NCBI GenBank assembly: GCA_012520235.1
Contig: JAAYOR010000109.1
Location: 1 to 39,951, forward strand
DNA length: 39,951 nt
Direction: 5' to 3'
Origin: Fretibacterium sp.
GTDB taxonomy: Bacteria > Synergistota > Synergistia > Synergistales > Aminobacteriaceae
The position numbers and the translations under genes are program-made. The notes under the pieces are model-generated. The model searched no databases, had not been told where the DNA came from, and worked only from the letters and a program-made list of their open reading frames with translations. Positions 1 through 39,951 of the stretch are shown piece after piece; within the stretch, counting starts at the first letter, position 1; every line of letters starts with the position of its first letter.

Positions 1-246
1 AAATATGAATTTCTGGGGACTATTTCCGTCACGGCGTTTGTGATGAACTGGATCAAAGTACCCCTCTTCGTCTCAATGGGGATGATTGATCTGAGGACGT
101 TGAAGCTGAACCTGGCGGCCTTGCCCCTGATCCTGCTGGGTGGGTTTGCAGGGTTTGTCTTTGCGAAGCGAATCCCTCAAAAGACGTTCCGGGATATCGT
201 GCTCCTCTTGGCTGCCCTGGCCTCTTTGAAGCTGATCCTGGGATGA
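1..246 (+). CDS. TauE/SafE family permease, C-terminal fragment
   Basis: This open frame runs in from the left edge without a start, so only the last 81 residues are visible. They read as the end of a sulfite exporter TauE/SafE-type membrane protein. A GT-x-A stretch followed by a hydrophobic segment and an N-W-I-K-V-P sequence (about residues 7-21 of the fragment) is typical of the family's second repeat. Two further hydrophobic helices follow, separated by a short basic loop. The family moves small sulfur or organic anions across the inner membrane, but the substrate cannot be read here. A GTG at 40 is an internal codon rather than the true start, because the conserved motif begins upstream of it. 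The gene ends about 100 bp before the sugar cluster and shows no clear link to it. Confidence 0.7.
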   Translation, partial: KYEFLGTISVTAFVMNWIKVPLFVSMGMIDLRTLKLNLAALPLILLGGFAGFVFAKRIPQKTFRDIVLLLAALASLKLILG

Positions 247-347
247 GTTTTTAAATTTAAACAGGTTGAGAGAATAGCCGAAAAGATAAGGAGCCGCTGG
301 CTGAATCAAAACCAGCGGTTCCGTAAAATAGGGACTCGTACCCTTTC

Positions 348-1436
348 ATGAACGAAAGCGGTGAGGATATGGCAAGGTTTACCCTGTACGACGACGTGTC
401 CATCGGGGACGGACAGCCCACGTTCATCGTGGCGGAGATCGGTGCAAACCACAACGGGGACCCGAACCTGGCGCGCCGGTGCGTCGAAGCCGCAGCGGAG
501 TGCGGCGTGGATGCGGTCAAGTTTCAGACCTATACAGCCTACGAGCTGTTGTCCCACTATAACAGCCCGGTCACCTGGGGGCCTGAGGGGCACACCGTCA
601 CGGAGGAGGTCGGGGGCATGTTCGACCGTCTTGCCCTGCCCCGGACTGCCCACAGGCCCCTTTTTGACTATGCCGAGTCTCTGGGCCTGATGGCTTTCTC
701 CACGCCCTTCAGCGTGGATGGGCTGGACTTTCTGCTGGACGAGCTGGACATGCCCTGTATCAAGATAGCCTCATCCGACGTCTGTTATCCCGACCTGTTG
801 CTCCGGGCTGCCCGTTCTGACCGTCCCGTGATGTTGTCCGTCGGCAAGAGCAGCTTGGCGGAGGCGGATATGGCGGTGTCCACGCTCCTGGAGAACGGAT
901 GCGATCGGCTTGTGCTGATGCACTGTGTGGCCAACTACCCTTCGCGCATGGAGGACATGAACCTCCGGACCATCGAGAGCCTTAAGATGATGTACCCGGA
1001 GTGCGTCATCGGTTTTTCCGATCATTCTATGGGGATAACCGCGTCACTGGGAGCGGTTGCCCTGGGCGCTAGGGTCATAGAAAAACACTTCACCCTCTCC
1101 AACGAGACCGTCGGGCCCGATCACTGGTTCAGCATGGACCCGGAGAGCATGGCGGCGTTGGTGCGTGAGGTGCGAAACCTGGAGGCTGCCTTGGGAAGGC
1201 CCCGTAAGCACGTGCTCCCGAGCGAAGTTCAGGAGCGGCATGGCTCCGTGCGTTCTCTGTCTGTGGCGCGGGACATGAAGTGCGGCGAGAGGATCCGGCT
1301 GGAGGATCTGAGGGTGGTGCGGCCCGGTTGGGGCATCAACCCCTGGGACCGGGAAAAAATTCTGGGCCTGGCTCTGGCCTGCGACCTGCCCGCTGAATCG
1401 GTACTTGAGTGGAGGCACTTTAAGGAGCAGGGATAA
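348..1436 (+). CDS. neuB: NeuB-family nonulosonic acid synthase
   Basis: This enzyme condenses phosphoenolpyruvate with a six-carbon amino sugar to make a nine-carbon acid of the sialic, legionaminic or pseudaminic type. The TIM-barrel begins with AEIGANHNGD (about residues 29-38), followed by VKFQTY (about 57-62). GFSDHS and VIEKHFTL (about 220-250) are the metal and PEP/sugar-binding region. A C-terminal antifreeze-like SAF domain occupies about residues 295-355. The length of 362 is close to the usual 340-360. The start is uncertain: ATG at 348 lacks a clear ribosome site, while an in-frame ATG at 369 follows GGTGAGG very closely and gives a more family-like N-terminus. The next five genes are all sugar genes on the same strand. 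The exact sugar made cannot be decided from sequence alone. Confidence 0.88.
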   Translation: MNESGEDMARFTLYDDVSIGDGQPTFIVAEIGANHNGDPNLARRCVEAAAECGVDAVKFQTYTAYELLSHYNSPVTWGPEGHTVTEEVGGMFDRLALPRTAHRPLFDYAESLGLMAFSTPFSVDGLDFLLDELDMPCIKIASSDVCYPDLLLRAARSDRPVMLSVGKSSLAEADMAVSTLLENGCDRLVLMHCVANYPSRMEDMNLRTIESLKMMYPECVIGFSDHSMGITASLGAVALGARVIEKHFTLSNETVGPDHWFSMDPESMAALVREVRNLEAALGRPRKHVLPSEVQERHGSVRSLSVARDMKCGERIRLEDLRVVRPGWGINPWDREKILGLALACDLPAESVLEWRHFKEQG

Positions 1437-1530
1437 AGCAAGGCAAGGAGCGGATTCCGTCTGGATACAGCGAGAGCCGCTTTTGCTGAAGAAACTGGGT
1501 AGCTGAAAAGCTGAAAAAAGGGGTTGGAGC

Positions 1531-2271
1531 ATGAGAAGCGGAAAGGTTATCGATATCGTTCAGGCCCGCATGGGCTCCTCCCGGCTGCCGGGCAAGGTGA
1601 TGAAGCCACTTTGCGGCAAGCCGATGATCGAGCATCTGCTGAACCGCCTGAGTCGGGCCGAGCGCGTCGATGAGCTTTGGGTGGCGACCACGACCTCCCC
1701 GAAGGACGACGAGCTGTGCGCTTTTTTGGAGTCCCGTGGCTTCAACCTGCACCGCGGGCCCGAGGACGACGTGTTGACGCGCTACGTTGAGACGGCTGAG
1801 AAAAGCGGGGCAGAGGTCATCCTGCGGCACACCGCGGACTGTCCCCTGCTGGACCCGGAGCTGGTTGATGCGATCACCCAGGCGTTTTTGGAGTCCGACT
1901 GGGACTATATGAGGCCCCTTCACGAGGACGGGATGATCCGCGGGCTGGACACCGAGATCTTCACTGCTGCGGCCTTGAACAGGGCGGACGCGCTGGCTCA
2001 GGACGCCCCCTCCAGAGAGCACGTGACGCTTTACATGTATCGCCATCCGGAGGCCTTCTCGTTTGGCGTCTTCCCAATGCCGGAGCGATTGAAACTCCCT
2101 GGGACGCGGCTTTGTGTGGACGAGGAGGACGATTTTCGTCTCATTGAGGCCATCTACAACGCATTGTATCGGGAGGGGGAGATCATTCCCTTTTCCGAGG
2201 TTCTGGAGCTTCTGAAAACAAATCCCGCACTCAGGGAGCTGAACAAGTCGGTGCAGCAGAAACATCCCTGA
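1531..2271 (+). CDS. SpsF-type cytidylyltransferase
   Basis: This is a nucleotidyltransferase of the SpsF (COG1861) family, which resembles the CMP-sialate synthetases. The nucleotide-binding signature IVQARMGSSRLPGKVM sits at residues 9-24. A conserved HTADCPLLDPELVD segment (about 96-109) supplies the acidic metal-binding residue, and ETAEKSG precedes it. By position just after the NeuB-type synthase, it probably activates the nine-carbon sugar as its CMP derivative. Classical pseudaminate or sialate loci use a NeuA/PseF-type enzyme for this step, so the SpsF assignment is notable and the exact substrate is inferred. The start ATG lies 7 bases after AAGGGG. The length of 246 matches the family. 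It is separated from the synthase by about 95 bp with no evident terminator. Confidence 0.8.
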   Translation: MRSGKVIDIVQARMGSSRLPGKVMKPLCGKPMIEHLLNRLSRAERVDELWVATTTSPKDDELCAFLESRGFNLHRGPEDDVLTRYVETAEKSGAEVILRHTADCPLLDPELVDAITQAFLESDWDYMRPLHEDGMIRGLDTEIFTAAALNRADALAQDAPSREHVTLYMYRHPEAFSFGVFPMPERLKLPGTRLCVDEEDDFRLIEAIYNALYREGEIIPFSEVLELLKTNPALRELNKSVQQKHP

Positions 2272-2316
2272 GGCGCTGTTTTTCGAGAAATTTTATTTTA
2301 TAAGGAGAGAAATCAG

Positions 2317-2934
2317 TTGTCCTACAAGACGGAACAGGAAAAATTCTGGGCGGGGACGTTTGGAGACGAGTACATTGCCCGCAACAAGAGCGACGCACTG
2401 CAAGGAGCTTGTACTGCGTTTTGGGCCCGTATCCTGGGTCGCTTGGGGCGGGTGGGATCGGCGTTGGAGTTGGGCGCGAACATCGGGCTGAACCTGCGCA
2501 GCCTCCGAGCTCTGCTCCCGGATGCGGAACTGGCCGGTGTGGAGATCAATGCGGCTGCAGCGGCGGAGCTGCGCGCCTGGGGTGGTGCGGAGGTCTTCGA
2601 GCGATCGCTCTTCGACTTTGCCCCCGGGCGTCAGTGGGATCTCGTCTTTACCAAAGGGGTGCTCATCCACTTGAATCCGGATAGGCTTCCCGAGGCCTAT
2701 GATGTCCTGCATCGTGCCTGTGGCTGCTATATCGTTGTGGCCGAGTATTATAATCCCACACCCGTATCCATCCCTTACCGCGGAAACGAGGACAAGCTCT
2801 TCAAGCGGGATTTTGCAGGGGAGCTGCTGGACCGTTTTCCCGACCTGCGCGTGGTCGATTATGGATTTGTCTGGAAGCGCGACCCCGTCTTTCCCCAGGA
2901 CGACATCACCTGGTTTCTGTTGGAAAAATCCTGA
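2317..2934 (+). CDS. pseudaminic acid biosynthesis-associated methylase-like protein
   Basis: A small class I SAM-dependent methyltransferase. The SAM-binding glycine motif LELGANIGLNL is at residues 50-60, the acidic end of the second strand (AGVEIN) at about 74-79, and WDLVFTKGVLIHLNP further on. The N-terminal TEQEKFWAGTFGDEYIARN matches the pseudaminic acid biosynthesis-associated methylase family (PseE-like). Its role in those loci is proposed to be methylation of the sugar or its carrier, but the acceptor is not established. The start is TTG at 2317, chosen because AAGGAG lies 9 bases upstream and no ATG fits the conserved N-terminus. It sits 45 bp after the cytidylyltransferase and probably shares its transcript. 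Confidence 0.8.
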   Translation: MSYKTEQEKFWAGTFGDEYIARNKSDALQGACTAFWARILGRLGRVGSALELGANIGLNLRSLRALLPDAELAGVEINAAAAAELRAWGGAEVFERSLFDFAPGRQWDLVFTKGVLIHLNPDRLPEAYDVLHRACGCYIVVAEYYNPTPVSIPYRGNEDKLFKRDFAGELLDRFPDLRVVDYGFVWKRDPVFPQDDITWFLLEKS

Positions 2935-3005
2935 ATCAGATTTTAGCTCGGAGCAGTCTTTTCATAGAATAATAGAAATAGAACATAGAAGAAGAGGGAG
3001 CACAT

Positions 3006-4163
3006 ATGAGATACTGCATACGATGTGTGATGCCGGACACTCACCCGGACATGCCTTTGGATGCCGAGGGGGTCTGTCCGGCGTGCCGTAGTTACGATAA
3101 TCGCCTCGCCGTCGATTGGGAAGGTCGGCTCGTCGAGCTGAAGAGGATTTTGGAGCGATATCGTTCGAAGGATGGGAGGAACTGGGACTGTATCATTCCC
3201 GTGAGCGGGGGCAAGGACAGCACCTACCAGGTGATCCAAATGTTGGAATTGGGCATGAACCCTCTTTGCGTGACGGCAACGACCTGCGATCTGTCGGACA
3301 TCGGGCGCAGGAACATTGAGAACATCAAACAGATGGGGGTCGACTACGTCGAGTTCACCAGCAACCGCGTGGTGCGGCGCAAGCTGAACCGCTATGCTTT
3401 GGAGCGGGTCGGGGACATCTCCTGGCCGGAGCTCGCGGGCATCTTCACTATTCCGGTCCGGGCGGCGGTGCAGTTTAACGTGCCTTTGCTGATATGGGGA
3501 GAGAACTCCCAAAACGAGTATGGCGGTCCCGCTGCGGACGCGGAGAACAACACGTTGACCCGACAGTGGCTGGACCGCTTTGGGGGGCTGCTGGGCATGA
3601 CGCCGGATTCTCTTGTGGCGGAAAAAGTTCTTCGCCCTCAGGATGTGATCCTTTTCACCTACCCTACGGACGAGGAGCTGAAGCGAGTGGGGGTCACGGG
3701 GATCTTTTTGGGGCACTACCTCCCCTGGGATGGCTACTCCAACGCGCTCCTCTCCCAGGCCAACGGCTTTATCACCTATCACAAGTGTGTGGAGGGAACC
3801 TGCGTCAATTACGAGAACCTTGACAATCACCAGACCGGGATCCATGACTATTTCCGTTACCTGAAGTTCGGATACGGGCGCGCCACGAGCCTGGCATGTC
3901 TTCACTTGAGACGAGGGCGCATCACCCGGTCGCAGGCCTGTGACATCGTGCGGAGGCTTGATGGGACGTTCCCTTGGGAGTACCTTGACAAGCCTCTCGA
4001 CAAGATTTTGGAGCCGCTTGACCTCTCAGTCGAAGAGTTCGTCGCAATTTGTGACCGCTGGACAAACAAAAAAATATTCAAGACGGACGAACGAGGTGGG
4101 CTGATCAAGGACAAGAAGGGCAACCTGACGAAGGTTCTTTATCCGGATGATCCTGTGCGCTGA
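3006..4163 (+). CDS. N-acetyl sugar amidotransferase (WbuX/PseA-like)
   Basis: A PP-loop ATP pyrophosphatase-type amidotransferase that converts an N-acetyl group on an amino sugar to an acetamidino group. The N-terminus carries a zinc-ribbon-like pair, Cys4/Cys7 and Cys24/Cys27. The PP-loop SGGKDS at residues 67-72 adenylates the substrate amide. The rest of the 385 residues (GENSQNEYGGP, GHYLPWDGY, VEGTCVNYENLDNHQTGIHDY) follow the TIGR03573 family pattern. Family members act in pseudaminic and legionaminic acid loci and in some O-antigen clusters. The ammonia is normally supplied by HisH/HisF-like partners; none is visible in this window, so they are expected elsewhere. ATG at 3006 follows GAAGAGGGAG at a normal distance. 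Confidence 0.85.
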   Translation: MRYCIRCVMPDTHPDMPLDAEGVCPACRSYDNRLAVDWEGRLVELKRILERYRSKDGRNWDCIIPVSGGKDSTYQVIQMLELGMNPLCVTATTCDLSDIGRRNIENIKQMGVDYVEFTSNRVVRRKLNRYALERVGDISWPELAGIFTIPVRAAVQFNVPLLIWGENSQNEYGGPAADAENNTLTRQWLDRFGGLLGMTPDSLVAEKVLRPQDVILFTYPTDEELKRVGVTGIFLGHYLPWDGYSNALLSQANGFITYHKCVEGTCVNYENLDNHQTGIHDYFRYLKFGYGRATSLACLHLRRGRITRSQACDIVRRLDGTFPWEYLDKPLDKILEPLDLSVEEFVAICDRWTNKKIFKTDERGGLIKDKKGNLTKVLYPDDPVR

Positions 4164-4250
4164 AAAGATCGCAGATTAAGGGATTGAATCGCGGTCATCA
4201 CGTTGCATTCCACCCTATCAAAATCAAAAACGTGGCGAAGGGGGGAATAT

Positions 4251-4811
4251 TTGATAAAAATGAACAGAAAAGTCATCTTCAAAGACCTGACGGAGGTTCC
4301 AGCCCTCGCACCCCTAATCTTGAAGTGGCGCAACAGCCCGGAGGTGAGGGCGCAGATGTTGCGCCAGCACCTCATCTCTGAGGAAGAGCATGCCCGATGG
4401 CTTGAAACGGTATCCAAGGCAGGAGCTTCCACGTTTGTACGTGTCGCTTTTTGGGGCGACCGGCCTTTTGGTGTTGTCAACCTGTCGGATGTCGATAGGG
4501 CGTTTTCCTGCGCCCTGTGGGGGCTTTACATCGGGGAACCGGACCTGCGCGGTCGAGGACTGGGCAAGGCGCTCCTCGCTCATCTGCTTTTCTGGGGCTT
4601 TGAAGAACTGTCCCTTTATCGGCTTTACGCCTCCGTTCTGGAAAAGAACACAGCGGCCCAAGTGCTTTATGGCAAGGCCGGCTTTCGCGATGAGGGGGTT
4701 TGGAAGGGACACGTTCTCACGGAAAGGGGCCGTCAGGATCTGTTGTGGGTGGGCATGACAGCACCTGAATGGCCGCGATACAGAGAAAAGGCCAAGAACT
4801 GGCTTTTGTAA
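4251..4811 (+). CDS. GNAT acetyltransferase, PseH-like
   Basis: A GNAT-fold N-acetyltransferase. The acetyl-CoA pyrophosphate loop is RGRGLGKALL (about residues 100-109). It is preceded by the LKWRNSPEVR and HLISEEEHARWLE segments that mark the PseH-type amino-sugar acetyltransferases. The C-terminal half (LYRLYASVLEKNTAAQVLYGKAGF, shown here only as family context) is the usual GNAT end region. The predicted job is acetylation of a 4-amino-sugar nucleotide on the way to a nonulosonic acid, which fits the neighbours. The start chosen is TTG at 4251, with AAGGGGGG 5 bases upstream; an ATG at 4260 is too far from that site, and a longer frame from TTG 4203 has no ribosome site. The predicted length is 186 residues. 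Confidence 0.82.
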   Translation: MIKMNRKVIFKDLTEVPALAPLILKWRNSPEVRAQMLRQHLISEEEHARWLETVSKAGASTFVRVAFWGDRPFGVVNLSDVDRAFSCALWGLYIGEPDLRGRGLGKALLAHLLFWGFEELSLYRLYASVLEKNTAAQVLYGKAGFRDEGVWKGHVLTERGRQDLLWVGMTAPEWPRYREKAKNWLL

Positions 4812-4833
4812 AGCCCCTTCCCGGAGGAGTGGC

Positions 4834-6255
4834 TTGTTTGATCATGATGATAAGGATGCGATATCCATGCCAAGGGTCTACGGCCTGATCCTGACGGGTG
4901 GCAGCGGGACTCGGCTCTGGCCGAAGTCGCGCGAGGATCTGCCCAAGCAGTTTCTGGCTCTTGCAGGGCCCCGCACTCTGTTGCAGGAGTCCCTCCTACG
5001 GATGCTGAACGTGGTGTGCCCTCAGAACCTTTACGCAGTCAGCGGAGAGTCTTTTGCACCTCGTGTGGAGTTTCAGGCCCGGGAGGTGGCTGCAGTCTCC
5101 GAGGGCTTTGTCGTCTGCGAACCGATGGCCCGCAACACGGCGCCGGCCATTCTCCTGGGGTGTGAGGCCTTGCTGGAGAACGGTGCCGGCGAGGAGGATC
5201 TCGTCATCGTCGCGCCGAGCGATCATCTCGTCAAGGATGTCAATGCCTTTGCCGCGGCCCTGCAGCAGGCTCTTGCTGCGGCTGAGGAGGGGTGCCTGAC
5301 GACCCTGGGCATCGTGCCCGACCGACCTGAGACGGGGTTTGGCTACATCCGGCGTGGGAGGCCGAGGGGCTCGGGCAACGGTTATGAGGTGGACGCCTTT
5401 GTCGAAAAGCCTGATTTTGAGACGGCTCAACGCTATGTTGAAAGCGGAGAGTATTTCTGGAACGGGGGCGTCTTCGTTTTCTCTCTTGCCTCGCTCTATC
5501 GGGAGCTGAGGGAGACCTCGCCCGACCTGTCCGGAGCGGTCCGAAAGGGAACGGCTGCCCTGCGCGCCTCCTTTGAGACGCTGCCCTCCATCTCGTTTGA
5601 TTATGCGGTGATGGAGAAGACGCACCGCGCGGCGATGGTTCCGATGGACGCGGGCTGGTCAGACGTGGGCTCCTGGGACGCGCTCCACGACGTGTTGCCC
5701 CGGGATGAGAGGGGGAACTGCCTTAAGGGCGACGTGCTGCTTGAGAACGGGCGCAACTGTTTCGTAGACTCCCAGGACCGCCTGACAGTGTTGGCGGACG
5801 TGGACGACCTTATTCTGGTGGACACGCCTGACGTTATTTTTGTGACGCGCAGGGGGTTCTCTCAGAGGGTCCGCGACGTGGCTCGGCATCTGAAGGAGCG
5901 GGGGCGCCGTGAGGTCCATCAGGCCACTGACGGCTCAGAGCCCTGGGGCAGCTACAAGGTGCTCTGCGAGGAGGGGCGCTTCCGCATCCGTCGTCTGCTT
6001 GTAGAGCCGGGAAAAACTTTGTCTCTTTGCCCAGACCTCAGCAACGGCTGTCGTTGGCTTGTCATAGAGGGCAAGGGCGTCTTCAGCGGCGGAGGCTCGG
6101 AGCGGGAGCTGTGCGAGGGGGAGAGTTTTTTCCTGCCTTTTGCGCCAAAAGAGGAACTTGGCGCCGTGCAAAATCCCGGCCCCGGACTTTTGGAGCTGAT
6201 AGAGATCCAGCAGGGCACGGGCGGACTTGACCGCTCCCTGCCAGGAGAGCGCTGA
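4834..6255 (+). CDS. manC: mannose-1-phosphate guanylyltransferase with degenerate isomerase cupin
   Basis: This is a type II (ManC/XanB/CpsB-like) enzyme that makes GDP-mannose from mannose 1-phosphate and GTP. The nucleotidyltransferase domain fills about residues 14-350, with the signature LTGGSGTRLWPKSREDLPKQ (about 20-39) and the sugar-binding FVEKP near 190. A cupin domain follows from about residue 368 (EPWGSYKVL). In bifunctional relatives it carries mannose-6-phosphate isomerase activity, using a histidine-rich stretch and a terminal ExQ motif. Here the metal-ligand stretch reads SLCPDLSNGCRW (about 396-407) and no histidine remains, so isomerase activity is probably lost. TTG at 4834 is chosen because GGAGGAG lies 4 bases upstream; ATG at 4867 is the alternative. 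It sits 22 bp after the acetyltransferase and likely ends the operon. Confidence 0.88.
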   Translation: MFDHDDKDAISMPRVYGLILTGGSGTRLWPKSREDLPKQFLALAGPRTLLQESLLRMLNVVCPQNLYAVSGESFAPRVEFQAREVAAVSEGFVVCEPMARNTAPAILLGCEALLENGAGEEDLVIVAPSDHLVKDVNAFAAALQQALAAAEEGCLTTLGIVPDRPETGFGYIRRGRPRGSGNGYEVDAFVEKPDFETAQRYVESGEYFWNGGVFVFSLASLYRELRETSPDLSGAVRKGTAALRASFETLPSISFDYAVMEKTHRAAMVPMDAGWSDVGSWDALHDVLPRDERGNCLKGDVLLENGRNCFVDSQDRLTVLADVDDLILVDTPDVIFVTRRGFSQRVRDVARHLKERGRREVHQATDGSEPWGSYKVLCEEGRFRIRRLLVEPGKTLSLCPDLSNGCRWLVIEGKGVFSGGGSERELCEGESFFLPFAPKEELGAVQNPGPGLLELIEIQQGTGGLDRSLPGER

Positions 6256-6445
6256 CATAAAAGTTGCTGATAGCGGTCAAGACCTCTCAGCCGAGGAGTT
6301 TCTCCGACGGCTCCTTGAGATGCAACATAAGGCCGCGTCCCAAGTCCCATGCACTCGCACAGAGCTTTATAAGGTTGAGGCTTGGGCAGAGACTGAGAGC
6401 TGGGCGCTTTTATCTCAGCAGTTCCCTAACTGAGTAATCTTGACC

Positions 6446-6474
6446 TTCAAACTCTCAAGGGCCTGTGGTAAAAT
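6446..6474 (+). promoter_or_regulatory. probable promoter of ompH
   Basis: An extended -10 element, TGG followed by TAAAAT at 6469-6474, lies about 75 bp before ompH. TTCAAA at 6446-6451 gives a 17 base spacer. A better -35 hexamer, TTGACC at 6440-6445, is 23 bases away, which is too far for a standard sigma-70 site. The 293 bp between the preceding sugar gene and ompH show no convincing gene. Confidence 0.45.
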
Positions 6475-6548
6475 CCCTGAAGTGTACACAAGAAGAGAGA
6501 CGTTTTTTATTTTTTTTGTGAAAGCCATGTTCTGAGGAGGTCGTTTTT

Positions 6549-7004
6549 ATGAAGAAGTTGATTTTGTTAGGTGCGTTTGTATTTTTCGCGGCTCTGATGG
6601 CCGGGCCTGTTTTTGCTGCGCCCGCGGCTCCTGTGGACTCTGTGGGCCTGGTGGACATGTTTGGCGTGGTCAGCCAGCATCCCCGTATTGAGGAGGTCAA
6701 CAAGGAGCTGGCGAATATCTCGCGGCAGAAGGAGAACGAAGCCAAGGCGGCTGCTGACAAGGAGAGCGACCCGGCTAAAAAGGCCCAGGCCGTTCAGACC
6801 AAGCGGATGGAGTTTGCCCGCGAAGAACAGCGCCTGATGGAGCCCATTTACAAAGATTGCCAGCAGGCCGTCCGAAAGGTGGCGGTGGACAAGAAACTCT
6901 CCCTCGTCATCAACAAATCCGCAGTGCTGATAGGCGGAATTGACATCACGCAGGACGTGGTGCAGGAGCTTCGCAAGGCGAGCCTCCTCACACCGAAGAA
7001 GTAG
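6549..7004 (+). CDS. OmpH/Skp family periplasmic chaperone
   Basis: A small exported protein of the OmpH/Skp family, which holds unfolded outer-membrane proteins in the periplasm. Residues 1-23 are a clear signal peptide (MKK start, hydrophobic core, VFA-A cleavage site). The mature part starts with the conserved VGLVDMFGVV-x-HPR segment. A charged helical coiled-coil region (about 55-105) then forms the tentacle arms, and a C-terminal segment with LSLVINKSAVLIGG-like sequence and DIT packs the trimer body. The length of 151 is typical. It stands alone behind its own promoter and before a good terminator. AGGAGG lies 7 bases before the ATG. Its presence supports a diderm envelope. Confidence 0.88.
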   Translation: MKKLILLGAFVFFAALMAGPVFAAPAAPVDSVGLVDMFGVVSQHPRIEEVNKELANISRQKENEAKAAADKESDPAKKAQAVQTKRMEFAREEQRLMEPIYKDCQQAVRKVAVDKKLSLVINKSAVLIGGIDITQDVVQELRKASLLTPKK

Positions 7005-7046
7005 CGCGGATAACACATAACGATAACGGATCGCGTCAAAAATTGA

Positions 7047-7072
7047 GGGCTGCGCTGGCGCGGCCCTTTTTT
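7047..7072 (+). terminator. intrinsic terminator after ompH
   Basis: A GC-rich hairpin, GGGCTGCGC with GCGCGGCCC (9 nominal pairs with one G-T wobble, tight loop), is followed at once by six T residues. It lies 43 bp past the ompH stop and just before the HAD gene's ribosome site. Confidence 0.85.
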
Positions 7073-7095
7073 GCTAAAAGGGTCCTGGAGGGAAC

Positions 7096-7920
7096 ATGAA
7101 ACTGTTTGTCACGGACATTGACGACACTCTGTCGGTCGGTGACCGTGTCTCTGATGAGGTTGTTGATGCCTGCAACCGCCTCAGGGAGGCGGGATGGGAC
7201 ATCGCGATCGCCACGGGGCGCACCTACGGCTCTGCCGCCGGACATGCGCGCTCCATCGGAGCGACGGTTCCGGCCATCCTTTACGACGGCGCCCGCGTGA
7301 TGACCCTTGAGGGAGAGGAGGTGCACTCCGAGCTCTTTGACCCGGTACTCGCCGAGCAGGTGCTGCGCTTTCTGTGGGCGTTGCCCGTCGAGGTCCAGCT
7401 CACGGGTGACGAGTCCGTCGCCTGCCGTGCGACGGACCTGGAGACCATCCGCTTCTATCTGAGTACCGGCTGCACTCCCTACCTCATGGAGGCCCCTCAT
7501 ATCCCGGGCCCTGTCTATCGCGTTGCGGCGTGGGTGGAGGTAGAACAGAGGGACCAGGTGGAGGGGGCCCTGGTCCGGGCATTCGGAGGGCAGTGTGAGA
7601 TATGCGCGGGCGGGCCCCAGTTTCTGGACGTCCTGCCCCTTGGCGTCTCCAAGGGTTCGGCTCTGGAGCGTCTTATTGAGGTGCTTCCGGAGTCCCCCGA
7701 GCTTGTTGTGGCTGCTGGGGATCATATGAACGACTTTGAGCTTCTGCGCCGGGCGGACTTGTCGGCAGCGCCGGTCAACGCTCATGAGAGGCTTTTGACC
7801 CAGGCTGATATCGTGATGCCGGAGGCTCTGGATCATGGGGTGCAGGCTCTGGTTGAGCACCTGCTCTCGCCGAACTTCGAGCCGATCCGCCGGCGGGGAG
7901 GGGAGCCGCTGAGGCTGTAA
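7096..7920 (+). CDS. Cof-type HAD superfamily hydrolase
   Basis: A haloacid-dehalogenase phosphatase of the Cof (class IIB) subfamily. Motif I is TDIDDTL with nucleophile Asp7 and general acid Asp9. Motif II is the threonine in ATGRT (about 40-44). Motif III is the lysine in GVSKGSAL (about 183-190). Motif IV, GDHMNDFELL (about 209-218), binds magnesium. The cap domain lies between motifs II and III. These enzymes dephosphorylate sugar phosphates, flavin mononucleotide and similar small molecules; the substrate here is unknown. The length of 274 is normal. GGAGGG precedes the ATG by 4 bases. The gene follows a terminator, so it begins its own unit, perhaps with the downstream periplasmic protein (111 bp later). 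Confidence 0.9.
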   Translation: MKLFVTDIDDTLSVGDRVSDEVVDACNRLREAGWDIAIATGRTYGSAAGHARSIGATVPAILYDGARVMTLEGEEVHSELFDPVLAEQVLRFLWALPVEVQLTGDESVACRATDLETIRFYLSTGCTPYLMEAPHIPGPVYRVAAWVEVEQRDQVEGALVRAFGGQCEICAGGPQFLDVLPLGVSKGSALERLIEVLPESPELVVAAGDHMNDFELLRRADLSAAPVNAHERLLTQADIVMPEALDHGVQALVEHLLSPNFEPIRRRGGEPLRL

Positions 7921-8031
7921 GGCCTGAGGGCCTGCCTGCGCGTCATCGCTCAGCCACGCCCCATTCATTGAGACTGTAGCCTGTGCAGAGGGGTCTGAGA
8001 GACTTTCAGGACATCAGGGGAGGGGAGTTTT

Positions 8032-9258
8032 TTGAGGGAAGGACGTTCGGCAAGCGCCGAAAGTGCGAATCACAAAAGGAAAAGAGGCGTGCTCTGCCAC
8101 GCTTTATGGCTGTTTCTCACGGTCTGTTGCTTTCTGAGCTCCGGACAGGCCTGGGCGGTGCCCCGCCCCGAGGACTGGACGTGGAACGTCTGCGTGCTCC
8201 CTCCGGAGGGGGGCTGGGCGACGGAGCAGGGGGAGTCAATCCGTGCTACTCTCTCATGGCTTCAGAAGAGGGTTTCTGATAGTGCTGATGGGGTCCGGGG
8301 GCACGATCTGCTGTTCGTCTTTCTGCCCCCTGCGGACGAGAGCACGATCTTAAAACTTCCTCTGCCGATTGACGCAAAGACCGTTGCTGTCATGAGCTTT
8401 GCGTCGGATATCACGAACAGGGCTCTGATGGAACGTCTGAGGGCCGATAAGGAGGACCTTCCTCTGCTCCTGGCAGGGGGGGAGGATGCGCCCTTTGGCT
8501 CAAGGGACCGGTCCGTCTTTGCCCTGGACCTGTTTCGTGATTACCGGGCCTCTGCTTTCGCCGCCTATGCTGCTGAGGTTTTGCTTCCGGAGACGCGACT
8601 GGGGCTCATCGGCAGCCGATTTACGGTGGATCAGGAGCGGGAGGCCCGGATATGCCTGGCGCTTCTGTCCGATGCCGGGCTGATGCCTCTGCCCTTCTGG
8701 GTGGACGCCTCAGCCTCGGACTCGTTCCAGTTCGTGGCTCAGGAGGTTCAGAGCTACGGTGAGGGCGTTCTGATTGCCTTTGCCGGGAACATGGCGGGCA
8801 AGGAGCTGTGGCGTAGCATCAGGAACTCTGAGTTGCCGTGGCAGCTGTGGCAGTGCGGCAGGCCGGACGACTCGTTTTTGTCTTTCCCGGGGATGCTGTT
8901 TGCAGACCAGAATCTGCTGCTGGAGGACCTGGGAGGCTTTGAGGGGCTGAAGCGGGACCTGTGGGGTGGCTGGGCCGTTAAGATGAGGAACAAGGTGGCT
9001 GCGGCGCGTGCCTATGCCCTGGGCTTCTGGCTGTGCCGTGCCCTTGAGGCCATGCCGGGCACGAGCGAGAGGCTGGACCGGGCGGCGCTCCTCACAAGCT
9101 TGGGGAGTGTCCGGGATATCCCGTTTGGAGAGCAGACGCTCTCAATAGACCCGGCGACGCGCCGCCCCAGGTCGCGCAAGGTGCGGATGCTGGAGGTGCG
9201 GGACCGGAAGTTTGTTGTGCGCGCGGCCATAAACGTGGAGGGCTTAAGGAGCCACTGA
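8032..9258 (+). CDS. exported protein with periplasmic-binding-protein-like fold
   Basis: An exported protein of 408 residues. The N-terminus has a long basic lead (KRKRG) and a hydrophobic stretch (about 20-38) ending SGQAWA, consistent with a signal peptide cut near residue 42. The body looks like a type 1 periplasmic-binding (LivJ-like) fold. It has alternating strands such as LLFVFLPP and KTVAVMSFASDI (switching), a dimer-style LFRDYRASAFAAYAAEVLLPETRLGLIG segment split over about 160-190, then a second lobe ending in DPATRRPRSRKVRMLEV. No transporter permease or ATPase is next to it, so a solute-capture role is unproved. TTG at 8032 follows AGGGGAGGGGAG. The final 15 bp overlap the 3' end of waaA, which runs the other way. 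Confidence 0.6.
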   Translation: MREGRSASAESANHKRKRGVLCHALWLFLTVCCFLSSGQAWAVPRPEDWTWNVCVLPPEGGWATEQGESIRATLSWLQKRVSDSADGVRGHDLLFVFLPPADESTILKLPLPIDAKTVAVMSFASDITNRALMERLRADKEDLPLLLAGGEDAPFGSRDRSVFALDLFRDYRASAFAAYAAEVLLPETRLGLIGSRFTVDQEREARICLALLSDAGLMPLPFWVDASASDSFQFVAQEVQSYGEGVLIAFAGNMAGKELWRSIRNSELPWQLWQCGRPDDSFLSFPGMLFADQNLLLEDLGGFEGLKRDLWGGWAVKMRNKVAAARAYALGFWLCRALEAMPGTSERLDRAALLTSLGSVRDIPFGEQTLSIDPATRRPRSRKVRMLEVRDRKFVVRAAINVEGLRSH

Positions 9259-10539
9259 AAGAAATTTGCGGATGACCTCCCATGTCCGCTCAGGCGCTCC
9301 CCCGAGCGAGTCAAAGTAGGCTTGACAGGCCTTTTTGTAAGAGGTCCTGGTTTTTGCGTTCCCGACGTCCCGCCAGGCGTCGCCCAGCTCGTCGGCGTTT
9401 TGGACGAGCAAGGCTGCGCCAAGGGAGTCCATGCGGGCGGTGTCGGGAAAGTTAAAAGTATGGGGGCCGTGGGTCGTCTGAACTCCGAAGAGCGCCGGCT
9501 CCATCATGTTCTGTCCCCCGTGGGGGATCAGGCTGCCTCCCACAAACGCCGCATCGGCTGCCGCATAAAGGTCAAAGAGGACCCCAATGCGGTCTACAAC
9601 CAGGACGTCCCAGTTGGCCGAAGAGGGGAGGCGTGAGTACAGCTCGGTCTCCAGAGGGCTTGACTCCACAGCGACTACGGGCGCACGTTCGGGATGGCGC
9701 GGGACCACGATCAGCCGCGCATCAGGCTTGGTCTGTAGCACGGAACGGAAGGCCTCCAGGACCACCGTCTCCTCCCCTTGATGTGTGCTCCCTGCCACGA
9801 AGAGCGGCGCGTCCTTCCGCCTCAGCCCCGCAAATCGTTCGGGGTCCCCCTCTTTTTTGCGGGCGATCAGGGCGCCCACCTTGCAGTCGCCCGTCACCAC
9901 CAATCTCTTGTCCTCTACCCCCAGAGCTCTGAAGTGTTCTGCGTCCTCCTCAAACCGGACCAGGATGCGTGTGAAACAGGAGAGGACCTCACGCCAGAAC
10001 GCGGCCTGAGGCCTCAGTTTCTTCATGCTTCTGAGGGAGAGTCGCCCGTTTGCCAGGAAGGCGGGGATTCTACGCTCTCTTAGTTCAGCGAGGAGGTTCG
10101 GCCATCGCTCGGTCTCCATCGCGATGTAGCCCCTGGGGTTCAAGGCGTCCAAGGCGCGACGTACATAACAGGGGCGATCCCAGGGGTTGTAGAAGATCCG
10201 GTCGGCCACGGGGCCTATCAGCTGTTCTGCCATCTCCCGGCCCGTAGGAGTGACCGTCGAGAGGACGCAGGGGATCCCGTCCCCTCTGGCGAGACGGAAC
10301 AGGGGCGCGGCCGACTGAACCTCGCCCACGGAGACGGCATGGACCCAAAGCCTGCCCTCCGGCGTGCCCTCAAGTTGCCCGGTCCTCTCGTCCAGCCCGC
10401 TGTACTTTCTCCGGAGCCGGCTCAGGCCACCTCCGGCAAAAAAAGCGTTGATCCCGACCCGGTAAAGAGCCATCCCGAGCCACCAGGCCCAGGTTTTCTT
10501 TGTCGTATCCTGCGTTTGGTTTGCTTCCATATTCTGCAT
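9244..10539 (-). CDS. waaA: 3-deoxy-D-manno-octulosonic acid transferase (Kdo transferase)
   Basis: WaaA (KdtA) transfers Kdo from CMP-Kdo onto the lipid A precursor at the inner face of the cytoplasmic membrane. It is a GT-B glycosyltransferase of 431 residues. A hydrophobic/aromatic N-terminal anchor (about 16-36) comes first. The catalytic N-domain signature WVHAVSVGEV is at about 65-74, and METERWPNLL (about 140-149) corresponds to the family ETExWP motif. The C-domain has AGSTHQGEE (about 249-257), VPRHPERAP and GGSLIPHGGQNMMEPALFG, the CMP-Kdo site. ATG at 10539 follows GGAGG by 7 bases. It is good evidence for lipopolysaccharide. The gene converges on and overlaps its left neighbour by 15 bp and diverges from the transaldolase gene. 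Confidence 0.93.
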   Translation of the reverse strand: MQNMEANQTQDTTKKTWAWWLGMALYRVGINAFFAGGGLSRLRRKYSGLDERTGQLEGTPEGRLWVHAVSVGEVQSAAPLFRLARGDGIPCVLSTVTPTGREMAEQLIGPVADRIFYNPWDRPCYVRRALDALNPRGYIAMETERWPNLLAELRERRIPAFLANGRLSLRSMKKLRPQAAFWREVLSCFTRILVRFEEDAEHFRALGVEDKRLVVTGDCKVGALIARKKEGDPERFAGLRRKDAPLFVAGSTHQGEETVVLEAFRSVLQTKPDARLIVVPRHPERAPVVAVESSPLETELYSRLPSSANWDVLVVDRIGVLFDLYAAADAAFVGGSLIPHGGQNMMEPALFGVQTTHGPHTFNFPDTARMDSLGAALLVQNADELGDAWRDVGNAKTRTSYKKACQAYFDSLGGAPERTWEVIRKFLSVAP

Positions 10540-10639
10540 GGGACACCTCCATCCCGTCTATTATCCCATTGGGCCCCGCAACATGCCATCAGGAACTTCC
10601 ATAAGAAACGGTGAATTTCTGTAAAAGCCCGGGAGGAGG

Positions 10640-10645
10640 TATAAT
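10640..10645 (+). promoter_or_regulatory. consensus -10 box before transaldolase
   Basis: A perfect TATAAT lies 41 bp before the transaldolase start in an A-rich leader. The matching -35 position (about 10617-10622, TTCTGT) is poor, so only the -10 element is well supported. The transaldolase and waaA genes diverge around it. Confidence 0.45.
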
Positions 10646-10686
10646 AAAAAGAGAAAAAAATCATTCCACTTGGGAGGATCACTGCT

Positions 10687-11778
10687 ATGAAACACACGGT
10701 ATTACATGATACGGCAAAGTTGGGTCAGAGCGTCTGGCTTGATACCATCAGCCGGGACCTTATTCTGTCGGGTGGCCTCGCGCGCTGGATGGAGAAGGGG
10801 ATTGCCGGGGTGACCACAAACCCTGCTATCTTCGAGGCAGCTATTGCCAAGACCTCAGACTACGACGAAGAGATCCGCAAGATGGCCGGGGAGGGCAAGA
10901 CAGTCTCTGAGATCTACGAGATCCTGACCCTTCAGGAGGTCGGAGCAGCAGCGGACATCATGAAGCCGGTTTATGAGAGCTCCGGAGGGTTGGACGGCTA
11001 CGTCAGCCTTGAGGTGAACCCGCTCCTGGCCTCGGATTTTGACTCCACGGTCTCGGAGGCAAAGCGCCTCTTTGCTGCCCTGAACCGTCCCAACGTCATG
11101 ATAAAGATCCCTGCGACCCCTGAGGGGGTGAGGGCTATAGAGACTGTCGTCTCCGCAGGGGTGAACGTCAACGCCACCCTCATCTTCTCCGACGCAGCAG
11201 CTTCCCAGTACGCCTCCGTGGCCGAGGCCTATGTCCGTGGCCTGGAGGCCCGAGCGAAGGCGGGAGAGACGCTTAAGGTGGCATCGGTCGCCTCGGTGTT
11301 CGTCAGCCGGGTGGACGGGGTTGTGGACAAAATGTTGGCGGAGAAGGACAGGGGCGGCCTTCAGGGCAAGATTGCTGTGGACGGCGCTCGCCTGACCTAT
11401 CAGCGTTTCAAGGATATTTTCTCCACCCCGGCCTGGAAGGCTTTGGAGGGCAAGGGCGCGCAAGTCCAGCGACCACTCTGGGCCAGTACCGGGACAAAAA
11501 ACCCCGCTTATTCCGATGTCCTTTACGTTGAGACCCTCATAGGGCCGGATACGGTGAACACCGTACCTCCCGCGACGCTCTCAGCCTACCTGGATCACGG
11601 CCGGGTGGCTTTGACGGTGGAGGACGACCTGGAGGGCGCGAAGCGCCGCATGGCAGAGCTTCCGGACCTGGGCATTGACCTGAAAGCGGTGTGCGACTCT
11701 CTTTTAGAGGGTGGGGTGGAGGGCTTCAACACTGCCTTCCGAACCCTTTTGAAAGCCATTGAGACCAAGGCCTCTTAA
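10687..11778 (+). CDS. tal: transaldolase
   Basis: Transaldolase moves a dihydroxyacetone unit between sugar phosphates in the non-oxidative pentose phosphate pathway. The N-terminal signature GIAGVTTNPAIFEAAI (about 38-53) is diagnostic. The Schiff-base lysine is Lys140 in NVMIKIPATPEG. The region VNVNATLIFS and the KVASVASVFVSRVDG segment complete the aldolase barrel. At 363 residues it belongs to the longer Tal type found in actinobacteria and some other phyla, rather than the 220-residue MipB/TalC type. GGGAGG lies 8 bases before the ATG. The gene stands alone between waaA (divergent) and the DUF533 gene. A weak hairpin at about 11803-11826 follows it but has no T-run. Confidence 0.95.
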   Translation: MKHTVLHDTAKLGQSVWLDTISRDLILSGGLARWMEKGIAGVTTNPAIFEAAIAKTSDYDEEIRKMAGEGKTVSEIYEILTLQEVGAAADIMKPVYESSGGLDGYVSLEVNPLLASDFDSTVSEAKRLFAALNRPNVMIKIPATPEGVRAIETVVSAGVNVNATLIFSDAAASQYASVAEAYVRGLEARAKAGETLKVASVASVFVSRVDGVVDKMLAEKDRGGLQGKIAVDGARLTYQRFKDIFSTPAWKALEGKGAQVQRPLWASTGTKNPAYSDVLYVETLIGPDTVNTVPPATLSAYLDHGRVALTVEDDLEGAKRRMAELPDLGIDLKAVCDSLLEGGVEGFNTAFRTLLKAIETKAS

Positions 11779-11966
11779 GAGGCGTCGCTGGTTCATTCAG
11801 CAAAGCTTCCCCGTAACTGGGGAGCTCCTCCGGCATTTTCTTGACCGGAAGAGTATGGTTTTGACCTGAAAAAATCACCTGTTTTTCTGCCTGTTCTTGA
11901 TTGATAAAGTCCCAGGGATAAGGGTCTTTTCTTTAACAAAATCTGAGACACATGGGGGACGGAAGC

Positions 11967-12740
11967 ATGAATGTGATGGACCTTTTGGGCGCGATGATGC
12001 AGAGCGGCGGGATGGCCTCTTCCTCGGAACAGAGGGTGCGACAGTCGATGCAGCAGAGCGGCGGCGGGATTCAGGATGCTCTGTCAGGGTTGCTTGGAGG
12101 CGGCGGACAGAGTGGTCGCAGCTCTCCGGCAGAGGGCCTGCTGGGCTGGGCCCAGAACGCCGTCGGCGACCGGCAGAACCTGGCGGGCATGGGCGTGGGC
12201 GCTCTTTTGGGCTCCTTGCTCGGCGGTGGGGGCAAAAACTCTGCCCTCGGAGGGATCGGGGGAGGGCTTATGGGGCTTTTGGGAGTGATGGCTGTCAAGG
12301 CCCTCAGTGATGCGGGCCAGAAGACCGAGAGGATGCCCGCGGGGCTGATGGCCCCCAAAAATGCCCAGGAGGAGCAGGAGCTCCAGACGGGGGCAGAACT
12401 TATCCTCATGGCTATGCTCAACGCGGCAAAGGCCGACGGCCAGGTGGATGCGGACGAACTGAACCGTATCACGGGCAGGATGAAGGAGGCCGGGATAGGT
12501 CAGGACGGGCTGGCCTACGTCGTGACACAGCTTCAGAAGCCGATGGATACGGAGACGATCATCGCCTTGGTGCGGGGCCGCCCCGAGCTGGCAGCTCAGG
12601 TTTACTCGGCCTCCCTGATGGCTATCGATGTGGACACCCGGGAGGAGCGAGAATATCTGGACGACCTGGCGGCTCGGATGGGGCTCTCGCGCCAGGTTGC
12701 ACAAAATATCGAACAGCTCGTCGGGATGCAGACAGCATAA
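11967..12740 (+). CDS. DUF533 / TerB-like protein
   Basis: A DUF533 (YebE-like) protein. The N-terminal third is rich in Gly, Ser and Gln with small hydrophobic patches (GGGIQDALSGLLGGGG; then LAGMGVGALLGSLLGGGG, about 65-82) that may insert into or lie on a membrane. The C-terminal half (about 130-257) is the conserved helical TerB-like domain, with LILMAMLNAAKADGQVDADE and later an IDVDTREEREYLDDLAARMGL-like sequence. Its function is not known; TerB-type domains are thought to act in stress responses and metal binding. ATG at 11967 is preferred because GGGGGAC lies 6-7 bases before it; ATG at 11952 has no ribosome site. The gene is followed by a strong bidirectional terminator. Confidence 0.75.
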   Translation: MNVMDLLGAMMQSGGMASSSEQRVRQSMQQSGGGIQDALSGLLGGGGQSGRSSPAEGLLGWAQNAVGDRQNLAGMGVGALLGSLLGGGGKNSALGGIGGGLMGLLGVMAVKALSDAGQKTERMPAGLMAPKNAQEEQELQTGAELILMAMLNAAKADGQVDADELNRITGRMKEAGIGQDGLAYVVTQLQKPMDTETIIALVRGRPELAAQVYSASLMAIDVDTREEREYLDDLAARMGLSRQVAQNIEQLVGMQTA

Positions 12741-12765
12741 CGAATAGCGCACACACAAAGCACAC

Positions 12766-12811
12766 AAAAAAGCCTCTCCCGCGTTATTGATGGGAGAGGC
12801 TGCTCTTTTTT
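12766..12811. terminator. bidirectional terminator between DUF533 gene and V-ATPase operon
   Basis: A perfect 10 bp stem (AGCCTCTCCC at 12771-12780 with GGGAGAGGCT at 12792-12801, loop 11) has an A-run on its left and a T-run on its right (12805-12810). It can therefore stop transcription from both converging sides: the DUF533 gene on plus and the V-ATPase operon on minus. Confidence 0.88.
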
Positions 12812-12844
12812 GTGCCTGGATTTTTTGTGTTGTGACTCTGTGAC

Positions 12845-13468
12845 TTACTTTGCCCGGACGATATCCTTGATCTTCATCAGGCGGCTGAGGGTAGAGCGTT
12901 CCTGCTCGTCCAGCTTCATGCTGATGTATCGGATGGTCTCCTGCAGATCGGGGATCATCACGTACTCCAGGGCGTTGACACGTCTCCGGGTCCGCTCTAT
13001 CTCCCCTGCCATCAGGCGGATAGCTTTTTCCTCCTTGGCCAGCTCAAGAAGACGCAAAATTAACTTGCTGAATTGCTCCAGCGCCAGGTCCAGCAGGATG
13101 GGTACGTTGACGAAGCCGTAGTTGACGGGATTGCCCTCCTGCTTGACGTTGTAGTGAGGTACCATGACGCTCATCACGTTGCGCCAGTCCACTGAGAGAG
13201 TACAGTTGGCGCCGGGAAAGATCAGAGCCTGCTCCAGTATCTCGGGCGTCGTCTGAGCGCGGGAGAGCACAAAGGCGCCATAGCATTCCTTCAGCTCCTC
13301 CTCTACCTGCTCGCGCAACACCTTGCCCGAACGGGCGCGCTCCAGAAAGGCCTTGATCAGGGCGTCCTGCTTGTCCTTCAACAGCTTGTGTCCCCGCCGG
13401 GCGACCACCAGGCGCTTCTTGAGGCGTGAGAGCTCCATGCGGTTGGGGTTGACGTTGATGCGTGCCAT
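12845..13468 (-). CDS. atpD: V/A-type ATPase subunit D
   Basis: Subunit D is the long coiled-coil central shaft that turns inside the A3B3 head of the V/A-type ATPase, the counterpart of F-type gamma. The N-terminus NPNRMELSRLKKRL (about 6-19) followed by a long charged helix with RGHKLLKDKQD is the family hallmark. The C-terminal helix is ALEYVMIPDLQETIRYISMKL (about 170-190, split by the family's pattern). The length of 207 is standard. It is the last gene of the nine-gene operon, 12 bp after subunit B. GGGGGTG lies before the ATG. A terminator sits 34 bp beyond its stop. Confidence 0.95.
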   Translation of the reverse strand: MARINVNPNRMELSRLKKRLVVARRGHKLLKDKQDALIKAFLERARSGKVLREQVEEELKECYGAFVLSRAQTTPEILEQALIFPGANCTLSVDWRNVMSVMVPHYNVKQEGNPVNYGFVNVPILLDLALEQFSKLILRLLELAKEEKAIRLMAGEIERTRRRVNALEYVMIPDLQETIRYISMKLDEQERSTLSRLMKIKDIVRAK

Positions 13469-13480
13469 TACTGCACCCCC

Positions 13481-14879
13481 TTACGCCTTCTTGTCCTGTT
13501 CCGCCTTCTTCTCAAGTCTGGGCTTCAGGTACTTTTCGAGGTAGGCGTCACGGACACGTTTGAGTTCATTGACGGGGATCATGGTGAGGAGCTCCCAGCC
13601 CAGCTCAAGCGTATCGTTAACATTGCGGTTTTCGTACTCGCCCTGCCGGATGTAGCGATCCTCAAAGACGTCAGAGAAGGAGGCAAAAGCCTTGTCCTCT
13701 TCCGTCAGAGCGCTCTCGCCCAGGATGACGGCCAGCTCCTTGGCCTCCTTGCCTCGGGCATAAGCCGCAAAGAGCTGGTTCATCAGGTCGGCGTGATCCT
13801 CGCGGGTCTTATCCTTGCCGATGCCCTTATCCTTGAGACGGGACAGGGAAGGCATGACGTCCACGGGCGGGTAGATGCCCTGGCGGTGCAGGCCGCGGCT
13901 GAGGATAATCTGCCCCTCTGTGATATAGCCGGTCAGGTCGGGAATGGGGTGGGTTTTGTCGTCCTCAGGCATGGTCAGGATGGGGATCTGGGTGATGGAG
14001 CCCTTCTTGCCCTTGAGGCGGCCGGCGCGCTCGTACATCGTCGCGAGGTCCGTGTAAAGATAGCCGGGATAGCCGCGGCGTCCGGGGACCTCTTTACGCG
14101 CGGCGGAGATCTCACGCAGCGCCTCACAGTAGTTCGTGAGGTCGGTGAGGATGACCACCACGTGCATGTCGCACTCAAAGGCCAGGTACTCTGCCGCGGT
14201 CAGGGCCAGGCGCGGTGTGGTCGTGCGCTCAATGGCCGGGTCGTCCGCCAGGTTGACGTACATCACCGTGCGCTGCAGGGCTCCCGTCTTACGGAAATCC
14301 TCCATGAAGAAGGAGGCTTCTTCAAAGGTGATGCCCATCGCGGCGAAGACGACGGCAAAGTCCTCATGTCCGCTGATGACTGTGGCCTGACGCGCAATCT
14401 GTGCTGCCATACGGTTGTGGGGCAGGCCGGAGGCGGAGAAGATGGGCAGCTTCTGGCCGCGGACCATCGGGTTCAGACCGTCGATGGTGGAGATGCCGGT
14501 CTGGACGAACTCCGAAGGATAGTCACGGGAATAAGGGTTCATCGGCATCCCGTTGATGTCCAACTGCTTATCGGCAATGATAGGGGCGCCGCCGTCGATG
14601 GGGTCGCCGCGCCCGTTGAAGACGCGCCCCAGCATGTCGCGAGCGACGGGCAGGGTCAGAACCTTACCGATGAAGCGTACCTTGGTGTCGGCCAGGTCAA
14701 GGCCTGTCGTTCCCTCGAACACCTGAACCAGTGCGCGGTTCGACTCTATCTCCAGCACGCGCCCACGGCGCTTCTCTCCGTTTCCGAGCTCAATCTCGAC
14801 CAGCTCATCAAAGCGGACGTCAGTCGTGTTTTCGACCATCATCAGAGGGCCGGAGAGCCCTGAGATGGTCCTGTACTCC

Positions 14880-14890
<11 letters not shown>
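13481..14890 (-). CDS. atpB: V/A-type ATPase subunit B
   Basis: Subunit B is the non-catalytic regulatory nucleotide-binding subunit of the soluble head. It lacks a Walker A motif; in its place the sequence reads [19 protein letters not shown] (about 148-166), as expected. Other landmarks are [16 protein letters not shown] (about 86-101), [16 protein letters not shown] and [20 protein letters not shown]. The start preferred is ATG at 14890, with GGTGG about 8 bases upstream, giving 469 residues beginning [16 protein letters not shown]. That matches the family and overlaps the end of subunit A by 11 bp. A longer frame from TTG 14914 is possible but unlikely. Confidence 0.95.
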
Positions 14891-16673
<1,783 letters not shown>

Positions 16674-16723
16674 AATTATCGCCTCCGCTATACATTTTCT
16701 TTAAGGAGCCCCGGGACGATACC

Positions 16724-17062
16724 TTAACGTTCCACAAAGATATCCATCCCGACAGCCTTCTCCACGCTGCCGCGAATAGAGGCCAGGCCAGCACCCGTGG
16801 AGCCGGAGATGCCCGGCAGGGGCAGGACGCTGGTGGGATAGGCGTCGTTGATTTCCTCGACCTTGCTCTGGAACTCGACAAAGAGGTCCTCCTGGATGAA
16901 CACCACAGCGTAATGCTCCCGGGCAAGTTTTTCCAGGATCTGCTCAAACGAGCTCCGGGAGGCTGCGTTCAGCACAACGGGTCTGATGCCCACGGCCTGG
17001 AAGGGCAGCACCATCTCGTAATCTCCGATGGCTGCCATAGGCAGGGAAACGTTATCGGACAT
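16724..17062 (-). CDS. atpF: V/A-type ATPase subunit F
   Basis: Subunit F is a small Rossmann-like protein that binds the central shaft and regulates the motor. The sequence begins AAIGDYEMVLPFQAVGI (about 10-26), the family signature for the sensor-like N-terminal strand. HYAVVFIQEDLF (about 50-61) and VLPLPGISGSTG (about 79-90) follow. The length of 112 is usual. ATG at 17062 follows AAGGAGG by about 10 bases. Its first 11 bp overlap the end of subunit C, so the two are probably translationally coupled. Confidence 0.92.
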   Translation of the reverse strand: MSDNVSLPMAAIGDYEMVLPFQAVGIRPVVLNAASRSSFEQILEKLAREHYAVVFIQEDLFVEFQSKVEEINDAYPTSVLPLPGISGSTGAGLASIRGSVEKAVGMDIFVER

Positions 17063-18053
17063 GGCTCAGCAACCTCCTTGTGAATTCGCGGTCCAGATCG
17101 TTAGCCACGGACACCAGCGCTATCCGCAGAGCCTGGGCTTCCGCCTCTTTGTTCAGAAGGAAGAGAAGGATGTACTCCGGGGCGTCGGTGGCGTATTTGG
17201 AGCTCTCCAGCACGCGTATGAGGTGTTCGTCGAGGGCCCTGGAGACGTCCGAGAGGGCCGCGCGCAGATCGGAGCGATCGCCCATCGCCTCAAAGGCGGA
17301 ACCGATGTCGGTATGAGAGAGGAGGTTGCCCCAGGTCTCGACGGGCTCGTTCAGAAGCCGCGCCACGTCGTCGGGCCTCAGGTTCCCCCCGAAATGGAAG
17401 AAGGGTTCTCCATCCATCGCGGTGTAATTCATGCGCTGAAGGCGCACCAGACTGCGCAGGTTTTCGGCGTCTATCTTGTTTCGGACCCAAGCGACAACTG
17501 CCGGGACGTCCAGGGATTCGGCCAGCTTCAGCATGGAGGCGAAGAGGTGATGATCCAGCAGCAACTCAACATGCTGAGGGTTCTTTGCCTGCTCCCAGAG
17601 AAGCCAGCAACGCTTGATGATGTCCCCCAGATTCCAGGGAAGGAACGCATATTCCTCCGACTCAAGGGCTGTTATCAGCTCTTCGAGAGGTATGGATCCC
17701 AAACGGGACAGGAGCTCATGACGGCGTCCCTCAAGGTCGCCACCGCGAACGCGGAACAGGCTCTTCAAAAGGACCTTCACATTGTGAAAGTCGTGGGGCA
17801 TCTTAAAGATCGTGATGAGCTCCTGATCGGGGACAAACTGAGAGAGCTCCTTGCAGACGTCAATCATTTCTTCGTCGATAGCTCTGTCAAAAGCCCCGTC
17901 CGCGCCTCCCAGCCATCTGGAATAGGAGGTCTCGCTCAGGGATTTGAGCGCATCCTCCAAAGTGGGGCTGTCGATGAGCCTTGCAAAGAAAGAGGCGTCC
18001 AGAAAGTGGTTTTCCATGCCCCGAAGCCGGGACACGGCATACACGTAGCTCAT
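17052..18053 (-). CDS. atpC: V/A-type ATPase subunit C (V0 d/AC39-type)
   Basis: Subunit C is the funnel-shaped, all-helical coupler that sits on the membrane ring and grips the shaft. The N-terminus SYVYAVSRLRGMEN (about 2-15) is the classic start of the family. The rest consists of three similar helical bundles with characteristic LL-HDFHNVKVLLKSLF (about 125-140). ATG at 18053 is chosen rather than GTG at 18062 because GGGGTG lies 7 bases before it and the family N-terminus starts there, giving 333 residues. The gene begins just past the stop of subunit E. Confidence 0.93.
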   Translation of the reverse strand: MSYVYAVSRLRGMENHFLDASFFARLIDSPTLEDALKSLSETSYSRWLGGADGAFDRAIDEEMIDVCKELSQFVPDQELITIFKMPHDFHNVKVLLKSLFRVRGGDLEGRRHELLSRLGSIPLEELITALESEEYAFLPWNLGDIIKRCWLLWEQAKNPQHVELLLDHHLFASMLKLAESLDVPAVVAWVRNKIDAENLRSLVRLQRMNYTAMDGEPFFHFGGNLRPDDVARLLNEPVETWGNLLSHTDIGSAFEAMGDRSDLRAALSDVSRALDEHLIRVLESSKYATDAPEYILLFLLNKEAEAQALRIALVSVANDLDREFTRRLLSHVR

Positions 18054-18065
18054 GGTTGACACCCC

Positions 18066-18644
18066 CTAGGGGAACATCTTCTTGATGACGGCAGGTTCTA
18101 TATCCGGACGAATGTCCTTGAGCAGCATTTCCCAGGAGCAGTTGATGTCTATTCTCTCGTTACGCAGCACAAAACCTCCCGAGATGGCGAGGCGCTTGTC
18201 CGAAAGCGTCAGAGAGGTGTTGTGGGCGGCGTTGTAGTCGTCGAGCCAGCTGGAGGTGATGTGCTTCTCATTTTGCCCCACCAGAACGGTCTCCTTGCCT
18301 GTCACCACAGCCTTATCCATCAGTGTCCCGACGAAATCGATGTACTTATCGCCCGTAAGGTCGGCCAGCTTTGTGAGGGCTGCGTCGAACGCCTCATTGA
18401 CGAGGCGCTGCTTTACCCCGAGGTCTACCTTTTTGGCGTCAAGCTCGGCCACTATCTCCCGCCTCTTCAGTACCTCCGGCTCCTCCTGAGCGAGCCGTGT
18501 CTTGTAGGAGTCCCGGATGGCCTTCACCTCGGCGTCCGATCTCCTAGTTATTTCGTCGATGTGGGCCTTATTCTGGGCCTCAAGCTCCTTAATCTGCTCC
18601 TGCGCTTCCGCGGTTATCTTTGCTTTGATATCGGCAAGTGACAT
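18066..18644 (-). CDS. atpE: V/A-type ATPase subunit E
   Basis: Subunit E pairs with the G/H-type subunit to form the peripheral stalk that holds the head still. Residues 1-75 are a charged coiled coil (ADIKAKITAEAQEQIKELEA and following). The C-terminal half is a globular cap with KETVLVGQNEKHI and LAISGGFVLRNERIDINCS (about 150-168), the most conserved part of the family. ATG at 18644 lies 5 bases after GGGTGG and is preferred over GTG 18653, giving 192 residues. It follows the ring subunit after about 14 bases and is probably coupled to it. Confidence 0.92.
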   Translation of the reverse strand: MSLADIKAKITAEAQEQIKELEAQNKAHIDEITRRSDAEVKAIRDSYKTRLAQEEPEVLKRREIVAELDAKKVDLGVKQRLVNEAFDAALTKLADLTGDKYIDFVGTLMDKAVVTGKETVLVGQNEKHITSSWLDDYNAAHNTSLTLSDKRLAISGGFVLRNERIDINCSWEMLLKDIRPDIEPAVIKKMFP

Positions 18645-18658
18645 GTGAGCCACCCGCC

Positions 18659-19156
<498 letters not shown>

Positions 19157-19203
19157 TCAAAAATATCGAGGGGCAAAGCCTCCCCGTCTCGCATGGGGCA
19201 GCT

Positions 19204-21204
19204 CTAGGCTTCCCCAGCCGGTTGGGCGATGTTGACGTATTCCCTCGAAAGGCTCAGAGGGGTATATGGTGTGCCACCGCCCGAGTAGAACTTCCCAAAA
19301 AACTCAACGTACTGCAGACGCAGAGGGTGGACAAAAGCGCCCAGGATATTGACCAGGATGCTGAAGAGATGCCCTCCCGCTATAACGATGACTGCCACCA
19401 ACCAGCCCACGTAGGGGATGGAGGCGGACATACCACCCAGAAGGTTGATGATCATGCCGATGACCGCTGAGCCAAAGCCTAGCGCCAGGAGCCGGCTGTA
19501 GCTCAGGATGTCGCCCAGGTAGCCGGTGACGCCGTAGAGAGCCAGGAGGCCGGAGAAGATCTTGGAGAGAATTCCTTTTTTCTCACGCCCCGCGTACCAG
19601 AAGACCAGGAGGGTTCCTATGACAGACATGATCTTGCCGGTGAGCCCGACGTCTTCGGAGACCATCCCGCCGACGCTGGCGCCAAAAAGGCACAGGCCAA
19701 CGATGAGCAGGAACCAGGAGATGTTGTCCCCCAGGGCATCCAGGTAGTTCTGAGTGCGGATGTTGTCATAAGCCGCGATGAGCAGTCCGAACATCAGATG
19801 GATGATACCCAACAGCAGGGATATCCCCAGGACCTGCATGGGATCCTTCATGGGGTCCACCAGCACAAAGAGGTTCTTGATAGGGGCGAGCGGTTTCAGA
19901 AAGACGTCAATGAAGTCGCCGAAAAAGCTGCCACTGATGATGCCGTAGATAAGGGTGGAGACGGTGCAGAAGGCAAAGAGAAGGATAAAGTCCTTAACTG
20001 CCGCAGGAATCTTACGGTACTTTCGGAACAACAGAGCTATGGCTCCCCCGACGACGAGCGCATAGCCTGCGTCGCCCAGAGACATCCCGAAGAACACGAA
20101 GAAGAACGGCGCCAGAAGCGGCGTGGGGTCGGTCTGTCCGTAGGCTGGAGAAGAGTAGAGGTTTGTCAGGATGTTGAAGGGGCGGATGAGCTCCCCGTTC
20201 TCCAGGCGCGAGGGCGGACTGTCGTCAGGGCCCGGGTCCGAGAGGAAAAGAGCTGTGGTTGGAGCTACTGCCTCAATCTCTTTCTGGAGGGAGGCTACAG
20301 ATTCCTCCGGAACCCAGAAGAGGGTTCTGAGGGTCCGTCCGGTCTCGTCCGAGGCGCAGAAGGCGCGGTAGCGGTTGCTCAGGCTGATCCAGTAGTCAGA
20401 GAGTTTTTGGACCGTTGGCATCCATTCGTCCGCAATAGCCCTCAGCTCGTCTGCAATCTGTTCCTCCTTGGTCAGGGTCTCTTTTTGGACCGAGAGCACC
20501 CTCGCTAGTTCTTCCTTCGCGGTCCTCTTGAAGGATGGGGATAGCTCCATAAGGGTCATGCCGCTTCGGGGGAGGAGCTCCAGGAGCTCAGGGCCGATAA
20601 CCCGGGAGTAGAGGATGGCCACCTGAGCGGTGCTGGCCTTAGGGAAGTCCTGAGAGACGACCAGCTCAATATCCCGGTCATAGGGCTCCAGGGTCTCTTT
20701 AAAAGAGTCGAGCTGATCGCTTTTCACCGTGCCCGAGACTCCTGCGACGGTCTGGGTGCCTTCCGTCAGGATGGAGAGCGGGTAGGGGAAGGCCTGCATA
20801 GCTAAAAGCGTCACCTCGTCAGCTCTCAGCTGGGTCATATCCATGCGCAGTCCGTTCAGGGAGAGCTCGCGCTCCTTTACCTTGTCCACGGCCTGACTCA
20901 GGTCTGTCTGTTTCGCCAGAGCCTCCAGCTCGCTGAGTGAGACGATGGGCTTCTCGCCCAAAACCCGATCAAGGGAGGACACCGGGTCCACGTAATAGCC
21001 AGCCAGGGTGCGCGTCAGGTAACGGACGTGAGACAGCTGTTCCTCGCTTGTTGCAAGGCGCTCCTCCAACTCGGAGGGAGGAGCCTCCTGACCGGAGCTC
21101 TCAATGAGCTGGCAGACGCCGCTGGCCTGGAGAATCTCCGCAACTTTTTCCTGAACGGATTTGTGATAGTAAAGTTCCGCTTTCTTGAGCTTAGTTACGC
21201 CCAT
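19204..21204 (-). CDS. atpI: V/A-type ATPase subunit I (a-type stator)
   Basis: Subunit I is the membrane stator that forms the ion half-channels against the K ring and anchors the peripheral stalks. Residues 1 to about 330 are cytoplasmic, with long coiled-coil helices (LEERLATSEEQL; VDKVKERELSL). The C-terminal half holds about seven to eight membrane segments. It includes PTPLLAPFFFVFFGMSLGDAGY (about 362-383, reported in parts) and, near the end, DILSYSRLLALGFGSAVIG (about 557-575). The arginine in the latter is in the right place for the essential channel arginine. The length of 666 is typical. ATG at 21204 overlaps the end of the upstream stalk gene by 14 bp. Confidence 0.95.
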   Translation of the reverse strand: MGVTKLKKAELYYHKSVQEKVAEILQASGVCQLIESSGQEAPPSELEERLATSEEQLSHVRYLTRTLAGYYVDPVSSLDRVLGEKPIVSLSELEALAKQTDLSQAVDKVKERELSLNGLRMDMTQLRADEVTLLAMQAFPYPLSILTEGTQTVAGVSGTVKSDQLDSFKETLEPYDRDIELVVSQDFPKASTAQVAILYSRVIGPELLELLPRSGMTLMELSPSFKRTAKEELARVLSVQKETLTKEEQIADELRAIADEWMPTVQKLSDYWISLSNRYRAFCASDETGRTLRTLFWVPEESVASLQKEIEAVAPTTALFLSDPGPDDSPPSRLENGELIRPFNILTNLYSSPAYGQTDPTPLLAPFFFVFFGMSLGDAGYALVVGGAIALLFRKYRKIPAAVKDFILLFAFCTVSTLIYGIISGSFFGDFIDVFLKPLAPIKNLFVLVDPMKDPMQVLGISLLLGIIHLMFGLLIAAYDNIRTQNYLDALGDNISWFLLIVGLCLFGASVGGMVSEDVGLTGKIMSVIGTLLVFWYAGREKKGILSKIFSGLLALYGVTGYLGDILSYSRLLALGFGSAVIGMIINLLGGMSASIPYVGWLVAVIVIAGGHLFSILVNILGAFVHPLRLQYVEFFGKFYSGGGTPYTPLSLSREYVNIAQPAGEA

Positions 21205-21517
21205 ATCTGACCATCACCTCTTCCGTTATCCACGAGGCCGCATTGGCGACCTTCTTCTTATTCTGCTCGTAAAAGGTTTTAGCGGCAGCCTCCCTTCCGG
21301 AGACGATGCCCTTTGCCTTGGTTTCTGCAGCCTGTTCTGCCGCCGCTATCCTCTCGCGAAACTGTCTTGCCGAAGACTGCCGGGCTTCCTTCAACGCGCT
21401 TTCCGCCTCCGCTCTTGCCTGGTTCAGCCTTCTTGCTGCAGTTGCCTTGGCCTCGCGGACACCCGCTGCCGCTTTGTCTTCCGCGGCCTTGATGTCAGCA
21501 ATCAAATTTTCAGCCAC
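21191..21517 (-). CDS. V/A-type ATPase peripheral stalk subunit G/H
   Basis: A short, Ala/Glu/Arg/Lys-rich, almost wholly helical protein that would pair with subunit E in the peripheral stalk. The repeating pattern AAEDKAAAGVREAKATAARR and on through about residue 80 is a right-handed-coiled-coil-like heptad/hendecad series, as in Thermus subunit G. The C-terminus AASWITEEVMVRYGRN is less charged. The start is GTG at 21517, chosen because GGAGGT lies 9 bases upstream; a longer frame from 21598 reads through proline- and glycine-rich leader sequence with no family match. At 108 residues it fits the family. It is the first gene of the operon. Confidence 0.85.
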   Translation of the reverse strand: MAENLIADIKAAEDKAAAGVREAKATAARRLNQARAEAESALKEARQSSARQFRERIAAAEQAAETKAKGIVSGREAAAKTFYEQNKKKVANAASWITEEVMVRYGRN

Positions 21518-21693
21518 TAGAGTTTCACCTCCTCCCCGATCTCCTGTCGCTCTCCGTCCCTCTGCCCCGGACACATCTGTCGGTTTTTTTGAACACACTC
21601 TTCGGAAGAACGCAGGAAAGAGAAAAATTTACACACATATATTATCACCATCTCTTCCCTTAAAAGCAAGAGGAGAGGGAAAATAAAAACGTT

Positions 21694-21713
21694 TTTAGAC
21701 TGATCGGTCTAAA
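21694..21713. promoter_or_regulatory. TetR-operator-like palindrome in V-ATPase leader
   Basis: TTTAGAC-TGATCG-GTCTAAA is a 20 bp near-perfect palindrome (7 bp arms, GATC at the centre). It lies just downstream of the predicted start point of the V-ATPase operon on the minus strand, about +8 to +27. Arms of the form AGAC...GTCT are typical of TetR-family operators. No such regulator is encoded in this window. Confidence 0.5.
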
Positions 21714-21726
21714 GCTACAGATTTCT

Positions 21727-21754
21727 ATTATAACGGTTTTTGTGGAGGGATCAA
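21727..21754 (-). promoter_or_regulatory. promoter of V-ATPase operon
   Basis: Read on the minus strand, TTGATC (21754-21749) and a perfect TATAAT (21732-21727) are separated by 16 bases. This sigma-70-like site lies about 210 bp before the first stalk gene, with a palindrome just downstream. It also lies past the rpsT terminator. Confidence 0.65.
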
Positions 21755-21802
21755 GGATGGCTCCAGAATTTCCCTTGGGGTGGAATGGGGCCGGGAAAGC
21801 AA

Positions 21803-21838
21803 AGGTAAAATAAAGAGGGCAGCCATGGGGCAGCCCTC
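21803..21838 (-). terminator. intrinsic terminator after rpsT
   Basis: On the minus strand GAGGGCTGCC and GGCTGCCCTC (10 pairs with one mismatch, 4 base loop, at 21838-21815) are followed by TTTATTTTACC. It lies 35 bp past the rpsT stop. Confidence 0.8.
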
Positions 21839-21872
21839 AGGTCTTTGCCAAAAAGGCAGGCCGTCTTGGGCC

Positions 21873-22142
21873 TTAGATATCCGTGAGACTTTTCACGTGG
21901 CGCGATATCAATTTTTTGCGGCGCGCCGCAGTGTTGCGGTGCATAACTCCCTTGACCACTGCCTTGTCAATGACGCTCTGAGCCAGGTCAAGATTTTTGC
22001 CTGCGCTCTCTTTGTCTCCGGCAGCCACGGCCTCCAGGACTTTCTTGACGGCGTTTTTGCAACGCGTCGTCCAGTAGCGGTTGTAGATGCGGTTACGTTC
22101 GGCAACGCGCATGCGACGCTTCGCCGACTTTTTGTTGGGCAT
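21873..22142 (-). CDS. rpsT: 30S ribosomal protein S20
   Basis: S20 binds 16S rRNA early in small-subunit assembly. The protein of 89 residues starts MPNKKSAKRRMRVAERNRIY, the usual S20 beginning, and continues with the basic three-helix bundle. VDKAVVKGVMHRNTAARRKKL-like sequence (about 58-78) and a short C-terminal tail follow. ATG at 22142 has GGGAGGTG about 6 bases upstream. The gene stands alone, with its own promoter about 180 bp upstream and its own terminator, as is common for rpsT. Confidence 0.97.
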   Translation of the reverse strand: MPNKKSAKRRMRVAERNRIYNRYWTTRCKNAVKKVLEAVAAGDKESAGKNLDLAQSVIDKAVVKGVMHRNTAARRKKLISRHVKSLTDI

Positions 22143-22527
22143 TCAATTCACCTCCCTGCTCCAGGCTTATAAAACTTTCTGCGGGTTCATGGAGAAAAAC
22201 ATAGAAAAACCACAGGGACACCCAAATCATAAGGGTCTCCGGAACATTAAGGGTGCCCGGCGCCTGATTCAGAAGGCCCTGCATTCTCTCAGCTCAGGTG
22301 GTGGTCGTGGGAGCGAAAAACATTGTAACATTCGTTATAATAGATTATCAACAGGCAAGGCAAAAAAACGATAATCTCACGGGCAAAAAAAAATTGTAGA
22401 AACTCATGAAAAATTCGGTGCAACTCCGCCCTTTTCGGTGCTTTGGGTCTTTTTCCAAAAGCTGTCCGAAATTACAGGACCCATAAAAACTCCCGCCGTG
22501 GGGGTTCTCACGGCTTGCGAAACCGGG
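22143..22527. other. divergent regulatory region between rpsT and dinG
   Basis: No convincing gene lies here. On the minus strand TTGATA (22351-22346) and TACAAT (22327-22322) with an 18 base spacer form a likely rpsT promoter, leaving a leader of about 175 bases. On the plus strand TATAAT at 22336-22341 is a possible -10 box for the helicase gene, with a poor -35. An inverted repeat GATTATC (22343-22349) / GATAATC (22370-22376) overlaps the rpsT -35 region. Confidence 0.45.
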
Positions 22528-24495
22528 GTGAATTATATCACGATACCGTCTCTTGAGCTTTTTTATTCTCCCTCTGGGCCCATGGCCCGGCTCTCGGGCT
22601 ATGAGTTCCGCCCTCAGCAGGTGGAGCTGGCGTCTGCGGTCCGGGATTTTCTGGAGAAGCCAGAGGAGAGATTTTTTGCTGCCGAGGCGCCCCCCGGGGT
22701 GGGCAAGACCTTCGCGGTGCTCGTCCCTGCTCTGACGGCTTTGGGGCGTGACGGCCGGATCCTGTTCCTCACAGCTACCATCGCTCTCCAGGAACAGCTC
22801 ATAGACAAGGACCTGCCGCGTCTGAGGGAGCTCCTGAAGGAGGACTTTTCTTTTGGGCTCCTCAAGGGACGATCGCACTACGCCTGTCGCAGAAGGGCGC
22901 TCTCGATCTCCTCCCCCGGGGGGGAGCTTCTCCTTCCCGGTTTTGGCGGCCCAACCCCCGACGTCGCAGGGTGGCTTGAGGAGACCGAGACGGGGGATAT
23001 GTCCGAGCTGGGCCTGCCGGTCGGGCACCCTCTTTTGGGTCACCTTGCCGCCGGGACCAGAGGCTGCCTGGGGACAGCCTGCCCGTTCCGGGAACGCTGT
23101 TTTGTGCAGCAGACGTACCGCAACGCTCAGAACTGGCGGATAGTGGTCGCAAACTACCATCTGTACTTCTCCCACATCCTTGAAGGAGGGGGTGCTTTTC
23201 CCGTGCGCTGCGACTGGCTCATCTGTGACGAGGCGCACCGGATGCCTGATGCGGCGCGTAACGCGGCTGCCCTCAGGGCTGACCTTGACGAGGGGCTTTC
23301 GCTCCTGCGGAGGGGCGCCTGGCAGGCTTTCGATCCCTTGTTCCGCTCTCAGTCCGTGGACATGGGGTCGGTTCAGGGCTCTGCGGATAACTGCGCGTCG
23401 CTCCTTAAGGAGCTCTTCGAGGCAGCCGGGACGGTCCTGACGGGTGAGGGGGTCACGACTCGGGATGAGGCCCTGTTACAGCGGGGTGCTGCAGTAGCAG
23501 ATGCTCTGAATAGTCTGAGACGTATGTTCCGGAGCGTGGAGGACTGTTATATGAGCGGAGGTTTTGTGGACCGCGCGCTTCTGGCCCGTGCAGCGGAGAT
23601 GATGAACTGGCTGGACGGTCTGCGCGATTTCCGCAATCACCTCCTGTGGTGTCTTGAGGTGGAGAATTTTCCCCGCTGGGCCTATTGGGGAGATGGCAGA
23701 GGGCTCCAGAGCGCTCCGGTCCAGTGCTCGGACATCATCAGTGATGTCCTGGCGAAGGAGGACCCGCAGAAGGCCATTTTTATCTCGGCGACTCTGACCC
23801 TGGAGGGGGATTTTTCCTTCTGGAGCCGGGAGACGGGGGTGCTGCCGGACAGGACTCTGAAGGTGGGGTCTCCTTTTGACTTTGCCCGGCAGATGGAAAT
23901 AGTGGTGGTGGACGTGGCCCTCAATGTCCGGGACCCGGGATATGACGAGCGGATGTGCCGGGTCATGGAGAAGCTCTGCGATGAGAATGGAGGGAGGACC
24001 CTTGTCCTGCTCTCCTCCATGCGCCTGCTCTCCGCTTTCGTCCGAGTCATGCGCCGACGCGATCGGCCTTATGCGGTTCTGGCCCAGGGCGACATGCCTC
24101 AGAGAGCGCTCCTGGAACACTTCCGCAGCGACAAAGCCTCCACCCTCATCGGAAGTGTCTCCTTCCGCGAGGGTGTGGACGTCCCGGGCGATGGGCTCAC
24201 TCAGGTCATCATCGATCGCATTCCGTTCCCGCACCCCAGAGATCCGTTGGTCCAGGCCCGAAACGAGCTGGAGGGCGACAAAGCCTTTGTCGTCTCTACC
24301 CTGCCGACCGCGCGTCTCTTTCTGCGTCAGGCTGTGGGACGGCTGATACGCAGCTCCTCGGACCGGGGGCGGGTGTTCCTTTTGGACGGGCGAGCTTTGA
24401 CCCGCAAGAGCTGGAAGATCCTCGCCGACCTTCCCGAATGTCCGCGCAGACGTCTCGTCGTCTCCCTCAGGGGCAGCGCCCCTGAAAAATCGTGA
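22528..24495 (+). CDS. dinG: DinG-family ATP-dependent DNA helicase with iron-sulfur motif
   Basis: A superfamily 2, XPD/DinG-type 5'-3' helicase. The N-terminus has the family FYSPSGPMARLSGYEFRPQQ (about 12-31). Walker A is APPGVGKT (54-61). Four cysteines, Cys120, Cys180, Cys185 and Cys191, are spaced as in the 4Fe-4S domain of this family. The DEAH box is DEAH 234-237 and motif VI is RQAVGRLIRSSSDRG (about 601-615). It probably unwinds R-loops or stalled replication intermediates. GTG at 22528 is preferred (655 residues) because the conserved sequence begins there, but no strong ribosome site supports it; GTG 22438 would add 30 unlike residues. Its stop overlaps the start of the first minor pilin gene by 4 bp, suggesting one transcript. 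Confidence 0.88.
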   Translation: MNYITIPSLELFYSPSGPMARLSGYEFRPQQVELASAVRDFLEKPEERFFAAEAPPGVGKTFAVLVPALTALGRDGRILFLTATIALQEQLIDKDLPRLRELLKEDFSFGLLKGRSHYACRRRALSISSPGGELLLPGFGGPTPDVAGWLEETETGDMSELGLPVGHPLLGHLAAGTRGCLGTACPFRERCFVQQTYRNAQNWRIVVANYHLYFSHILEGGGAFPVRCDWLICDEAHRMPDAARNAAALRADLDEGLSLLRRGAWQAFDPLFRSQSVDMGSVQGSADNCASLLKELFEAAGTVLTGEGVTTRDEALLQRGAAVADALNSLRRMFRSVEDCYMSGGFVDRALLARAAEMMNWLDGLRDFRNHLLWCLEVENFPRWAYWGDGRGLQSAPVQCSDIISDVLAKEDPQKAIFISATLTLEGDFSFWSRETGVLPDRTLKVGSPFDFARQMEIVVVDVALNVRDPGYDERMCRVMEKLCDENGGRTLVLLSSMRLLSAFVRVMRRRDRPYAVLAQGDMPQRALLEHFRSDKASTLIGSVSFREGVDVPGDGLTQVIIDRIPFPHPRDPLVQARNELEGDKAFVVSTLPTARLFLRQAVGRLIRSSSDRGRVFLLDGRALTRKSWKILADLPECPRRRLVVSLRGSAPEKS

Positions 24496-24860
24496 GGGTG
24501 CAGCCCGGGCCCCCGGGCGCCCGACGTGGGGCCGGGAGCCTGCTGGAGACGCTTTTGGCCCTGGTGCTCCTGGGACTTCTCTTCCCCTCCCTTCTGAACT
24601 CTCTGGGCGTTGGGATGACCCTGGGCCTCCGAATTCAGAGGCAACAGGACTACGCCTACGGGGCCGAATGGTGGTTTAACCGCGTGGAGCTCCCGACCTC
24701 GCTCCTGGCCCTGGACGCAATGCCGCGAGCTACTCCTGATGGGGAATTCCGCTTCAGTTGGGAAACGGCTCCGGGCCCCGGGGGCGCTCTTTTTGTCAGC
24801 CTGAACGTGTCAAAGGCCTCTCCTTCGGAGTCTTCGTCCGTTTTTTTCAGGGTTTTTTAA
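24492..24860 (+). CDS. minor pilin / pseudopilin-like protein
   Basis: A small protein of 122 residues with a type IV pilin-like start. After a short basic lead, RRGAGSLLETLLALVLLGLL (about 11-30) holds the hydrophobic helix with the key glutamate at position 5 if cleavage follows the alanine. This resembles prepilin peptidase sites (usually G then F/M-x-x-x-E) but is a non-standard site. The C-terminal part shows WWFNRVELPTSLL and an FRFSW strand. It resembles a GspI/PilV-type minor pilin. GTG at 24492 overlaps the helicase stop, so it is probably translated by coupling. Two other pilin-like genes follow. Confidence 0.6.
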   Translation: MRVQPGPPGARRGAGSLLETLLALVLLGLLFPSLLNSLGVGMTLGLRIQRQQDYAYGAEWWFNRVELPTSLLALDAMPRATPDGEFRFSWETAPGPGGALFVSLNVSKASPSESSSVFFRVF

Positions 24861-24899
24861 GTTCCAGGTCGGCCTCTGAAGGCCGGAGTGTGAGAGGGA

Positions 24900-25874
24900 G
24901 TGGCGAAGAAGGTGAGAAAGAACGTAAAACAAGACGTTTTGCCATCAGAGGGAAGGTGCGGCTTCACCCTTGTGGAGGTTCTGACGGCAACCATGATAGC
25001 AATCTTTGTCGGCTCTGCCATCCTGTTGGTGGGCCGATGGACGGTCCTCATTTCCGTCAAGCTGGCGCGTCAGGCCGAGGCGCGGAACAGGGGCAGGTAC
25101 GTCCTCTCCCTCCTGGAGCCGCGTGTCCTTCACGTTGGGCTGGGGCTTCCCTCCTCACCTGTGGCGGGCAGTCTTCAGGCAGCTTTTGGAGCAGATGGGC
25201 CTCCTCCCGGCTCCTGGCGGCCCTCTTTAGGGGCACTTCAGATTTACAGGGACAACCCTGGGACGGTCCAGGAGGCGGGTGAGGGTGGTGTCTTCAAGGG
25301 CTCCGCCTTCCTGGTCTTCTACTCGGTCCCATCCGGTCTGAGGTTGGGGGTTCCCACCTCTGCCGCGGAAGGGGCTGTCCAAGTGCCTCTTTTGCCCTCG
25401 ATGGATGGCGTTGGGAGCTGGGGAGAGCTCTTTTCCTCGGGGCGTCGGAGGGACCTGCGCTGCTGGATCTCTCTGCCGCCTCTACGGCGTCCCTTTTACG
25501 TGAGTGATCGGTCGCAAGGCCGCCTTCAGCTGGAGCCGGCTGTTCCGACAGAGGTCCCCGCCTTCGGGGAGGTGCATTTTCTGCGCTGCGAACGGTTCCA
25601 CGTGAGGGACGGGACGCTTTACTCCCAGGAGATGCAGGAGACCTGGTTCCCCCCGAACTCTCAGCCTCGAGTGGACGGGGTGCTGGCGATGTGGGTCGAA
25701 TGGACGCCTGCCATGAGGCTTTGTGAGGTATGGATCCTGACGTGCGGCGGCGAAGCGGCCTTGGGCCCCGGCATGAGGCCGGCCCGCTGGCCTGAGGAGG
25801 CCCCCTGGGAGCCGGAGTTCGGGAAGCAGGAGCTCTACGTCTCCCGTGCTTCCTGGCGGTTGAGGAACCTTTGA
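24900..25874 (+). CDS. prepilin N-terminal methylation-domain protein (PilW/GspJ-like)
   Basis: A 324-residue protein with a clear class III prepilin signal. A basic leader ending RCG is followed by FTLVEVLTATMIAIFVGSAI (about 22-41), with Glu at +5 and a long hydrophobic helix that packs in the pilus core. The rest is a large globular head with no cysteine-rich pattern. It resembles PilW or GspJ minor pilins that form the initiating tip of a type IV pilus or pseudopilus. GTG at 24900 follows GAGAGGGA. It lies 39 bp after one minor pilin gene, and its stop overlaps the start of the next by 4 bp. Confidence 0.78.
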   Translation: MAKKVRKNVKQDVLPSEGRCGFTLVEVLTATMIAIFVGSAILLVGRWTVLISVKLARQAEARNRGRYVLSLLEPRVLHVGLGLPSSPVAGSLQAAFGADGPPPGSWRPSLGALQIYRDNPGTVQEAGEGGVFKGSAFLVFYSVPSGLRLGVPTSAAEGAVQVPLLPSMDGVGSWGELFSSGRRRDLRCWISLPPLRRPFYVSDRSQGRLQLEPAVPTEVPAFGEVHFLRCERFHVRDGTLYSQEMQETWFPPNSQPRVDGVLAMWVEWTPAMRLCEVWILTCGGEAALGPGMRPARWPEEAPWEPEFGKQELYVSRASWRLRNL

Positions 25875-26398
25875 AGCACGTCCGTCGCGGCGGGGCCCTT
25901 CCCATGGTCCTGGTTGTGCTTTCGGTCGCCTCAGCGCTGCTCGGGATGCTCTTTACGGTCCTCTTTGAGGACTGGAGCTTCTCGGAGATGGAGTTTGAGG
26001 GTGTGGATGAGAGGGCCCTGATGCTCTCATCCGCAAATGAGGCTTTGTGTCGGGTGAGAGAACAGCTGGCGGCAGGTCACTGCCCCAGGGTCCCGGATGG
26101 AGTTTTTTCCAGTTTTGAGGCACGCCGGGTCCTCTTTTGTGAGGGACGGGATGGGGTGAGGACAGAGGTCTACGATATGGATTACGACCCGCTTGAGGCA
26201 GTCTCTCCTCCCTCCGGGTGGGAGTTCTTCTTTCCGCCTCTGGAGGATGGCCTGCTGCTGCGGACTCGGAGCAGCGCGGAGGGGCCATGCCGCATCATCG
26301 AAGCTGTGCACCTCGTCCTGCCCGTTCTGCTCCCGGATGGCTCTGTGAGCCTGGTCCTTGAGGAGAAACCCTGCGCGTGGCGGGAATTGTGGCGCTGA
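25871..26398 (+). CDS. PilX/GspK-like minor pilin accessory protein
   Basis: A 175-residue protein. Its N-terminus KHVRRGGALPMVLVVLSVAS (about 2-21) resembles the start of PilX- or GspK-type proteins, with a basic lead, RGGAL and a hydrophobic helix. The usual Glu at +5 is absent, as in GspK. A helical region (DERALMLSSANEALCRVREQLAAG, split over about 43-66) follows, as in PilX. A tip role is inferred from position and shape, not from a clear family match. TTG at 25871 overlaps the preceding stop (TTGA), indicating coupling; no better start exists upstream. Confidence 0.55.
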   Translation: MKHVRRGGALPMVLVVLSVASALLGMLFTVLFEDWSFSEMEFEGVDERALMLSSANEALCRVREQLAAGHCPRVPDGVFSSFEARRVLFCEGRDGVRTEVYDMDYDPLEAVSPPSGWEFFFPPLEDGLLLRTRSSAEGPCRIIEAVHLVLPVLLPDGSVSLVLEEKPCAWRELWR

Positions 26399-26819
26399 TC
26401 GGGCGCGCCGGCGACCCGGAAGGATGTGAAGATTAGACTCTCAAACTTCGCACAGACTAAAAAATAAATCCGCATAAGCAGGCGGCCGGCTCTTCGGGGC
26501 CTTGGAGAAAAACGGCCCCAAAGTTACCGGCCGCCTGCTTATGCGAAGTTTGAGCCTTTAAGGGGGCTTAAAAGGAGGATGGAGTGTTAGGGAGTGAAAG
26601 AGGTTTTTGCTCGGAAATTCTGAAAACCTATGCAGAAATTGCACTTTCCCTTATAATATTTACAATGTAAAAATGCCGCTCCTTGATTTCTCTCTTGCTT
26701 ACAGATCTTTTTTACCTCCATGAGGCGAAGTTTTCTGAATTTCTGAAAGTGAGGGACCTTGTGCCTGAAGGGCGGTTGTGTGGCAAGATACCGTGACGAG
26801 ACGGAAGGGGGGCAGTCTG
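26399..26819. other. gap before pilM with interrupted inverted repeat and -10 box
   Basis: This 421 bp gap has no well-supported gene. It contains the interrupted inverted repeat described separately, an AAGGAGG ribosome-like site at 26572-26578 in front of a 28-codon frame (26584-26670), and a TATAAT at 26652-26657 that could be the -10 box for the pilus operon. The -35 position for that box is weak. Confidence 0.5.
26440..26554. repeat. 28 bp inverted repeat with 22 nt insertion in one arm
   Basis: The right arm at 26527-26554 is the exact reverse complement of the left arm, except that the left arm carries 22 extra bases. In the left arm CTCAAACTTCGCA (26440-26452) is followed by an AT-rich insert, then CGCA again at 26471-26474 and TAAGCAGGCGGCCGG (to 26489). 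The insert is thus flanked by a repeated CGCA. The loop holds a second stem, GGGGCC with GGCCCC. It has no T-run, so it is not a simple terminator. Confidence 0.85.
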
Positions 26820-27764
26820 TTGTTTTCCAGAAAAAAGCGGGCCGGCGCCGGGATCTTCGCCGGTCTGGCTCTGCACGGGGACTCCCTTAGATATGTTGAG
26901 TTGGACGGAAGCAGGGGCCTTCGGGTAGTCAGGCAGGAGTTCATCCCTCTTTCGACCGGCACGGTCGTCAAGGACAGCTTGAAGGATACAAACGCTCTGG
27001 GGGTGGCCTTTGAAACGTTGAAGGACGCTCTGGGGAAGTTCACCTGCCCTATCGTCCTGGGGTTGCCCTCGCGAGACGTCATTCTGCGCCTGGTGGAGTA
27101 TCCCAAGATGCCCCTTGAGGACCTCAAGGGGGCTCTGGCGCTTGAGTTTCAAAAGTATTTCCCCTATGCGTGGGACGATGCAGCCACAGACATAGCGGAG
27201 GTGGAGGTCCCCTCGCCGGACGCGGCCGCCAAGACCACGGTGCTGGTGGCGACCTGTGAGCTGGAAAAGGTGAAAGCTCTCCTGAGGGTGGTCTCGCGGT
27301 TGGGGATGCCCCTTGCTGCGCTGGAGCCGATGAACGTCGCTTTTTTCCGCGCTGCCCTTGGGCCCGACGAGCCTGAAGGGGGTTCTCTGATGGTACAGGT
27401 TGAGCCGGAGGTCACACATATCATGATGGGCTACAAGGACAACGGGATATTGTTCCGCTCTGCGGCTGTGGACCTGACACTCCCTGAGGTCCGGACCACG
27501 GACGAGGGGTTGATGCCCATCCTTCGGGACGTCCAGAACACCCTTATCTTTGTGGGCAACCAATACCGTGGGATCGAGGTCAAAAATCTGGTGCTGGGCG
27601 GCACGGTGGGGGATAACCCCCGTCTCAAGGTATTTCTGGAAGCGGCGACTTCTCTTAAGGTCACGGTCCTGGATGTGTGGGACATCTGGAAAGCAGCCTC
27701 TCCTCTGGGCAGCGTTCCCGGCTACGGGGTGGCCTTCGGGCTGGCTCTGAGGGACCTGATATGA
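26820..27764 (+). CDS. pilM: type IV pilus inner-membrane platform protein PilM
   Basis: PilM is an actin-like cytoplasmic protein that binds the N-terminus of PilN and links the pilus motor to the inner-membrane platform. Landmarks include the first phosphate-loop strand (IFAGLALHGDSLRYVEL, about 10-26) and VLGLPSRDVILRLVEYP (about 80-96, which fits the PilM LPSS/LP pattern). MPLEDLKGALALEFQKYFPY (about 98-117) and a C-terminal LVLGGTVGDNPRL segment complete it. TTG at 26820 is chosen because AAGGGGGG lies 7 bases before it and the family N-terminus begins there (314 residues); GTG 26778 has no good ribosome site. Its stop overlaps the pilN start by 4 bp (ATGA). Confidence 0.85.
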   Translation: MFSRKKRAGAGIFAGLALHGDSLRYVELDGSRGLRVVRQEFIPLSTGTVVKDSLKDTNALGVAFETLKDALGKFTCPIVLGLPSRDVILRLVEYPKMPLEDLKGALALEFQKYFPYAWDDAATDIAEVEVPSPDAAAKTTVLVATCELEKVKALLRVVSRLGMPLAALEPMNVAFFRAALGPDEPEGGSLMVQVEPEVTHIMMGYKDNGILFRSAAVDLTLPEVRTTDEGLMPILRDVQNTLIFVGNQYRGIEVKNLVLGGTVGDNPRLKVFLEAATSLKVTVLDVWDIWKAASPLGSVPGYGVAFGLALRDLI

Positions 27765-28348
27765 GAGTTCGGTTCGACCTCCGGCCTGCGGAGTTTGTGG
27801 AGCGGGAGCGCAAGCAACGTTCGTTCAACCCTGTGAGACTTCTGGCTGTCCTTCTTCTGCTATTTTTCCTGTTGAGCACAGGGTTTTACGTCACGTCGGC
27901 TATTTTTGAGACCCGGGCGCTTCGGTCCGAGATAGAGCTTTGTCTGGATGAGGTCTCCGGCCTTGAGGCGAGCCAGGCGGCGCTCCTGGCCGAGATAGCC
28001 CGCTTGAAAAAACAGGAGGCTCAGTTTGCCAAGACCCTTGAGATCATGCAGAGCGAGCCTCCTACGCTTGAGGTGCTCAACGCCATTGAGACCCATATGG
28101 ATTATGGGATGGGAGTGAACTCCATCCGTTTTTCTCAGGCGAGCGGCACGGATAGCGTCTCCTACACGGCGACCGTGGATGCGACCGCCGTGTCGGAGGA
28201 GCAGATAATCTCTCTCACCAACGGGCTTGGCGGGGATGCTCTGTTTTTCAGCGTCACCATGCCCAGCTCAAAACGGGACGAAAAGACGGGGCGCGTTTCC
28301 TTTGCCCTCTCGCTGGTCCTGCGTCCCTTTGGGCAGGCAGCCCCTTAG
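27761..28348 (+). CDS. pilN: PilN-like pilus assembly protein
   Basis: A bitopic inner-membrane protein of 195 residues. The short cytoplasmic lead VRFDLRPAEF (about 3-12) corresponds to the PilM-binding segment, here with FDLRP where many PilN proteins have INLLP. One membrane helix (about 29-49) is followed by a periplasmic coiled coil (about 55-95) and a small ferredoxin-like domain. PilN pairs with PilO to form the platform that ties the inner membrane to the secretin. ATG at 27761 overlaps the pilM stop. The assignment rests mainly on gene order and architecture, since the sequence is divergent. Confidence 0.75.
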   Translation: MRVRFDLRPAEFVERERKQRSFNPVRLLAVLLLLFFLLSTGFYVTSAIFETRALRSEIELCLDEVSGLEASQAALLAEIARLKKQEAQFAKTLEIMQSEPPTLEVLNAIETHMDYGMGVNSIRFSQASGTDSVSYTATVDATAVSEEQIISLTNGLGGDALFFSVTMPSSKRDEKTGRVSFALSLVLRPFGQAAP

Positions 28349-28370
28349 CCGGAGAGCGGGAGGTTAAGCC

Positions 28371-28910
28371 GTGAAAGACAACAAGGTAAAAATTTTAGGG
28401 ACGCTCTTTTTTCTGTTCTGTCTCCTTTTCATTGGTGGAAGCTGGCATCTGGGAAGCCTGCTCAGGGCACTGCAGGAGGAGTTCGATGACCTGGAGCAGA
28501 GGCGGGTGGACCTTTCGGGCTCCACTCGCTCTCTGATGCAGCAAAAGGCGACCTTCACGTCCGCCTTTAAGGATCTGGAGCATTATCACATCAACGTTGC
28601 CCCAAGCGATATGGCCTTTTATTCGGACGTGCAGCAGGTGGTGCAGTCCAATGGGATTGAGATCCTTTCCACGAGGCAGCAGGGGACGGACAAGGAGGGC
28701 CGCAGCTCCATTGTCCTTGCTCTGAGAGGGGACTATTATGCGATGATGCAGGTGCTGGCCGACTGGCGAAATCTGTCGACGACCGTGCGCGTGGCCTCTC
28801 TCTCCCTGAGCTCCCACTCAATGCCTTCGGAACCCGCTGCCAACCCGGCGGAACAGAACTGGATTCAGGCTGACGTCACTCTGGAGGCCGTCATCGGCCT
28901 CCAGCGATAA
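28371..28910 (+). CDS. pilO: PilO-like pilus assembly protein
   Basis: A bitopic membrane protein of 179 residues. A short basic cytoplasmic lead and a membrane helix (about 8-30) come first, then a coiled coil (about 33-70) and a compact alpha/beta domain with FYSDVQQVVQSNGIEILSTR (about 83-102) and ALRGDYYAMMQVLADWRN (about 122-139). The last two features are the usual PilO landmarks. It is expected to pair with the PilN-like protein and contact the PilP-like protein. GTG at 28371 has GGGAGG about 7 bases upstream. It begins 22 bp after pilN. Confidence 0.75.
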   Translation: MKDNKVKILGTLFFLFCLLFIGGSWHLGSLLRALQEEFDDLEQRRVDLSGSTRSLMQQKATFTSAFKDLEHYHINVAPSDMAFYSDVQQVVQSNGIEILSTRQQGTDKEGRSSIVLALRGDYYAMMQVLADWRNLSTTVRVASLSLSSHSMPSEPAANPAEQNWIQADVTLEAVIGLQR

Positions 28911-28922
28911 GGGGGGGCGGCT

Positions 28923-29531
28923 GTGGCAGATCAACGGACATGGGGCGAGGCCATCAGAGTGGCCTGGGACAATCTGACGGGGGTGAACAACGCCCCTTCC
29001 GTCCGAGGGACGAGGCTTCTCTTCTTTCTCTTGTTCCTGCTCGGAACTGCCTGGGCGCTGTACAGTTACTACCAGCTCCAGCTTCTGAGGCAGGAGAAAT
29101 TCTTTGAACCCTCAGCGACGCCGGTCAACATCCAGGCGGACAAGGAGCGTCTGGACGCGATGATCGACCAGGTGAAAGCGGCCTCTGCCTTGCGCTCCAA
29201 CAGCTTTATCTGGGCCCAATCCATGCGGGATCAGGGGAAATACATCTTCAGTGCCCCCCTGCTTCAGCCCTCGGTCTCGATGGATCCGGAGGTCCCGATG
29301 CCTCAGGTTGTGGTGGCGCCTGAACCACCTCCTGAGATAGTGGTGAGGGCCACCATGATCGCAGGTGACCGGAGATCTGCAGTTGTGGACATCGCCGGAG
29401 TCGGCTCCGGAATGGTCATGTGTCAGGGTGACACCTTCCTGAACAAAAAGGGGCGCGTGGTGCACATCGCTGCCGATAAGGTCGTCGTGTGGTGGGAGGG
29501 AAGAAACTGGGACATCGCTCCCGGGTTCTGA
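28923..29531 (+). CDS. PilP/GspC-like pilus assembly protein
   Basis: A 202-residue membrane-anchored protein. One hydrophobic helix at about 30-50 follows a cytoplasmic lead. A proline-rich linker (about 120-135) is next. The C-terminal beta domain (IVVRATMIAGDRRSAVVDIA, about 138-157, then SGMVMCQGDTFLNKKGRVVH) resembles the homology-region fold shared by PilP and GspC, which contacts the secretin N0 domain. Typical PilP is a lipoprotein with a lipobox; this one has a membrane helix instead, as GspC does. No better start than GTG 28923 exists, and GGGGGGGCGG lies before it. The name is inferred from position between pilO and the secretin. Confidence 0.6.
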   Translation: MADQRTWGEAIRVAWDNLTGVNNAPSVRGTRLLFFLLFLLGTAWALYSYYQLQLLRQEKFFEPSATPVNIQADKERLDAMIDQVKAASALRSNSFIWAQSMRDQGKYIFSAPLLQPSVSMDPEVPMPQVVVAPEPPPEIVVRATMIAGDRRSAVVDIAGVGSGMVMCQGDTFLNKKGRVVHIAADKVVVWWEGRNWDIAPGF

Positions 29532-29555
29532 AGACGAAGGACGGGAGACATCCAA

Positions 29556-31298
29556 ATGAGACTATCATCTAATAAAACTCATAAAATTCTGCTACTGACG
29601 TTGCTTTTGTCGATGAGCCTTCCCTGTGTCGCGGCCCTGGGGGAGAGCGCGGGAAAAGGAGCTTCCAGGGCGCGACCTTTTTGCTCCATAGTCGAGATTT
29701 ATCAACTGGGTGATTCGGAGCTGGTGGTGGGGCTTCGCGGCAGGAGGATACCCGAGCCGCGGCTGTCCTTTGACGGGAACCTCACAAAAATAGTTCTGGA
29801 GGGCACCTCCTTCGACTCAAGAGCTCCGGAGTCCCTGCCCCGAACCTCTCCGATGCTGACTCATATGGAGATGGAGCGAAGGAGCGGGGACGTTGTCATC
29901 TCTCTGACGACGGACAGGGCTCTGACCCTGCGCTCGAAGCGCGGGGAGGCGCCCTCCGACTCCTACACGCTGCGCCTGATCACTCAGGAGCAGGTCCGAA
30001 AGGTAAGTGAGGAGTCCCTTCTCTGGCCTGCCCCCAGTCCTCCGGTGTCAGCCGGCCCCTTTTCTGCCACTATGCCCGTCACCCTTGACTTAAGGGACAC
30101 GGAGCTCCGGGATGTTTTCCGTCTCCTGGGGATGCATTTGAAGAAAAACATCATCATCGATCCCTCGCTCCCCCCGGCCCTTGTGACGATGACCCTCAAA
30201 GAAGTGCCCCTCAGGGACGCTTTTAATTACCTGATGAGGACTTACGATCTTGGGTATCATATGCTGACCCCGGACATAATCCTGGTGGGTACGAACGATG
30301 GGCTCTCCAAAATAAAGGGTAATGAGGAGACGCGCTTGTTCCACGTTTCTTATGCCGACCCTGTCGCAATCCAGGCTCTTCTGGTGAACCTGACCCATAT
30401 CCCGACGGACCGTATGATTGTTGATCCCCGAATGCGCACTATCTATGTAACGAGCAATCCGACCAAGCTGGCGGAGGTGGCGACGATACTCCAAAAGCTG
30501 GATCACCCGGGGAAACAGGTGATGATCCAGGCCAGGATCCTGGAGTTCACCGACGGGGAGTCACGTAAGGTGGAGGCGGCCATCAACGCTGTCTACGACC
30601 ACTGGTGGTTCAAGTATATGAACGGCGTCGGCGGCATCGGCTACATCGACGACAACCGCGTGGGCCGCAACTACATCAAACCGGACGAGGGGATCTTCCC
30701 TGTCGTCACTGATCCGACGACGCCCCTGGAAGGCGTGTGGCGCGAGCTTGACGTCGCGTTCCAGGGGACAGAGAGTCGGGGACAAGGCAAGACCTTGGCC
30801 AGCCCGTCCGTGATAACGCTGGACGGTCAGGAGGCCACCATCAAATTGACGGAAGATTATCCTTACATCACAGGCCGTGACGAGGGCGGGAACCCCTCCT
30901 GGGCCACCCAGTCCGTGGGCCCTCAGATGAAGTTGACGCCCATCGTCGGGCGGGACGGGATCATCACCCTCAACCTGACCGTCGAGACGGGAGAGGTTCT
31001 TGAGAAGATCACAGGGAGCGGTGGAGAGGAGATGCCCCGGACCTCCAAACGCTCGGTGACGACGAACGTGCGGGTGCGCAATGGAGAGCCCTTCGTGATC
31101 GGAGGGCTTTTCCGGGATAGCAACACGAACCGCCGCGTGCGAATCCCTGTTTTGGGACAGCTCCCCATCCTGGGCGAGCTCTTCACCTACCGTTACCGGG
31201 ATAACCAGAAATCGCAGGTGGTCATGGTAATCATCCCTTATATCCTTGACACGCCGGACGTTGCCGTCGAGCAGGAGCTCGTGATGCACAAGCAGTAA
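29556..31298 (+). CDS. pilQ: type IV pilus secretin PilQ
   Basis: PilQ forms the outer-membrane channel for the pilus fibre. A signal peptide (about 1-26) leads. An AMIN-like domain (about 43-145), which would bind peptidoglycan, is followed by the N0/STN domain (TLDLRDTELRDVFRLLGMHL, about 176-195). Then comes an N1 KH-like domain (RLFHVSYADPVAIQALL, about 261-277). The secretin domain occupies about 320-565 and includes the family signature RIPVLGQLPILGELF (about 531-545). At 580 residues it is shorter than proteobacterial PilQ, which usually has two AMIN domains. ATG 29556 follows GGGAGA. It closes the pil operon. Confidence 0.92.
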   Translation: MRLSSNKTHKILLLTLLLSMSLPCVAALGESAGKGASRARPFCSIVEIYQLGDSELVVGLRGRRIPEPRLSFDGNLTKIVLEGTSFDSRAPESLPRTSPMLTHMEMERRSGDVVISLTTDRALTLRSKRGEAPSDSYTLRLITQEQVRKVSEESLLWPAPSPPVSAGPFSATMPVTLDLRDTELRDVFRLLGMHLKKNIIIDPSLPPALVTMTLKEVPLRDAFNYLMRTYDLGYHMLTPDIILVGTNDGLSKIKGNEETRLFHVSYADPVAIQALLVNLTHIPTDRMIVDPRMRTIYVTSNPTKLAEVATILQKLDHPGKQVMIQARILEFTDGESRKVEAAINAVYDHWWFKYMNGVGGIGYIDDNRVGRNYIKPDEGIFPVVTDPTTPLEGVWRELDVAFQGTESRGQGKTLASPSVITLDGQEATIKLTEDYPYITGRDEGGNPSWATQSVGPQMKLTPIVGRDGIITLNLTVETGEVLEKITGSGGEEMPRTSKRSVTTNVRVRNGEPFVIGGLFRDSNTNRRVRIPVLGQLPILGELFTYRYRDNQKSQVVMVIIPYILDTPDVAVEQELVMHKQ

Positions 31299-31382
31299 CT
31301 GGAGGACGCGCACACAAAGCAAAAAGTACAAAAAGCACAGGAAAAGCGCTTTTTTCGATGAGGAGGGGGCGCGCTATCTCAG

Positions 31383-31427
31383 GCAAAGGGCGGTAGGGTA
31401 TAATGAACCTGACATCCGCCCTTTTGC
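31383..31427. promoter_or_regulatory. efp promoter flanked by an inverted repeat
   Basis: A perfect TATAAT (31399-31404) lies 45 bp before the efp start and is enclosed by an inverted repeat: GCAAAGGGCGG (31383-31393) and CCGCCCTTTTGC (31416-31427). The 9 bp core arms are perfect and one extra T gives the longer match. The -35 position is not a good match. The arrangement could be an operator or a DNA cruciform around the promoter. Confidence 0.5.
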
Positions 31428-31448
31428 GGTTAAAACTGGAGGCTAGGC

Positions 31449-32021
31449 ATGGCTCAGATAGTGGACACGACCGATTTTTACGTGGGCTTGAAATTTCGAT
31501 GGCAGGACGGCATCTGGGAGATAGTCGAGTACGATCACCATAAAATGGGCCGGGGCGGTGCGGTGGTCCGTACAAAGCTGCGCAACGTGGAGACGGGCGC
31601 AACGGTGGACAACTCCTTCAAGTCCGGGGAGAAGTTTGAGCGGGTGGTTTACGACGAAAAACCGGCTCAATACAGCTACAGGGACGGAGAGGACTATGTT
31701 TTCATGGACCTGGCCAACTACGATCAGCTCACCCTGTCCCCGGAGGTCCTCGGAGAGACGACGAAGTACCTTACGGATCATATGGAAATTAAGCTGGAGA
31801 TGTTTGAGGGAAGGGTGATGGGCATTGAGCTTCCCATGAGCGTGGTGTTAAAGGTCGTCGAGACCCCCCCAAGCTTCAAGGGCGACACCGTCTCCGGAGG
31901 GGGCAAGCCGGCGACTCTGGAGACGGGGCTGGTCGTTACGGTGCCTGTCTTTATCGAGCCGGGAGAGGAGATAGTCGTCGATACCCGGACGGGGCTTTAT
32001 ATCGAACGGGCAAAAAAATAG
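31449..32021 (+). CDS. efp: elongation factor P
   Basis: EF-P binds the ribosome between the P and E sites and helps it through proline-rich stretches. The protein has the usual three beta-barrel domains. Domain I ends with GRGGAVVRTKLRN (about 34-46) and domains II and III are full length (190 residues; conserved VLGETTKYL is about 102-110). The residue that is modified in relatives lies at the loop tip: here the sequence is KMGRGG, giving Arg35 where E. coli has Lys34. An Arg there is used by the rhamnosylated class of EF-P, and some EF-Ps are unmodified. No modification gene is in the window. ATG at 31449 follows TGGAGG. Confidence 0.97.
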   Translation: MAQIVDTTDFYVGLKFRWQDGIWEIVEYDHHKMGRGGAVVRTKLRNVETGATVDNSFKSGEKFERVVYDEKPAQYSYRDGEDYVFMDLANYDQLTLSPEVLGETTKYLTDHMEIKLEMFEGRVMGIELPMSVVLKVVETPPSFKGDTVSGGGKPATLETGLVVTVPVFIEPGEEIVVDTRTGLYIERAKK

Positions 32022-32032
32022 GAGGTGTGGAC

Positions 32033-32449
32033 GTGAACTCCAGAGAGCGGATCGCCTACCTGCGCGGCCTTTTGGATTGTATGCCGGAGGAGGAGAGGTC
32101 AACGAAGATCTACGGAGCTATTGTAGAAGCGCTTGATTCCCTGGCCTCGGAGCTGGAAGAACAGGCGAAGCACTTCAAGCTTCTGGTCGAAAGCCATGAC
32201 ACGCTGGAAGACGAGATTTACGAGTTGAACGAGATGGTCTTTGAGCTTGAAGAATCTCTGGGTCTGGAGGCGGAGGACGACTACGAGGATGACTGTGAGG
32301 ATGATGACGAGCCGACCGAGAGTTACGTCTCCATAACCTGCCCCTCCTGCAGCTACACCTTTTATTATCGCTGTGAAGAGGACGGGGAAGAGGACAATCC
32401 TGTTTGCATTTGCCCTAGCTGCGGTATAGAGATAAGCAGTGTGGAGTGA
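32033..32449 (+). CDS. CD1247-like domain protein with zinc-ribbon
   Basis: A 138-residue protein with two parts. The N-terminal half (RERIAYLRGLLDCM, about 4-17, then a charged helical region) resembles the CD1247 N-terminal domain seen in clostridia, often next to efp or asp23 in those genomes. An acidic linker (about 82-100) leads to a C-terminal zinc ribbon with CPSC and a second CPSC pair (about 104-107 and 124-130). Its function is unknown; a regulatory or scaffold role is possible. GTG at 32033 is preferred over GTG 32027 because AGGAGG then lies 7 bases away. It starts 11 bp after efp and shares its operon. Confidence 0.7.
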   Translation: MNSRERIAYLRGLLDCMPEEERSTKIYGAIVEALDSLASELEEQAKHFKLLVESHDTLEDEIYELNEMVFELEESLGLEAEDDYEDDCEDDDEPTESYVSITCPSCSYTFYYRCEEDGEEDNPVCICPSCGIEISSVE

Positions 32450-32485
32450 AAGATGACAGAAAGTTTTTTCAAGGGAGGGGTTTAA

Positions 32486-32968
32486 GTGGACCAGGCGTAC
32501 GAAGGCAAGAAAGGCGCAAGCGCGCCTCAGACAAAGGACGCGGGCCTTCACTCAGAGGGTAACATCCACATCTCCGACGAGGTGCTCGTGGAGCTGACAA
32601 GGAAGACGATCTCATCCATCCCCAACATCCAGACGGCTAACGTAGGGCTTGCCTCCAAGTTTGGCATCGGGCGCAAGTCAGGCGAAGGGGTCCGGGTCAT
32701 AGTGGAGGAGGGTAAGATCCCAGCTATCTCCGTGGACGCTTATATATTGGTGAAGTACGGGCAGAGGATTCCGGACCTGGCCTGGGACGTCCAGGAGAAG
32801 ATCAAGGGCAACCTGGAGCGCTACACGGGCTATACGGTCAAGGCGGTCAACATTAATGTTCAGGGGATTTACACGGATGAGCCTGCTCCGGAGGACCTCG
32901 CCGAAGACGCGGAGAAGAAACAGGAGCTTACCTCTGAGCAGGTTGAGGACACTAAGGAGGAAAGTTGA
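32486..32968 (+). CDS. Asp23/Gls24 family envelope stress protein
   Basis: An Asp23/Gls24-type protein (160 residues). The central region GNIHISDEVLVELTRKTISSIP (about 26-46, given in part) and VRVIVEEGKIPAISVDAYIL (about 69-88) is the conserved beta-alpha-beta core. It continues with KYGQRIPDLAWDVQEKIKGNLERYTG-like sequence. The tails are charged and disordered; the C-terminal one is very acidic. In Firmicutes these proteins lie under the membrane and respond to cell-wall stress. Here one occurs in an LPS-bearing cell. GTG at 32486 follows GGGAGGGG. It is 36 bp after the CD1247-like gene. Confidence 0.85.
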   Translation: MDQAYEGKKGASAPQTKDAGLHSEGNIHISDEVLVELTRKTISSIPNIQTANVGLASKFGIGRKSGEGVRVIVEEGKIPAISVDAYILVKYGQRIPDLAWDVQEKIKGNLERYTGYTVKAVNINVQGIYTDEPAPEDLAEDAEKKQELTSEQVEDTKEES

Positions 32969-33101
32969 CCGGTTCGGTGGATGCTCAACCCTCCTGAGTC
33001 GGCTCTTTCTCTGAGAGCCAGGGCCTCGTGATGGCTGCATCCGCTTAGGCCGGGCGTGTTTGTGTTGGGACCTCAAGCGGAATGTCTTTCCCGGGAGTGA
33101 T

Positions 33102-33596
33102 GTGAAAGTGTATTTTCTATGGAAAAAAACGCCGCATGGAAGCCTCAGAGTCTCTCAGGAGGGTTTGGTTAATTTTCTGAGACGGGGTCTGCCTGCAAGA
33201 TCCCAGGTGCGTGGTGTTGCTCTGGCGGAGGGGGATGAGGCCCTGGTGACCCTTGTGCTCTCTGCCGAGAAGGGGGCGCATGAGGAGGGAGCAGCCGATT
33301 GGGCCGAGCAGCTTGCCTCTTTTCTCCTTCCGATGGGACTGCGGCTACAGGCTGTCTGGGTGGAGGGGGATGTGCCCGACCCGTGTGCCACGGGGGCGGG
33401 ATCGCCCCTCTTCAGGAGTCCCTGGTTCTGGATGGGAGGGGCTGCAGCCGTTGCGCTTCTCGTCAACGCCGGGACCAAGGTTTTTTTCTGGACCCTCTTC
33501 TGGGGGACTGCCGGTTGGTTTGCCGCGCGCTTTGCGCCGCTCCTCTTTCGCTGCAAGAACTCGGGCGTCCTGGATGATGCCGCCCTGCGGAGGTAG
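33102..33596 (+). CDS. unknown membrane protein in AmaP-like position
   Basis: I do not recognise this 164-residue protein. It starts KVYFLWKKTPHGSLRVSQEG and has an alpha/beta region (about 25-90) including VRGVALAEGDEALVTLVLS. After a short linker come two hydrophobic helices (about 113-150, WFWMGGAAAVALLVNAGTK and FFWTLFWGTAGWFAARF). The tail is basic. In Firmicutes, asp23 is often followed by amaP/DUF2273 membrane partners, and this gene occupies that place, so a partner role is possible. GTG at 33102 follows GGGAG by 4 bases; GTG 33108 is the alternative. The 133 bp gap before it has one small hairpin (GGCTCT...AGAGCC, near 33002-33020). Confidence 0.5.
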   Translation: MKVYFLWKKTPHGSLRVSQEGLVNFLRRGLPARSQVRGVALAEGDEALVTLVLSAEKGAHEEGAADWAEQLASFLLPMGLRLQAVWVEGDVPDPCATGAGSPLFRSPWFWMGGAAAVALLVNAGTKVFFWTLFWGTAGWFAARFAPLLFRCKNSGVLDDAALRR

Positions 33597-33601
33597 GGTC
33601 G

Positions 33602-34183
33602 TTGGCTGGGGCTGGTTCCAGGGTGCCCCGGACGCGTCGTCGCGCCAGAGAGCTGGCTGTCCAACTGCTCTACTCGCTGGATAGGCGTCCGGGACAGGAC
33701 CTGACAGTTTGTCTGAACAACTTTCTGAGTGAGAGCGAGACGGTTGATGAGGGTGGGGCTGCCGATGAGGACGTCGGGGCGTCAGGCGAGCCCGTTGGGG
33801 TTCGGGACTACCTGCGTTTTCTGGTGACCGGGGCCTGGGAGCGCCGTGCTGAGGCGGATGGCCTGATGTTGCAGGTCATCACGGGCTGGCGCCCGGACAG
33901 GATGGTCTCGGTGGATTTGGCGGTGCTGCGTCTTGCCCTTTTCGAGGGCTTTCTGGAGCGGGTAGTCCCCTTTGCTGTCGCTATCTCCGAGGCGGTGGAG
34001 CTGGCACAGCTCTTTGGGACGGAGGACTCCGGACGGTTTGTGAACGGCGTGCTGGCCCGCGTGCTGAGACATGTGGCACCCTCCGAAGGGACGGAAGAAA
34101 AAGAAGAAAAAAGAAGAAAAAGGACAAAAAGGACAAAAAGGAATGATTCGGGCAAGGGTTCCCAGGTCTCAAGTGACAGTTGA
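33602..34183 (+). CDS. nusB: transcription antitermination protein NusB
   Basis: NusB joins NusE (S10) on boxA RNA to keep RNA polymerase going through rRNA operons. The N-terminal signature is TRRRARELAVQLLYSLD (about 10-26). The C-terminal helix region LAVLRLALFEGFLER and VPFAVAISEAVELAQLFGTE, then SGRFVNGVLARVLRH (about 145-159), is conserved. The protein is long, 193 residues against the usual 140-160. An insertion at about 45-70 and a basic/acidic tail (EEKEEKRRKRTKRTKRN) encoded by purine-rich simple repeats add to it. TTG at 33602 follows GGAGGT by about 6 bases. Its 3' end overlaps xseA by 41 bp. Confidence 0.9.
   Translation: MAGAGSRVPRTRRRARELAVQLLYSLDRRPGQDLTVCLNNFLSESETVDEGGAADEDVGASGEPVGVRDYLRFLVTGAWERRAEADGLMLQVITGWRPDRMVSVDLAVLRLALFEGFLERVVPFAVAISEAVELAQLFGTEDSGRFVNGVLARVLRHVAPSEGTEEKEEKRRKRTKRTKRNDSGKGSQVSSDS
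34117..34143 (+). repeat. three tandem AAAAAGGAC-type 9-mers in nusB tail
   Basis: AAAAAGGAC occurs twice, followed by AAAAAGGAA, in a longer purine-only tract starting near 34090. In the nusB frame it encodes KRTKRTKRN. The middle copy also gives an AAAAAGGA ribosome site 9 bases before the xseA ATG. Confidence 0.8.
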
Positions 34184-35396
34184 TGAACTGACCTCTCATA
34201 TCCAAGGGCTTTTCTCTTCAGACTTCACCCTCTCCTCTCTTATCGTTGGCGGAGAGCTGGCGGAACTGAAAAAACACACAAGCGGTCATTGCTATTTCAC
34301 GCTTCTGGGCAAAGAGAGCAGAATAGCCTGCGCCATCTTCAAACGGGAGGCGGGCCGGATCCCGCAATGGCCTAAAAACGGAGATGCTGTGCTGGTCGAA
34401 GGCCGTGTTGACCTCTATGCGGCTCGAGGTGTCTACCAGCTCTACGCGCGTCGCATCGTTCCGGTGGGCGCCGGCGCGGTGGATCGAGCGCGCCAGGAGC
34501 TCAAGGAGCGCCTGACGCGCGAAGGGCTCTTTGCCCAGGAGCTGAAGCGCTCCATCCCGCGTTATCCCACGCGCGTCGCTCTGGTGACCTCTCCGACCGG
34601 GGCTGCTGTCAAGGACGTGCTTCGCGTTGCCGGGCGCCGTTACCCCGCCTGTCCTCTCGTCATCGTGCCGGCCCTTGTCCAGGGTGCGGACGCGCCGGAG
34701 GATATCGTAAGAGCCCTCTCTCAGGCCGCACTTTTGCCCGCCCTCGACTGTGTGCTCCTGGTGCGTGGCGGGGGTGGCCGGGAGGACCTGGTCCCCTTTG
34801 ATGACGAGCGCGTGATCCGGGCTGTGCGCTCCTCTCCTGTCCCTGTGGTCAGCGGTGTGGGGCATGAGGTCGATGTGACCCTGTGTGACCTGGCTGCGGA
34901 CCTCCGCGCCGCCACCCCCTCAGCTGCTGCCGAGATGGTCTTTCCCGACCAGGAAGAGCTGCGGCTGCGGCTGGGCAGCGCGGCCGCGCGCCTGAAAGCT
35001 GCGGCCTCCACGCGCTTGAACGAGGCGGAGAAGCGCCTGAGCCGCGCGGAAGAGACTTTGACGTTGCGCATTTCACGTCAGCTGGGCGCAGCACGGGAGG
35101 CCATCGCCTCAAGGCTTTTGCGTTTTGAGGCTGCTGTTCGTCTGGCCATCGCGCGGGGAGAGAGCGCTCTGGCCTCAATGGCTGCCTCCCTGCAGGCGCT
35201 GTCGCCGCTGGCAGTCCTGGCGCGCGGGTTTGTGACCTGCGAACGTGACGGCAAACGCCTTCGCTCCGTGAGGGAGCTCGCGGCTGAGGACGAGGTGGCG
35301 CTGAGCTTCAGTGACGGGGTCGCCAGGGCGAGGGTGACCGGGACCACGGGAAAAGAAAAAGACTATCCGCAGATTACGCAGATGGACGCAGATTAA
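34143..35396 (+). CDS. xseA: exodeoxyribonuclease VII large subunit
   Basis: XseA is the catalytic large subunit of exonuclease VII, which cuts single-stranded DNA from both ends into short oligos. The N-terminal OB-fold (SSLIVGGELAELKKHTSGH, about 30-48) binds DNA. The catalytic core has VALVTSPTGAAVKDVLRVAG (about 141-160) and ALDCVLLVRGGGGREDL (about 198-214), then PVVSGVGHEVDVTLCDLAAD (about 234-253). A long coiled coil follows. ATG at 34143 is preferred, with AAAAAGGA 9 bases upstream; a longer frame from 34071 would add a lysine-rich stretch. The last ten codons (YPQITQMDAD) are encoded by an intergenic-type repeat. No xseB gene follows. Confidence 0.93.
   Translation: MIRARVPRSQVTVDELTSHIQGLFSSDFTLSSLIVGGELAELKKHTSGHCYFTLLGKESRIACAIFKREAGRIPQWPKNGDAVLVEGRVDLYAARGVYQLYARRIVPVGAGAVDRARQELKERLTREGLFAQELKRSIPRYPTRVALVTSPTGAAVKDVLRVAGRRYPACPLVIVPALVQGADAPEDIVRALSQAALLPALDCVLLVRGGGGREDLVPFDDERVIRAVRSSPVPVVSGVGHEVDVTLCDLAADLRAATPSAAAEMVFPDQEELRLRLGSAAARLKAAASTRLNEAEKRLSRAEETLTLRISRQLGAAREAIASRLLRFEAAVRLAIARGESALASMAASLQALSPLAVLARGFVTCERDGKRLRSVRELAAEDEVALSFSDGVARARVTGTTGKEKDYPQITQMDAD
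35367..35395 (+). repeat. three tandem CGCAGATTA-type units ending xseA
   Basis: CCGCAGATTA, CGCAGATGGA and CGCAGATTA lie end to end. The repeat contains the last codons and stop of xseA, and the tail it encodes (YPQITQMDAD) has no match to the XseA family. The A-rich gap after it (35396-35450) has further short AAAAAG-type units. Confidence 0.8.
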
Positions 35397-35465
35397 AAAA
35401 CAGGAAAAAATATGGAAAAAGAAAAAAGATAAAAAGCAAAAAGACAAAAGGAGAGAGGGAATGGT

Positions 35466-36497
35466 TTGCTGAAGGCTTTGGAATGGCTGGATGAGGAGCG
35501 GGCCTTGCGGCTTCTGGATCAACGCGCCCTGCCGGGCGCGGAGCTCTACGTCCTGTGCCGTCAGGTGGAGGAGGTGGCTCAAGCCATTGAGAACATGACG
35601 GTCCGGGGCGCCCCGGCCATCGGCATTGCGGCGGCTTATGGGACTGTCCTGGCCGCCCGGGAGGGCCCGGAGGCTGTGGCGGACGCCCTGAAGCGTCTGG
35701 CTCGGACCCGACCCACGGCGGTCAACCTTTTTCAGGCTTTGGCTCTGATGAAACATTCTTTGGGCGCCGCACGTCAGCTCTCCCCGCTTGAGCTTGAGGA
35801 GCGTCTCCTTGGAGAGGCACGTCGATTTCACGAGGAGGACCTTAAAAACAACCACAGGCTCGGGGAGTTCGGTGCCGCGCTCCTGCCCGATAGGGCGACG
35901 GTCCTCACGCACTGTAACGCGGGCGCCATTGCGACGGGTGGACATGGGACGGCGCTTGGAGTGCTGCGGTCCGCGCGGGAGGCTGGTAAGCAGGTCCGCG
36001 TTTACGCGGACGAGACGCGCCCGTTGCTCCAGGGCGCGCGCCTGACGGCCTGGGAGCTGGCGCGGGACGGCTTTGACGTGACCCTCATCGCGGACAGCAT
36101 GGCAGCGGCTCTGATGAAGTCCGGCGAGGTGGACGCCGTCATCGTAGGGGCGGATAGGATTGTCCGCAACGGAGACACTGCGAACAAGATAGGGACCTAC
36201 ATGCTGGCGGTCCTGGCCGAAGCCCACCAGATCCCTTTTTACGTCGCCGCACCCTGGAGCACCGTAGACACGAGCCTGCCGGACGGCTCTCACATCCCCA
36301 TCGAGGAGCGGAGCGAGGAGGAGCTGCGGGTTCTCTTTGAGGGGCGGGTCCCCGATGAGGTCAAGATCTGGAACCCGGCCTTTGACGTGACTCCGGCGCA
36401 CCTTATCTCGGCCATCATCACAGAGCGCGGGGTCTTCAGGGGCCCGGGATATGATTTGAAAGAATTTGAGGCACGGCCTTTCGTGACGGCCTCGTGA
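35466..36497 (+). CDS. mtnA: S-methyl-5-thioribose-1-phosphate isomerase
   Basis: MtnA isomerises methylthioribose 1-phosphate to methylthioribulose 1-phosphate in methionine salvage, and can act on 5-deoxyribose 1-phosphate in related pathways. The signature [17 protein letters not shown] (about 43-59) binds the substrate phosphate. Catalytic Cys is in [19 protein letters not shown] (about 149-167), and the Asp is in [19 protein letters not shown] (about 226-244). At 343 residues it is full length. TTG at 35466 follows GAGAGAGGGA by 5 bases; the nearby ATG at 35461 is out of frame and hits a stop. A terminator stem begins inside its last codons. Confidence 0.95.
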
Positions 36498-36526
36498 CGG
36501 GATGGTCACGAAAGGCAATCTTTTTT
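36476..36526 (+). terminator. terminator overlapping the mtnA stop
   Basis: GCCTTTCGTGAC (36476-36487) pairs perfectly with GTCACGAAAGGC (36505-36516): 12 bp with a 17 base loop. AATC and six Ts follow. The left arm is inside the mtnA coding end. Confidence 0.85.
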
Positions 36527-36531
36527 GATTT

Positions 36532-36556
36532 CTTTGAACTTTGAACTTTGAACTTT
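36532..36556 (+). repeat. CTTTGAA tandem repeat
   Basis: Three perfect CTTTGAA heptamers (36532-36552) and a partial fourth lie between the mtnA terminator and the ahcY ribosome site. Confidence 0.8.
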
Positions 36557-36580
36557 TCATGATTCTAGGAGGTCGTTCAG

Positions 36581-37825
36581 TTGGGACAGTATAAGGTTAT
36601 GGACATGAGTCTGGCGGAGCACGGATGGAAGAAGATGGAGTGGGCGTGGCAGTATATGCCTTCGCTCCAGTTCGTGTACAAGAAATACAAAGACGCCCAG
36701 CCGTTCAAGGGCGCGACGATAGCTGCATGTCTCCATCTGGAGGCCAAGACGGCCAACCTGCTTCTGACGCTCTCCCACCTCGGGGCGACGGTGGCTGCCT
36801 GTGGCAGCAACCCGCTCTCGACCCAGGACGATATCTGTGCGGCGCTGGCCGACAAAGGTGTTCACGTCTACAGTCACCGGGGCATGTCCACGGACGAGTA
36901 CTTTGACTACGTGCGCACGGTGCTCAACTATAAGCCCAACATCATCATCGACGACGGCGCGGATCTGGTCGTCACGCTTCATCAGGAGCTCCCCGATCTC
37001 ATTCCCGGCATTTTAGGCGGCTCGGAAGAGACCACCTCGGGGGTCAAGCGTTTGAAGGCGATGGAGAACCAGGGCGTCCTGAAGTTCCCGATGATCGCGG
37101 TCAACGACGCTCTCAGCAAGTACCTCTTTGACAACCGTTATGGTACGGGCCAGTCCGTCTGGGACGGCTTCATGCGTACCACCAATATGATAGTGGCGGG
37201 CAAAACCGTCGTGGTGGTCGGCTACGGCTGGTGCGGGCGCGGTGTCGCGATGCGAGCTGCGGGCCTGGGGGCGCGGGTCATCGTGACAGAAACTGATCCT
37301 CATAAAGCATGTGAGGCGCTGATGGACGGCTTTGACGTCATGACCCTGGAGAAGGCATCCCGGGTGGGTGATATCTTCATGACGCTGACGGGTAACGTCA
37401 ACGTCATCCGCAGGGAGCATTTTGAGCTGATGAAGGACGGGGCGGTGCTGGGCAACGCGGGACATTTTGACGTCGAGATCAGCAAGCCGGACCTGGCCTC
37501 CCTGGCAGAGCGGGTGGAGCGGCTCAGGGAGAACGTGGACAGCTACGTGATGAAGGACGGCCGCCGCCTGCACCTGCTTGGCGAGGGACGCCTGACCAAC
37601 CTGGCCTGCGCTGACGGGCATCCCATCGAAATCATGGACCTGAGCTTCTCCCTTCAGCTGGAGGCCGCGCTGTACGTCTACACTCACAAGATGGCCCCGG
37701 GACTTTATGCCGTCCCTGAGGAGACGGACCGAGCTGTCATGGAGTCGAAGCTGGCTGCGCTGGGCATCGCCATCGACAGAATGACGCCCGAGCAGGTCGA
37801 GTACATGAAGAGCTGGCAGGAGTGA
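36581..37825 (+). CDS. ahcY: adenosylhomocysteinase
   Basis: AhcY splits S-adenosylhomocysteine, the by-product of methyl transfer, into adenosine and homocysteine. The active-site stretch FDNRYGTGQSVWDG is at about 182-195. The NAD-binding loop is GYGWCGRGVAMRAAGLGARV (about 213-232). Earlier landmarks are CLHLEAKTANLL (about 48-59) and DDGADLVV. The length of 414 places it with the short form lacking the roughly 40-residue insert of plant and many bacterial enzymes. TTG at 36581 follows AGGAGG by 8-9 bases. It sits behind a terminator, so it needs its own promoter, for which I see no strong match. A hairpin-rich gap follows. Confidence 0.95.
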   Translation: MGQYKVMDMSLAEHGWKKMEWAWQYMPSLQFVYKKYKDAQPFKGATIAACLHLEAKTANLLLTLSHLGATVAACGSNPLSTQDDICAALADKGVHVYSHRGMSTDEYFDYVRTVLNYKPNIIIDDGADLVVTLHQELPDLIPGILGGSEETTSGVKRLKAMENQGVLKFPMIAVNDALSKYLFDNRYGTGQSVWDGFMRTTNMIVAGKTVVVVGYGWCGRGVAMRAAGLGARVIVTETDPHKACEALMDGFDVMTLEKASRVGDIFMTLTGNVNVIRREHFELMKDGAVLGNAGHFDVEISKPDLASLAERVERLRENVDSYVMKDGRRLHLLGEGRLTNLACADGHPIEIMDLSFSLQLEAALYVYTHKMAPGLYAVPEETDRAVMESKLAALGIAIDRMTPEQVEYMKSWQE

Positions 37826-38183
37826 CGGGACTGTGGCGCGCCTGGAACGAGGAAAGCCCGAATATCTTGTTTGTTGTATTTGAGGAAGCGCTGATTAAAT
37901 GGCTTTACGAAAACCATGGGGCTCCGCCCCATACCCCGCGAGGGGACTAAGTCCCCTCGACCCCATTTATCCTTTTCTTGAGGGACGGTACTGATGCCCC
38001 TCAAGAAAAGGATTTACGGGTTCCAAGGGTCTCAGACCCTTGGTGGGGGGTTGGGGCAGCACAAAGGCAACTGTGCCTTTGCGCTGCAGGGCATCGGCTG
38101 CAGCGCCGACAACCTGTCGGTTGCCGTAAGCTGGCCGATTGCCGCGGTGAAACCCCCAAGGTCTTTTACTGGAGGGATAGGGA
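37826..38183. repeat. hairpin-mosaic region between ahcY and deaminase gene
   Basis: No gene is supported in this 358 bp gap. From 37916 it is a run of near-perfect hairpins. They are 37916-37932 (7 bp), 37939-37959 (9 bp), 37969-38013 (16 bp perfect), 38023-38043 (9 bp), 38056-38087 (13 bp with one mismatch) and 38106-38120 (6 bp). GCGCTGCAG (38081-38089) can also pair with CTGCAGCGC (38098-38106), competing with the fifth hairpin. AACCCCCAAGG (38151-38161) can pair loosely with 38038-38052. The ribosome site of the next gene is at about 38171. Confidence 0.85.
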
Positions 38184-39473
38184 ATGGCGACGTTGTTCAA
38201 AGATGTCTTGATGCTGGACGGGGAGCAGGATAGAGCGCGCCGAGGGCATCTGCTTGTCTCTAAGGGGCGGATTGAGTCGGTTCTGGATATCTCCGAGACG
38301 CCGCCCTCTGCCGATAAGGTTGTCGCCGGTCATGGACGCATGGCGGTCATCCCCGGTTTTGTGAACGCACACGGCCATGCGGCGATGATGCTGCTGCGCG
38401 GCCTGGGCGAAGAAGCGCCCCTGATGGAGTGGCTCCAGGAAAAAATCTGGCCGGTCGAGGAGAAGCTGACCCCCGAGCACATCTACTGGGGCACGTCGGC
38501 GGCCATCATGGAGATGCTGGGGACGGGCACCACCTGCTTTGCCGACATGTACTTTGAGATGGATAGAGTGGCGGAAGCTGCCCTTGGTGCAGGGATCCGC
38601 GCGGCGCTCTGCCGGGGGATCACGGCCGGAGTGCCGGGCAAGATCGAGCGGTCTTTAAAGGAGAACCTGGAGCTGGCCGAGACCTGGCACGGTCGAGAGG
38701 GGCTCCTGACCGTACAGATAGGTCCTCACGCTCCTTACACGGTCCCGCTGGAGGCCATGAAGACCATCACGGCCTCGGCTCGTGAGAAGGGGCTGGGGAT
38801 CCAATTTCATTTCCTTGAGACGGAGTGGGAGAGGAGCTATCTCCGTGATGAGCTCAAGAAAACACCTCAGGCCTACCTTGAAGAGACGGGGCTGCTCTCA
38901 GCCGGGACGGTGCTGGCCCACGCTGTGTGGCTCATGCCGTCGGAGGCGGAGAGCATGGATCTCTCTCAGGTGACGCTGGTCCACAACCCGTGCAGCAACA
39001 TGAAGCTGGGCAGCGGCGTGATGCCCTTGCACGAATGGCTTGAGCGCGATGTGTCTGTCGCGTTGGGCACGGACGGTGCGTCCAGCAACAACCGGCTGGA
39101 CATGTGGGGCGAGATGAGGGCGGCAGCGCTCCTCCACAAGGGGGTGACGCGCGACCCTGTGGCGGTCTCAGCTCTTGACGTCCTGCGCATGGCGACCTAT
39201 GAGGGCGCTCGGGCTCTAGGCTTTGCGCGGAAGGGGATGCTCCGGGAGGGCTGGATGGCGGACCTCGTCCTGGTGGACCTGGATAAGTCTCATTACGTCG
39301 GTGTGAACGAGGAGAACCTGGCGATGTTCCTCGTCTACGCGGGGAGCTCGTCGGACGTGACCGGCACGATGGTAAACGGCAGATGGCTCTACCGCAACGG
39401 CGATTACCCGACGATGGACCGGGACGAGATCCTGCAGAAGGTCCGGGAGGCGCGGGAGGCTATTACGAAGTAG
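38184..39473 (+). CDS. mtaD: methylthioadenosine/S-adenosylhomocysteine deaminase
   Basis: A metal-dependent amidohydrolase of the MtaD/DadD family that removes ammonia from 5'-methylthioadenosine, S-adenosylhomocysteine and sometimes 5'-deoxyadenosine. The barrel metal ligands His63 and His65 are in NAHGHAAMMLLRG. His209 (FHFLETEWE), His246 (LAHAVW) and Asp297 (GTDGASSNN) complete the site. The C-terminal beta segment (ADLVLVDLDKSH) rejoins the composite domain. At 429 residues it is full length. ATG at 38184 has GGAGGG about 7 bases upstream. With mtnA and ahcY nearby, it likely recycles SAM by-products. Confidence 0.92.
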   Translation: MATLFKDVLMLDGEQDRARRGHLLVSKGRIESVLDISETPPSADKVVAGHGRMAVIPGFVNAHGHAAMMLLRGLGEEAPLMEWLQEKIWPVEEKLTPEHIYWGTSAAIMEMLGTGTTCFADMYFEMDRVAEAALGAGIRAALCRGITAGVPGKIERSLKENLELAETWHGREGLLTVQIGPHAPYTVPLEAMKTITASAREKGLGIQFHFLETEWERSYLRDELKKTPQAYLEETGLLSAGTVLAHAVWLMPSEAESMDLSQVTLVHNPCSNMKLGSGVMPLHEWLERDVSVALGTDGASSNNRLDMWGEMRAAALLHKGVTRDPVAVSALDVLRMATYEGARALGFARKGMLREGWMADLVLVDLDKSHYVGVNEENLAMFLVYAGSSSDVTGTMVNGRWLYRNGDYPTMDRDEILQKVREAREAITK

Positions 39474-39487
39474 GGCGGTTCCTTTTA

Positions 39488-39557
39488 ACCGCGAAATACG
39501 CGAAAGCTTGTATCGGCCTGTTCTTTCTTTTTCGTGTCTTTCGCGGTCCTTTTTTTC
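39488..39557. terminator. terminator-like repeat after mtaD
   Basis: ACCGCGAAA (39488-39496) and TTTCGCGGT (39539-39547) form a 9 bp stem with a long loop. CC and seven Ts (39550-39556) follow. A second partial unit, ACGCGAAAG (39498-39506), lies inside the left part. It can serve as terminator for mtaD. Confidence 0.6.
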
Positions 39558-39585
39558 TGTTTTTCCATTTCTCATTTGCGGTTCT

Positions 39586-39951
39586 TTATTCCTGTGCCCA
39601 GTAGCGGTCGATCTCGACTCGGGCATCGGCCTCTGAGAGGTTGAAGATCCTGGCCACCCTCGCCACGGTTTCGTCCCGGGAAGCGCCAAAATCACGGCAC
39701 ATCCCCACGGCTCCCTGAATACTGCCCCTTGCCTCGCCTTCAACTCTGCCGAGCTCTATGCCTTCAGCCCTGCCGAGCTCTATGCCTTCAGCTCTGCCCT
39801 CAGCTCTGCCTTCCTCCAGTCCTGCGGCTCTGCCCCTGGTCAGAGCGCTATCCACTATGTTCACCTGGTAGCGCAGCCCGTCCTGGTAACGGTCAAAACG
39901 CGCGCGGTCCTCCGCTGAAAGAGCTAGGTAGTCCAGACGCTTCTTGGCCTC
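39586..39951 (-). CDS. Rpn-family nuclease/transposase-like protein, C-terminal part
   Basis: The frame runs off the right edge without a start, so only 121 C-terminal residues are seen. The visible part begins EAKKRLDYLALSAEDRARFD, then YQDGLRYQVNIVDSALTRGR, and ends with an FNLSEADARVEIDRYW helix. This is the usual tail of Rpn/PD-(D/E)XK-type proteins (once called putative transposase, TIGR01784). The middle is a charged repeat, GRAEGIEL-type units (about residues 48-64 of the fragment). In DNA it is two 24 bp copies at 39746-39793. The catalytic domain lies outside the window. These genes often occur in many copies in a genome; whether this one is mobile is unknown. Confidence 0.72.
   Translation of the reverse strand, partial: EAKKRLDYLALSAEDRARFDRYQDGLRYQVNIVDSALTRGRAAGLEEGRAEGRAEGIELGRAEGIELGRVEGEARGSIQGAVGMCRDFGASRDETVARVARIFNLSEADARVEIDRYWAQE
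39746..39793. repeat. two 24 bp tandem repeats in Rpn-like gene
   Basis: CTGCCGAGCTCTATGCCTTC begins each copy (39746-39769 and 39770-39793). The second copy ends with one base changed. A shorter degenerate unit follows. In the minus-strand protein it encodes repeats of the form GRAEGIEL. Confidence 0.85.

Follow-up and report, generated by a model that had tools for sequence, protein, structure and literature searches.

The ahcY-deaminase intergenic region

The window, i.e. the whole stretch of 39,951 nucleotides of Fretibacterium sp. DNA that was analysed, contains a co-directional gene set composed of an mtnA-like gene, ahcY and a deaminase gene (amidohydrolase family, MTA/SAH-deaminase-like). 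The gap between ahcY and the deaminase gene comprises 358 bp and harbors a stack of hairpins. At the end of the window, an open frame with a tract of EGRAEG/ELGRAEG repeats was noticed on the - strand (39586-39951), which presumably resembles Rpn-type (PD-(D/E)XK) transposase-like proteins.

In the initial annotation, the gap had been described as six or more consecutive hairpins around a central perfect stem of 16 bp, with mirrored halves and with two alternative stems having one strand in common. Every hairpin named there was recovered (all positions refer to the + strand). By an inverted-repeat listing and direct reading, the perfect 16-bp stem of the central palindrome (37969-38013) was located at 37969-37984/37998-38013, enclosing a loop of 13 nt. 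To its left lie the hairpins H1 (ATGGGGC-TCC-GCCCCAT, 37916-37932, by direct reading), with 7 bp and the 3-nt loop TCC, and H2 (CGAGGGGACT-A-AGTCCCCTCG, 37939-37959), with 10 bp and a 1-nt loop, i.e. 9 bp and a 3-nt loop. To its right follow H4 (CCAAGGGTCT-C-AGACCCTTGG, 38023-38043), with 10 bp and a 1-nt loop, one pair of which is T-A as opposed to G-C in sister copies, and H5 (38056-38087), with 14 pairs and one mismatch. The mirrored halves correspond to 58-nt arms (37927-37984/37998-38055) that are 74% complementary and constitute the largest inverted repeat of this type within the whole window. The alternative stem pair GCGCTGCAG/CTGCAGCGC resides at 38081-38089/38098-38106. Another inverted repeat, 24 nt in length, 92% complementary and with a 37-nt spacer, was found at 26466-26550.

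Folding of the 321 bases from 37880 to 38200 yielded -160.8 kcal/mol (z = -6.9) for the + strand and -167.7 kcal/mol (z = -10.6) for the - strand, which is thus the better folder. On either strand, none of 100 shuffled sequences was as stable. While the positions of the hairpins agreed with the initial annotation, the edges assigned there (37911-38161) did not, as the true start is located 27 bp further left at 37884 and homology to other copies extends to approximately 38166.

Copies of the element within the same genome

A search of the genome for further copies had been set beforehand as the refuting test for a regulator. It was positive and disclosed four further loci (contigs C34, C31, C2 and C17/C71), which are unrelated and have shared ends. 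The suggestion made at the outset, that the sequence may be a MITE-like repeat, was right in this respect. Complete copies are 218 to 309 bp long, have no transposase ORF and end in 15-bp terminal inverted repeats (TIRs) GGAARCRCTGATTAA; in the alignment, GGAAGCACTGATTAAATG marks the left end and TTAATCAGCGTTTCC the right one. C31, C2 and the C17/C71 pair possess both TIRs. Their target site duplications (TSDs) are TTAG/TTAG in C31, TTAA/TTAA in C17/C71 and an imperfect TTAA/CTAA in C2. Since the complete copies are short and dispersed and possess 15-bp TIRs and 4-bp YTAR duplications, we classified the element as a MITE. C17 and C71 contain half-copies at the contig end and the contig start, respectively. 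Because joining of the ends (...CATCAG and TACCG...) restores the loop CATCAGTACCG of C34, the two halves probably represent a single copy that was broken by the assembler within its hairpin.

The copy in the window (37884-38166, + strand) spans 283 bp and is homologous to the complete 309-bp element at positions 1-283 of the latter. Over these positions it is 91% identical to a 309-bp query built after the complete copies, and the C31 copy matches the whole query at 99%. Its left TIR GGAAGCGCTGATTAA (37884-37898, + strand) is the start common to the copies of this genome and, with up to two mismatches allowed, the sole match in the window, where 0.17 would be expected by chance. It is preceded by TTGA (37880-37883, + strand), probably the remnant of a YTAR-like left TSD, whose position equals that of the TSDs of the other copies and which has no right partner. 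From about 38166, the final ~26 bp including the right TIR are lost or diverged, and a right TSD is missing as well. As the right end is gone, the window copy should be immobile. A right module of approximately 90 nt (38057-38146, + strand), which comprises most of H5 and the alternative stems, occurs in C31, C34, C71 and the window copy. It is missing in C2, though this copy keeps both TIRs.

The genes neighbouring the other copies are thiD (C34), cbiC (C31), an M24 peptidase gene (C17) and ligA (C71); the single C2 neighbour gene examined gave no Pfam match. Therefore, the sequence is not tied to SAM recycling. In the same genome, an element of only 26 bp (L031, C23:23883-23908) consists of two TIRs arranged almost back to back with TTAA on both sides and is possibly the smallest derivative.

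Distribution of the ends and the candidate mobiliser

Among 83 genomes of the family, exact TIRs were counted in G008 (244), which was identified as Synergistaceae bacterium Pc512_bin33 (100% match over 2001 bp), in G024 (59), in G006 (32) and in the genome of the window, G000 (7). A reversed control pattern gave no match in these 83 genomes. Scanning of named genomes for TTAA followed by the TIR revealed at least 119 stretches, the matches listed belonging to Synergistaceae, Oscillospiraceae, Selenomonadales, Nitrosomonas, Gallionella and others. The same ends occur on palindromic MITEs of many phyla. The interiors between the TIRs vary by taxon and many of them fold as long hairpins; an exact scan of the named genomes with an internal 23-mer of the element gave no match. 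Identical 4-bp flanks were exhibited by 65 of the 93 TIR pairs examined, which came from Synergistaceae and from named genomes of further phyla; in 54 of the 65, the flanks were TTAA. This share is inflated, given that one flank was required to be TTAA in the named-genome scan; the agreement of the opposite flank, on which no condition was placed, is unaffected. In G008 (L137, C122), two TIRs of the same orientation lie 18 bp apart at 1459-1491 (GGAAGCACTGATTAATCAGGAAGCACTGATTAA), which suggests a nested or repeated insertion.

On two contigs of G008 (L127, L133), the exact 15-bp TIR precedes the start of an IS5-type transposase homologue by ~80 bp, and in G010 a TIR with one mismatch lies ahead of such a homologue; all of these transposase genes are interrupted by contig ends. 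G092 contains a complete IS5-group insertion sequence (IS) of 1226 bp with the related ends GGAAACGCTGAACAA/GGAACTGTTGATTAA and TTAA on both sides, whose transposase displays the Pfam domains DUF772 and DDE_Tnp_1. Judging by these ends, the mobiliser is most likely an IS5-group IS, which would act in trans; unlike such an IS, the element of the window encodes no transposase. An IS5-group transposase was not found in the own assembly (196 contigs). The only match to PF01609/PF05598 in this genome was an IS1182-like transposase on C7, which lacks these ends and was rejected as a partner, and the PF01609 loci L102 and L107 of G008 with nearby TIRs proved to be different elements or decayed ones. 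The C7 transposase gene (DUF772 and DDE_Tnp_1; L098/L099, G000:C7 about 1600-3005) sits within a CRISPR array, with repeats of the type CTTTCGAACCTTCCTTAGAGGGATGGAAAC on both sides.

The element corresponds to known IS5-family MITEs in that it is short, has no ORF, possesses TIRs and a 4-bp YTAR duplication, occurs in many copies and has ends like those at an IS5-group transposase gene of related genomes. It differs from them by its interior, which is made up of nested perfect hairpins that include a repeated two-hairpin core, and by an autonomous partner not found in its own assembly. In prokaryotes, a MITE and its partner IS may have only the borders in common (PMC3852290). A literature search by keywords gave no paper combining IS5, MITE, TTAA and target site duplication, and the matches listed for the letters of the TIR were apparently unrelated primer or sequence matches.

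Loop inversion and paired stem changes

Within the central palindrome, the 11-nt spacer CGGTACTGATG of the window copy (37986-37996, + strand) is the exact reverse complement of the spacer CATCAGTACCG of the sister copies: the two agree at all 11 positions when one is inverted and at only four in direct orientation. In C31 and in C2, the sister spacer carries a single substitution, and its halves are found in C17 and C71. In addition, three stem pairs of the window copy are changed on both sides. At the alignment columns 33/49, A-T stands against G-C of the sisters, with a G-T intermediate in C34, while T-A replaces C-G at columns 95/121 and G-C at columns 147/153. At stem position 102/114, the window copy has no pair.

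Paired changes of this kind are usually read as selection on an RNA, but here they accompany an inverted loop and point to template switching of DNA. For template switching between the arms of inverted repeats, homogenisation of the arms and inversion of the spacer have been described as outcomes (PMC8604942), and both were encountered in the window copy. The published spacer changes are shorter and occurred in a yeast coding sequence, whereas the one described here concerns an 11-nt spacer and copies of a mobile element in one bacterial genome. The paired changes could have arisen through RNA selection, which would leave the inverted loop unaccounted for; we infer that both are best explained by template switching between the hairpin arms during replication. 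The evidence makes a strong single case from one copy and does not give a rate; the inversion is relative, so that either orientation may be ancestral. The example calls for caution in covariation-based RNA discovery within palindromic repeats.

A double-hairpin core shared with a second type of MITE

The first two hairpins of the window copy, H1 and H2, form a module that was also found bare and in a second, unrelated type of MITE. Its core motif GGGGCNNNGCCCCNNNCCCCGC (37918-37939, + strand), to whose double hairpin H1 contributes the first half, is dispersed in Synergistaceae, with 93 matches in G008, 39 in G003, 28 in G020, 24 in G024, 16 in G001 and 7 in the own genome; the reversed control gave none. 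Among the 119 named-genome matches listed, the core was present only in L187, L229 and L250, all of one Synergistaceae genome. Of the cores at the loci examined, some reside within IS5-type MITEs and some lack recognised ends. Others, in G001 and G020, are located between CAATGTCAACAACTTAA ends (L041, L050, L056, L272), which may resemble those of the IS4/IS231 group. Where both CAATGTCAACAACTTAA ends were found, they are bordered by repeated flanks, e.g., ATTTTCGAAT and GTTATCTAAT, indicating a duplication of ~10 bp unlike that of the IS5 type. That the ends are shared over many phyla and that one core resides in two MITE types suggests a route to mapping the origins of MITE interiors.

Origin of the hairpins and the question of regulation

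We interpret the hairpin stack as a decayed, now immobile and non-autonomous MITE of the IS5 type and assign to this reading a probability of about 0.94. An ancestor of ~309 bp with the 15-bp TIRs GGAARCRCTGATTAA would have entered a YTAR target in the gap separating ahcY from the amidohydrolase-family gene of a Synergistaceae bacterium, mobilised in trans by the transposase of an IS5-group IS having identical ends. Subsequently, the right end would have been lost, leaving a copy unable to move. Repeated template switching, by which one hairpin arm is copied onto the other, best explains the perfect stems and the flip of the central loop relative to the sister copies. What was directly observed comprises multiple copies with shared ends and target duplications, unrelated neighbours, the truncated right end, relatives without the insert, the exact loop inversion and the paired stem changes. 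A decayed IS5-type MITE is of an ordinary kind; two details are uncommon, the loop inversion and the core shared with a second type of MITE.

The occurrence of the two-hairpin core as bare short repeats in Synergistaceae raises the question of whether the array belongs to the REP/BIME/REPIN palindromes spread by a RAYT (Y1) transposase, which are likewise dispersed palindromic units in mosaic arrangements (PMC2817692, PMC3116915, PMC3733652). Full copies of the element, however, bear classical TIRs and TSDs, features that REPs do not have. A GTAG or CGTC tag as defined for REP palindromes (PMC3733652) is missing in the core according to direct reading of 37910-37966. Moreover, Y1_Tnp (PF01797) was detected in the core carriers G008 and G024, but not in the four others tested (G000, G001, G003 and G020), so that most of the tested carriers lack a RAYT-type gene; in the case of G003, this applies to a genome with 39 cores, which also speaks against RAYT as the agent spreading the bare core. 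An origin as a RAYT-driven array is thus highly improbable. A more tentative idea, which we regard as possible yet doubtful, is that the double-hairpin core of ~50 bp (GGGGCNNNGCCCCNNNCCCCGC and the second hairpin) is a unit of its own in Synergistaceae, which exists bare, inside MITEs with IS5-type ends (4-bp duplications) and inside those with CAATGTCAACAACTTAA ends (~10-bp duplications). It might spread without RAYT, either because various transposon shells capture it or through template-switch conversion.

The decayed MITE also has to be weighed against functions at the locus. The initial annotation had considered a regulatory RNA linked to SAM recycling, i.e. a riboswitch or attenuator of the operon that switches between the two stems having GCGCTGCAG in common. 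Such an RNA would be in line with the very stable fold of 37880-38200, the alternative stems, the position between ahcY and the amidohydrolase-family gene and the paired stem changes. This proposal was not supported: copies lie beside unrelated genes such as thiD, cbiC and ligA, the orthologous site of the compared relatives is devoid of the element, of the two strands it is the one antisense to the operon that folds better, and the stems in question are part of the module missing from one copy. Rfam gave no match at the gathering score and at E<=1 only miRNA precursors far below the cutoff. Thus, a regulatory origin is very unlikely, a two-stem switch having next to no chance, and a false riboswitch candidate is removed. 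Copies, ends and empty sites are checks to be made before hairpins are read as RNA. A MITE by origin may still have become an element for mRNA processing, stabilisation or partial termination that sets the ratio of AhcY to deaminase. In favor of this, it lies inside the co-directional gene set, provides ~283 bp of structured RNA immediately ahead of the probable ribosome-binding site of the deaminase gene (GGAGGG, 38171-38176, + strand, by direct reading) and, in complete copies, contains a T-rich stretch after the GGGGGTTT/AAACCCCC stem near the right end. On the other hand, no rightward terminator was called in the window copy, the one leftward call compares with 0.6 expected by chance, and signs of selection beyond those explained by template switching were not found. 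We consider this exaptation rather unlikely and infer little or no regulatory role of the element at this locus; a small secondary effect on the operon transcript is possible.

In the relatives, the ahcY-deaminase gap measured 4 to 47 bp at 15 of 20 comparable loci, as against 358 bp in the window. Longer gaps were present in G012 (288 bp; the closest match, with an ahcY identity of 90%), G029 (308 bp) and G015 (719 bp), and only chance 11-mers were matched between them and the gap of the window. In G026, two loci exhibited 1.3 kb between the aligned genes. The gaps of ~290-310 bp in G012 and G029 (L288, L300) lie at the same site and are filled with sequence unrelated to the element of the window; the ahcY-deaminase site may repeatedly take inserts.
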